From Prochlorococcus sp. AG-436-J02 (GTDB taxonomy: Bacteria; Cyanobacteriota; Cyanobacteriia; PCC-6307; Cyanobiaceae): 64,000 nucleotides of DNA. Location of the stretch: positions 1 to 64,000 of the forward strand of contig QCPI01000001.1 of NCBI GenBank assembly GCA_003212625.1, in the 5' to 3' direction. The position numbers and the translations under genes are program-made. Under the pieces are notes generated by a model. The model did not search any database and was not told the DNA's origin. It saw only the letters and a list, made by a program, of their open reading frames with translations. Of this stretch, positions 1 through 64,000 are shown one piece after another; within the stretch, counting starts at the first letter, position 1, and every line of letters begins with the position of its first letter.

Positions 1-40
1 TATTGTCTTTGCTGAAGAGATTATTTTTCGAGGATGGTTA

Positions 41-472
41 TTGGAAGAAATGGTACTTTTGTTTGGCTTAAGAAGAGGGATTATTTTTCAATCTGCAATC
101 TTTAGTTTCGTCCATTATAGATCTGATATAGCTTTATTGGCTTTATTTCCTTTCTTTACTGGCCTATTTCTTTTTGGATTAGTTTTAACTTTAAGACGAA
201 CTTTTGATAAAGGATCTTTATGGGGTTGTATAGGTATGCATGGGGGATTTGTTGGTATTTGGTATCTGTTTGATTCAGGAATGATTATTTTCTCTATAGA
301 TACCCCTTATTATTTGTTAGGTCCAAGCAAAAATATGATCAATCCAATTGGTAGCGTTCTAGGAATAACAATCTTATTAATCACTATATTTTTTCAAAGA
401 AGGCTTTTTGCAAGAACTGGACGGTTTTTAGCTTCTACAGTTAATGATTCATTTAAAGATGAAACTCCATAA
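41..472 (+). CDS. CPBP-family intramembrane protease-like protein, probably 5'-truncated by the window edge
   Basis: Hydrophobic ORF; upstream bases encode AEEIIFRGWLLEEM-like EExxxR motif typical of CPBP/Abi proteases, continuing in frame from the window start. Confidence 0.65.
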   Translation: MEEMVLLFGLRRGIIFQSAIFSFVHYRSDIALLALFPFFTGLFLFGLVLTLRRTFDKGSLWGCIGMHGGFVGIWYLFDSGMIIFSIDTPYYLLGPSKNMINPIGSVLGITILLITIFFQRRLFARTGRFLASTVNDSFKDETP

Positions 473-2007
473 TTTCTTTCTAATAAGTCCATAACTGTTC
501 TACCAAAATTATTAGGATTTATATCAAATGCTTCTAAACAAATTCTTCCAAATTCTTTCCCCATTGGCTCAGGATTCCAAAGTAGTTTTCTAGCAGTCCA
601 AGGCATTAAACTCATAGGGTTATATCCAGGTTTTAATAGACCATTCTTAAGACCATATTCTTCTAATAATGTATGTGGCTGAAGTCCTATGAAAAATATT
701 GAAGGCTCAACAATATCAGCCCCAAAAATCTTTTCTAACTCTCTATGGTAAGCAACTGTTTGTCTTATTGTTTCTGGCCGTTCATCTATAACATTGAATG
801 AATAATTGACTGAAACATGGTCTTTGAAACCTGCTTTTGCTAGAAGCTCGCAATTTTTTAGAACGGTTTTTAAGTTGTAACCCATTCTCATTTTCCTGAC
901 TAGTTCTTGTGAACCAGAAGTGATTCCAATTTCGAAATAGCTCATACCTGTTTTAACCATTAACTCAGCTAACTCTTCATCTAAATTGTCAGCTCGTATA
1001 TATGCGGCCCACTTAATATCATGCAGTCCTTCATCATTGATAGCTTGAAGAATATCTTTGGCATTTTGAATATGTCCTCTGGAGGGAATGAATTGTGCAT
1101 CAGTAAACCAGAAGCCTCGAACCCCAAGATTATATAATTGTTTGATTTCTTTAATAACTTCACTTACAGGGTTGATTCGTACTTTTTTACCTTCAATTAC
1201 GGTATAGATGCAATAACAACAGTTATGAGGGCAACCTCTTTTGGTTTGTATTCCGATATAGAAGTCCCCACCATCTAAATACCATTTAAATTCAGGCCAT
1301 ATAGATTGAATGTAACTATAATTACATGCAGTTTTAATTAGATTATTTGGTTTTTCATGAATAAGTTTTTCTCTTGGTAACTCACCAACGATGAAACATC
1401 TTTCATCAATTATTGATTCATTTCTTATTAACTTTTCTATTAATAGTTCTCCTTCTCCTAAAGAGATAATAGTACCTTTAGGAAGTGATTTTTTTAGTTG
1501 ATCATAAAAAACACTAATGGCACCTCCTCCAACAATTGCATTGGCATTTGGCTTGAATTTCTTTGCATATTTTAAACCCTTTTTTATTAATCTTTGATTT
1601 CTCCAGATTTCTCCATAATGACTTTTCATTAGTTGAAAACCACCTAAGGCACCTCTTATTTTTTTTAGAGGATTGTTAGCATAAAAAACTTCAAATGAAT
1701 TTTGTAATGGATTTCCCCCTCTCCCATCTACAGGTGCATAAATTTGTATATCCCGCCATGAAAAAACTATAAGTGTAGGTTCAAACTCTTTAACATTATT
1801 TATTAATATTCTTTCAACATCTAATATTGGTAAGGATGCTAAATCTAAAATTAATTGTTGAATTTCTGGGAAACATTTATGAACATGATCAGCTAAATAA
1901 ATAGGCCCAATTGGGAAAATTGGATTACAAGGAAGCCTGACATACAGGATTTTGACCTCTGTTTTAGGTCCAAGAAGATTTGAGTCAGAGTTCAAACTTT
2001 CCTTCAT
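394..2007 (-). CDS. B12-binding-type radical SAM protein (Fe-S oxidoreductase)
   Basis: CPHNCCYC radical SAM cluster motif, preceded by a cobalamin-binding-like N-terminal domain (VGGG, LGEGE). Confidence 0.8.
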   Translation of the reverse strand: MKESLNSDSNLLGPKTEVKILYVRLPCNPIFPIGPIYLADHVHKCFPEIQQLILDLASLPILDVERILINNVKEFEPTLIVFSWRDIQIYAPVDGRGGNPLQNSFEVFYANNPLKKIRGALGGFQLMKSHYGEIWRNQRLIKKGLKYAKKFKPNANAIVGGGAISVFYDQLKKSLPKGTIISLGEGELLIEKLIRNESIIDERCFIVGELPREKLIHEKPNNLIKTACNYSYIQSIWPEFKWYLDGGDFYIGIQTKRGCPHNCCYCIYTVIEGKKVRINPVSEVIKEIKQLYNLGVRGFWFTDAQFIPSRGHIQNAKDILQAINDEGLHDIKWAAYIRADNLDEELAELMVKTGMSYFEIGITSGSQELVRKMRMGYNLKTVLKNCELLAKAGFKDHVSVNYSFNVIDERPETIRQTVAYHRELEKIFGADIVEPSIFFIGLQPHTLLEEYGLKNGLLKPGYNPMSLMPWTARKLLWNPEPMGKEFGRICLEAFDINPNNFGRTVMDLLERNYGVSSLNESLTVEAKNRPVLAKSLL

Positions 2008-2241
2008 CAGGACATCTATTCCTAATAAAATAATTCCTTAAGTTAAACACTAACAACTTGTTGACCTTTTTGAATGAAAAGCAGATTAATACTTAAAAGT
2101 AGGAAAATTAACCTGCATCTCAAATCTAGTAAAAGCTTAGTTGAAGAATTCATTTTCTTGTGTTTATGCAAACTATGAAATAATGATTTAATTCAAGTGC
2201 AAAAATAGACCAGACTAAGAGATTAGGTTTAACGCTGGATT

Positions 2242-2760
2242 ATGAATCTTCCAATTAACTTGTTCATATACATTCTCAGTGGAGCTGCTTTAGGAAGTTT
2301 GATGCTACTTAGTGGCATTCCTGCTGCCCCACTGCTTGGTTCGATTTTAGCCGCTGGCTGCTTAAGTATCAGTGGTCAATTTGAACCTGCGCAATGGCCT
2401 ATGGGGACTAAAACCTTGCTTGGCATTGGGGTAGGGACTGTTATTGGTACGGGTATTAATCGAGATACTCTTTCTGAACTACAAACTCTTTGGAAGCCAG
2501 CCATATTAATCACTGGTATCTTAATTCTTACGGGTCTTTTCGTTGGATTTCTTGTGGTCCGATTATTTGGAATTGATCCTTTGATAGCTTTATTGGGCTC
2601 TGCACCCGGAGGAACTCTTGGTATGAGCTTGGTCGGTGCCGAATTAGGAGTAGGAGCTGCAGTAGCAGCAATTCATGCAGTTAGATTAATAGCAGTTTTA
2701 TTAATCACGCCAGCTGTCGTGAAGTATTTAGCTCCACTTTTTGGAGTTAACGTTCATTAG
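2242..2760 (+). CDS. AbrB-family membrane protein (duplicated AbrB-type transporter domain)
   Basis: Multi-TM protein with LLGSAPGGTLGMSLVGAELG motif. Confidence 0.7.
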   Translation: MNLPINLFIYILSGAALGSLMLLSGIPAAPLLGSILAAGCLSISGQFEPAQWPMGTKTLLGIGVGTVIGTGINRDTLSELQTLWKPAILITGILILTGLFVGFLVVRLFGIDPLIALLGSAPGGTLGMSLVGAELGVGAAVAAIHAVRLIAVLLITPAVVKYLAPLFGVNVH

Positions 2761-2802
2761 AATTTAGTTAATAAAAAATCAAATATATAATGCTTGTTGG
2801 TT

Positions 2803-3027
2803 TTATAAAATTTTCCAAGCAGAATTTTCTGGTATTTCAGGACCTTTATATTTATCTATTGGCTCTTTAGTACTGATGCGCCAATCTGGAACACGACATT
2901 GGACGTAAGACGGACTCTGAATTAGAACACCTGGATTTTCATCTTTCTTGAAGGTAAATCCTCCTTTCCATGTGCCTCCTCCTTTTAGTGAACCTTTAAA
3001 CCAAACCCAGCAGTTTTCTCTTTCCAT
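2803..3027 (-). CDS. conserved small Trp/Gly-rich hypothetical protein
   Basis: ORF; CWVWFKGSLKGGGTWKGGFTF composition. Confidence 0.5.
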   Translation of the reverse strand: MERENCWVWFKGSLKGGGTWKGGFTFKKDENPGVLIQSPSYVQCRVPDWRISTKEPIDKYKGPEIPENSAWKIL

Positions 3028-3084
3028 TTTATAGAAGGTTCAGGTGTCTTGAATCATTTTGATTTTTCCAAATTTGAAATTTTT

Positions 3085-3261
3085 TTACCTTCTTCTACTT
3101 CTACGTCTCTGTTGTAATTTACGCTTATATTTTTCAACAGGAGTTTCATGATGGCGAAGGCGTTTTAATTCTCCAAAGATGCCCGCTTTGGAGACCTGAC
3201 GTTTAAAACGGCGAAGAGCTGATTCAATGCCTTCGTTCTCTCCAACAGTTACTTGAGTCAA
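3085..3261 (-). CDS. rpsU: 30S ribosomal protein S21
   Basis: Read manually (58 aa, TTG start): [58 protein letters not shown]; absent from the ORF track because of length. Confidence 0.93.
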
Positions 3262-3456
3262 AAAGATAAAAAATTAGATAGTTTAATTTTACAGGACGAT
3301 AAAGCAAATTTATGTTTTAACCTTTTTGGAAGAAAAAGATCTAGAGTATTTTTTGAATTATCCAAATAGCTTTCTTCAAGTTTGGCTTATTAGCCAAATC
3401 ATTGAGGTTTTACCCTTTTCGGACCATTCATTTTCACTTCATAGGTCCGTTCACTA

Positions 3457-3705
3457 ATGACTATTTACATCGGGAATCTTTCATTTGATGCCGAGATAGA
3501 AGATATTGTAGGGGTTTTTAGCAGTTATGGAGAAGTAACTAATTGTAAGCTGCCATTAGAAAGGGAAACAGGTAGAAAAAGAGGTTTCGCTTTTGTTGAA
3601 ATGGGCGATGAAGCACAAGAGCAAAAAGCAATAGAAGATCTCCAAGATGTTGAATGGATGGGTAGAGCTATAAGGGTTACAAAAGCTAGACCTAAAAACA
3701 ATTAA
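3457..3705 (+). CDS. RRM-type RNA-binding protein
   Basis: RNP2 IYIGNL and RNP1 RGFAFVEM motifs, cyanobacterial Rbp-like length. Confidence 0.93.
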   Translation: MTIYIGNLSFDAEIEDIVGVFSSYGEVTNCKLPLERETGRKRGFAFVEMGDEAQEQKAIEDLQDVEWMGRAIRVTKARPKNN

Positions 3706-3870
3706 TTACATAAAGCAAATTTTTTGTTATTTCAGTGCTTAAAGCATTAAGGAATAGATTGGGATATTTCTTGAAATTTTAATTAATTTTAGATTTCAGT
3801 CTATTAGCTCTTGAAGCATTTTCTCAAATTAATGCTGTAATGATTAGAAGTTAAGAGCAATGTCTTTTTA

Positions 3871-4143
3871 ATGGTTTACTCAACAATCCCTTTCTCAACA
3901 ATCACATTTGGTGGATTTAACCCTTTGGCTGCTATCGCAGGTTTGGTGATCTTTTTTCAGATCTTTCAGATCTACTATTATGGACTCCCTGAGAATGAGC
4001 CATCAGTTGATCTTACTGAATCTGGTTCTTATGGATACCTTCAAAAACAATTTATTGGTGTTCAAGTCGTAACTGCTCTTATTGCTGCTTCAGTGATGCT
4101 TGCGGGCCCTGATAAAATATTCTTTCCTTTTAAATACCTTTAA
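3871..4143 (+). CDS. small membrane hypothetical protein
   Basis: ORF with two hydrophobic segments, followed by a terminator-like hairpin. Confidence 0.55.
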   Translation: MVYSTIPFSTITFGGFNPLAAIAGLVIFFQIFQIYYYGLPENEPSVDLTESGSYGYLQKQFIGVQVVTALIAASVMLAGPDKIFFPFKYL

Positions 4144-4177
4144 TTACTAAGTAGAAAAAATTGATTATAGATTTTAC

Positions 4178-4204
4178 AAAGGCAGTTAATTTAGCTGCCT
4201 TTTT
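4178..4204 (+). terminator. Rho-independent-type terminator downstream of the 3871..4143 gene
   Basis: AAAGGCAG-ttaatttag-CTGCCTTTTT stem-loop plus T tract. Confidence 0.75.
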
Positions 4205-4644
4205 CCTTAATTCAGTTAAATCACAGTAATAAAATGACTAATATTGAACAACCAGTGTTAAATATAAGCTCTTTTCTATAAACCTTATTTAGTCTTCGAA
4301 TCATGACAAGCTTCATATTGGACTTAAATCTATGAAATTCATGTATTAAATAGTTTATATTCTAGATTAATTATTGAATTTATTCAAAATCATAATGATG
4401 TTTCCCCAGAGATAGTTGATGAAATAAAATATGTTATGAAGATAGAGAAGAATTGAACCTATTTGTACCCAAATGGCCATTGCATTAAATATCAAATGAG
4501 GTGGTTTAAGGTAAGTAGAGATAGGTGTTTTAAATCTGAAATTGTTTCATGAAGAAAAACTAAATTTTAATTAATTTATATTTAGTTTTGATTTAGACCC
4601 TTACTAGCTATTTAAAACTTATTTGCTTTGAATAAGAAAATCGA

Positions 4645-4872
4645 TTAATTCATTAATGCTTGATCAGATAATTCTTTTTTGCGTTTAATCTTTTTTAACT
4701 CATGCATACCTTCAATTTGTTGATAAATGGACTGCAGTTGATCGCAAATATGCTCTGTATTCTCTACTTTGTATAATCTAAGAAGCATTTTTTCTATTTG
4801 CTCTTTGCATTCTATGAAAACATGACAATCAATTGTTCCTGGTTCGTATTGCATACTGAATTTTGAAAACAA
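4645..4872 (-). CDS. hypothetical protein
   Basis: 75-aa ORF, no recognised motif. Confidence 0.35.
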   Translation of the reverse strand: MFSKFSMQYEPGTIDCHVFIECKEQIEKMLLRLYKVENTEHICDQLQSIYQQIEGMHELKKIKRKKELSDQALMN

Positions 4873-5033
4873 TCTATTTTTTAAATCATTAATTAACTTA
4901 AATCTGTAGTTATTGATTCATTCTATTAATAAGATTTTATTATTTATTTTAGAACTAATACGAGGTAAACATATAATCTAAACTGATGTGGAAGTTGTTC
5001 CAAGAATAATAATTAAGTTTTTTCTTTCATTTG

Positions 5034-5174
5034 TTAGCCCATTTCAGCTTTCATGGCTTCATGGATCTTCCTGCTCATGTTTTCATGACCGCAATATTTT
5101 AAGTGCACGTCTTGAGAGGTGGTGACAGATTTGGATTGAGTGTATTTAAGACCTCTGTAAGTTAGTTCAGCCAT
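5034..5174 (-). CDS. DUF4278-like small protein
   Basis: Manual translation MAELTYRGLKYTQSKSVTTSQDVHLKYCGHENMSRKIHEAMKAEMG; LTYRGxxY signature. Confidence 0.65.
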   Translation of the reverse strand: MAELTYRGLKYTQSKSVTTSQDVHLKYCGHENMSRKIHEAMKAEMG

Positions 5175-5332
5175 TGAAATGAATTAAATTGTTCAAGTCC
5201 CCGTTCCATGGCTTGAATCTAACTGCGACTCATATTGAGCTGAACGTCGTTAGATGATACACATACATTCTCAATTTTTTGATGATTTTTCAAAAATTAT
5301 TATCAATCCATATCTGAACTATTTGCTTTTAT

Positions 5333-5965
5333 TTACGAACTAGCCAGTCTAGAAAAGTATGACTCTCGTGAACCTGCATTGATCCATCCAGTTGCAATTG
5401 TTTTTGAATGAGTGTGATTGACTCTACCCCTATGGATATGTGTCAGACCGGCTGGGAAAATAACTAGCTTTCCTCGTTCAGCTGTTTCATGGTATTCCTG
5501 CCAGTGAAATTCTGTACCTCCTGAATCGACATCATTGCAATAAAGAATCCAGGCTAAAACTCTATGAACTGGCTCGGTTGCTTCTTCGTTGATAGTCCAG
5601 TCACAGTGCCATTTCTTAAACCCCTCTCCTGGGGCATAACGTTGTAAGTTGAAAATCGGATTTACAAATAGCGATTTTTCTGGACAACATTCGCTAAAGA
5701 GTGGACGTTCTTCGAGGTATTTTTGAAGTCCAGCATTGACTCCTCTAATAATTACTTCAGATAAGGCAAATGCTTCTGGGTCAGTACTATCGATAGCTAC
5801 AAGGCTGATATCAGTAGAAACTTTGGCTGGTTCTGAACCATTATCTGATCCATTGCTGAATGCAATACCATTGCGATGTAAGTCTGTCCTGCGATCGAAA
5901 AAAGACATCACGCCATCGGCAACTGATTCAAAGCCCTTATTTTTATAATTAGCTATTAAGTTCAT
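5333..5965 (-). CDS. 2OG-Fe(II) oxygenase (PKHD/prolyl hydroxylase-like)
   Basis: HCD...H iron ligands (WHCDW, THIHRGR) in a jelly-roll-like context: GEGFKKWHCDW...GGTEFHWQ...GKLVIFPAGLTHIHRG. Confidence 0.85.
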   Translation of the reverse strand: MNLIANYKNKGFESVADGVMSFFDRRTDLHRNGIAFSNGSDNGSEPAKVSTDISLVAIDSTDPEAFALSEVIIRGVNAGLQKYLEERPLFSECCPEKSLFVNPIFNLQRYAPGEGFKKWHCDWTINEEATEPVHRVLAWILYCNDVDSGGTEFHWQEYHETAERGKLVIFPAGLTHIHRGRVNHTHSKTIATGWINAGSRESYFSRLASS

Positions 5966-6114
5966 AGTTATTTTTTCAAATGTTTCAGTTCATGCATAGT
6001 CCATTTTGCTTGTGAGTACAAGTTTCAATCATTATGAGAGACAAATTCTGCACATCCCGATGATAGGCAGTGATATCATTTTTTATAAATTTGTTTGCTT
6101 TAACAGTTGATAAA

Positions 6115-6270
6115 TTAAGCTGCAGCCTTGTCTTTGAGAGATCTTAAATATCTCTTTCTTTGACCGCTACCCTCGACTTCAAAATGCCAAGTAGGTTCTT
6201 TTCTTTCGGTTGTTTTTAAGTTAATTTCAGAATTGCCAGTACTGAACTTCTTCTTAATCTTTGTATTCAT
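6115..6270 (-). CDS. small basic hypothetical protein
   Basis: Manual translation MNTKIKKKFSTGNSEINLKTTERKEPTWHFEVEGSGQRKRYLRSLKDKAAA (51 aa). Confidence 0.5.
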   Translation of the reverse strand: MNTKIKKKFSTGNSEINLKTTERKEPTWHFEVEGSGQRKRYLRSLKDKAAA

Positions 6271-6336
6271 AATGCTATTAAAGCACATTATCTAATTCTT
6301 TCTGGTTCGGAAGTTCTTTCCCCTTTCATTCGAGAG

Positions 6337-6369
6337 CTAAAAAAAAGAGGCCCATGTAGACCCCTCTTT
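6337..6369 (-). terminator. Rho-independent-type terminator for the minus-strand small ORF upstream
   Basis: On the minus strand: AAAGAGG-loop-CCTCTTTTTTT. Confidence 0.75.
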
Positions 6370-6397
6370 GAAATTGAAAATAATTTTGAGCTTAACT

Positions 6398-6541
6398 TTA
6401 TGCTATCCCTCTGTTTTTATAAGGGTCATCTCTGAAAGGCTGTGCTTCAAATCTTGGAGGTGAATTATCTTTATAAGGGTGGAATAGAGCATTTCCCATT
6501 GAAATGAGTAATTCTTGAAGCCAAAGAATTGCTGTATTCAT
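6398..6541 (-). CDS. small hypothetical protein
   Basis: Manual translation MNTAILWLQELLISMGNALFHPYKDNSPPRFEAQPFRDDPYKNRGIA (47 aa), followed by a terminator on the same strand. Confidence 0.5.
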   Translation of the reverse strand: MNTAILWLQELLISMGNALFHPYKDNSPPRFEAQPFRDDPYKNRGIA

Positions 6542-6688
6542 TGTTTTCCTCGTAAGGGATAACCCATATATAAATTATTTGGAATACCTGCACATCAGTA
6601 AAAATTCCTCTTTTTGAAATTTAATTCTTGTACCGAATAGCACTAGAACACTTCTTAAGTTCCTATTTGTACAACAAAAGCTATGACT

Positions 6689-7762
6689 TTATGCAAATCC
6701 TTGAGGGGCTGATTTAGTCCGAACCTTAAACTCCCAAATAGTAATTCCTCCTATTGCATTGACTGCAGCTAGAGCACCATCATCAGGTCTCCACGCAATT
6801 TGACTTACGAGTTCTCCTGCGAAGGCCCCGCCAACTGGATCACCTTGACCATTTTTCTGAAGAAACCAAGCAAAAACAGAGCCATCTCTTGATCCAGAAG
6901 CTAAAAGCATCCCACTATTCGAGAAAGCAAGACTAGAAATTGAGTCCGTATGAAGAGTCAACTCTCCTGGTGCAGTACCTTCAGGACCATCGCCTTGAAA
7001 GCTCCAAACTGTTACTCGATCACTTCCACCAGTAGCAAGAACTGTCCCAGTAGAGTCAAAAGCAAGTTGACTTGGCTTGCCTGGATACCCAGTCATCTCA
7101 GCATCTTGCGCGGTTGACCGACGCCAAAAATGAACAGAATTATCCTGACTTCCGCAGGCCACAATATCTCCATCTGGGCTAAGCACCATCGACACGAGTG
7201 AACCTTGCCATTCCAGTTTTTGATTAACCTTGTCGCTAATGACGTCAAAGAAAGTTACTCGGCCATAACATGCAGTCGCTAATTCATTTGAATTAGACCA
7301 TGCAATTGCACTGGCAGTACTTGGATGTTGATCTGAACGCCATTGTTCTTGACCATTAGCACAAAAGACATAGACGTATCTGGAGAGAGTTACTGCTAAG
7401 AACTTCCCGTCTGGAGACCATTGAATATGTTCAGCCCATCCTTGCCCAAGATCTAAATCCTTAATCAACTCACCCTCTTTGCTATCCCATATCATGACAC
7501 GCCCATCCTGGCCTGCAGTAGCAAAAGATTTCCCATCAGGGTGAATAGACATCGCAAGCAACCCACCCTTATGGACCTCCTGTTTCTTCCAAATAACATC
7601 TCCAGACTTACCCTCAAATGAGTAAATTCCACCTGCAGAATCGCCAACCAAAAAAGCTTTACCTTGCAGGACCCATCCGCAGGTAATGGCATAGTCCTCA
7701 ACTTGAGCACTCCACCCCTTGTGCAGCATTCCCTTTGGAGTAAACGCTTCTATACCAGACAC
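6689..7762 (-). CDS. WD40-repeat protein
   Basis: Repeated LAxSxDGxxLAxGSxDGxVxxW units; overlaps the 3' end of the CobW-type gene by 13 nt. Confidence 0.9.
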   Translation of the reverse strand: MSGIEAFTPKGMLHKGWSAQVEDYAITCGWVLQGKAFLVGDSAGGIYSFEGKSGDVIWKKQEVHKGGLLAMSIHPDGKSFATAGQDGRVMIWDSKEGELIKDLDLGQGWAEHIQWSPDGKFLAVTLSRYVYVFCANGQEQWRSDQHPSTASAIAWSNSNELATACYGRVTFFDVISDKVNQKLEWQGSLVSMVLSPDGDIVACGSQDNSVHFWRRSTAQDAEMTGYPGKPSQLAFDSTGTVLATGGSDRVTVWSFQGDGPEGTAPGELTLHTDSISSLAFSNSGMLLASGSRDGSVFAWFLQKNGQGDPVGGAFAGELVSQIAWRPDDGALAAVNAIGGITIWEFKVRTKSAPQGFA

Positions 7763-9132
7763 TTGTCAAACTCCTTAGTCATTTCCTCTTCATCAAGATT
7801 TCGACCGATAAAAACTAATTGATTGCGGCGAGGTTCACTTCCCCATTCTTTATCTGGCTGTGCAGTGAAAAGCATATGTACTCCTTGAAAAACTATTCGC
7901 CTAGACTCTCCCGCATAACTAATGAATCCCTTTGTACGAAATATATCCACACCTTTTTCTGACAGGAGTCGACTTAACCATTTATTGAGTTTGTCTGGAT
8001 CTACATCGCCTACTCGCTCGATAGCAAATGAACCAACTTCGTCGTCGTGTTCATGCTCGGCCACCCAAGTCCGCTCAGCTATTGGAGGAATTATAGAGAT
8101 GTTCCGATCGTTATTTAACTCGTCATTAGAAGGAGTATTTACTTTCGTTAATTTCATATTAAATTCTTCGGCTGTATGTTGAGTGAATAGGCCTATATCC
8201 CTTGCCTTATCAATATCTATGAAAAATGACTTAGTCCCTTTGGATTGAAGTTGAAGGCTCACATGCCTGCCGACTGGAACTATATCCCCTGGATTCATCG
8301 GTTGTTCTTGTTCTGCGTAGAGTCTCACGCATGATTCAGCACCGTTGTTGAGAGCTGTCTCGTCTTTATCTTGGTCTAATAATAGGACGAGAGACATTGT
8401 GGGATCTGGACCTTCTTCGAGGGTAAGCTCATAGCGACCTTCTTTAAGTGAAAATACACCTGTCCACTCAAATGGGTATTCTGGTTCAAGAAAAGTTGGA
8501 CGACGCTGAAGTACTTGATCTAGATCAAAAGCACTTAGATTTAGCACAGTATTAATTGAGACGTCTGCTTGTTTACTGCGTATTACACGAGCCATACGAT
8601 TCATATCGCGAAGCCGTGACTCTAAGTTGTCGAGTGATTCATCTGAAACTAGATCAGTTTTATTTAGAACAAGGACGTCAGCAAAGGCAACTTGCTCCGC
8701 ACTCTCATCACTTCGACCAAGTTGTTGCTCTATATGGGCTGCATCAACAAGTGTGACTATGCCATCCAGTGAAAACTCCTCACGGATTTCATCGTCCATA
8801 AAGAATGTCTGAGCAACCGGACCAGGATCAGCAAGGCCAGTAGTTTCAACTAATACATAGTCGAACTTATCTCGTCTTTTCATGAGGTTACCCAATACAC
8901 GAATCAGGTCTCCACGAACAGTGCAGCAAATACAACCGTTGGACATTTCAAAGACTTCTTCGTCAGCATTAATGACCAACCCCTGATCAATACCGACTTC
9001 ACCATATTCATTTTCGATTACAGCAATTCGTTTACCATGCTCTTCACTCAAAATCCTGTTCAGAAGTGTTGTTTTCCCAGAGCCTAAGAAACCTGTAAGG
9101 ATTGTAACTGGGACTTTTTGTTCGGTATTCAT
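7750..9132 (-). CDS. CobW/COG0523-family GTPase (putative metallochaperone) with a ~110-aa inserted module
   Basis: GFLGSGKTT P-loop, GCICC motif, NKTD; His/Asp-containing stretch AEHEHDDE. Confidence 0.93.
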   Translation of the reverse strand: MNTEQKVPVTILTGFLGSGKTTLLNRILSEEHGKRIAVIENEYGEVGIDQGLVINADEEVFEMSNGCICCTVRGDLIRVLGNLMKRRDKFDYVLVETTGLADPGPVAQTFFMDDEIREEFSLDGIVTLVDAAHIEQQLGRSDESAEQVAFADVLVLNKTDLVSDESLDNLESRLRDMNRMARVIRSKQADVSINTVLNLSAFDLDQVLQRRPTFLEPEYPFEWTGVFSLKEGRYELTLEEGPDPTMSLVLLLDQDKDETALNNGAESCVRLYAEQEQPMNPGDIVPVGRHVSLQLQSKGTKSFFIDIDKARDIGLFTQHTAEEFNMKLTKVNTPSNDELNNDRNISIIPPIAERTWVAEHEHDDEVGSFAIERVGDVDPDKLNKWLSRLLSEKGVDIFRTKGFISYAGESRRIVFQGVHMLFTAQPDKEWGSEPRRNQLVFIGRNLDEEEMTKEFDKCLV

Positions 9133-9461
9133 TTTTGTTTTTTTAAGCTATGTGTACATTTCAAGTTTTCTAAACTCATATTTTTTACCCAATTGCTATC
9201 TATACCCAAGAGTTCAATAGCCTTTAATTCAAAATCATCTAGATCAAAGTAGTTGTAAGGTACTTTTAGCCTTAAGACTAATTGCTCATTTTCTTTTGAA
9301 ATGGAGTGATTTGAAAATTTAAATTCTTCAAGATTGTTTTCAAAATCATTTGATAAAGTTAATTTTAAGATTTTTTGCAAGTTCCATGGTGCTTGATCCA
9401 TGAAACTTGCTTGCTCTTCCCAGTATTCTTTATAAGCCTGTGTTCCTTTGGACTGTGACAT
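9129..9461 (-). CDS. hypothetical protein, first gene of the CobW-WD40 operon
   Basis: 110-aa ORF; 4-nt ATGA overlap with the CobW gene. Confidence 0.6.
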   Translation of the reverse strand: MSQSKGTQAYKEYWEEQASFMDQAPWNLQKILKLTLSNDFENNLEEFKFSNHSISKENEQLVLRLKVPYNYFDLDDFELKAIELLGIDSNWVKNMSLENLKCTHSLKKQK

Positions 9462-9468
9462 GGGTTTT

Positions 9469-9483
9469 TGATTGTCATTTTCA
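9469..9483. promoter_or_regulatory. candidate Fur/Zur-type operator
   Basis: TGATTGTCATTTTCA, imperfect 7-1-7 palindrome 8 bp upstream of the 9461 start; 12/15 identical to the 11073..11087 site. Confidence 0.45.
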
Positions 9484-9516
9484 TTTTAATCGACAAATTG
9501 AATTTAGTTTTTTAAT

Positions 9517-11088
9517 TTATCGTTTCTTTAATTGTGCCCATCTATTTGCTAGTTGATTACCTTCTTTCTTGTTGCAGGAACCGCCCAAAGAGTTAACGAT
9601 AGTACAAGTGTTATGCACACCTACAGAAATCGTGTTTCCTGTTGGCATCAAACCATCAACAAAAATTTGTTGCTTTGCTAAAGGGGTAGAAGTTTGTCTG
9701 CTTAGGTTTTTTAATAGTTTTGAAGGAGGTATTTGTTCAGGGAATAGAACTTGTACTTTGTTTTCACTTAGCGCCTTTATAACGCTTGAAATGGTCTGAG
9801 GCCTAAGGCTTGATGAATGACCAAGAAAATCTAAAAGGCTAATTGTTTTCAAACCAAAAGCATCCCCGTAATACTCCATGGCTTTATGCTTAGAAACTAT
9901 TGTCCTTTGATTAGAAGGAATTGTTGCGACTTGATTTTGAGTCCATTGATCTAAATCTTCCAAAATAGAATTAACAGATTGAGTTCTTTCTTTTAAAACT
10001 TTTTTAGTATCTCTATCAAAGAATGAAATTTTCTTGTTGAGATTTTTAGAAATGACATTTCCCATCTTGATGATGTTATGTGGATCATGCCAGACATGAG
10101 GATCGTGGCCTCCATGATCATGGTGATGGTGATCGCCTCCTTCCTCTGGAACTTGTGCTATCGGCTCAATATCATCGCCTGAAACATCTTTAAAGAAATG
10201 TTCATCGGCTTCAAGCTCAAAAGGCATATGCTCAGTAAAGAATGCATATTTACCAGCTTTTTTGATTTCTACTTTGAATGTTGTGCTGTTTTTCTTCTCA
10301 TTAAATGTAAGAACATATGCTTTTTCCTGTGCAACAAGTTTGTCATTATTGCGTTTAACTTCTGAATCTTTGGATCCTAATAAGTCTTCAGCAAGCTCTT
10401 CTGATGCCTCAATATCACCTGACTTGAGAATAACCATTTTCATTGCAGGATCAGCATATTCTCCATCGACTTTGGCAAACGACCATTTGTAGGTGCCTGC
10501 TGAAAGATCAAAAACACCAGCCCATTCAAAGGATCCATCTCCATGACCATCTCCATGATCATCGTGGTCGTCATGATCGTCATGCTTAGCAGCTGAATGA
10601 TCATCGTGGTCATCATGATCGTCGTGGTCGTCATGCTTAGCAGCTGAATGATCATCGTGGTCATCATGATCGTCTATTTCTATTGCACTTACGCCAACAA
10701 CAACAGTTAAGGGATTATCTAGCCATTGTTTAATTGCAGGGGTCATCTCTGAACCAAGAGTAAATACTTGACTCGCACTTTTTAGTTCTTGAGCTTGCCT
10801 TGGAGTGATTTTGACATCATGAACATCTATTTTTCTGTCAATTAAGCAGGTTACGGGTATTGAGGGTGGTGCAATTGCAGAGACAACATCGCAAGTCAAT
10901 GGCTCTACAGCAACAATTGATTTTGTATTTGCCTGTGCTGTTTGATTGATTCCTGAAAATAAAAATGCTCCAGCAACAAGAGAACTTTTGAGAACTGTTT
11001 TATTGATTATGGGTTTAGCCTTTTTGGACTGATTTGAAAAAATCGACATTAAAAATATAAAGCGTAGTAAAACGATAATCATTTTCAT
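9517..11088 (-). CDS. znuA: zinc ABC transporter substrate-binding protein with His/Asp-rich loop and inserted module; true start may be 11049
   Basis: HDPHVWHDPHN motif, His-rich loop, VHDVKITPRQAQEL, divergent from znuC. Confidence 0.88.
   Translation of the reverse strand: MKMIIVLLRFIFLMSIFSNQSKKAKPIINKTVLKSSLVAGAFLFSGINQTAQANTKSIVAVEPLTCDVVSAIAPPSIPVTCLIDRKIDVHDVKITPRQAQELKSASQVFTLGSEMTPAIKQWLDNPLTVVVGVSAIEIDDHDDHDDHSAAKHDDHDDHDDHDDHSAAKHDDHDDHDDHGDGHGDGSFEWAGVFDLSAGTYKWSFAKVDGEYADPAMKMVILKSGDIEASEELAEDLLGSKDSEVKRNNDKLVAQEKAYVLTFNEKKNSTTFKVEIKKAGKYAFFTEHMPFELEADEHFFKDVSGDDIEPIAQVPEEGGDHHHHDHGGHDPHVWHDPHNIIKMGNVISKNLNKKISFFDRDTKKVLKERTQSVNSILEDLDQWTQNQVATIPSNQRTIVSKHKAMEYYGDAFGLKTISLLDFLGHSSSLRPQTISSVIKALSENKVQVLFPEQIPPSKLLKNLSRQTSTPLAKQQIFVDGLMPTGNTISVGVHNTCTIVNSLGGSCNKKEGNQLANRWAQLKKR
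10537..10674. repeat. tandem repeat encoding the (HDD)n-SAAK His/Asp-rich loop of ZnuA
   Basis: Identical 43-bp segments at 10581..10623 and 10632..10674 (51-bp period). Confidence 0.9.
11073..11087. promoter_or_regulatory. candidate Fur/Zur-type operator in the znuA-znuC intergenic region
   Basis: CGATAATCATTTTCA, 7-1-7 palindrome with two mismatches. Confidence 0.5.
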
Positions 11089-11137
11089 TTGGTCTTGGCA
11101 AGTGTATTATGTTTCTTGTCAGCAAATCCTTTGATTG

Positions 11138-11833
11138 ATGCCTAGCTTGATTGCTGAAAATTTGACATATTCTTATTCAAGTAAAATTAAATCTGCTTTA
11201 AGCAAGGTTTCTCTAAAGCTTGAGCCAGGTACTTTGACTGCTCTTGTTGGTCCGAATGGTGCTGGTAAGTCCACATTATTAAGCTTGCTGCAAGGGAGTT
11301 TGAATCCGGATCAAGGAGAAATTACTGTTGATGGAAAACCATTGAGAAATAATCGATCTCAAGTGGCTTTAATGCCTCAGAGGGGGAAGCTGAATTGGAA
11401 TTTTCCAATTTCTGTTGAAGGATTAGTTTCTTTAGGTCGAGTCAATCATTCGAAATCGACTTGTTGTGAATTAGAAGCAGCTCTTCAACGTGTTGGAATA
11501 TCTCATTTAGCAAAAAGGCGACTTGATTCTTTATCCGGTGGTCAGCAACAAAGAGCGTTACTCGCAAAAACGTTGATGAATCCTGCCAAAATATTTTTAC
11601 TTGATGAACCTTGTTCCGCATTTGATCCCCCCGCAAAGGAAGATTTCCTATTAATCATCCGTCAGTTAGCTGATTCTGGATTAACAGTTTTCGTTAGTAG
11701 TCACGATTGGGGAACATCATTAAATGCTTATGACAAGGTTGTTGTTATAGATAAGATTATTTTGGCTTCTGGTAATCCTGAAGAGGTGCAGGAAAAACTG
11801 AGTTCAATTAATTATCTGAGATGGAAAACATAG
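11138..11833 (+). CDS. znuC: zinc/manganese ABC transporter ATP-binding protein
   Basis: Walker A GPNGAGKST, LSGGQQQR signature, LLDEP Walker B; ATG at 11138 (ORF track starts at an upstream TTG, 11135). Confidence 0.9.
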   Translation: MPSLIAENLTYSYSSKIKSALSKVSLKLEPGTLTALVGPNGAGKSTLLSLLQGSLNPDQGEITVDGKPLRNNRSQVALMPQRGKLNWNFPISVEGLVSLGRVNHSKSTCCELEAALQRVGISHLAKRRLDSLSGGQQQRALLAKTLMNPAKIFLLDEPCSAFDPPAKEDFLLIIRQLADSGLTVFVSSHDWGTSLNAYDKVVVIDKIILASGNPEEVQEKLSSINYLRWKT

Positions 11834-11859
11834 TTGTGATTAATATATATTCGATATCA

Positions 11860-12261
11860 TCAAGCATTCAATTCTTGGGAGCAATTTTGGCAAAGGCCAA
11901 AGTATTCAAGAGTATGAAACAACAGCTCAAATTTTTTAGAGGTTTGCTGGGGTACCTTCATTGTTTTGACAGGGCATCCCTGCAATCGAGTGGTTTCACC
12001 GCAGCTCACGCAAGTTAAATGATGAATATCTCTTTCAACTGGTGCATAAAGGACCTCCCCGTTAGGAAGGTGTCTAGAGCGGATCAAACCTTGCTTTACT
12101 AAGACTTGGAGGTTTCTATATACAGTCGTAAGCCCCATTGTGTTTTCACCATTATGAAGTTTTCTATGCAGTTCTTGCCCACTCAATTCATCAGTACATC
12201 TTTTGAGTTCATTGAGAAGTTGTTGCTGTCTCTTAGTAATTGCAGGCTTGCTTCTATTCAT
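11860..12261 (-). CDS. zur: Fur-family metalloregulator, probably Zur by gene context
   Basis: TTVYRNLQVL recognition helix, HHLTCVSCG and CQNC metal sites; ATG at 12261 preferred over the track's TTG at 12267. Confidence 0.85.
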   Translation of the reverse strand: MNRSKPAITKRQQQLLNELKRCTDELSGQELHRKLHNGENTMGLTTVYRNLQVLVKQGLIRSRHLPNGEVLYAPVERDIHHLTCVSCGETTRLQGCPVKTMKVPQQTSKKFELLFHTLEYFGLCQNCSQELNA

Positions 12262-12314
12262 TAGCAAGATCTTAATTTGATCTCTTTAACAGAACATACT
12301 GAATCATTGGCTTA

Positions 12315-13100
12315 ATGTCTTTTATCAATACAAATTGGTGGATAATTCCTCTTCTGATAACTTCTTTCTCAGCTGTGCTTTGCCCTGCAATGGGGACTGT
12401 ATTAATCACTCACAAAAGGCTTCTTCAAGTTAATTTAATTTCGCACTGTGTGCTGCCAGGACTTGCCTTGGCAATGGCGCTTGGGATAGACCCATCTATT
12501 GGAGGAGTCTTAAGTGGATTAGTAGGAGCTATTGCAGCAGAAAGTTTGACAAATGAAAACAATCAAAATTATGAAGCTGTTATGAATACAATTCTTGCTG
12601 GTTCGATGGGTTTTGGTGTTTTGCTTATACCTCTACTTGGAATACGGATTGATTTGGAAGCTGTTTTATTTGGAGATTTATTAACTGCAAATTTGAGCGA
12701 TTTATTAAGAACTTTAATTGCTTTCTTGGCATTTATTTGCTTAATGCTTTTTGGGTACGACAAGCTTGTTTATATTGGCTTAGACCCAGAAGGAGCGGCT
12801 TCAAGTGGAGTTAATGTATCTTTTTTAAATTTGGCTCTTGGTTTTACTACGGCACTTGTCATTGTGAGCTCAATGTCTGCAGTGGGAGTCATTCTTGTGA
12901 TTGCTTTGCTTTCAACTCCAACTTTGTTGGGGTTACAGAAAGCAAGAACTCTATGGATTGCGATGGCTCGTTCCTCAATATTTGGATTAATTTTATCGCT
13001 CATAGGTTTTTCGCTGGCTATGATTTTCAATTTGCCTCCAGGACCTTTGATTAGTGTTCTTTGTGTGATTTCATTGATATTGCTACCAAGCAATAGATAG
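12315..13100 (+). CDS. znuB: metal ABC transporter permease
   Basis: ABC-3-type multi-TM permease sequence adjacent to zur/znuC. Confidence 0.88.
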   Translation: MSFINTNWWIIPLLITSFSAVLCPAMGTVLITHKRLLQVNLISHCVLPGLALAMALGIDPSIGGVLSGLVGAIAAESLTNENNQNYEAVMNTILAGSMGFGVLLIPLLGIRIDLEAVLFGDLLTANLSDLLRTLIAFLAFICLMLFGYDKLVYIGLDPEGAASSGVNVSFLNLALGFTTALVIVSSMSAVGVILVIALLSTPTLLGLQKARTLWIAMARSSIFGLILSLIGFSLAMIFNLPPGPLISVLCVISLILLPSNR

Positions 13101-13260
13101 ATTTATTTTTACTCTTATTTCTTCTTAGAAGTACTTTCTGGAGAGAATGGAACGAAATAGGTTCTTAAGATCAAGAAATCTGAAAATGGTAACGATCTCG
13201 GTTTGAATTCAATAAAATAAAACTAATTGGATGACTATTCACCCTTTCATTGATTAACTC

Positions 13261-13878
13261 ATGAAGAGAACCCAGCTCAATGTAAGTATTGACCCAAAAC
13301 TCTTAGAGAAGATTAAGGAGAGTGCCAGAATTTCGGGAAAGTCATTGGTTGGCTTTGTGTCTGATTGCTTTATTAATCAAATAGAGAACCTTCCTGTTGA
13401 ATCTATAGAGTCTCGATTCAAATTGATTGAACAAAGACTTCAATTAATTGAAGAGAAAATTGAATTTTCAGCTCTTCAAGCTCAAAAAACTCCAACTTTT
13501 ACATCTCAAGAACTACAAAATTTTAATGAATTTATCAAGGCTATTTTTAAAGAAGAGTTAAAAAGGAAGGGATATAAATCAATAAAAGAAGCATGGAATG
13601 ATTTTATAAATCACATAAACTGTTTTGATCAATGGGATGAGACATGTTCTTTCAGGCTTAAAGAATCTCTTTTTTTTGAAGATGGTGACCCTTTAACAAG
13701 CGATGAAATTAATCAGCTTAAAGAGGGAGAAATATGCCCTCAACCAATTCGAACTGGAATCATTAATTGGATAAATAATTCTGATAGGGGAAAGTGTTGC
13801 TGCTCAGTTAAGGATTTTCCTTCTCAGCAACAAATTTGCGAAAAGGGCTTAATGCTAGTCAAAGATATATATTCTTAG
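13261..13878 (+). CDS. hypothetical protein with N-terminal ribbon-helix-helix-like segment
   Basis: MKRTQLNVSIDPKLLEKIKESARISGKSLVGFVSDCF resembles RHH/Arc-type DNA-binding N-termini. Confidence 0.5.
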   Translation: MKRTQLNVSIDPKLLEKIKESARISGKSLVGFVSDCFINQIENLPVESIESRFKLIEQRLQLIEEKIEFSALQAQKTPTFTSQELQNFNEFIKAIFKEELKRKGYKSIKEAWNDFINHINCFDQWDETCSFRLKESLFFEDGDPLTSDEINQLKEGEICPQPIRTGIINWINNSDRGKCCCSVKDFPSQQQICEKGLMLVKDIYS

Positions 13879-14011
13879 AAAACTTCAGATCACTTTTCGC
13901 AAGATAATTAAACTAAAATCTGTTGTAAAAATTGGAGATGTCTCTAACTTATTTGTCGATATATTCCTTGGAAGTGAATACAACAACTTTGAATTATTCC
14001 TAGCTTAAAGA

Positions 14012-14455
14012 TTAGTCAGGATTGATATGGGTCGCGCAAGGCATCCATAATTTACCCATTTTATGAACTCCAATACAACCGAGTTTTTTGGCTTCGCTTT
14101 CAGCTTTTGATTTAGTGGGATAAGCATATATATTTTTTGCAGATGAAGAGTTAGAGCTATTAATCGATTGTTGTATCGCAGTGTTCTCTGGACTCCATAC
14201 CTTTAGCCCCATAGTTGTTATTCCTGCAGAAAATATTCCCATACCTACTATTGAGGCATTGACAACTCCCATGGCTACAACGCCTATTGAGACGACACCC
14301 ATTGGAACAATTCCAATGCTAACAATTCCCATGGGAACAATTCCAATAGATATGAATCCAAGTGGTGCTATCCCAATCGCAATTTTCTTGGGTTTACTTC
14401 CACAATGAGAAGGACCTTCTTCTTGCGCCTGAATAGAGCTTTTTGAAGTTGTCAT
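14012..14455 (-). CDS. decapeptide-repeat protein with C-terminal DUF3721-like domain
   Basis: Six consecutive 10-residue IxIGIVPMGx repeats, then SKAESEAKKLGCIGVHKMGKLWMPC. Confidence 0.7.
   Translation of the reverse strand: MTTSKSSIQAQEEGPSHCGSKPKKIAIGIAPLGFISIGIVPMGIVSIGIVPMGVVSIGVVAMGVVNASIVGMGIFSAGITTMGLKVWSPENTAIQQSINSSNSSSAKNIYAYPTKSKAESEAKKLGCIGVHKMGKLWMPCATHINPD
14204..14383 (-). repeat. region encoding six decapeptide repeats (IAIGIAPLGF/ISIGIVPMGI/VSIGIVPMGV/...)
   Basis: Exact 30-nt periodicity at protein level, residues 25-84. Confidence 0.85.
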
Positions 14456-14468
14456 TGCTTACAATTTT

Positions 14469-14726
14469 TTAGTGGTGATGGTGATGGTTATGTCCGCCAT
14501 GCTTTTCATGTTTTTCTTCATCATCATGGGCGTCATGACTATTGCAAGGCATCCATTTATCACCCATTTTGTGAGCACCGGTGCAATTGAAATCTTTAGA
14601 GGCCTTTTCAGCTTCTGCTCTAGTTTCAAAGAGCGCACGAGTACTCTTTGATTCTGAAATAGTTGAACATCCTATTAGTGATAGTGAGACAACTAAAAAA
14701 GAAACTGCATAACTTAGGCTTTTCAT
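14469..14726 (-). CDS. DUF3721-like lipoprotein with His-rich C-terminus
   Basis: Lipobox LIGC, RAEAEKASKDFNCTGAHKMGDKWMPC, tail HDAHDDEEKHEKHGGHNHHHHH. Confidence 0.75.
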   Translation of the reverse strand: MKSLSYAVSFLVVSLSLIGCSTISESKSTRALFETRAEAEKASKDFNCTGAHKMGDKWMPCNSHDAHDDEEKHEKHGGHNHHHHH

Positions 14727-15056
14727 GTGTTTTAGATCTCACTAGTTTTCCTAGTCTTTAGATTAATTAATTTGTGTTTTTTGTCAGCATTTCTTTTTTT
14801 TTTACCATTATTTTTTTAATTGCCTCTACATAATTGAAAATGTAGGAATTCGCCTTTTCAGTTAAGTCCTGCAATAATTGTAATTGTGTTTGGAGTTGAC
14901 AAATAAGTTAGGTCGGGTCCCTCTTCTCACGAAAATATATAGATTCTAGCTATTTCTAATTTTTTAGATTTTTTTTACTGTTTATTTTTCTTCCTGATAA
15001 GAGGTAGAGAGAGTCTTCATTCACTTCTTTGAAATCTTGAATTGCTGAATGCATTC

Positions 15057-15130
15057 ATGCCGATGAGTGGAATTGAACCACCGACCTACTGGTTACGAAT
15101 CAGTTGCTCTACCCCTGAGCTACACCGGCA
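15057..15130 (-). tRNA. tRNA-Thr (anticodon CGT)
   Basis: Minus-strand TGCCGGTGTAGCTCAGGGGTAGAGCAACTGATTCGTAACCAGTAGGTCGGTGGTTCAATTCCACTCATCGGCA; 7-bp acceptor stem, GGTTCAATTCC T-arm, loop TTCGTAA. Confidence 0.93.
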
Positions 15131-15150
15131 TTAGAATTAAATTATCATCT

Positions 15151-15429
15151 TTGAATTTATTTTTGAATAAACCTAATAAGCCTCCATCCAATTTGGATCC
15201 TAATTTAAGATCTCGACTATTGAAGGAGTCTAAAAATCCTTTTCGTGGATTAAGGAGAGCTGTATGGATTGCTCTCTTTGGATCTGCTGCCCTAGGCTTT
15301 TTTATTATGTTTAGCAAGATTATTACAGGAGATAGTGTATCTATTAATGATTTTGCAATTCAAACATCTGCATTAGTAATTCTTGGTTTTTTATTATTAA
15401 AAGACAGAAATCAAGAAATTGATGATTAG
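15151..15429 (+). CDS. DUF3493-like small membrane protein
   Basis: NPFRGLRRAVWIALFGSAALGFF motif; track start (15067) lies inside the antisense of the tRNA, so TTG at 15151 is preferred. Confidence 0.65.
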   Translation: MNLFLNKPNKPPSNLDPNLRSRLLKESKNPFRGLRRAVWIALFGSAALGFFIMFSKIITGDSVSINDFAIQTSALVILGFLLLKDRNQEIDD

Positions 15430-15484
15430 TAGTTTATGAAATATTAATTATATAGGTTCTCTGGTCTTAAATTTAATAGCTAAT

Positions 15485-18400
15485 TTAATTGGTTAACTTC
15501 CGTCTTTGTGTTACAAGCTTGAAGGCTTCTATTTGATCTCCTTCTTCCCAGTTTGCAAAGCGATCACAACCTATTCCGCATTCAAAACCTGTTGATACAT
15601 CTTTTACATCATCTTTGTTCCTTTTCAGTGAATCTAGATCACCTTCGAAAACGATTTGTTTCCCTCGGTTAACTCTTACTCTGCAATTCCTTTGTATCTT
15701 ACCAGTTGTTACATAGCAGCCAGCAACGGCACTTTTGCCAATTGAAAATATTGCTCTTACCTCTGCAATGCCAAGTGCTTCTTCTATCATTTCTGGCTCT
15801 AAAAGACCTTCCATAGCTAATTGTATATCTTCTAAAAGCTTATAAATAACCTCGTAATCTCTTACATCAACACCATTTGCATCAGCAGCTCGTTTAGCCC
15901 CTGATGCCATTGAAGTATTGAAACCTACTATCACTGCTCCAGAGGCGGCTGCTAGGTCGACATCCGTTTCAGTTATTTCTCCTGGGGCAGATAACAATAC
16001 TCTGACTTGAACTTCGTCTTTGGGTAGTTGTTCTAGAGATCCAAGTATTGCTTCTAAACTTCCTTGAACATCAGCTTTAAGTATGATATTTAATTCCTTA
16101 AGTTCACCTTCACTGGCTTGACCAGAGATCGAAGAAAGTGATACTCGTCTTGAAGCCATTTGCTGAGCAAGTCGAACTGCCCGAGCATCTGTTGCACGCT
16201 CTCCGACTACTGATCTTGCTGTCTTTTCATCTGGATAAACTTCAAACTCATCTCCAGCAGTTGGAACTTCGCTGAATCCGAGAGCTTCTACTGGGCAAGA
16301 TGGTCCTGCTTCTTTAATTCTGGATCCATTCTCATCTACCATTGCCCTTACTCTTCCAAGCACTGGACCAGCAGCGACTACATCTCCAGACTTCAGCGTG
16401 CCATTTTGTACTAGTAATGTTGCAACAGGCCCTTTCGCTTTATCTAAATGGGCTTCTATGACAGTTCCTTTTGCCAATCTATCTGGGTTCGCTTGAAGAT
16501 CTTCTACTTCAGTCACAAGCAAAACCATTTCTAAAAGTTTATCTATGTTTTCGTTTTTAATGGCACTAACGGGAACCATTACTACGTCTCCTCCCCATTC
16601 TTCTGACAATAAATCGTGCTCTGATAATTCTTGTTTTACGCGATCTGGTGATGATCCTTCTTTATCAATTTTATTAATTGCTACTACGATTGGTACTTTT
16701 GCTGCTCTTGCATGGCTTATTGCCTCAAGTGTTTGAGGCCTAACGCCATCATCAGCGGCTACAACCAAAATTGCTACATCTGTCACTCTCGTTCCTCTTG
16801 CCCTCATTGCCGTAAATGCTTCATGCCCAGGAGTATCTAGAAAAGTGAGTTTCTTCGTTGATCCATCATGTTCAGTCTCAATTTGATATGCACCAATATG
16901 TTGAGTAATACCTCCAGCTTCTCCTGCTGCCACCCTTGCTTTTCTAATAGCGTCCAGTAAAGATGTTTTCCCATGATCCACATGTCCCATCACTGTAACG
17001 ACGGGAGGCCTTCTAATTAAGTGTTTTAAATCTCCCTCTTCAATCATTTCAACTGTCTTCTTCGCTGCTTCTTCTACATCATCTTGAAGAACTGGAACAC
17101 CGAACTCCTCAGCAACTGTCTCGATAGTGGCTAAATCCAAGGATTGTGTAACAGTGGCCGTAATTCCTTTAAAAAACAATGATTTGATTATTTCAGAGCT
17201 TTCAACACTCAACATGTCAGCAAGCTCTTGAACTGTGAGATTGTCTTCAGGAACAACAATCATTTCAGGCCTTACAAGTTTTGCTTCTCTAGCGGCCCTT
17301 AATTCCATAGCACGCCTTCTTTGCCTTTGACGTGTAGTTTCTTTTTTTCGTTTTTTGAGTGCAGTTAAAGGCTTCCCAGTGTTCTTTCTGCCAGATTTAG
17401 GCTTTGATGGTCTGGCTAAGCTTGCGGAAAGAACGACTGCTTGTTTCTCCCCTGCAAATCCGCTTGTTTCTGCAGTTAGAGCATCATCATTTTCTCCAAT
17501 AATATGGACTTTTTGACGCTGTTTTTGAGGGGATTTATTTCTTAAAGCATCAAGCTTTGCACTGTCATCCCAGTCAGGCCTTCCTGTTCTTCTTGGAGCG
17601 GCGGCACCAGGCCTATGAGCTGGCTTTTTAGGAGCTGTTGGAGCGGGTCTATTTACTGGTGGCCTTGCTCCCGTTGAGTTTTCTCTTTTTGGTTTAGGAC
17701 TAGTTGAAGAATCAGATCTTCTTTGGGGAGCAGCTGGTCTGGCTTGGGGCTTTTGCAGTTGCATTAATTCACTTGGAGCAACTGGTTTTCTCATGCCAGA
17801 AGGAACTCCTGGACGATTATTAGAACGGTTTGGACCAGCAGCCCTGTTAGGACCACCAGGTCTATTTTGTCCGCCGACCCGATTTGAAGATCCAGTACGA
17901 ACTGGTACACCGCCTCGGTTATTAACTCCGGGACGATTTTGACCTTGAATAGGTCTATTTGCTACTCCACCTCGGTTGGGACCTTGTCGATTTTGTGACC
18001 CTGGACGACTTGGTCCTCCTCCCCCAACTCGGTTGTTCGAGCTAGGTCGATTTGATAGTCCTTGACGATTGGAAGAGACTGGTGGCTTTGGAGCTCCTGG
18101 TCTCGATGGCATTAATGGTTTTTTTCTTACTTCGTTTGTCTGAGGTTTGATTATAGGCTTTTCCCTGCGAATCGGGGCACCTACAAGCTCTAGATTATTT
18201 CCTTTTGTTGAGGCTGGAGCTGTTCTTGAAGGTGGATTTTGTTTGTTTTGATTTCTGATTCTTTCTAAATTCCCTTGTCTATCTTGCTGTTGTGGAATCT
18301 CACCAGGATTAATTCTTGTTTTTGGTTTTTGGTTATAGAGTTGAGGTCTACTTGGAGGGGCTAATGGCCTCTTAGGCTCTGGGCGATAAGCTGGTCGAGA

Positions 18401-19006
18401 TTGGTTTTTTGGATTTTTTGCTGATTCAGAAGTTTTTGTTTGATTGTTGAATTTGGAATCTTTTTTTTGCTCAATATGTGGTATTTCCCTTTCTGTTTTG
18501 GGTAAAAGCTTAGAAATGCTTGGCTTTACTTCTTTTCTTGGCTTTGGAGGTAATGGTTTGTTTGGTTTAGATGGAGCAGTTATTTGTTTTTGTTCAGGAG
18601 GCTTATTTTTTAAAAGTTTTTGGTTGTTAGAAATAATCGATTCTGTGGATTTATCTAAAGTTTGATTTGGTTTTAAAGGGATATTTAAATTTGCTGGTGA
18701 ATGCGATGATTGAGTAGGAGCCTTTTGTTTCAGTTCAGACTTATTATTTTTGTGTGTTTTAGGAAGACTTTTTTTAAGAGAAAGAATTTCTTTATCTAAT
18801 TTCTTATAGGGCTTATTGCTAGGCTTGATAGTATTAGTTTTCTTTAGAAAATCTTTGATTTGATTTGCCTCAAGACTGCTTATTGAACTGCTATGGCTCT
18901 TGGCTGAAATAGAAAGCTTTCGAGCTGCTTCTAAGACATCTTTATTGTCAAGGCTTAAGTCCTTGGACAATTCATAAATTCTGATTTTGCCGCTGCTGCT
19001 GGTCAT
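15485..19006 (-). CDS. infB: translation initiation factor IF-2
   Basis: [35 protein letters not shown]; long low-complexity cyanobacterial N-terminus. Confidence 0.98.
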
Positions 19007-19066
19007 TAATGTTGTACTTGAACTTTAGATTTGGTTTTTGAGTTAAGTGAGTTCTCTTTCTTAACA

Positions 19067-19342
19067 TCATGCCTCAGTATCTGAATCAATGCAGGTATTA
19101 AGTTGTTTTTGGAGCATATTGAAAAAGCTCGAGTGAATCTCACATCTCAAGGCTTTTTGCAATCGTTTGCGCTTCCAAGCTTCCTCAAAACATGATTCAG
19201 TTGGACAAAGATAGGCTGATCTTCCCATCCCGCTTGAGAGAACTACTCCATTCTGAAAATCTCTAGTAACTTTTAAAAGAAACTTGCGATCAAGAACTTT
19301 TTTGCAAGATACACATCGACGCAGAATGGTTCTTTGACTCAC
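19067..19342 (-). CDS. ylxR: YlxR/DUF448 family protein
   Basis: RRCVSCKKVLDRKFLLKVTR...GRSAYLCP, between nusA and infB. Confidence 0.92.
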   Translation of the reverse strand: MSQRTILRRCVSCKKVLDRKFLLKVTRDFQNGVVLSSGMGRSAYLCPTESCFEEAWKRKRLQKALRCEIHSSFFNMLQKQLNTCIDSDTEA

Positions 19343-20763
19343 CGGGTTCCTTCCTCTTCTGTAATCATTTTATCTTCTTCATTGATAGGCTCTTCGGTTA
19401 TTTCTTCAGTATCAATTTCAGTTTCATCAGCATCGATATTAGATATTGGATCATTTTGGAAGTTCTCTTCATCTTCTGGCAAAGGATAAAGCTCTCTTAA
19501 ACGTGCATCCTCTTCAGCTCTTGCTGCCTGTTCTGCTTCTAATCGCTGCTCAGCTTCTCTCTGTAAAGACTCTTCTTCTTCCCTTTGAGAGATTAATTCT
19601 GCTACTTCAGAATCTTCAGTAGCTTGATCATATTCTTGTGAATTTTTGATATCGATTTTCCATCCTGTAAGCCTTGCAGCAAGTCTTACATTTTGCCCTT
19701 CTCTACCAATGGCAAGACTTAGTTGATCTGGAGGTACTAATACATGAGCATGTTGGCCCTCAGGATCTACAAGCCTAACCACTTCAACTCTTGCAGGACT
19801 TAATGAATTGCAAATGTATTGAACAGGGTCAGTAGAAAAACGAATGACATCTATTTTTTCTCCGCGAAGTTCATTCACTACCTGTTGAATTCGAGCTCCT
19901 CTTGCACCAATGCATGCTCCAACTGGGTCCACTTCTCTTTCAATACTATCAACAGCTACTTTTGTTCTAGGACCTACTGCTCTTGAAGGAGGATTTGCTT
20001 CACGAGCGACAGCAACAATACGTACGGATCCTTCTTGTATTTCAGGAACTTCATTTTCGAATAAATAAACCACCAATCCAGCATTTGACCTGCTTACAAA
20101 AAGTTGAGGCCCTCGCCTAGGAATTTCACTAACTTCTTTAAGGAATACTTTAAATGTTGCATTTGCTCGATAATTGTCATTTGGTAATTGATCTCTTCTT
20201 GGAAGCTCTGCTTCGACCTCTGGTCTTCCTAGACCTGAACTTACTGCCATAATTACAGATTGCCTTTCAAATCTAATTACTCTGGCTGTTAGGACGGGGT
20301 CTTCTAAGTCAGCAAATTCCTCTTGAATCATTCTTCTTTGTTGATCTCTCAACTTTTGAGCTAGAACTTGCTTAGTTGTAGCTGCAGCCATTCTCCCAAA
20401 ATCTTCTTTTTCTGGAGTCACATCTAATACAACGGTATCTCCAACTTGCGCATCATCAGCAACTTGCCGTACTTCTGAAATTGCTATTTGATGATCTTCA
20501 CTTTCAACATCATCAACTATTATTTTACTTGCCAAAACTCTGTAGCCTTCCTCTTCTAAATCCAAACCAACATCAAAGTTACTAAAATAATCATCTTCAA
20601 AAGGATCTTCGCTTATGCCTAAGTAAAGAGTTTTTCGATATCTTTCATAACCTTTTAGAAGTGCTTCTCTTAAAGCAGCTTCGACAACTTGTGATGGAAG
20701 TTTTTTTTCCTCACTGATGTCTTCAATTAAGTTATTTAAACCTGGGAGTAGAACAAGAGCCAT
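19339..20763 (-). CDS. nusA: transcription termination/antitermination factor NusA
   Basis: S1/KH domains: GPRTKVAVDSIEREVDPVGACIGARGARIQ, LAIGREGQNVRLAARLTGWKIDI. Confidence 0.97.
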   Translation of the reverse strand: MALVLLPGLNNLIEDISEEKKLPSQVVEAALREALLKGYERYRKTLYLGISEDPFEDDYFSNFDVGLDLEEEGYRVLASKIIVDDVESEDHQIAISEVRQVADDAQVGDTVVLDVTPEKEDFGRMAAATTKQVLAQKLRDQQRRMIQEEFADLEDPVLTARVIRFERQSVIMAVSSGLGRPEVEAELPRRDQLPNDNYRANATFKVFLKEVSEIPRRGPQLFVSRSNAGLVVYLFENEVPEIQEGSVRIVAVAREANPPSRAVGPRTKVAVDSIEREVDPVGACIGARGARIQQVVNELRGEKIDVIRFSTDPVQYICNSLSPARVEVVRLVDPEGQHAHVLVPPDQLSLAIGREGQNVRLAARLTGWKIDIKNSQEYDQATEDSEVAELISQREEEESLQREAEQRLEAEQAARAEEDARLRELYPLPEDEENFQNDPISNIDADETEIDTEEITEEPINEEDKMITEEEGTR

Positions 20764-20818
20764 CGATGATGGGATATAAGGATGAGAATGATTGGGTTAG
20801 ATAGTTAATATCTAGATC

Positions 20819-21370
20819 TTAACCAGAAGGTGTTGTAAGACGGACTTGAATAACGTCTTCGACTGGGATTCGTTGAATTTTCCCCTTGTGATTTATTTGT
20901 AGATCATTATCTGACCTTTTTAGTAGTAAACCATTTGTTTGTTGTTCAATTTTTTTTAAATCCTGATAAGTAACTTCAATTGGAAAACCTTTGAAAATTT
21001 GAAAATCTTTTTTTTCAGATAAGATTTCACCAACTCCTTCGCTACTTATTTCTAGAGTAAAAGGCTGATCAAGGATAGATGAATTTTGAATAGCTTCATC
21101 TATATATTTACTTAGATTAGAGCAGTCATCAATAGTGACTTTCTTACTAGCATTTTTGTGTCGAATATTAACTTGAATTGATAAGGGATTTAAATGAGTG
21201 AGCATCTTGAAATCGGTTACATCAAAGCCATTATTGGTTGCTGACTTTGTTGTAAGAACTTTCAATTCTGAAACGGTTTGATTAAACAAAAGGTAGTGTC
21301 GAAGTCGGGCATTCAGCCCGAGCGGTTTCAGATTTGACCTGCCTCTATTTAAAGAGGTACCGTCAGGCAA
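20819..21370 (-). CDS. rimP: ribosome maturation factor RimP
   Basis: LEISSEGVGEILSEKKDFQIFKGFPIEV; upstream of nusA. Confidence 0.9.
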   Translation of the reverse strand: MPDGTSLNRGRSNLKPLGLNARLRHYLLFNQTVSELKVLTTKSATNNGFDVTDFKMLTHLNPLSIQVNIRHKNASKKVTIDDCSNLSKYIDEAIQNSSILDQPFTLEISSEGVGEILSEKKDFQIFKGFPIEVTYQDLKKIEQQTNGLLLKRSDNDLQINHKGKIQRIPVEDVIQVRLTTPSG

Positions 21371-21374
21371 TTAA

Positions 21375-22616
<1,242 letters not shown>

Positions 22617-22652
22617 AAATCTTGCTACTCTCACTCGAAAACTGACGATTAA

Positions 22653-23363
22653 ATGAATCTCCAAACTCAAATGAAACAAGCAGTGGCTAAAGCCGCTGTA
22701 GATCAAATCGAAAACGGGATGATTCTTGGTCTTGGCTCTGGATCAACAGCAGCTTTGATGATTGAGGCCCTTGCTCTGAAAATCAAATCAGGTGAACTTA
22801 AAGATATTCTTGGAGTAACTACATCTTTTCAAGGAGAAGTTCTTGCTAGCCAATTAGGCATACCTCTTAAATCCCTTTCTTCTGTTTCAAAAATTGATTT
22901 AGCTATTGATGGTGCAGATGAAGTTGATCCGAATTTTCAACTTATTAAAGGTGGAGGAGCCTGCCATGTTCAGGAAAAACTTGTTGCTGCTTTGGCTAAG
23001 AAATTTATAGTTGTTGTGGATTCATCAAAACTTGTCAAAAAATTAAATCTCGATTTCAAATTGCCGGTAGAGGTTCTTCCATCTGCTTGGAAACAAGTCC
23101 AGAAAACATTAGAGGAATTTGGAGGAGTAGGGGATCTGAGGATGGCCCAGAAAAAAGCTGGACCTATCGTTACTGATCAAGGGAATTTGATATTAGATTT
23201 AACTTTTAAAAATGGTATTGATCAACCCGCTTTATTGGAGAGTCAAATTAACAACATTCCAGGTGTTCTTGAAAATGGACTTTTTATAAATCTTACGGAT
23301 GAGGTTTTAGTTGGGCAATTAGAAGATGAAGTGGTTGGTGTTAAATCTCTTAATAAGATTTAG
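22653..23363 (+). CDS. rpiA: ribose-5-phosphate isomerase A
   Basis: [35 protein letters not shown]. Confidence 0.97.
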
Positions 23364-24699
23364 AATCTCTTTTCCTAATTGATTCTGCGTGACTATACAA
23401 CCCCTCGCTGTTTGCTAGTTCTATGACAGCCTTTTTAGTTTCATTAAAAGCTTCTTTTGAAAAATCTATAAGAGAAGTATTTTTCATAAATGTTTCTACT
23501 CCAAGAGCCCCTGCGAATCTCGCAGTACCTGAAGTAGGCAGTGTATGATTTGGTCCTCCTAGATAGTCTCCAATAGCTTCCGGACTCCATGATCCCATAA
23601 ATATTGCCCCAGCATTTTTGATGGTTTTTGCTAATTCTTGGGGGTCTTCTACAAGTAATTCAAGATGCTCTGGAGCAAAAATATCACTTAATTTAACGCA
23701 AGTTTCTAAATTATCACAAATAACTATCAAACCCCAATCCATAATTGATCTTCTACATATTTCAAATCTTGGATGATCAATTAATTGATGTTCAAGTTCT
23801 TTGGGCAATCTTTCTGCTAATTGTTTATTCGTAGTGATTAGAATTGCGGAAGCAAGTGGATCATGTTCTGATTGAGCTAGCATGTCTGATGCAACGTGTT
23901 CTAATTTTGCTGATTGATCAGCAATAATTAAAATTTCACTTGGACCGGCTAAAGAATCAATTCCTACTTTTCCATACACATATTTCTTTGCCAAGGTGAC
24001 ATATATATTCCCTGGTCCAGTTATTACATCTACTTTTGGAATTGATTCAGTTCCATTAGCCATTGCGCCAATGGCTTGTGCTCCTCCAATTCGAAAAACT
24101 TTATTTATACCTGTAATATGTGCTGCAGCTAAAACGGTTTGGTTTATCTCCCCTTTAGAGTTCGCTGGAGAGACCATGATCGTTTGATCTACTCCTGCAA
24201 CATATGCTGGAATAGCATTCATGAGAACAGTACTTGGGTAAGCGGCTCTTCCGCCAGGTATATATATACCTGCCTTTTCAACTGGACTCCATCTCCTTCC
24301 TAATAATTCTCCATGAGTTCCATTATAAGTAATGTCTTTTGGTAATTGAAAACTATGAAATTTTTCAATTCTTTTTTTTGCTAATAAAAGAGAATCTTGT
24401 AAAGTCTTAGGAGTCTTTTCCCAGGCTTTAATTATTAAATCTGGTGGAACTTCTAATGGTTCTGCAAGAAATCCATCAAAGCGTTCGGTGTATTCTTTAA
24501 GAGCTTCGTCACCCCTTTCGCTTACGTTTGTAAGAATATCCTGGACAACTTTTATGGCTTTATCTTGTACCGATCCCGACGTCCTATCTGTGATTTTCTG
24601 AAGTTCAATCTGAGCCTGAACAATATTTTCAGCTATTTTGATAAAGGGTTGATTTGAAAAGGTTTTTTCAACCTTGCCTTTATTAATTATTTGCGTCAT
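23350..24699 (-). CDS. hisD: histidinol dehydrogenase
   Basis: [52 protein letters not shown]. Confidence 0.98.
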
Positions 24700-24816
24700 G
24701 AACTTTTGGTTATTGGTTCAATTTGATTATCTTATGCCTTAATTTTGATTTATGTAGATCTTCTTCATGGTCTTGAGGTAGTGTGGATTAATATCAGATT
24801 AAAACATTAAGCCTAA

Positions 24817-25113
<297 letters not shown>

Positions 25114-25162
25114 GAATAAATAATTTAGGATTTAATATTGAAAAAACAATTTATTTTAAATT

Positions 25163-25954
25163 TTGAGTGATTCCAAAAGTTCAATAATTGATAGTCACTG
25201 CCATATTGTGTTCTCTAACTTTAATGAAGATAGAGATGAAGTTGCAGAAAGGTGGAGGACTCAGGGGGTTAAAGCTTTATTACACGCTTGTGTAGAACCG
25301 TCTGAAATACCTGCAATAAAGTTAATGGCTGATCAATTTCAGGAGATGAGGTATTCAGTTGGAGTGCATCCATTGGATGTACATCATTGGAAGCCTGGAA
25401 CTAAAAATATTTTAAAAAAAGCAGCTCAGGATGACAGCCGAGTTGTTGCGATAGGAGAATTAGGACTGGATCTTTTTAAAGCAGATAACTTGAGTGAGCA
25501 GCTATCAATATTAATTCCGCAATTGAACCTTGCTTTTGAATTGAATTTACCAGTCATTGTTCATTGTAGAGATGCTGCAACAGAAATGCTAGAAGTTTTT
25601 TCTCAGCTTTCTCAAGATAGTTCCTGCCCTAAAGGGGTTATGCATTGTTGGAGTGGAAATGTCAAACAGATGAGAGAGTTCCTTTCTCTTGGTTTTCATA
25701 TAAGCTTTAGCGGTAATGTGACTTTCAAAAATGCTATTGATATTCATGAATGTGCTAAAGAAGTCCCTTCCAGTAGATTTCTAGTTGAAACTGATAGTCC
25801 CTTCTTATCTCCCGTTCCTCATCGAGGAAAGAGGAATGAACCATCTTTTGTAAAGCATGTAGTAGAAAAAATTTCAGACCTTAGAGGTGAAAGTTTTTCT
25901 GAAATTGCAGAAAAAACCACTCAGAATGCAAGAGAATTGTTTGGGTTGCCTTAA
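25163..25954 (+). CDS. TatD-family metal-dependent deoxyribonuclease
   Basis: DSHCHI, VGVHP, GELGLD, HCRDA, ETDSPFLSP motifs. Confidence 0.95.
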   Translation: MSDSKSSIIDSHCHIVFSNFNEDRDEVAERWRTQGVKALLHACVEPSEIPAIKLMADQFQEMRYSVGVHPLDVHHWKPGTKNILKKAAQDDSRVVAIGELGLDLFKADNLSEQLSILIPQLNLAFELNLPVIVHCRDAATEMLEVFSQLSQDSSCPKGVMHCWSGNVKQMREFLSLGFHISFSGNVTFKNAIDIHECAKEVPSSRFLVETDSPFLSPVPHRGKRNEPSFVKHVVEKISDLRGESFSEIAEKTTQNARELFGLP

Positions 25955-26207
25955 ATATCATCATTTACGCTAGTTAATTATCTGATTTAAGTGTAGAGTT
26001 ATTTATTGTCTTGATTAGCGTGTTATCAGCGCTTAACCCTTTAGGGTTCTATCTTTTAGTCAGTGTGTTCGTTGATTAAGTAAATTCATTTTCAGATCTC
26101 AGTCTTCTAGGAGATTGTTTTTGTGTTTTTTCTTATGAAAGATCATTTTTGACTTAATTAAGGACAAGACATCAACCCGTCCTCTACATATAAACGCAGG
26201 TTCTCGA

Positions 26208-29200
26208 ATGAGCAGAAGCGCAATTCAGGTAGCCAAAGCAGCTACATATCTGCCTGATTTGGTTGAGGTGCAAAGATCAAGCTTTAAGTGGTTTTTGGAT
26301 AAAGGCTTGATAGAAGAATTAGACAACTTTTCTCCTATTACTGACTATACGGGTAAGCTTGAATTGCATTTTATTGGCGCAGAATATAGGCTTAAGCGTC
26401 CTCGGCATGATGTAGAAGAAGCAAAAAGAAGAGATGCAACTTTTGCTTCTCAGATGTATGTAACCTGTCGTTTAGTTAATAAAGAAACAGGAGAGATTAA
26501 AGAACAAGAAGTTTTTATAGGTGAATTACCTTTAATGACGGAACGAGGAACTTTTATAATAAATGGTGCTGAAAGAGTAATAGTTAACCAGATTGTTCGA
26601 AGTCCTGGAGTTTATTTCAAAGATGAACAAGATAAAAATGGAAGAAGAACTTATAATGCAAGTGTTATTCCTAATCGTGGTGCCTGGTTAAAGTTTGAAA
26701 CTGATAAGAATGATTTGTTGCATGTTCGTGTAGATAAAACAAGAAAAATCAATGCGCATGTCCTAATGAGAGCAATGGGTTTATCCGATAATGATGTGAT
26801 AGATAAATTACGACATCCTGAGTTTTACCAAAAGTCAATTGAGGCCGCAAATGAAGAAGGCATAAGTTCAGAAGATCAGGCTTTGCTAGAGCTGTATAAG
26901 AAGTTAAGACCAGGTGAGCCTCCATCAGTTAGTGGTGGCCAACAGCTACTGCAAACAAGATTTTTTGATCCAAAGCGTTATGACTTAGGAAGAGTTGGTA
27001 GATATAAAATAAATAAAAAATTACGCCTAACTATACCGGACAATTTAAGGACACTTACAAATGAAGATGTTCTTTCTACTTTAGATTATTTAATTAATTT
27101 AGAATTAGATGTAGGTGGAGCAACTTTGGATGATATTGATCATCTAGGAAATAGGCGAGTTAGGTCTGTTGGAGAGCTTTTACAAAATCAAGTACGAGTT
27201 GGTTTAAATAGACTTGAGCGGATAATTAAAGAGAGGATGACAGTTGGGGAAACTGACTCTCTTACTCCAGCGCAATTGGTTAATCCAAAACCTTTAGTTG
27301 CGGCAATAAAAGAATTTTTTGGTTCTAGTCAATTAAGTCAATTTATGGATCAAACCAATCCATTAGCTGAATTGACTCATAAAAGACGTATCTCTGCTTT
27401 GGGGCCAGGAGGATTAACTCGTGAAAGAGCTGGTTTTGCAGTGAGGGATATTCATCCGTCTCATTATGGAAGACTTTGTCCAATCGAAACTCCTGAAGGG
27501 CCAAATGCAGGTCTTATTAATTCATTAGCAACTCACGCACGAGTTAATGAATATGGTTTTATTGAAACACCATTTTGGAAGGTGGAGAATGGGAGATTGA
27601 TAAAAGAGGGAGATCCTATTTATTTGTCTGCGGATCTAGAAGATGAGTGCAGGGTTGCCCCAGGTGATGTAGCTACAGATGAAGAAGGAAAAATTTTAAC
27701 AGAGCTTGTTCCTGTTAGGTATCGACAAGATTTTGAAACGGTTTCTCCTGAGCAAGTTGATTATGTACAACTATCACCTGTGCAGGTTATTTCAGTAGCG
27801 GCATCTTTAATTCCATTTTTAGAACATGATGATGCTAATAGGGCTTTGATGGGTTCAAATATGCAAAGACAAGCAGTTCCTCTTTTGCGTCCCGAAAGAC
27901 CTTTAGTTGGAACAGGTTTAGAAACTCAAGTTGCTAGAGATTCAGGCATGGTTCCAATTTCAAAAGTCAACGGAACGGTAACTTATGTTGATGCGAATGC
28001 AATTGTCGTTACTGATGATGAAGGGAATGACCATACTCATTACTTGCAAAAATATCAGAGATCTAATCAAGATACCTGTTTAAATCATAGGCCTATAGTT
28101 TTTAATGGTGATTCAGTTATAGTTGGCCAAGTTTTAGCTGATGGATCGGCTTGTGAAGGAGGAGAGATAGCCCTTGGTCAAAATGTTTTAATTGCGTACA
28201 TGCCATGGGAGGGATACAACTATGAAGATGCAATTTTAGTTAGCGAAAGGTTGGTTAAAGATGATCTATATACTTCTGTCCACATAGAAAAATATGAAAT
28301 AGAAGCTCGTCAAACAAAATTAGGCCCTGAAGAAATAACAAGAGAAATACCAAATGTTTCAGAAGAAAGTCTTGGTAATTTGGATGAAATGGGAATTATT
28401 CGAATAGGAGCTTTTGTTGAAAGTGGAGATATTCTTGTTGGGAAAGTAACTCCTAAAGGGGAATCTGATCAACCACCAGAGGAAAAACTTTTAAGAGCTA
28501 TTTTTGGAGAAAAAGCAAGAGATGTAAGAGATAACTCTCTTCGAGTTCCTTCAACTGAGAGAGGAAGGGTAGTGGATGTGAGAATTTATACAAGAGAACA
28601 AGGTGATGAGTTACCTCCTGGAGCAAATATGGTTGTCCGAGTCTATGTCGCACAACGCAGAAAGATTCAAGTTGGCGATAAAATGGCTGGAAGGCATGGA
28701 AACAAAGGGATCATTAGTCGAATACTTCCTAGAGAAGATATGCCTTATCTGCCGGATGGTACACCTGTAGATATATGCCTCAATCCACTTGGTGTTCCAA
28801 GTCGAATGAATGTAGGGCAAGTCTTTGAGCTCCTTATGGGTTGGGCTGCTTCAAACTTGGATTGTAGGGTTAAAATCGTACCTTTTGATGAGATGTATGG
28901 ACCAGAGATGTCTAATCAGACTGTTCAATCTTATTTAAAAGAAGCGGCAAAGCAGCCAGGTAAGTCATGGGTCTACAACCCTGAGGACCCTGGGAAGTTG
29001 CTTCTTACGGATGGCCGTACTGGTGAGCCTTTTGATCAACCAGTCGCTGTTGGCTATGCCCATTTCTTAAAACTTGTACATCTAGTTGACGACAAAATTC
29101 ATGCTCGTTCGACAGGCCCATATTCATTGGTCACTCAACAACCTCTTGGCGGAAAGGCCCAGCAAGGTGGGCAGAGATTGGGAGAAATGGAAGTATGGGC

Positions 29201-29495
29201 ACTCGAAGCTTACGGGGCTGCATATACGTTGCAAGAACTTTTAACTGTGAAGTCCGATGATATGCAAGGTCGTAATGAAGCATTGAATTCTATTGTCAAA
29301 GGTAAACCAATTCCAAGACCGGGTACTCCAGAATCTTTCAAAGTTCTAATGAGAGAACTTCAGTCATTGGGATTAGATATTGGAGTTTATACAGATGATG
29401 GAAAAGAAGTTGATCTCATGCAAGATGTGAATCCACGTAGAAGCACACCAAGTAGACCTACCTATGAATCATTGGGTAGAGAGTACGAGGAGTAA
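26208..29495 (+). CDS. rpoB: RNA polymerase subunit beta
   Basis: Highly conserved RpoB sequence ([32 protein letters not shown]). Confidence 0.99.
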
Positions 29496-29536
29496 TCGAC
29501 TCTATCGGAACAATCATTTAAACACCTAAATTTCTC

Positions 29537-31444
29537 ATGACTAATAGCAATCTCCGTACAGAAAATCATTTTGATTACGTCAAAATTAAGTTAGCTTCTC
29601 CTGAAAGAATAATGGAATGGGGGCAAAGAACTTTACCAAATGGCCAGGTTGTAGGTGAAGTTACGAAGCCTGAAACAATAAATTATCGAACGCTGAAGCC
29701 TGAGATGGACGGATTATTTTGTGAAAAGATTTTTGGTCCATCCAAAGATTGGGAATGTCATTGTGGAAAATATAAAAGGGTTAGACACCGTGGAATTGTT
29801 TGCGAGAGATGCGGTGTTGAAGTAACCGAAAGTCGTGTTAGAAGACATAGAATGGGATTTATCAAACTAGCTGCTCCGGTTTCGCACGTTTGGTATTTAA
29901 AAGGCATTCCTAGCTACGTAGCTATTTTATTAGATATGCCTTTAAGAGATGTCGAGCAGATTGTTTATTTTAATTGTTATGTTGTTTTAGATGTAGGAGA
30001 TAGTAAGGACCTTAAATATAAACAGCTATTAACTGAAGATGAATGGCTTGAAATTGAAGACGAAATTTATGCAGAGGATTCAACTATAGAGAATGAACCC
30101 ATTGTTGGGATAGGTGCAGAGGCATTAAAACAATTACTTGAAGATTTAAATCTAAAAGAGGTTGCAGAGCAATTGCGAGAAGAAATTGCAACAAGCAAAG
30201 GTCAGAAAAGGGCTAAGCTTATTAAAAGACTAAGGGTGATAGATAATTTTATTGCTACCAGTGCAAGTCCAGAATGGATGGTCTTAGATGCGATACCTGT
30301 AATACCTCCTGATTTAAGACCTATGGTTCAATTAGATGGGGGGAGATTTGCGACTTCAGATTTAAATGACTTGTATAGAAGAGTAATTAATAGGAATAAC
30401 CGGCTTGCTCGTCTCCAAGAGATTTTGGCTCCAGAGATAATCGTTAGGAATGAAAAAAGGATGTTACAAGAGGCTGTAGATGCATTAATTGATAACGGTA
30501 GAAGAGGGAGAACGGTTGTTGGTGCAAATAATCGTCCTTTGAAATCACTAAGCGATATTATTGAGGGTAAGCAAGGTAGATTCCGACAGAACCTTCTCGG
30601 AAAAAGAGTTGATTATTCTGGTCGTTCAGTAATAGTAGTTGGCCCTAAATTAAAAATGCATCAATGTGGATTGCCAAAAGAAATGGCAATCGAACTTTTT
30701 CAACCTTTTGTAATTCACAGATTAATTCGTCAGAATATTGTTAATAACATCAAAGCGGCAAAGAAATTGATTCAGAAAGCTGATGATGAGGTAATGCAGG
30801 TCTTACAGGAAGTCATAGATGGTCACCCAATTCTTCTAAACCGTGCCCCTACTTTACACCGATTAGGTATTCAAGCATTTGAGCCTAAATTAGTTGCTGG
30901 TAGAGCCATACAGCTACATCCATTAGTATGCCCAGCTTTTAATGCCGATTTTGATGGGGATCAAATGGCCGTTCATGTCCCATTAGCAATTGAGGCGCAG
31001 ACAGAAGCAAGAATGTTGATGCTAGCGAGTAACAATATTCTTTCCCCTGCAACTGGGGATCCAATTGTGACTCCATCTCAAGATATGGTTTTAGGTTCCT
31101 ATTACCTTACTGCGATTCAGCCTCAAGCTAGTCAACCTAAATTTGGAGATTATGCACAAACATATGCATCACTTGAAGACGTAATACAAGCTCTTGAAGA
31201 TAAAAGAATAGATCTACATGATTGGGTATGGGTTAGATTCTCTGGTGAAGTTGAGGATGACGATGAGCTTCAGAAACCTCGTAAGTCGGAGACTTTGCAA
31301 GATGGAACGCGTATTGAAGAATGGACATATCGACGAGATCGCTTTGATGAAGATGGAGGTTTAATTAGCCGTTATATATTGACTACTGTTGGTCGTGTCG
31401 TAATGAATCATACGATTATAGATGCTGTAGCAGCGACTTCATAA
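29537..31444 (+). CDS. rpoC1: RNA polymerase subunit gamma (cyanobacterial RpoC1)
   Basis: [12 protein letters not shown] and CERCGVEVT motifs. Confidence 0.99.
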
Positions 31445-35596
<4,152 letters not shown>

Positions 35597-35655
35597 AAAT
35601 TTTCGACAATACTTTTCTAAATTTTCTAACATTTATTTATTTACTTAACAGTTGA

Positions 35656-36887
<1,232 letters not shown>

Positions 36888-36914
36888 GTAAGTAAAAATC
36901 AAGTGTGAGTTCTT

Positions 36915-38666
36915 ATGGCATTTGTTGATTGGTTAATTTTAGGTATTTATTTAATGCTTTCCTTGGTATTGGGAATTTATATTTCATTAAAGAATCATAA
37001 TGAAGCAGATTACTTTGTTGCTGGTCGTCGTCTAAATGGTTTGCTTGCAGGTATGTCGATGGCTGCAACAACATTCTCAATTGATACACCTCTCTATGTC
37101 GCTGGTATTATTGGGACAAGAGGCTTGGCTGGAAACTGGGAGTGGTGGAGCTTTGGACTTGCCCATGTTGCTATGACAGTTATATTTGCTCCTCTTTGGA
37201 GGCGTAGTGGCGTATTAACTGATGCAGCATTCACTGAATTACGTTATAGTGGAAAACCAGCATCTTACTTAAGAGGTATAAAAGCATTTTTACTTGCTGT
37301 TCCGATTAATTGTATTGGTATTGGTTATGCTTTTTTGGCAATGCGTAAGGTTGCTGAATCATTAGGAGTAGTCGATGGACATATCGTTTTGGGGGTGTTT
37401 ACTGACACGATACTTTTAATGCTTTTAGTTGCTTTGTTTTTACTTCTTTACACTGTATTAGGTGGACTTTGGGCAGTAGTGGTTAATGATTTTGTACAAC
37501 TAATATTGGCTCTTGTAGGTGCTTTCGCTGTTTGCTATGTGGCACTCGATGCTTCAGGTGGCATGACAGATTTGTTAGTCAAGCTAGAGGAGTTAGATCG
37601 ACCTGAACTACTCTCTTTATTCCCTTGGGAATTTGATAAAGATGGGTTGAGCTGGCTTGATGCTTCGGGGATAAGCATTACTACTTTTATGGCTTTTATT
37701 TCTTTACAGTGGTGGAGCTTTAGACATAGTGATGGTGGTGGGGAATTTATTCAACGCTTATTGGCTACGAAAGATGAAAAACAAGCAACTTTGGCAGGAA
37801 TAGTTTTCTTAATTGTTAATTATCTTATTCGCAGTTGGCTTTGGATTTTAGTTGGATTGGCTGCTTTAGTTTTGTTACCTTATCAAACAGATTGGGAATT
37901 AAGTTATCCAAAACTCGCTGTTACTTATTTACCACCTGTGGGTCTTGGATTAGTTGTTGTTTCAATGGTCGCTGCATTTATGAGTACCATAAGCACTTCA
38001 ATAAATTGGGGAGCAAGTTATCTATCTCATGATCTTTACAAAAGATTTATAAGGCCATCGGCTGGTGCCCGAGAAATGATTCTTATAGGTCAATTGTCAA
38101 GTATTTTATTGCTTGTAATTGGAGTCATTACAGCTTTCTTTAGCAACAGTATTGGATCAATGTTTAGACTCGTTATTGCGATAGGTACGGGACCAGGTGC
38201 TGTTCTTGTCCTTAGATGGTTTTGGTGGCGAATTAACGCACTAACAGAACTTTCTGCAATGCTCAGTGGTTTTATTATAGGTCTAATTACTTCAGTTTCT
38301 CCCTACTTAAGAATTGATGATTTTGGTAAAAGACTTTTATTTACTACGGCATTTACTGCTGTCATATGGTTGCTTACTTTATTTTTCACTGAACCAGAGT
38401 CAGAAGAAACTCTTAATAAATTTGTTATGGAGGTAAAGCCTCCAGGCCCAGGTTGGGGGAAAATAAGAAAAAAATTAAATTTAGATTCAGCTGACTCTTT
38501 TTTAGTTCTTGGATCTCGTTTTGTTTTAGGTTCAGGAATTCTATATGGGTCTATGCTAAGCATTGGAGCTTTCTTATTACACCAAGAACGCAGCGGTTGG
38601 ATTGCACTTTCCATTGCGGTCTGTTGTGTCTTTTTAATTAAGAAAACAAGATTAATACCTCAATAA
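36915..38666 (+). CDS. sodium:solute symporter family protein
   Basis: Multi-TM; ADYFVAGRRLNGLLAGMSMAATTFSIDTP typical SSS N-terminus. Confidence 0.9.
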   Translation: MAFVDWLILGIYLMLSLVLGIYISLKNHNEADYFVAGRRLNGLLAGMSMAATTFSIDTPLYVAGIIGTRGLAGNWEWWSFGLAHVAMTVIFAPLWRRSGVLTDAAFTELRYSGKPASYLRGIKAFLLAVPINCIGIGYAFLAMRKVAESLGVVDGHIVLGVFTDTILLMLLVALFLLLYTVLGGLWAVVVNDFVQLILALVGAFAVCYVALDASGGMTDLLVKLEELDRPELLSLFPWEFDKDGLSWLDASGISITTFMAFISLQWWSFRHSDGGGEFIQRLLATKDEKQATLAGIVFLIVNYLIRSWLWILVGLAALVLLPYQTDWELSYPKLAVTYLPPVGLGLVVVSMVAAFMSTISTSINWGASYLSHDLYKRFIRPSAGAREMILIGQLSSILLLVIGVITAFFSNSIGSMFRLVIAIGTGPGAVLVLRWFWWRINALTELSAMLSGFIIGLITSVSPYLRIDDFGKRLLFTTAFTAVIWLLTLFFTEPESEETLNKFVMEVKPPGPGWGKIRKKLNLDSADSFLVLGSRFVLGSGILYGSMLSIGAFLLHQERSGWIALSIAVCCVFLIKKTRLIPQ

Positions 38667-38731
38667 GTTGACCCCACATGTCCAAATTGTCAAAATTTAG
38701 AGCAGAATGGTGATCTAATTAATTTGAAACC

Positions 38732-38857
38732 TTGGGTTTTTTACGTACAACTCTTTTCCCTATTTTAATTGTGGTACTTTTCGGTGTTGCTTTGTTGGCA
38801 GTTAGCGCTCGTATATGGCTCCCTGGGGATATGCTTGCACCAGCACCAATTAATTAA
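38732..38857 (+). CDS. 41-aa single-TM hypothetical protein
   Basis: Manual translation (TTG start) MGFLRTTLFPILIVVLFGVALLAVSARIWLPGDMLAPAPIN. Confidence 0.55.
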   Translation: MGFLRTTLFPILIVVLFGVALLAVSARIWLPGDMLAPAPIN

Positions 38858-38881
38858 GTTTGCTCTTCTTTTGTCAGAGCT

Positions 38882-39691
38882 ATGAATGATGAAAATCAAA
38901 AATTAAGTAAAGAAGGCTTGGCTAATTTGGCCATAGATCCTGATCTCTTAGCTAGAGAATTAGCTGCTCAATTAGCAGGAGATCCTTTAGATGAAATTGA
39001 AATAGATAAAACCGATGAAGATTTAGTTACTTCATCAAAAGAATGTGATCTTGCTTTGAAATGGCTCCAATCAGGGAATGAAGAAAGACTTCAGGGATTA
39101 AGGGTCTTTTGCGAGCATAGAGATCCTAGAGCTCTTCCCTTCTTAGTACCTTTGCTTGACGAACCTTCTCCTGTTGTGAGGATGAGCGCTGTTTATGCTT
39201 TAGGTAGAAACCCTTGCCCTCAAGCTGTAGATCTTTTATTGCATTTATTGAAGTTTGACAGTAATGCTTATGTTCGAAAAGCTACTGCTTGGAGTCTTGG
39301 AAATTACTCTGAGGCCCCTGTCTTAGAACCTTTGATTAATGCATTAAAACAAGATGTTGCGGCTGTTCGATTGTGGGCATCAAGCTCTTTAGCAGAGGTG
39401 GGGCTTAATTCGTCAGAAAGCTCTTTCCCCGCAGCTAATCAATTACTTGAAAGTTTGCAAGTTGATGGTGAACCAATAGTGAGAAGTAACTGTATTTGGT
39501 CACTGGGACACCTTTATAGCCTTTTGAGTGAGGAAATCAAAATTCAAATAGAAGAGACTTTTATTTCTATTCTATTAAATGATAGAGAGCCTTCTGTCAG
39601 GTACGAAGCCAGGATCGCTTTGGAGCAATTGGATAATCCAAAGGTCCAACAAAAATTAAAATCACTAATTGATGATGGCCAATTGGTTTAA
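38882..39691 (+). CDS. HEAT-repeat (PBS-lyase-like) protein
   Basis: Repeated LxxLLDDPSPxVRxxAxxALG units. Confidence 0.88.
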   Translation: MNDENQKLSKEGLANLAIDPDLLARELAAQLAGDPLDEIEIDKTDEDLVTSSKECDLALKWLQSGNEERLQGLRVFCEHRDPRALPFLVPLLDEPSPVVRMSAVYALGRNPCPQAVDLLLHLLKFDSNAYVRKATAWSLGNYSEAPVLEPLINALKQDVAAVRLWASSSLAEVGLNSSESSFPAANQLLESLQVDGEPIVRSNCIWSLGHLYSLLSEEIKIQIEETFISILLNDREPSVRYEARIALEQLDNPKVQQKLKSLIDDGQLV

Positions 39692-39779
39692 TTTTTGGTA
39701 CAAAAACACTTCGTTGTAATAAAAAATTCGCGAAACTATACTTTTTTTCTATATCATCAGTGACCAAAGGGTCTTTTAC

Positions 39780-39983
39780 ATGCCACAAAGGACATTGCGC
39801 TTTAAAATTCGACAAGATGGACGTGTTGAGGAAACCGTCGAAGGTCTTGTTGGTGAAGCATGTATCAATTTAACAGAGAAACTTGAAGATGCCTTAGGTA
39901 CCGTTGAGCGGAGAGAATCAACTTCTGATATGTTTCTTCGTGAAAAGGTTCAAAAACAGACTATTCCTGCAGAAATTAACTGA
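39780..39983 (+). CDS. DUF2997-like protein
   Basis: RTLRFKIRQDGRVEETVEGLVGEACINLTEKLEDALG; upstream of DUF1257. Confidence 0.85.
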   Translation: MPQRTLRFKIRQDGRVEETVEGLVGEACINLTEKLEDALGTVERRESTSDMFLREKVQKQTIPAEIN

Positions 39984-40375
39984 TGTCACATTTCAGCACA
40001 GTAAAAACTCAACTTCGTAAGAAAGAGTTCTTAAAACAGGCTCTTATAGATTTAGGCTATTTACCTAATGAAGGTGAAAATCTTGTTAGAGGATATAGAG
40101 GTCAAGCAGTCAAAGCTGAAATGACTGTGGAAATGAATAAAGGGGGTGATGTTGGATTTCGCTTTAATGAAGGAACAAAATCTTATGAGTTAGTCACTGA
40201 CTTGGATCTATGGAAACAATCTATACCTGTGGAAAGATTCTTGGCTCAAGTTACTCAAAGATATGCTTTTCATACTGTTTTAGAATCTACGGCAAAGGAG
40301 GGATTCCAAATTTCTGATCAAAAGCGAAATATAGATGGATCAATAGAACTGGTTGTTACTCGTTGGGATCCTTAA
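39983..40375 (+). CDS. ycf35: DUF1257/Ycf35 family protein
   Basis: MSHFSTVKTQLRKKEFLKQALIDLGY, RYAFHTVLE. Confidence 0.9.
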   Translation: MSHFSTVKTQLRKKEFLKQALIDLGYLPNEGENLVRGYRGQAVKAEMTVEMNKGGDVGFRFNEGTKSYELVTDLDLWKQSIPVERFLAQVTQRYAFHTVLESTAKEGFQISDQKRNIDGSIELVVTRWDP

Positions 40376-40390
40376 GACTGCTTCTTAACA

Positions 40391-40810
40391 TTGACTTTTG
40401 ATCCAAGCGCAGCATTTGAAACTGACTCTCGTGTATATCAGAACTCAACTGATATGTATGATCCAAATGTTGCATTCGAAGCTGCCAATAATGAAGATTT
40501 TGCTCTTAGTGGTAGAGATCCAGTCTTAGGAGGCAAGTTAAGGGAAAAAGCTGTTTGGGTTGATGAGAGAAAATGTATAGGCTGTACATACTGCAGCTCA
40601 GTTGCTACTAACACTTTTGCAATGGAACCTGAACAAGGTAGAGCAAGAGCGTTTAGACAAGATGGAGATGGTGATGAATTAATACAAGAAGCCATAGATA
40701 CCTGTCCTGTTGATTGCATTGAATGGGTTCCTTTTGAAGACTTAAATAAATTGGGAGAAGTTATAAGAAATCATCATTTTAGGAATTTAGGCTTGCCTCC
40801 TGTTACTTGA
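40391..40810 (+). CDS. 4Fe-4S ferredoxin-like protein
   Basis: CIGCTYC...CPVDCIEWV. Confidence 0.92.
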   Translation: MTFDPSAAFETDSRVYQNSTDMYDPNVAFEAANNEDFALSGRDPVLGGKLREKAVWVDERKCIGCTYCSSVATNTFAMEPEQGRARAFRQDGDGDELIQEAIDTCPVDCIEWVPFEDLNKLGEVIRNHHFRNLGLPPVT

Positions 40811-40826
40811 TTCTTAAACGATTAAA

Positions 40827-42053
40827 TTGACAAGAAATCAAGGTAGTAAAAATCATTCAATCCCATTTAGACGATTTGGGCGAACAGAAATTCAAATGCC
40901 TGTTTTATCTCTTGGAGGGATGCGCTTTCAACAAAGTTGGAAGGATTTAGACCCTAAAGAGATTAACAACGAACAACAAGATATCTTGCATAAAACTATT
41001 AGGCATGCTTCTCAAAAAGGTCTTCATCACATAGAAACTGCTCGTCATTATGGGACCTCAGAACTTCAGATAGGATGGGCTTTGGGTAAAATCGATGACC
41101 CAAAAAGAATTTTGCAAACAAAAATTCCGCCGAATAATGATCCTTCGATTTTCGAGCAAGAACTTGAGTTGAGTTTAAGTAGATTAGGCTCTGAGAAAAT
41201 AGATTTATTAGCCATTCATGGTATTAATCTTCCAGAGCACTTGGATATGACTATTCGTCCTAATGGATGTCTAGATATTGTTCGTCGTTGGCAAAAAAAT
41301 GGTCTTGTTGGTCATATTGGTTTTTCCACTCATGCCAGGATTGATCTGATAATTAAAACAATTGAAACAGGCTTTTTTGATTATGTGAATTTGCATTGGT
41401 ATTTTATTCGGCAGGACAACGAACAAGCTATACAGGCAGCTAATGATAATGATATGGGGGTTTTTATTATAAGTCCTACTGATAAAGGAGGTCATTTACA
41501 CACTCCTTCATTGAAACTTTTAGAGTTATGTAGTCCTTTGCACCCAATAGAATTTAATGATCTTTTTTGTTTGAATGATAAAAGAATTCATACATTAAGT
41601 GTTGGAGCGTCTAAGCCTGAGGATCTTGATATTCATTTAAATGCAGTTTCTAAAATGGACAGAATTAATGGGTTGATTGATATTGTAGAAAAGAGACTAA
41701 TATACGCCTCATATAAGACCCTTGGGAAGTCATGGCTAACTACTTGGAATGTAGGATTGCCTCGCTGGGATCAAACACCAGGAGAAATAAACATCCCTGT
41801 ATTGTTATGGTTAAATAATTTATTAGAGGCTTGGGACATGGAAAGCTTTGCTAAAGATCGTTATGGTCTTTTAGGTAGAGGTGGACATTGGTTCCCAGGA
41901 TCAAACGCAGATTGTATAGATTGTGAAGTGAGCGAGGAGGACTTGAAAAAAGTTTTGCTTAATAGCCCTTGGAGTTCTGAAATCCCTTTTGTGCTTAGAA
42001 AATTAAAAGATCGATTGGGTGGAAAAAGAAGAGATAGATTGTGGGGAATTTAA
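40827..42053 (+). CDS. aldo/keto reductase family protein
   Basis: FRRFGRTEIQMPVLSLGGMRF, HIETARHYGTSELQIGWAL. Confidence 0.92.
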   Translation: MTRNQGSKNHSIPFRRFGRTEIQMPVLSLGGMRFQQSWKDLDPKEINNEQQDILHKTIRHASQKGLHHIETARHYGTSELQIGWALGKIDDPKRILQTKIPPNNDPSIFEQELELSLSRLGSEKIDLLAIHGINLPEHLDMTIRPNGCLDIVRRWQKNGLVGHIGFSTHARIDLIIKTIETGFFDYVNLHWYFIRQDNEQAIQAANDNDMGVFIISPTDKGGHLHTPSLKLLELCSPLHPIEFNDLFCLNDKRIHTLSVGASKPEDLDIHLNAVSKMDRINGLIDIVEKRLIYASYKTLGKSWLTTWNVGLPRWDQTPGEINIPVLLWLNNLLEAWDMESFAKDRYGLLGRGGHWFPGSNADCIDCEVSEEDLKKVLLNSPWSSEIPFVLRKLKDRLGGKRRDRLWGI

Positions 42054-42796
42054 TAACCTAATGGTTGCTTTTTTGGTGTGCCAATTGATCTTGGAAATTT
42101 ATTGGGACATTTATTCATAGGTTTAATTCTAATAATATTTCTAATACCGCGATTATTAGGAAGTAAAAATTTTTGCGTACGTTGGATTTCTGCATTGAGT
42201 TCCTTCAAGGCTTGGTTTAGCTTTTGTTCCTCTGTCTCGTTCCAGTTCCCTTTGTATATGAGCGCTTGACCTCTCGAATTCAAAAAAGGGACTAGATATT
42301 CTGCTACTACAGTTGCCGGAGCAACCGCTCTGGCAATGGCATAGTCAAACTTACTTCTTAAAATTGGATCCTTTCCTGCAGATTCAGCTCGCTCGGTTAA
42401 GATTGTGATTCGAGAACTTAATCCAATTTCTTTAGATACTTCTTTTAAAAAAGTTGTTTTTTTATTTGAAGAATCTAAAAGAGTGACTTTTGAATTTGGA
42501 ATAGCTATGGCTATGGCGATACCAGGGAATCCACAGCCAGAACCGATATCAATATATTTATGAGAAGGTTTTGGGCAATGAAGTTCTTCATGAAGTGGCA
42601 ACAAGCTATCACATACTTGTGAAGTCCAGAAATCATCTCCATCGACTAAACGAGTAAGGTTGGTCTTCTGATTCCATTCTTTAAGTAACTTTTGCAAATG
42701 GATAAATTGAGTTAATTGTTTTTCACTTGGCACCCATTTAAGCTCATTCCATATCTTGAGATGAGTTGCTTTTTTGTTGTTTTTATTAGTAGACAT
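42050..42796 (-). CDS. rsmG: 16S rRNA (guanine-N7) methyltransferase
   Basis: DIGSGCGFPGIAIAIA, NLTRL, FDYAIARAVA. Confidence 0.95.
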   Translation of the reverse strand: MSTNKNNKKATHLKIWNELKWVPSEKQLTQFIHLQKLLKEWNQKTNLTRLVDGDDFWTSQVCDSLLPLHEELHCPKPSHKYIDIGSGCGFPGIAIAIAIPNSKVTLLDSSNKKTTFLKEVSKEIGLSSRITILTERAESAGKDPILRSKFDYAIARAVAPATVVAEYLVPFLNSRGQALIYKGNWNETEEQKLNQALKELNAEIQRTQKFLLPNNRGIRNIIRIKPMNKCPNKFPRSIGTPKKQPLGY

Positions 42797-42874
42797 TTGG
42801 AATTGTTTTTTAAAATAGTCAGTCCTGAGATATTTAGATAAAATCTATTTATTATTAGATCATATTTTCTTTAG

Positions 42875-43315
42875 TTGACTCCTTCCTCCAATTGTTACGA
42901 ACTGCTTGGAGTTGCTCCCTCTGCCAATAACGCAGAGCTCAGAAAAGCTTTCCGTCAATTAAGTAAGCGACTTCATCCGGATACGACATCTTTGCCAAGA
43001 GATGAAGCGACAAGGCAATTTCAAAATCTTTGTGAGGCTTATGATTTATTAAGTGATCCTGTCTTAAGGGCAAACTATGACTCGTTTATAGAGCAAGAGA
43101 GTAATCTTATAAATCAGAAAAAAGAACCTTCTTTAACAAACATAGAACCTGTAAAATTTTCTAGATCGATAGGAGTAAGGCGACCACTCTCAGGTGGAGA
43201 ATTGTTTTCACTTCTTCTTTTACTTATCTCTATTTTCTTGAGCCTGTCTTTAGGAATCTTTATTGCTTTTTTTAAAGGTGGAAATCTGGATTTTACTCCA
43301 AGTTGGTTGATGTAA
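42875..43315 (+). CDS. DnaJ-domain protein with C-terminal TM segment
   Basis: J-domain YELLGVAP...LHPDT. Confidence 0.92.
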   Translation: MTPSSNCYELLGVAPSANNAELRKAFRQLSKRLHPDTTSLPRDEATRQFQNLCEAYDLLSDPVLRANYDSFIEQESNLINQKKEPSLTNIEPVKFSRSIGVRRPLSGGELFSLLLLLISIFLSLSLGIFIAFFKGGNLDFTPSWLM

Positions 43316-43373
43316 GTTGAATTTTTAGAAATAATTATATAGCTAAGTGCTTAGAATCTTTATAAGAAAAATA

Positions 43374-44699
43374 TTAGGATAGAGAATTTAAGCCCTCTTG
43401 GATTCCCAAATAGCACTTCTCTAATTCTTCATCTGTGATACACAGTGGTGGCATAAGATATATTACATCTCCTAATGGCCTAATAAAAACACCAACCCTC
43501 AATGCACTTGCTTTCATAATTTTCCCAACTGAACTTAAATACCCTTTTTTACCTTTAACTTTAATATTAAAAGCAGCAATGGTTCCTGTAACTCTTGGAT
43601 ATTCAATTCTTGGATCTTTAACTATTTTTTCTAGATGAGGTAGATGACGTGACTCGAAATTCAAATATTTTTGAGGGTATTTTTCTAGAAGATCTAAGCT
43701 GGCATTCGCAGCTGCACAACCTAAGGGGTTAGCTGTAAAACTATGACCATGCCAGAATGTTTGCTTGGGATCTTCTCCAAGGAAGCCTTCAGAAATTTTT
43801 TTGCTGGACATAGTCACTCCCATTGGAAGGAATCCACCGGTTAACCCTTTCGAAAGTGATATCAGGTCTGGCTTTAATCCGGCTCTTTGAAAAGCAAATA
43901 ATTTTCCACACCTTCCAAAGCCAGTTAATACTTCATCTGTAATAAGCAAAGAATTAGATTGGCGAATTCTTTTTTCGACTTCTACTAAAAATTCTGGACG
44001 AACCATTCGCATTCCTCCAGCTCCTTGTACTAATGGCTCAAGAATTACCGCAATAGTTGGTGTCTTCAAGAGGCGCTCAAGAGCTTCTAAGACCTCATTC
44101 TCTCGCTTCTCAAAATCTTCATCTCCCCACCATGTCTCAGGCCAAGGGACTCTGCTTACAGGGAATAGCATTTGATCAAAAGGTTCGCTAAATATATTTC
44201 GTTCGCCTACTGCCATTGCTCCAAATGTATCTCCATGATAGGCACCTTCGAATGCAATAATTTGAGATCTATTGTCACCTTTATTTTTCCACCATTGACG
44301 AGCCATTTTTAAAGCTACTTCTACAGCAGTCGAGCCATTATCTGAGAAGAATAACTTTTCTAGACCTGTCAATTTACTTAGTCGATTCGCTAATAGCTCA
44401 GCTTGAGGGTGAGTAAAATCTGCAAAGATAATTTGTTCTAACTGCTCGGCTTGAGTTGAGATAGCCTTAGCAATATATTTATTTGCATGACCATGTAGAG
44501 TGACCCACCAGCTACTTATGCCATCGATTATTGGACTTTGGCCTTTAGGCAATAAAAGGGCATCTTTGGCTTTTTCAACCAATAATTGAGGCTGAGAGGA
44601 TGGAAGTTGTGTGAATGGTGGCCATATATGAGGATTCTGGATAGTTTGATTTGCACCTTCTTTCTCATTCATCAAATTTAGTTTTTCCTCTTGTTTCAT
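43374..44699 (-). CDS. bioA: adenosylmethionine-8-amino-7-oxononanoate aminotransferase
   Basis: ISSWWVTLHGHANKYI, DNGSTAVEVALKMARQWW, SLSKGLTGGFLPMGVT. Confidence 0.97.
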   Translation of the reverse strand: MKQEEKLNLMNEKEGANQTIQNPHIWPPFTQLPSSQPQLLVEKAKDALLLPKGQSPIIDGISSWWVTLHGHANKYIAKAISTQAEQLEQIIFADFTHPQAELLANRLSKLTGLEKLFFSDNGSTAVEVALKMARQWWKNKGDNRSQIIAFEGAYHGDTFGAMAVGERNIFSEPFDQMLFPVSRVPWPETWWGDEDFEKRENEVLEALERLLKTPTIAVILEPLVQGAGGMRMVRPEFLVEVEKRIRQSNSLLITDEVLTGFGRCGKLFAFQRAGLKPDLISLSKGLTGGFLPMGVTMSSKKISEGFLGEDPKQTFWHGHSFTANPLGCAAANASLDLLEKYPQKYLNFESRHLPHLEKIVKDPRIEYPRVTGTIAAFNIKVKGKKGYLSSVGKIMKASALRVGVFIRPLGDVIYLMPPLCITDEELEKCYLGIQEGLNSLS

Positions 44700-44756
44700 T
44701 TAACTTGATGGATGTCAAAATAACCTATTGATTAAGAAAAAAATAAAATTTTTATT

Positions 44757-45401
44757 TCAAATGTATTTTTTTAGCTTTTGATCTAATTGCTGTTTATTCC
44801 ATTCTTGTGAAAGTACTTTTGCGTTTACATCATCAAAGATAGGAAGACTTGCAAGAATTTTAGTATCTCCAAATTGCTCTAGAGTCTTTGGATTGTCATT
44901 GTGTGAAGGGCCATTTAATACTATTCCTAATACATTTAAATTCCTGTGTTTCAAGGCCTCTAGACTTAATAAAGTGTGATTGAGGGTGCCAAGACCAGTT
45001 CTTGCTACAAGAATTATTGGGGCTCCCCAAACCTTTAGTTGGTCTATTTGTAGCCAATTCCGATTTAAAGGAACCATTAATCCACCTGCGGTCTCGATGA
45101 TTATTAATTTATCTAAGTTGGGTAAATGTAAATTGTTTGGTTCTATAAAACTAGACTCTCGTTCAGCAGCCCAATGTGGAGAGACAGGAGCCCTGAATTT
45201 ATATCTTTCAGAAAGATAGCGGTTAGGTTCAAGATCCAAGAGCTTGCAAACAGTTTTGGTATCAGTGCCTTCCTCTGTTCCGCTTTGAATGGGTTTCCAA
45301 TAGATACCTTTAAGACCTTGGACGAAAAAGCTACTAACTATCGTTTTACCTACATCTGTATCCGTACCACAAATAATAATTCTTTTTGAGAAAGCACTCA
45401 T
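44757..45401 (-). CDS. bioD: dethiobiotin synthetase
   Basis: IICGTDTDVGKTIVSS, YWKPIQSG, ETAGGLMVP. Confidence 0.97.
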   Translation of the reverse strand: MSAFSKRIIICGTDTDVGKTIVSSFFVQGLKGIYWKPIQSGTEEGTDTKTVCKLLDLEPNRYLSERYKFRAPVSPHWAAERESSFIEPNNLHLPNLDKLIIIETAGGLMVPLNRNWLQIDQLKVWGAPIILVARTGLGTLNHTLLSLEALKHRNLNVLGIVLNGPSHNDNPKTLEQFGDTKILASLPIFDDVNAKVLSQEWNKQQLDQKLKKYI

Positions 45402-46153
45402 CGCTTAATTAATAAAAACTGAATTGACCAACTAAGGCTTACTTCTTCATCCTGATTGGAAATTGGCCAAAAAGACAATAGATGGCGCCAATCTGAAATA
45501 CTTAATTGTTCCTTCTGACTGCTTTGTGCTCCGACCTTGATCATCGGTTTCAATAATGAAGTTACCTTCTTAGTTGTCTGTTTGATAATTTCAATTTTAT
45601 TGAAAAAAATACTATGTTTTGGAACGACTCTTATTAGTGAGTCGTACGATGGTAAATCAAGAGCCGTACATGTTAAATTTGCCTTTTCTGCAGCTTCATA
45701 CCATTCAGGAAAACTTCCCTTGACTGGGATTGCTAAAGCAATCCATCCATCTAGGCTTAGAGAATTGAACCAGTCCTTAAGTTGTTTTTGTGGATTATCA
45801 AGCCAATGTAAAACAAAACTTGAAGCTAATAAATTTGGTTTCTCAGACCACTTAGGTAACCCATTATTTAAATCCCAAAGTTGTTTAACACTTGTTTCTG
45901 GATGTTGATCAATCATCTTTTTAGAATTATCCAATCTCATTACATACTGGTTTGGATGTAGATCTTCTAATGATTTAGCGAGTAGTCCAGTGCCAGAACC
46001 AAGATCAATCCATAGCCCATGTTTAATTGAGTGATGAGAACATATCTTTGCAAGTTCTAAAGCAGTACTTTTTTGAATTGATGCTGATTGGTTATAGTTT
46101 AATGCAGCTTCATTAAAGTTTTTATTAACTTGGCTAGACCATGTTTTTTGCAT
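45398..46153 (-). CDS. bioC: malonyl-ACP O-methyltransferase BioC-like
   Basis: SAM motif DLGSGTGLL and position within bio operon. Confidence 0.88.
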   Translation of the reverse strand: MQKTWSSQVNKNFNEAALNYNQSASIQKSTALELAKICSHHSIKHGLWIDLGSGTGLLAKSLEDLHPNQYVMRLDNSKKMIDQHPETSVKQLWDLNNGLPKWSEKPNLLASSFVLHWLDNPQKQLKDWFNSLSLDGWIALAIPVKGSFPEWYEAAEKANLTCTALDLPSYDSLIRVVPKHSIFFNKIEIIKQTTKKVTSLLKPMIKVGAQSSQKEQLSISDWRHLLSFWPISNQDEEVSLSWSIQFLLIKR

Positions 46154-46862
46154 GATCAGATTCTAGCCAATGTTGTATTGTTTTGATATTTTTAATTTTT
46201 GTAATGGAATGTCCCTCGTCTTGAAGGTTGATTATTTTTGGTCCAGCCTCTAAGTGATTTATTAAATCTTCAACCAGATTTACTTTTGTTTGATTAGCTA
46301 ATATATGGTCTTGTTCACTATTGATAATTAGTACTTTGGAATATGTATTTAATCCAATTGGTAGAGAATTAGAATTCATAAGAAGTAATAAATCATTTTT
46401 TAGTCTCATCCTTCCTTTATCTGATATGTGAAAGAGATGTGATTCAGATGACTTAAAATCTATGTAATTCGGCTTATAAGCTTTTATATAAAATTTCCTT
46501 AACATAGCTGCTTCATTAGGCGTATTAATTGCATTCATCATCTTGTTGAGGGCCATTTGTATAGGGCGACTTTCTTTACCACTTGGAATAAAACGACTAA
46601 AACTATTGATTAATACAACATGAGTAGCTGATTGTAAAACTTGTTTATTTATCAGATGTGAACCAAGAGAGTGACATAAAGCAACTCTTTTAAGTTTGAC
46701 TGGATTTAAGTTGTTATTCCATTTGGGTATATGAGGACTTATATTTTTATATCCGCGTTCAGCAGCTTGCCATTCATAATCACAATTTTTAAATATCTTT
46801 TCCCAATTTAACCATTGATGACTATCGCCTGCCCATCCATGCATAGCAATTATTTCGTTCAT
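46134..46862 (-). CDS. bioK: alpha/beta hydrolase, probable pimeloyl-ACP methyl ester esterase (BioK-like)
   Basis: HGWAGDSHQW, GxSxG-like HSLGS; between bioF and bioC. Confidence 0.7.
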   Translation of the reverse strand: MNEIIAMHGWAGDSHQWLNWEKIFKNCDYEWQAAERGYKNISPHIPKWNNNLNPVKLKRVALCHSLGSHLINKQVLQSATHVVLINSFSRFIPSGKESRPIQMALNKMMNAINTPNEAAMLRKFYIKAYKPNYIDFKSSESHLFHISDKGRMRLKNDLLLLMNSNSLPIGLNTYSKVLIINSEQDHILANQTKVNLVEDLINHLEAGPKIINLQDEGHSITKIKNIKTIQHWLESDHAKNMV

Positions 46863-48001
46863 TTGTTTTTAAGAATTTCGATAAGTCTTTCCAAGGCCTG
46901 AACAGGAGTATTTCTCCTGATAACTAACCTAAGTCTCGACTTCCCTTCAGGGACAGTTGGTGGACGGATCGCAACAGTAAGAAGGCCGTGTACCTCAAGT
47001 CTATTCTGATAATCGATTGCTAATTCGTCTGAACCTAGAATTATAGAGAGTATTGGACCTCCCCCCAAAGGTCGTTGCCACCCAATTTGAGACAACTTGT
47101 CTCTTAAAGTTGTTGATTTCTCTTTCAGTTCCCTACCCCAGCTAGGGTTGCTTTCAATTAGATTTAACGCGGCTAAAGCACTTGCACAGAGAGGAGGAGC
47201 TAAAGCCGTTGTATAGCGAAATGCCCCACAGTTTTGTATTAAATTTTCTCCTGTTATCTTGTCTGTTGCTAGAAATGCTCCCCCACTTCCAAATGCTTTA
47301 CCGAAGGTCCCACTGATAATGGATAGTGGTTCTTTAAGACCAAATGATTCACCTCTTCCTTCTGGACCCATAACGCCAAAAGCATGAGCTTCGTCAATCA
47401 ATAACTTTGAATCATACTTAATGCATAGCTTTGAAATTTCTTTTATGGGGGCTGTTGTGCCCTCCATACTAAAAAGGCTTTCAGTAATTACTAAGGGTTG
47501 TTTTTGTGGATTGCTTTGTCTAGATTTTTTTAAAAGTCTTTCTAGTTCAGATAAATTGTTGTGCTTGAATCTAATGAGCTTTGCTCCACTCGCTTTGACT
47601 CCAACGAGCAGAGAATGATGTATCAGACGATCACAAATAACAGGAGTGTGACGATCAGCAAGTGCTAAAACTGCAGCCAGATTAGCTTGGAAACCACTTG
47701 GATAAAGCAGGACAATCTCACGATTAAGCCATTTAGCAAGCTTCCTTTCAAGTCTTTGATGAATATTTCTACTACCAGTAATAAATCTTGATCCTCCAGA
47801 ACCAACTCCATCAATTTCTAAGGTTTGTTTAGCTGCTTCAATTAATAATGGATGTCTTGCTAGGTCTAGATAGTCATTACTCGCAAGGTCAATTAAAGTG
47901 ATTTTTTTTTGATTTTCATCTACACCAATAAATTCTGATGATCTCTTCCCCGGGAACCAAGTCCTGAGTTTACGAATTCTAGGATTAGGGATTTTAGGCA
48001 T
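46859..48001 (-). CDS. bioF: 8-amino-7-oxononanoate synthase
   Basis: NDYLDLARHP, GSGGSRFITG, DEAHAFGVMG, GTFGKAFGSGGAF. Confidence 0.96.
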   Translation of the reverse strand: MPKIPNPRIRKLRTWFPGKRSSEFIGVDENQKKITLIDLASNDYLDLARHPLLIEAAKQTLEIDGVGSGGSRFITGSRNIHQRLERKLAKWLNREIVLLYPSGFQANLAAVLALADRHTPVICDRLIHHSLLVGVKASGAKLIRFKHNNLSELERLLKKSRQSNPQKQPLVITESLFSMEGTTAPIKEISKLCIKYDSKLLIDEAHAFGVMGPEGRGESFGLKEPLSIISGTFGKAFGSGGAFLATDKITGENLIQNCGAFRYTTALAPPLCASALAALNLIESNPSWGRELKEKSTTLRDKLSQIGWQRPLGGGPILSIILGSDELAIDYQNRLEVHGLLTVAIRPPTVPEGKSRLRLVIRRNTPVQALERLIEILKNK

Positions 48002-48127
48002 ATTGTTGTTTTGTTTTCTGTATTTGAAGATTTGGGGGCTGGCTTTACATTTTTTTTGTTTCTAGATTTTATTATGTATCCACGTCAAAAATCATGTGGT
48101 CATAGAATATTCCCCTAGGATTTAGTA

Positions 48128-50905
48128 ATGACTTCACTAGAAAGAGATACGTCTGAGAACGAAATCCTCCAAAACAATTTAAATCCAAAGGAAATCTTTC
48201 CTTTTGCATTGGATGAGTTTCAACTTAAAGCAATTGACTCACTCAATCAAGGGCATTCTGTAGTTGTTAGTGCCCCTACAGGATCAGGTAAAACCTTAAT
48301 TGGAGAGTATGCAATTTATAGAGCGATTTCTCATGGAAATAAGGTGTTTTATACAACGCCCTTAAAAGCTTTATCTAACCAAAAGCTGAGAGACTTTAGG
48401 AATCAATTTGGTTCAAGCAATGTGGGTCTTTTAACAGGTGATTTAAGTCTGAATAGAGAGGCTTCGATTCTTGTTATGACTACTGAAATCTTTAGAAATA
48501 TGCTCTATGCAGCAGCAGATAGAAATGATGACCCTCTACTTGATATAGAAACTGTTGTTCTTGATGAATGTCATTATATGAATGATGCTCATAGAGGGAC
48601 GGTGTGGGAGGAATCAATTATTCATTGTCCTAAATCTGTTCAGTTCGTTGCTCTATCTGCAACCGTTGCAAATGCAGGTCAATTAACTGATTGGATTGAG
48701 CAAGTTCATGGACCTACAGATTTGATATCTAGTAATTTAAGACCAGTTCCCCTGGAATTCAATTTTTGTAGTGCTAAAGGACTTCACCCATTACTCAATA
48801 ATAAAGGAACTGGATTACATCCAAACTGTAAGATTTGGCGTCCAACAAAATCACATAAGAAGAGGGGACGCTTATCCAAGCCTACACAACCTGAATCTCC
48901 TTCATTGGGCTTTGTGATATCGAAGTTGGCAGAAAGAAATATGTTACCTGCTATTTATTTTATATTTAGTCGACGTGGTTGTGATAAGGCTGTGAAAACA
49001 ATAGCTAGCACTTGTTTAGTGAACCAAGAAGAAAGAAACTCAATTCAAGATCGATTTCAAAAATATACGATTGTAAATTCAGAAGGTTTGAGAGATGATT
49101 TACATATAAAAGCTTTATTTAATGGAATCGCCTCTCATCATGCAGGAGTTCTTCCTGCATGGAAGGAGTTAATAGAGGAATTATTTCAAGAAGGATTGAT
49201 AAAGGTTGTTTTTGCAACTGAGACCTTAGCTGCAGGAATCAATATGCCGGCGAGAAGCACAATTATATCTACTTTGTCGAAGAGATCAGATAATGGACAT
49301 CGTCAATTAATGGGGAGTGAATTTTTACAAATGGCTGGTAGGGCTGGGAGAAGAGGTCTTGACTCTAGAGGCTATGTAGTTACTGTACAAACTCGATTCG
49401 AAGGAGTTAGAGAAGCCGGGCAATTAGCGACCAGCTCGGCTGACCCACTGATTAGTCAATTCACACCGAGCTATGGGATGGTTCTGAATTTATTACAGCG
49501 ATATGATTTAGACAAATCAAAAGAATTGATAGAAAGAAGCTTTAGTAGATATTTGGCAAGCTTGGATTTAGTTGAAGAAGAAGAAGAGTTATCCAGATTA
49601 AAAGAAGAGTTTAAAGAGTATAAAACCTTTTCAAAAGATATACCATGGTCAGATTTTGAAAGATATGAGAAAATAAAAAGTCATCTAAAGGAAGAAAGAA
49701 GACTATTAAAAATTCTCCAAAAACAATCTGCAGAAACCTTATCTAATGAATTGATCTTAGCCTTAGAATTGGCAAATAATGGAACCCTCATAAGTCTGAA
49801 GACATCACATTTGCAAGGAAAAGTTATACCTGCAGTCATTGTTGAAAAAATACAAAAAGGAGATAGGCAATCTCAATTGTTATGCTTAACAGATGAAAAC
49901 ATTTGGATACTTATTGCTGGTAAGGAAGTTGTTAGTCTTTATGGCGAATTGACATGCTTAGACGTCTCACATCTTACAACTCCTGAAATTAGTAGATTGG
50001 GTGAAATACATCATGGCGATTTACTCACTAATGAAACAGCTTCAATAATTTCAAATTTGGCTCAGAAATATGATATGAGAACACCTCAATATGATCTTGC
50101 TAGTGAAGTTTTATCTCAAATTAAATTAGTGAAATCTCTGGATGATGAATTATTGATTCATCCAGCTCATCGATGGGGGGATAAGAGAAAATTAAAGAAG
50201 CATAGACGAAGGATGGACGAATTAGGTATTGAAATACATGAACGTGAGAAGATCCTCTACGACAGGTCTAATCGTCACTGGGAAACTTTTGTATCACTAA
50301 TTAAAGTACTAAATCACTTCGGGTGCTTGGATGATCTAAATCCCACTGATATTGGTAGAGGTATTGGATCTTTAAGAGGTGAGAATGAGTTGTGGCTAGG
50401 ATTGGTTTTGATGAGTGGACATCTTGACGAATTAACACCAGTAGAATTAGCTGGTGTTATTCAGTCAATTGTTACTGAAGTAAATCGTCCTGATTTATGG
50501 TCTGGATTTATTCCAAGTGCAATTGCAGATGAAGCGTTTAATGACTTATCAAATATACGAAGAGAATTGTTTAGAGTTCAAGAACGATTTGGTATAGAAG
50601 TCTCAATTTTATGGAGTTCAGAATTAATTGGTTTAGTAGAAGCTTGGGCTCGAGGAAGTACTTGGACGGATTTAATTTCAAATACTTCCTTGGATGAAGG
50701 AGATGTCGTAAGAATTTTAAGAAGAACAAATGATCTACTTTCACAGATTCCCTATTGTGAGTCTGTGAGTAGGCAACTGAGAAATAATGCCAAGTCAGCG
50801 ATGAAACTCATGGATAGATTTCCAGTTTGTGAAGCTGCAGATATTAATAAAGCAAAAGAAACAAATTATGAACTTATTAATCCCGCAACTGAAAGACATA
50901 ATTGA
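48128..50905 (+). CDS. Ski2-like DEAD/H-box RNA helicase with DSHCT domain
   Basis: APTGSGKT, DECHYMND, SAT, QMAGRAGRRGLD. Confidence 0.95.
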   Translation: MTSLERDTSENEILQNNLNPKEIFPFALDEFQLKAIDSLNQGHSVVVSAPTGSGKTLIGEYAIYRAISHGNKVFYTTPLKALSNQKLRDFRNQFGSSNVGLLTGDLSLNREASILVMTTEIFRNMLYAAADRNDDPLLDIETVVLDECHYMNDAHRGTVWEESIIHCPKSVQFVALSATVANAGQLTDWIEQVHGPTDLISSNLRPVPLEFNFCSAKGLHPLLNNKGTGLHPNCKIWRPTKSHKKRGRLSKPTQPESPSLGFVISKLAERNMLPAIYFIFSRRGCDKAVKTIASTCLVNQEERNSIQDRFQKYTIVNSEGLRDDLHIKALFNGIASHHAGVLPAWKELIEELFQEGLIKVVFATETLAAGINMPARSTIISTLSKRSDNGHRQLMGSEFLQMAGRAGRRGLDSRGYVVTVQTRFEGVREAGQLATSSADPLISQFTPSYGMVLNLLQRYDLDKSKELIERSFSRYLASLDLVEEEEELSRLKEEFKEYKTFSKDIPWSDFERYEKIKSHLKEERRLLKILQKQSAETLSNELILALELANNGTLISLKTSHLQGKVIPAVIVEKIQKGDRQSQLLCLTDENIWILIAGKEVVSLYGELTCLDVSHLTTPEISRLGEIHHGDLLTNETASIISNLAQKYDMRTPQYDLASEVLSQIKLVKSLDDELLIHPAHRWGDKRKLKKHRRRMDELGIEIHEREKILYDRSNRHWETFVSLIKVLNHFGCLDDLNPTDIGRGIGSLRGENELWLGLVLMSGHLDELTPVELAGVIQSIVTEVNRPDLWSGFIPSAIADEAFNDLSNIRRELFRVQERFGIEVSILWSSELIGLVEAWARGSTWTDLISNTSLDEGDVVRILRRTNDLLSQIPYCESVSRQLRNNAKSAMKLMDRFPVCEAADINKAKETNYELINPATERHN

Positions 50906-50924
50906 GATTGAAAAAACTTATTTT

Positions 50925-52319
50925 TCAATCATTTTCAATCATAGATTTTGGATTGGTGAGATTATCAAATTCTTCTTGATCAATATAATTTAATTGAATG
51001 GATGCTTGTCTTAGACTTAGATTTTTTCTATGGGCTAATTGGGCAATTTCACTAGCCTTTTCGTATCCGATTGATGGCGCTAATGCAGTTACCAACATCA
51101 ATGAATTATCTAGATACTCTTTGATTATTTCTTCATTTGGTTGAATACCTTCAATCATATGTTCTCTGCAACTCTTGCATGCATTGTGGATAAGGTTGAT
51201 GCTTTTTAAAATGTTGTAGCCAATGAGTGGTTTATAAACATTCATTTGTAGATGTCCTCCACTCCCTGCAATTGATACCGAGGTGTCCATACCAATTATT
51301 TGTGTACACACCATTGCCATCGCTTCGCATTGAGTAGGGTTAATCTTTCCTGGCATTATTGAACTACCAGGTTCATTGGCTGGTAGCTGTAGTTCTGATA
51401 ATCCAGCTCTAGGTCCACAAGATAAAAGACGAAGATCATTGACAATTTTCAGAAAAGTTACGGCTAACAATTTTATTTGAGACATTATATTTACAAGACC
51501 ATCGTGACTAGCCATAATGGCAAATTTATTAGCTGCAGTCTCAAAAGGTAAATTTGTTTTTCTGGCAATATCAAGAGCAATTAAATTATCGAAATTTTTA
51601 GGAGTATTAAGGCCAGTTCCAATAGCCGTTCCTCCAAGTGGAAGTGGGTACAGTTCCTTCAGATTGATTTCTAGACGTCCTATTGCAGTTTCTAATTGAC
51701 TGGCCCAAGCAGAGACTTCTTGCCCAAGAGTGAGAGGTACTGCATCTTGAAGATGTGTGCGTCCTATTTTTATAATATTCTTCCATTCTTTACTCTTTTG
51801 ATTGAATACATCAATGAGCTTGGTTAATTCGGGTATTAATGTGTTTTTTAATGTAAGTATTGTGGCTATTTGGATTGCAGCTGGGAAAACATCATTTGTG
51901 GATTGAGAACAATTGACATGATCATTGGGATGTATTGGATTATGACTACCTAAAGGTTTATGTAAACGTTTTGAGGCTATATTACAAATAACCTCATTGA
52001 CGTTCATGTTCGTTTGAGTACCACTGCCTGTTTGCCAAACTTTCACTGGGAATTGATCATTATGTTTCCCTTCAATAATTTCTAAACTTGCTTCGATGAT
52101 AAATTGTGAGATTTCTATATTGATTAGACCTAGATTATTGTTTACTCGAGCCGCGGAGGCTTTTATTTGGGAAATTGCATGAATAATCTCAAGAGGGATG
52201 ACCTCATCCCCAATAGCGAAATTTAAAATTGAGCGTTGAGTTTGTGCTCCCCATAGCGCATCTTTTGGCACATCAATTGAACCTAGGCTATCTTTCTCAA
52301 GTCGTTTCATGTTGGACAT
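50925..52319 (-). CDS. fumC: fumarate hydratase class II
   Basis: GSSIMPGKINPTQCEA signature. Confidence 0.98.
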   Translation of the reverse strand: MSNMKRLEKDSLGSIDVPKDALWGAQTQRSILNFAIGDEVIPLEIIHAISQIKASAARVNNNLGLINIEISQFIIEASLEIIEGKHNDQFPVKVWQTGSGTQTNMNVNEVICNIASKRLHKPLGSHNPIHPNDHVNCSQSTNDVFPAAIQIATILTLKNTLIPELTKLIDVFNQKSKEWKNIIKIGRTHLQDAVPLTLGQEVSAWASQLETAIGRLEINLKELYPLPLGGTAIGTGLNTPKNFDNLIALDIARKTNLPFETAANKFAIMASHDGLVNIMSQIKLLAVTFLKIVNDLRLLSCGPRAGLSELQLPANEPGSSIMPGKINPTQCEAMAMVCTQIIGMDTSVSIAGSGGHLQMNVYKPLIGYNILKSINLIHNACKSCREHMIEGIQPNEEIIKEYLDNSLMLVTALAPSIGYEKASEIAQLAHRKNLSLRQASIQLNYIDQEEFDNLTNPKSMIEND

Positions 52320-52445
52320 TGATCTTGGGTAGAAAATTTAAGCTTTCTCTGGGAGTAGAAGTCTATAGCTATGGATTTTAGATAAATCTAATGCTATGCC
52401 CTTTTAGAGTCTACTTACCGATATTAATTAATTTAGCTTTTGCTG

Positions 52446-53741
52446 CTATATCCCAAGTCTGTCCCAAATCACTTTTAAATTTGATTGATGTAATTCAGTG
52501 GAAAAACAGTCAGAAAGTTGTTCTCGCGAGAGTTTCTCCATCACTTCTGGATCATTCTCAAGGTTTTTCTTGAAATTTCCTTCGGGTTGATTCCAGGCTG
52601 AATGGGCATTCCTTTGAACTAATCGATAAGAATCTTCTCGACTCATTCCATTTTCAACTAAGGTTAAAAGAACTCGTTGACTAAAAACCACTCCTCCATA
52701 AATGTTCAAATTTTTAAGCATATTATTTGGATAAATTCCAAGACCTTTAATTATTGCTGTCATTTCTGTAATCATGAAATGGAGTGTGATAGAGGTGTCT
52801 GGCAGCATTAACCTTTCATTTGAGCTGTGACTAATGTCTCTTTCATGCCATAGAGCTACATTTTCAAGAGCTGCAACGACATAGCTTCTTAACACTCTCG
52901 AAAGACCACTTACTCTCTCACTACGTATGGGATTTCTTTTATGAGGCATCGCAGAACTACCTTTTTGGCCTTTAGCAAAGTTTTCCTCTACTTCAAGCAC
53001 ATCTGTTCTTTGAAGATTTCTAATTTCTGTAGAAAAACGATCCAATGAAGATCCAATTAAAGCAAGAATTTGTACATAATTAGCATGTCTATCTCTAGAA
53101 ATCACTTGAGTACTAGCTGTATCAGCTTCGAGGCCCAATAGTTCGCAAGTTATTCTTTCTATTTCTGGATCAGTATTAGCATAAGTCCCCATGGCACCAC
53201 TAATTTGACCAACGGAGATATCTTTTTCGAGACTATTTAGTCTTTCCTTGTTTCTGAGCGTTTCAGCTAGCCATCCTGCTAGCTTGAATCCAAAAGTAAT
53301 AGGCTCTCCATGTATCGCATGAGAACGGCCAATCATTACAGTTCTCTTGTGTTGCCTTGCTAGATCTCTAATAGCTTCTTCAAGCAATAAAAGCTCTTTT
53401 CTTAAAAGTTTTACTGAGGATTTTAATTGAAGAGCAAGACCTGTATCGAGGACATCGCTACTTGTCATCCCAACGTGTATATAACGACCTGCATCTCCAA
53501 CATATTCATTAACATTTGTTAGAAAAGCAATTACATCGTGTCTAACTTCGGCTTCTATTTCGAGTATTCGATCTGGTTTGAAATTTGCCTGTGATCGAAT
53601 TATTTCCATTGCACTACTAGGGATTTTGCCCAATTTGCAATTAGCCTCACATGCTGCTATTTCAACATCAAGCCAAGTTTGGAATTTGGCTTCTTCGGAC
53701 CAAATATTCCCCATCGCTGGGTTTGTGTAACGCTCAATCAA
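52446..53741 (-). CDS. purB: adenylosuccinate lyase
   Basis: GSSAMPHKRNP signature; YTNPAMGNIWSEEAKFQTWLDVE. Confidence 0.98.
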   Translation of the reverse strand: MIERYTNPAMGNIWSEEAKFQTWLDVEIAACEANCKLGKIPSSAMEIIRSQANFKPDRILEIEAEVRHDVIAFLTNVNEYVGDAGRYIHVGMTSSDVLDTGLALQLKSSVKLLRKELLLLEEAIRDLARQHKRTVMIGRSHAIHGEPITFGFKLAGWLAETLRNKERLNSLEKDISVGQISGAMGTYANTDPEIERITCELLGLEADTASTQVISRDRHANYVQILALIGSSLDRFSTEIRNLQRTDVLEVEENFAKGQKGSSAMPHKRNPIRSERVSGLSRVLRSYVVAALENVALWHERDISHSSNERLMLPDTSITLHFMITEMTAIIKGLGIYPNNMLKNLNIYGGVVFSQRVLLTLVENGMSREDSYRLVQRNAHSAWNQPEGNFKKNLENDPEVMEKLSREQLSDCFSTELHQSNLKVIWDRLGI

Positions 53742-53784
53742 AGTGCTACAAAGTTAAAGGTTAGTTTAATTTAGTTCGTCAAGG

Positions 53785-54045
53785 TCAAGCTGACTTGAGT
53801 CTATTGTGTTCAACTTCCCAATGGACATATCTTCCCCAAGCTTGTTGCCTTACCCTGCATCTCCCCCCTTTGCAATCAATAACTTGAAAGGGAGGTAAAT
53901 CATTTGGTTGATTTGCAAATTTTGCAAAACTTCCTGGAGGAAGAAGTTCAAGCACTTCTCCAGTTCGGTTTTTTGGGTTTAGATGAAAATGACCATGGCT
54001 AGACAGCTCATTTTCATTGGTTGGATGTCCGAGCTTTTTAGACAA
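53785..54045 (-). CDS. conserved hypothetical protein
   Basis: 86-aa ORF, CKGGRCRVRQQAWGRYVHWEV. Confidence 0.65.
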   Translation of the reverse strand: MSKKLGHPTNENELSSHGHFHLNPKNRTGEVLELLPPGSFAKFANQPNDLPPFQVIDCKGGRCRVRQQAWGRYVHWEVEHNRLKSA

Positions 54046-54140
54046 AACCTTTGGTCAATTGAATTGATTCTCTACTGAAAAAGAGGATTAGCGCCAGTTC
54101 TGCGGTTTTTGTTCCGTTTCCTGTTTGTTTTTGTAAACAA

Positions 54141-54935
54141 ATGACTAAAAAATCGCGTTTAGATCTTCACTTGCTGACTAAAGGGCTGGTCAAATCTCGT
54201 CAAGAAGCGCAGAGGCTTATTAGAGCAGGCAAAGTTAAAACAATTAATGGACAAATCCTTGATAAGCCAGGCCAAGAAGTTTTAAAAGATCTTGAGATAG
54301 TAGTTACGCAGCCTTTGAGGTATGTATCTCGTGGAGGTGAAAAGTTGGCTGAAGCTTTTAATCAATTTCCTCTAAATATTAAGAATCGAGTTTGTTTAGA
54401 TGCAGGTATTTCAACGGGTGGGTTTACTGATTGTCTTTTGCAATTAGGGGCTGCAAAGGTTTATGGAGTAGATGTTGGTTATGGCCAAACTGCATGGAGC
54501 ATTAGAAATGATCCAAGAGTGGTTCTTTTTGAACGGACGAATATTAGATATTTAACACCTGAAAAATTATTTAATGATGGAGATCCAATACCTGATTTCG
54601 CAGTGGCAGACTTATCTTTTATATCACTTAAAATTGTTTTACCTAGTTTTAAAGTTCTGCTTCGCAGTTCCCGATCTGAATTGTTGTTACTAGTGAAACC
54701 TCAATTTGAGGTTGGGAAAGACAAAGTGGGTAAAGGCGGAGTTGTTCGTGATCATTTCCTTCATGCTGAGGCAGTTCAAGGGGTGGTAAGCGAATCTAAA
54801 AAATATGGATGGTATCCAAAAGGATTAATTCCATCACCTTTAAAGGGCCCAGCTGGTAATCAAGAATATCTTCTTTGGATGGGTGATGAAATTCATGAGA
54901 ATATTGAAATCGAAAAAATTATAAACTTTTGGTGA
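54141..54935 (+). CDS. tlyA: TlyA-family rRNA methyltransferase/hemolysin-like
   Basis: S4 domain RLDLHLLTKGLVKSRQEAQRLIRAGKV plus FtsJ-like DAGISTGGFTDCLLQ. Confidence 0.93.
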   Translation: MTKKSRLDLHLLTKGLVKSRQEAQRLIRAGKVKTINGQILDKPGQEVLKDLEIVVTQPLRYVSRGGEKLAEAFNQFPLNIKNRVCLDAGISTGGFTDCLLQLGAAKVYGVDVGYGQTAWSIRNDPRVVLFERTNIRYLTPEKLFNDGDPIPDFAVADLSFISLKIVLPSFKVLLRSSRSELLLLVKPQFEVGKDKVGKGGVVRDHFLHAEAVQGVVSESKKYGWYPKGLIPSPLKGPAGNQEYLLWMGDEIHENIEIEKIINFW

Positions 54936-54936
54936 T

Positions 54937-55543
<607 letters not shown>

Positions 55544-55717
55544 ATAAAAACTTTTTCTATTTCTATTAGGGGGGATAGCGGGGAGTGTGATTGTACCTAA
55601 TGATACAAATCAGTTTTTTGTCATGTTTCGACTGCTTGTTTGATTAGGAAAATTTATTTGCGGTTTCAAATTTGAAACAAACTTTTATGTAGTCTTTGAT
55701 TTATATGCTATTTAAAT

Positions 55718-56140
55718 ATGCTGAAGCGAGAAGAAGAAACCAAAGAGGTAATTATGTATGGAGAACGACAAATAGAGAATGGTAAATTGATTTGTTTCCC
55801 AAATCCAAATAGTAATAGAGACTATGAAATTTCAATCGATTTTCCTGAATTTACATGTAAGTGTCCTTTTTCAGGGTACCCTGATTTTGCAACTTTGAGA
55901 ATAATATATCAACCAAATAAGAAGGTAATAGAATTAAAAGCAATTAAACTTTATTTAAATAACTTTCGTGATAAGAGAATATCTCATGAAGAAGTAGTAA
56001 ATAAAATAATAGACGATCTTGTTGATGCTTCTGATCCTAAATGGATGCAACTATCAGCTGATTTTAATCCTAGAGGTAATGTTCACACTATTATCAGAGC
56101 TTGTCATGGGAAAAGGAATAATCTAGAGTTAATTCTTTAA
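55718..56140 (+). CDS. queF: NADPH-dependent preQ1 reductase
   Basis: [17 protein letters not shown]...[20 protein letters not shown]. Confidence 0.96.
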
Positions 56141-57409
56141 TAAACTAACAAATTCAGGTAATTCTTTTGATAGACCAGAAAGGTTTCTATTACTTAATCC
56201 ACCTATATAAATTAGAGATTTCTCTTTTTCATATATTATCCATATTTTCTTAGTGGAAATTATACTTAATGAACCACCAATTAGTATTATAGCAAAACTA
56301 GTATATACGAGAGGTACTCCAGGATCACGCTTTAAAAGTAACCCACTACTTGGGATTATATTTATTATCTTTATTAAACTTTCTTTTACTTCTGCTTCCT
56401 TATTTATACTTAAGTTCATTAGTTTTGTTCCATCATCATCATAGATTGACACTGGTCCTATTTCACTATTAACCGTTAATAGAACTGGACTAGTTCCATC
56501 TTTTTCTGTAGGTATTATTGTCCCCCAAACTTGTTCACCTAGCTCAGGAATTGACTTTAATGGTATTTGTAGTTTTGGACTATTATTAATTTGAATAGTC
56601 ATTGCTGCTAAAGACCAGTCAGCTTGGTATAATGTTAACCCTTTGTATCTTAATGGATAATTAACACTGATTTCTTTTGCTTCATTATTACCATTTGGTT
56701 CAAGAATATTGATAATCGATCTATACTGTTCAGCTCTTCCTTGTGGATCTCTTTCAATTTGAAAACTTTCAAGTTCAATCGTTAATCCTTTTTCTTCATT
56801 TTTGTCTAATAAATCTATTGATCTTCCAGGAGCTAGAAACCTTTCTATAGATTTCCCATATAATGAACCGTAAGTTGCACCTACCATTAAGAGGATCATA
56901 CCTAGATGGATTAATATAGGTCCTAATCTTCCTATTACTCCTTGCCTTGCTGCTATCCTTCCTTCAGTCTCTTTAATATTCCATCCCTTCTTATTTAGAT
57001 AAGTTCTAATTTCTTCTAAGCTTTTTAAAGGATTATTACTTTGTATTGCTTGAGAGATTGAAAGTTTTGTTATTTGTCTAGAAGATTTATAATCAATCCA
57101 ATTTAATGCTGACTTGAGTATTGGTAATTGTCTTCTGAAACTACAAACTGAAAGAGCTATAGATAGCCAAATTAGTAGTAATAAAAACCAAAAACTTGTA
57201 TAAATATGATTGAATTCAAATAGTAGTAATATCTTTGCATTAAGTATTCCAAGAAAAGGATTTTCAGTAAAATTATCATAATAGTATTGATCTGATTCTT
57301 GTTGTGGAATTATAGTTCCTGCAGCACAAGAAATTGCTATTAATAATAATAGGAATATCGCAATCTTTAAACTAGAAAGCCAATTTAAAACTTTGCTAAT
57401 TCTTTTCAT
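56129..57409 (-). CDS. ccsB: cytochrome c biogenesis protein CcsB/Ccs1 (ResB-like)
   Basis: [48 protein letters not shown]. Confidence 0.93.
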
Positions 57410-57414
57410 CTATT

Positions 57415-58155
57415 TTATATCCAAATAGAAAAAAGGCTTATAACACCTACGGTTAATAAAATTACTCCACTAATGGGTGGGACCCATTTCCCAATAGGTC
57501 TTAAGGATAATAATTTTGGAATGCTTGCTGCAAAAGTACCTGCAACAAATAAAGGAACAATTTGACCCAGAGCAAAGCTTCCAAGAAAAATTGTGCCAGT
57601 AAGAGGGTTGCCTTGTTTCGCAACCCAGGCCAGAAGAACAGCCAGGACAGGAGTAGTGCAAGGAGAGGAAGCTAATCCAAAAGCTAAACCTGCTGAAACT
57701 GGTGCTAATGCAGGAGGCACTCGATTTGTCCAGATTTCAGGATTAGGACCAGATGGAAGTGAGAGTTTTAAAATTCCAAGCAGATTAAGACCCATAAAGA
57801 TTGAAAGAAAACTGATAAAAATTGAAAATAATCCTGGTAATTGTCCATAAATTCTCCCTAAAAACCCGCTCAGAGTGCCTAATATAACTAGGGATATAAC
57901 TATTCCGCTGCAGAAACTAATAGTTCTTTGTAAAGGGTTTTGGTTGTTTTTAAATCCAGCTAAATATGCAACTGTTATTGGTAAAAGTGATAATGCGCAG
58001 GGTCCGAAACTAGTTAAAAGTCCTCCTATGAAAACTATCAACAGTGTTAGAGGGGTTGGATTATTTAGCCCATTATTAATTAACTGCTCGCCATTATGAG
58101 TCAAATCAGAAAAAATTAAATTTATAGAATAAAGGTTCAAAAAATGATTTACCAT
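57415..58155 (-). CDS. ccdA: cytochrome c biogenesis protein CcdA
   Basis: GGLLTSFGPCALSLLPITVAYLAGF, FGLASSPCTTPVLAVLLAW. Confidence 0.95.
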   Translation of the reverse strand: MVNHFLNLYSINLIFSDLTHNGEQLINNGLNNPTPLTLLIVFIGGLLTSFGPCALSLLPITVAYLAGFKNNQNPLQRTISFCSGIVISLVILGTLSGFLGRIYGQLPGLFSIFISFLSIFMGLNLLGILKLSLPSGPNPEIWTNRVPPALAPVSAGLAFGLASSPCTTPVLAVLLAWVAKQGNPLTGTIFLGSFALGQIVPLFVAGTFAASIPKLLSLRPIGKWVPPISGVILLTVGVISLFSIWI

Positions 58156-58174
58156 TCGACGTTCATCTTCCAGA

Positions 58175-59407
58175 TTATCTAGTTAAAAGTTTATTGGAGG
58201 GATTTTTAACTAATAAATCTGTCGATTCAATTGATGACCTTACTAATAAGGCTGCTATTAGTAAGCTTGAAATTAATGAGTTTCCTCCATAACTAATCAA
58301 GGGGAAAGGCAGACCAGTTGTAGGCATAGCCCCTGCTGAAACTGCTATATGCATGATTGATTGGCCAACAAGAATAGTGCCTGATCCAATGGCGATTAGT
58401 TTAGAATAATTGTTTCTACAATTCAGAGATATTTTAAGAGTTAAATACGCAACTAAAAGTAGAAATGATAAAAGTAAAATAGATCCAAAAAATCCAAATT
58501 CTTCAGCAAACACAGCAAATATAAAATCAGTACTTCTGTAGGGTAAATAGTGTAATTTTTGCATAGAAAGTCCATAACCTTCTCCAAATAGACCACCCGA
58601 ACCAATAGCATAAAGGCTCTGAATCAATTGATATCCACTCTCTTGTGGGTCTAGCCATGGGTTTAGGAATGACATAACTCTAATTTTTTGATATGGATTA
58701 GAAAAAATACTTATTGAACCAATAACTAAGCCTGATAGAGCTGTATTGAAAAGATATCGGAAATCAATACCTGATGCTAGGGCAATCATCCAAAGCAAAA
58801 TCCCTGTTAATGCAGCTGTGCTTAGATTTGGTTGTTTTATAATTAATAAAATAATTGATGCAAAAATAGTTAACCAAAAAAGTTTTTTTTCTGAATTTAT
58901 TCTTTCCCATTGACCAAAAAGTTTTGCACTTTGCAGAATTATAAAAGGTTTGATTAACTCCGATGGTTGAACTTGGATTGGACCGATAATTAACCATCGA
59001 GTAGAACCATTAACTGTGCTGCCGAAAAAGCTTGTTGAGGCAATGAGAACCATACCTATCAAAAGGCAAGGACCCGAGAGCCTAAGCCATTTTTTTAGAT
59101 TGATATTGATTGCAAGATAGAAAATGCTCCAACTAGCTCCCAGCCAAATTATTTGTCTTTTTATGTAATAAGCACCGTCACCCATTTCCCTAATAGCTAC
59201 CCACCAACTAGCTGATCCAAGTATGAAGATTCCTGATATGCACCAAAAGACAATTAATCCTAAGATTAAACGTCCTTCTTTTGGCCAATAAAGCCAAGGT
59301 AATGGAAGTATTTTATTGTTTATTAAAGATTCCAGATGGTTTTTTGATTTGCGGCCATTTTTTTGATTCAGTTGAGCTTGAATTTTTGTATTAGATATAT
59401 TACTCAA
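58175..59407 (-). CDS. ftsW: FtsW/RodA/SpoVE family (SEDS) protein
   Basis: FIFAVFAEEFGFFGS, PTTGLPFPLISYGGNSL. Confidence 0.95.
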   Translation of the reverse strand: MSNISNTKIQAQLNQKNGRKSKNHLESLINNKILPLPWLYWPKEGRLILGLIVFWCISGIFILGSASWWVAIREMGDGAYYIKRQIIWLGASWSIFYLAININLKKWLRLSGPCLLIGMVLIASTSFFGSTVNGSTRWLIIGPIQVQPSELIKPFIILQSAKLFGQWERINSEKKLFWLTIFASIILLIIKQPNLSTAALTGILLWMIALASGIDFRYLFNTALSGLVIGSISIFSNPYQKIRVMSFLNPWLDPQESGYQLIQSLYAIGSGGLFGEGYGLSMQKLHYLPYRSTDFIFAVFAEEFGFFGSILLLSFLLLVAYLTLKISLNCRNNYSKLIAIGSGTILVGQSIMHIAVSAGAMPTTGLPFPLISYGGNSLISSLLIAALLVRSSIESTDLLVKNPSNKLLTR

Positions 59408-59690
59408 AGGATCTAATGCTTATATACCATTGAGCCGCTTAATTCCAATTTTGCCAAGTCTTTCAATATAATTTTTTTTTATGGAATTCAAGAAAACCTA
59501 GAAGCTTTTATTTAAGATTAAATTTAGTTGTTAATCTTTTAAATTGAATTACTTGAAAAATATAAAATAATTATGTCTTATTTTTTTTTATTACTATATA
59601 AATTCTACTAGAAATAATTGTTGATTTTAATAAATAGACAAGTTTGTAAATTTATTAATTAAGAATTTTTTTTGTTTTGAAGCAAGTCTC

Positions 59691-60206
59691 GTGATAGATT
59701 CCCCGGGCCTTTGCAGAGAGCTTAGGTGTCTTGTTTGCAAATCAACTTCTCATTGGCACATATTTACTCCAATAGGAGGAATTGTTGTGGAATCTGAGAT
59801 TGTTGAAGATTGCTCAAGTCGTGATCCTCTTCTGGGTATTGATTCATTGGACTCATCGTCCGGAGTCAAATCAGATGAATATCTCGACCTTCAACTTCGA
59901 GTGTTTCGTCTGACATTTTTATTGACCATTTTTGCTGTTGGCATAGCTGGTTTCTTTTTGGGAATCCAAGCTAGTGCAAGCCTATTTGTTGGTGCTTTAT
60001 CAGGGATTTTTTATTTTCGCTTGCTTGCTCGCGGAGTTGGAAGATTAGGTACTTCATCAAAAATCGTCGGTAAAGTCCAGTTGTTAGTTCCGGTTCTTTT
60101 GGTTTTGGTATCTTCTAGATTTCCTCAACTGGATTTGATTCCGGCATTATTAGGATTTTTGCTTTATAAACCAGCGTTAATTATTGAGTTTCTATCTATG
60201 CCTTAG
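59691..60206 (+). CDS. atp1: ATP synthase subunit I-like (Atp1); start uncertain
   Basis: Four-TM protein directly upstream of atpB. Confidence 0.8.
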   Translation: MIDSPGLCRELRCLVCKSTSHWHIFTPIGGIVVESEIVEDCSSRDPLLGIDSLDSSSGVKSDEYLDLQLRVFRLTFLLTIFAVGIAGFFLGIQASASLFVGALSGIFYFRLLARGVGRLGTSSKIVGKVQLLVPVLLVLVSSRFPQLDLIPALLGFLLYKPALIIEFLSMP

Positions 60207-60282
60207 GTGCTTATTTAGAAATCAATTTTTTAAGTTTTGTTTGTTCGGCTTTTATTTTCTTCATAACCTAACTCCGAGATAA

Positions 60283-61008
60283 ATGGGTTCTTTGCCATTT
60301 GTTTTTCCTTTCGCTGAGTTAGAGGTGGGTCAACATCTCTATTGGCAAATTGGAAATTTTAGAATTCACGGCCAAGTTTTTATGACTTCATGGCTTCTAA
60401 TAGGCGCTTTGCTCGCCTTAGTTGTCATTGGAACTAAAAAAATGGAACGTGATCCAAAAGGTGTTCAGAACCTTTTGGAATTTCTTTGGGATTACATTCG
60501 TGATCTTGCAAGAACTCAAATTGGAGAAAAGGTTTATAGAGATTGGATGCCTTTCATCGGAACCCTCTTTCTGTTCATCTTTGTGAGCAATTGGGGCGGA
60601 GCATTAGTTCCCTGGAAGCTGATCGAACTCCCAAGTGGTGAACTTGGTGCTCCTACAGCTGACATAAATACAACTGTTGCTTTAGCACTACTGGTATCTC
60701 TCTCATATTTCTATGCGGGATTGAGCAATAAAGGTTTGCGTTACTTCGAGTATTACGTTCACCCAACGCCAATAATGCTCCCGTTCAAAATTGTAGAAGA
60801 TTTTACAAAGCCTCTCTCTCTATCTTTCCGTTTATTTGGAAACATTTTGGCAGACGAACTTGTTGTAGCGGTACTAGTTTTTCTTGTACCTCTTGTGCTT
60901 CCCGTTCCAGTTATGTTTCTAGGCTTGTTTACTAGTGCTATACAAGCTCTGATTTTTGCAACTCTTGCTGCTTATTACATCGGGGAAGCAGTTGAAGAGC
61001 ATCATTAA
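60283..61008 (+). CDS. atpB: F0F1 ATP synthase subunit a
   Basis: [31 protein letters not shown]. Confidence 0.98.
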
Positions 61009-61017
61009 TCATGATTT

Positions 61018-61103
61018 TTTGCTACTGAAATAACTTTTCAATAGCAAATTACTTGCTTTTAGGTCTGAAATTCTTTCAGTATCATCTCAAGAACTATGAG
61101 ATG
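61018..61103 (+). other. three consecutive stem-loops in the atpB-atpE intergenic region
   Basis: 61018..61048 TTTGCTA-c-TGAAA/TTTCA-a-TAGCAAA; 61065..61079 CTGAAA/TTTCAG; 61083..61103 CATCTCA/TGAGATG. Confidence 0.8.
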
Positions 61104-61143
61104 GACCCCTCGCAGGTATAAACTCCCGGTCACAACTCTATAA

Positions 61144-61425
<282 letters not shown>

Positions 61426-61436
61426 ATGTTTCAAAT

Positions 61437-61479
61437 AGGCTGTCAGATTAAATCAAGTAATTTGATTAACTTTCAGCCT
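61437..61479 (+). other. two-tier stem-loop between atpE and atpG
   Basis: AGGCTG/CAGCCT outer and AATCAA/TTGATT inner stems, followed by AAAATTTT. Confidence 0.7.
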
Positions 61480-61553
61480 AAAATTTTGAAAATTCTTTTA
61501 GCAAATTTCAATTGCCGCTGTTCGGCTCGCTTAATTTCTTGCACCCCTAGCTA

Positions 61554-62015
61554 ATGCCAACTTTGTTTTTGTTTGGTGCCTCTGAGGGAGGTCTGTTTGA
61601 TTTCGATGCAACTCTTCCGCTTATGGCGGTTCAGGTTGTATTGCTAACTTTTATACTTAATGCTCTTTTCTTCAAACCTGTTGGACGGGTAGTTGAAGAA
61701 CGAGAGAATTATGTAAATACGAGTCGAGCAGAAGCAAAGAAAAAAATCGCTGAGGTTGAAGGACTTGAGACTGAACTTAAAGCACAGCTCAAAGAAGCTC
61801 GTCTTGAAGCTCAGAAGGTTATTCTTGAGGCAGAGCAGGATTCTGAGAATCTTTATAAAGAAGCTCTTGCTCTAGCCACTTCAGAGGCAAATGCATCGAG
61901 AGAGAAAGCTAGGCGTGAGATTGATACGCAAAGAGATGATGCTCTTAATCAACTCAAAAGCGAAGCTGACAATCTTGGTGATTTGATTGTTGAAAGACTC
62001 TTGGCAAAAAAATGA
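61554..62015 (+). CDS. atpG: F0F1 ATP synthase subunit b'
   Basis: [37 protein letters not shown]. Confidence 0.97.
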
Positions 62016-62524
62016 CTTCTTTAATTTTCGCTTCCGAAGGCTTTGGCCTCAATTTAAATATTTTTGAGACCAATATTATCAACTTAGCTGTTGTTGTTTT
62101 TGGCCTCTACAAGTTCTTGCCTGGTTTTTTAGGAAAAATTCTTGAAAAACGAAGAACCACAATACTTTCTGACTTGAAAGAAGCAGAAGAGCGTTTAGCT
62201 CAAGCAAAAGATTCTCTTTCACAAGCAAAAGATGAGCTTGCCTCAGCTAAGCAAAAAGCAGACAAAATCAGAAATGATTGCAAAGCAAGAGCAGAGGCAA
62301 TTCGTCTTGAAAGTGAAAAAAGGACTGTTGAGGAAATGGCAAGAATTAAACAAGGTGCTGCATCTGACTTAAATGCTGAGGCTGCAAGAGTGACTTCACA
62401 ATTAAGAAAAGAGGCTGCAGAACTTGCCATTGCAAAAGCATTAGCAATACTTCCTAAAAGGCTAGATTCAAATACTCAAGATAATTTTCTTAAACAGTCA
62501 ATTAAAAATATTGGAGACAATTAA
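62012..62524 (+). CDS. atpF: F0F1 ATP synthase subunit b
   Basis: Membrane anchor plus long coiled coil; order in atp operon. Confidence 0.97.
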
Positions 62525-63072
62525 TGCCACTACTTAATACTATTACTACTCCATACGCTGAGGCGTTCCTTCAAGTCGCGGAGAGCCGCAATGAGGTGGA
62601 AGAAGTGGTAACTCAATCTAAATCTATTTTAGAACTTTGGAATACTTGCCCTGAATTTAGTGATGCGATGTCATCGCCAGTTTTAGAAGTTAATCAGAAG
62701 AAAGCAGCTTTAGAAAAGCTTTTTTCAAGTCAGGTCACTCCCTCTTTCTTAAACCTTCTAAAACTTTTGGCAGATCGACAGAGAATTGGATTGTTGAATT
62801 CTGTTCTTGAAAGATTATTGGAAATCTATCGAGAACAAAGAAATATTGCTTTAGCAACAATTACTTCTGCTTCAGCTTTAAATGAAGAACAACAATCTGA
62901 GCTACTCAAGAAAGTACAATCCATAGCTGGTACAGATAATTTGGAAATCGATCTCAAAGTCGACTCTGAATTGCTAGGTGGCTTTGTGGTCAATGTTGGA
63001 TCAAAGGTCATTGATGCCAGCATCGCAGGGCAAGTTAGGCGACTTGGCCTTGCTCTGGCCAAGGTCAGCTAA
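62524..63072 (+). CDS. atpH: F0F1 ATP synthase subunit delta
   Basis: PYAEAFLQVAE...GGFVVNVGSKVIDASIAGQVRRL. Confidence 0.97.
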   Translation: MPLLNTITTPYAEAFLQVAESRNEVEEVVTQSKSILELWNTCPEFSDAMSSPVLEVNQKKAALEKLFSSQVTPSFLNLLKLLADRQRIGLLNSVLERLLEIYREQRNIALATITSASALNEEQQSELLKKVQSIAGTDNLEIDLKVDSELLGGFVVNVGSKVIDASIAGQVRRLGLALAKVS

Positions 63073-63121
63073 CCTTTCCTGACTTTTCTCCTTCCCCCCC
63101 CCTTCATCTTCCCCAACTTAA

Positions 63122-64000
<879 letters not shown>

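Follow-up and report, generated by a model that had tools for sequence, protein, structure and literature searches.

Why should a cytoplasmic GTPase and a periplasmic zinc-binding protein, encoded two ORFs apart in a znu gene cluster, carry what appears to be the same domain? The question is raised by a locus in the 64,000-nucleotide stretch of Prochlorococcus DNA analysed here (the window), where a first-pass annotation had claimed that part of a CobW-type GTPase recurs within ZnuA. The shared stretch is present at 8143-8472, corresponding to residues 221-330 of the CobW-type protein, and the likeness lies well beyond chance. BLASTP of the two window proteins aligned CobW residues 221-324 with ZnuA residues 187-292 over 109 columns (E = 4e-7, ~28-29% identity), with a local score of 92 against 26.9 ± 4.8 in 5000 shuffles (maximum 52; z = 13.6). 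When a profile of 15 CobW-borne copies was compared with a profile of 5 ZnuA-borne copies, the two matched over 104 columns with an HH probability of 98.8 and E = 8.3e-17. All three comparisons agree, and the module is therefore real. A Gloeobacter-like CobW copy links the two as an intermediate, with matches to the CobW copy of the window (6e-30), to its ZnuA copy (5e-11) and to the ZnuA of haloarchaea (3e-19), and makes their homology secure; judged from their sequences, the CobW and ZnuA stretches are homologous. The limits given by the profiles are wider than the earlier interval, extending over CobW residues 218-332 (8137-8481) and ZnuA residues 184-311 (10156-10539). In the window genome, which is 54% complete, the ZnuA copy is the only one besides that in CobW.

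The first host is a COG0523 (CobW-type) GTPase of 460 amino acids (7750..9132, minus strand), in which Pfam places PF02492 at residues 8-184 (E = 1.5e-61) and the CobW_C domain, PF07683, at residues 367-459 (E = 7e-26). It has the G3E core, the Walker A motif, the CxCC motif (GCICC in the sequence) and the CobW_C domain of the COG0523 proteins, and it matches E. coli YjiA with E = 1.2e-61. YjiA aligns over 4-214 and then again over 221-313, so that the insertion in the window protein falls exactly at the domain linker. While the GTPase core and the C-terminal domain are common to both proteins, the window CobW has ~115-145 additional residues between them that YjiA (1NIJ) lacks. The module, located by profile match, occupies residues 218-332 of this region (8137..8481, minus strand), where there is no match to Pfam or NCBIfam between PF02492 and CobW_C.

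The second host is a ZnuA-type zinc substrate-binding protein (9517..11088, minus strand; PF01297, 5.6e-46), listed as 523 amino acids although the true start may be a later methionine. It gives a near-complete match in genomes of the same family. The protein is a two-lobed substrate-binding protein (SBP) of cluster A-I, with PF01297 matched in two stretches and with the His-rich loop that is thought to gather zinc. Profile match, BLASTP and hhalign place the module at residues 184-311 (10156..10539, minus strand), nested in this loop. A His/Asp-rich stretch of the loop lies directly before it (10540..10674) and a second His-rich stretch, QVPEEGGDHHHHDHGGHDPH, directly after it (10096..10155), both on the minus strand and both recognised from sequence and alignment. 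The CobW copies are without the flanking His-rich stretches that are present around the exported copies. Both lobes and the His-rich loop are shared with other zinc SBPs of cluster A-I (PF01297), but relative to its close paralogues the window ZnuA has a whole extra domain in the loop. A ZnuA search over 81 genomes of the family returned both full-length matches and module-less paralogues, in which the match ends at about residue 177 and restarts at about 318. One complete genome has both forms, a 503-residue ZnuA with the module, encoded alongside the module-bearing CobW, the WD40 protein, znuBC and the 110-residue protein described below, and a 374-residue ZnuA without it, encoded in a second znuBC/zur cluster and with lobes ~65% identical to those of the window ZnuA. 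In another genome a module-less ZnuA is found at the equivalent place, with a C-lobe identity of 85% and the His-rich loop intact. Given these natural module-less paralogues, the module is a clean insertion in ZnuA.

Some Prochlorococcus ZnuA proteins carry the module in tandem, giving lengths of 615-616 and 873 residues (loci L091:3412-5259 and L097:3416-5260; ZnuA of genomes G271 and G212). According to a 2021 review, Prochlorococcus almost entirely lacks the ZnuA cluster CK_2462, whereas many Prochlorococcus genomes encode a module-bearing ZnuA; because of the insertion, the latter may fall in a different cluster.

The module, which is ~110-115 residues long, looks like an undescribed domain, one without a name in Pfam or NCBIfam. 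When 19 diverse modules were scanned against Pfam-A and NCBIfam, no family scored above its curated cut-off, and the only matches were weak ones in 1-3 of the 19 (for example DUF7055, E = 0.012; FeS_assembly_P, 0.0098; NF005913, 3.3e-4), and scans of the full-length host proteins gave no Pfam or NCBIfam match in the module region. The question left by the first-pass annotation, whether a named family covers it, is thus answered in the negative for these two libraries. A sequence profile of the module compared with PDB chains gave nothing significant, the best match being a phage tail tube protein at E = 0.044. No description of the domain was found in the open-access full texts searched.

Aligning 54 non-redundant copies, of which 44 are CobW-borne and 10 exported, leaves five columns without exception: a glutamate, an aspartate, a histidine, a second glutamate and the phenylalanine that follows it. 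The four residues E, D, H and E thus do not vary either inside or outside the membrane (54/54 copies), and correspond to E222, D243, H319 and E323 of the window CobW and to E188, D213, H287 and E291 of the window ZnuA. The phenylalanine is a leucine in the window ZnuA copy, which leaves E, D, H and E as the sole invariant potential metal ligands. Around them, W, G, L, DP, M and FT are nearly invariant. AlphaFold predicts the same fold for both copies, with three strands followed by a helix and further strands, and the module is confidently predicted to be a beta-sandwich with one helix in CobW and ZnuA alike. The means over the full proteins are poor (pLDDT 63 for CobW and 57 for ZnuA), but in 10-residue blocks of the AF2 models the modules are mostly at 72-94 in CobW and mostly at 81-95 in ZnuA. 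The alignment used for ZnuA contained CobW module rows; that used for CobW held CobW rows only, so the CobW prediction is independent of the ZnuA rows. Fold searches with these full-length models told little about the module. With the whole ZnuA model as the query, Foldseek against the PDB returned ZnuA/MntC-type SBPs among the matches listed, and the module had no listed match. Against viral models, the full-length models gave no credible match, the two matches to the CobW model with E < 0.001 having TM scores of 0.11-0.17.

Across the GTDB species genomes the module is encoded in at least 562 places, of which 80 were kept for study. These come from Prochlorococcus, Acidobacteria, Chloroflexi, Gemmatimonadetes, Rubrobacter, Gemmata, Gammaproteobacteria and others. 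Among the kept places nearly all of the non-cyanobacterial copies are in CobW proteins, although the 80 lean toward CobW hosts because the query started from a CobW copy. The commonest position, in many phyla, is within COG0523 proteins, where the module separates the GTPase core from CobW_C. With the groups named from locus titles and the centre genome included, the module was found in 23/292 genomes of Cyanobacteria, 9/149 of Acidobacteriota, 10/151 of Chloroflexota, 6/199 of Actinomycetota, 3/149 of Planctomycetota and 2/299 of Pseudomonadota, a distribution that is sporadic but wide. Plasmid records add the ZnuA of Halorubrum, Halorientalis and Haloarcula (in haloarchaea, as in Prochlorococcus, the module of ZnuA lies in the His-rich loop), small haloarchaeal lipoproteins with a Cys lipobox, and CobW proteins of Pantoea and Paraburkholderia. 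On a Natrinema plasmid a lipoprotein consisting of the stand-alone module is encoded directly 3' of the operon for urease, a nickel enzyme (L034:5872-6423). A further host, on an Alicyclobacillus plasmid, is a 303-residue membrane protein (L149:5788-6699) in which the module sits between His-rich stretches with hydrophobic segments around; it has no Pfam or NCBIfam match, and its gene is near those of cation transporters and metal regulators. By eye only, the protein looks transporter-like, with a motif resembling those of nickel/cobalt transporters. No relative of the module was found encoded in the viral contigs searched.

Nearly every host protein found is tied, at least plausibly, to metal handling. 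Since the hosts include several unrelated proteins, the first-pass annotation was right to call the domain mobile in the evolutionary sense, and its claim of a portable domain common to a GTPase of the cytoplasm and a zinc protein of the periplasm is borne out by the homology. The claim survived those of the annotation's own checks that were applied: the two profiles match strongly, strands and helix are predicted in one and the same order in both copies, and the module falls to no named family. What stands of that interpretation is a real, portable and unnamed domain with metal-handling hosts, while the metal sensing or partner docking that it suggested would be proposals; the two window copies need not be the product of a local exchange.

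In the window, znuA, a gene for a 110-residue protein (orf110), cobW and wd40 lie head to tail, separated by overlaps or a short gap. The WD40 beta-propeller protein (6689..7762, minus strand; Pfam WD40, 2.7e-28) starts within the end of cobW, and orf110 (9129..9461, minus strand), between znuA and cobW, overlaps cobW by 4 bases. The product of orf110 has no match in Pfam or NCBIfam, and relatives keep the gene next to znuA or to what is left of it. All that survives of znuA in several Prochlorococcaceae genomes is a 3' remnant of ~53 codons; at the two such loci inspected an intact orf110 is close by (L232:1817-2143, minus strand; L233:4256-4582, plus strand). Divergent from znuA is the gene of a znuC-like ABC ATPase (11135..11833, plus strand), followed by that of a Fur-family regulator, Zur by context only (11860..12267, minus strand), and that of a znuB-like metal ABC permease (12315..13100, plus strand). 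These three were identified from sequence and have homologues in relatives, that of the ATPase at the same place and that of the regulator in znu clusters. The link between CobW, WD40 proteins and znuABC has been known since 2009, when COG0523 subfamily 5 was described as clustering with WD40 proteins, znuABC and creatinases (Haas et al. 2009, PMC2770081). A WD40 homologue is also found at 30 of the 38 module-CobW loci outside Prochlorococcus, normally directly 3' of the CobW gene and in several phyla, and part of the remaining 8 loci are cut by contig ends.

A palindrome resembling a Zur box, CGATAATCATTTTCA (11073..11087), lies at the start of znuA and its gap to znuC, with 2 mismatches to TGATAATNATTATCA. 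Sites with ≤2 mismatches were found at znuA in 26 cases among the Prochlorococcus loci listed, as against 6/2140 shuffled windows. The count of such sites over the whole window is not above chance, so it is position and conservation at znuA that speak for the site. A Zur box of its own was considered for cobW and rejected, with a site of ≤2 mismatches upstream in just 3/68 module-CobW loci. In the window, cobW is more probably transcribed by read-through from znuA. In Synechococcus WH8102 the znuABC cluster, synw0968-0973, is Zur-repressed and includes uncharacterised neighbours (PMC9337993).

What the module does is suggested chiefly by its conservation. Because the four residues are invariant in two compartments and in unrelated hosts, they form a putative metal site, in which the side chains of E, D, H and E would together bind one divalent ion; that they meet in space is something we infer from the sequences. 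It would seem somewhat probable that the beta-sandwich family binds a divalent transition metal through these residues, holds it and hands it over. In the COG0523 proteins the module would hold the metal beside the CxCC-containing GTPase core before passing it on, and in ZnuA it would do so inside the His-rich loop, handing over near the main site. Given znuABC and the Zur-like regulation, the metal would most likely be zinc, with cobalt or nickel possible in some hosts. Some module loci carry CbiM/CbiO-like cobalt uptake genes and the Pantoea locus has genes of an iron-chelate ABC transporter; the presence of cobalt, nickel or iron genes in the vicinity of some copies leaves the choice of metal uncertain. 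A bolder proposal, that this is an ancient and undescribed metal-binding fold, spread over bacteria and haloarchaea and plugged in for zinc capture and transfer on both sides of the membrane, has a little less than an even chance of being right.

The invariant residues could serve another role. It is unlikely, but worth considering, that the module is a protein-docking domain, for instance for the cytoplasmic WD40 protein, with no metal site of its own. The steady company of the WD40 gene at the module-CobW loci points this way, as do the clustering of WD40 proteins with subfamily 5 in the 2009 account (PMC2770081) and its remark on propellers as interaction platforms. However, no WD40 genes were seen beside the haloarchaeal or Alicyclobacillus copies shown, and cytoplasmic and exported copies, which would not be expected to have a partner in common, keep the same E, D, H and E without exception. 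As far as sequence can tell, this invariance would favour metal binding over docking. Less likely again is a structural or allosteric insert, coupling the state of the GTPase to the C-terminal domain in CobW and shielding or positioning the His-rich loop in ZnuA, in which case the invariant residues would do no more than stabilise the fold. Its insertion exactly at the CobW linker and within the flexible ZnuA loop would suit such a part, and module-less paralogues persist, but a linker role explains poorly why four potential ligands are invariant across unrelated hosts that include free-standing lipoproteins. Quite improbable is a lineage-specific accident in which the adjoining CobW copy was duplicated locally into ZnuA. 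The genes are only two ORFs apart and Prochlorococcus ZnuA copies usually come from genomes or loci that also hold a CobW copy. In trees of the module, however, exported and CobW copies form separate groups, the cyanobacterial ZnuA copies joining the haloarchaeal exported ones (97/91 and 96/87 in two trees). A tree constrained to place them with the CobW copies of Prochlorococcaceae is worse by 24.6 log-likelihood units (p-AU 0.046), and the window copies are ~28% identical whereas Prochlorococcus-type CobW copies share 42-44% with the Gloeobacter-like CobW copy; the branches of the module tree are long, making this evidence on origin moderate, so that local duplication is weakly disfavoured and the case borderline.

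A broader interest lies in how COG0523 GTPases receive their metal and recognise their clients. Here the module, which is separable, has four invariant residues and occurs also in the zinc importer encoded in its operon, offers a direct handle on these GTPases. Prochlorococcus lives where zinc is extremely low, and the module bears on how it takes up zinc. The module also picks out zinc-related genes that have a central region with no label in family libraries.

The linkage of COG0523, WD40 and zinc genes, ZnuA itself and accessory zinc domains are all of known kinds, and the locus can be set beside each. The neighbourhood of WD40 and znuABC resembles that of COG0523 subfamily 5, a likeness that is a match of neighbourhood alone, and the window CobW has an inserted domain of which the passages on that subfamily make no mention (Haas et al. 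2009, PMC2770081). The diatom protein ZCRP-B was considered as a relative and rejected, being NikA-like according to its own paper. Anabaena ZepA (PMC10957091), compared here by description only, is a zinc-uptake protein under Zur control that contains an Ig-like beta-sandwich domain and is encoded near COG0523 genes; it differs in having three proposed histidine ligands and a PEP-CTERM, in contrast to the invariant E, D, H and E of the module.

The role proposed for the module, that of holding and passing on metal, would be comparable to that of ZinT in AdcA or of AztD beside AztC. ZinT and AztD are both accessory zinc domains that are fused to zinc SBPs or serve them, and AztD, a known periplasmic zinc donor, passes zinc directly to an SBP (PMC6689063). 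The module has no sequence match to the AdcA and AztD PDB entries, AztD being a beta-propeller, and unlike ZinT and AztD it occurs in the cytoplasm too. In Dehalococcoidia, at a locus near a module-CobW/WD40 pair, an 824-residue ZnuA has AztD nested at residues 258-626 between its two lobes, and at a second locus AztD precedes the ZnuA C-lobe. At the two AztD-ZnuA loci (L061:1835-4306, minus strand; L063:2689-4635, plus strand) the AztD-like propeller is at the position of the ZnuA His-rich loop. A zinc donor nested in ZnuA at the very place of the module supports the idea of an auxiliary metal domain for ZnuA.
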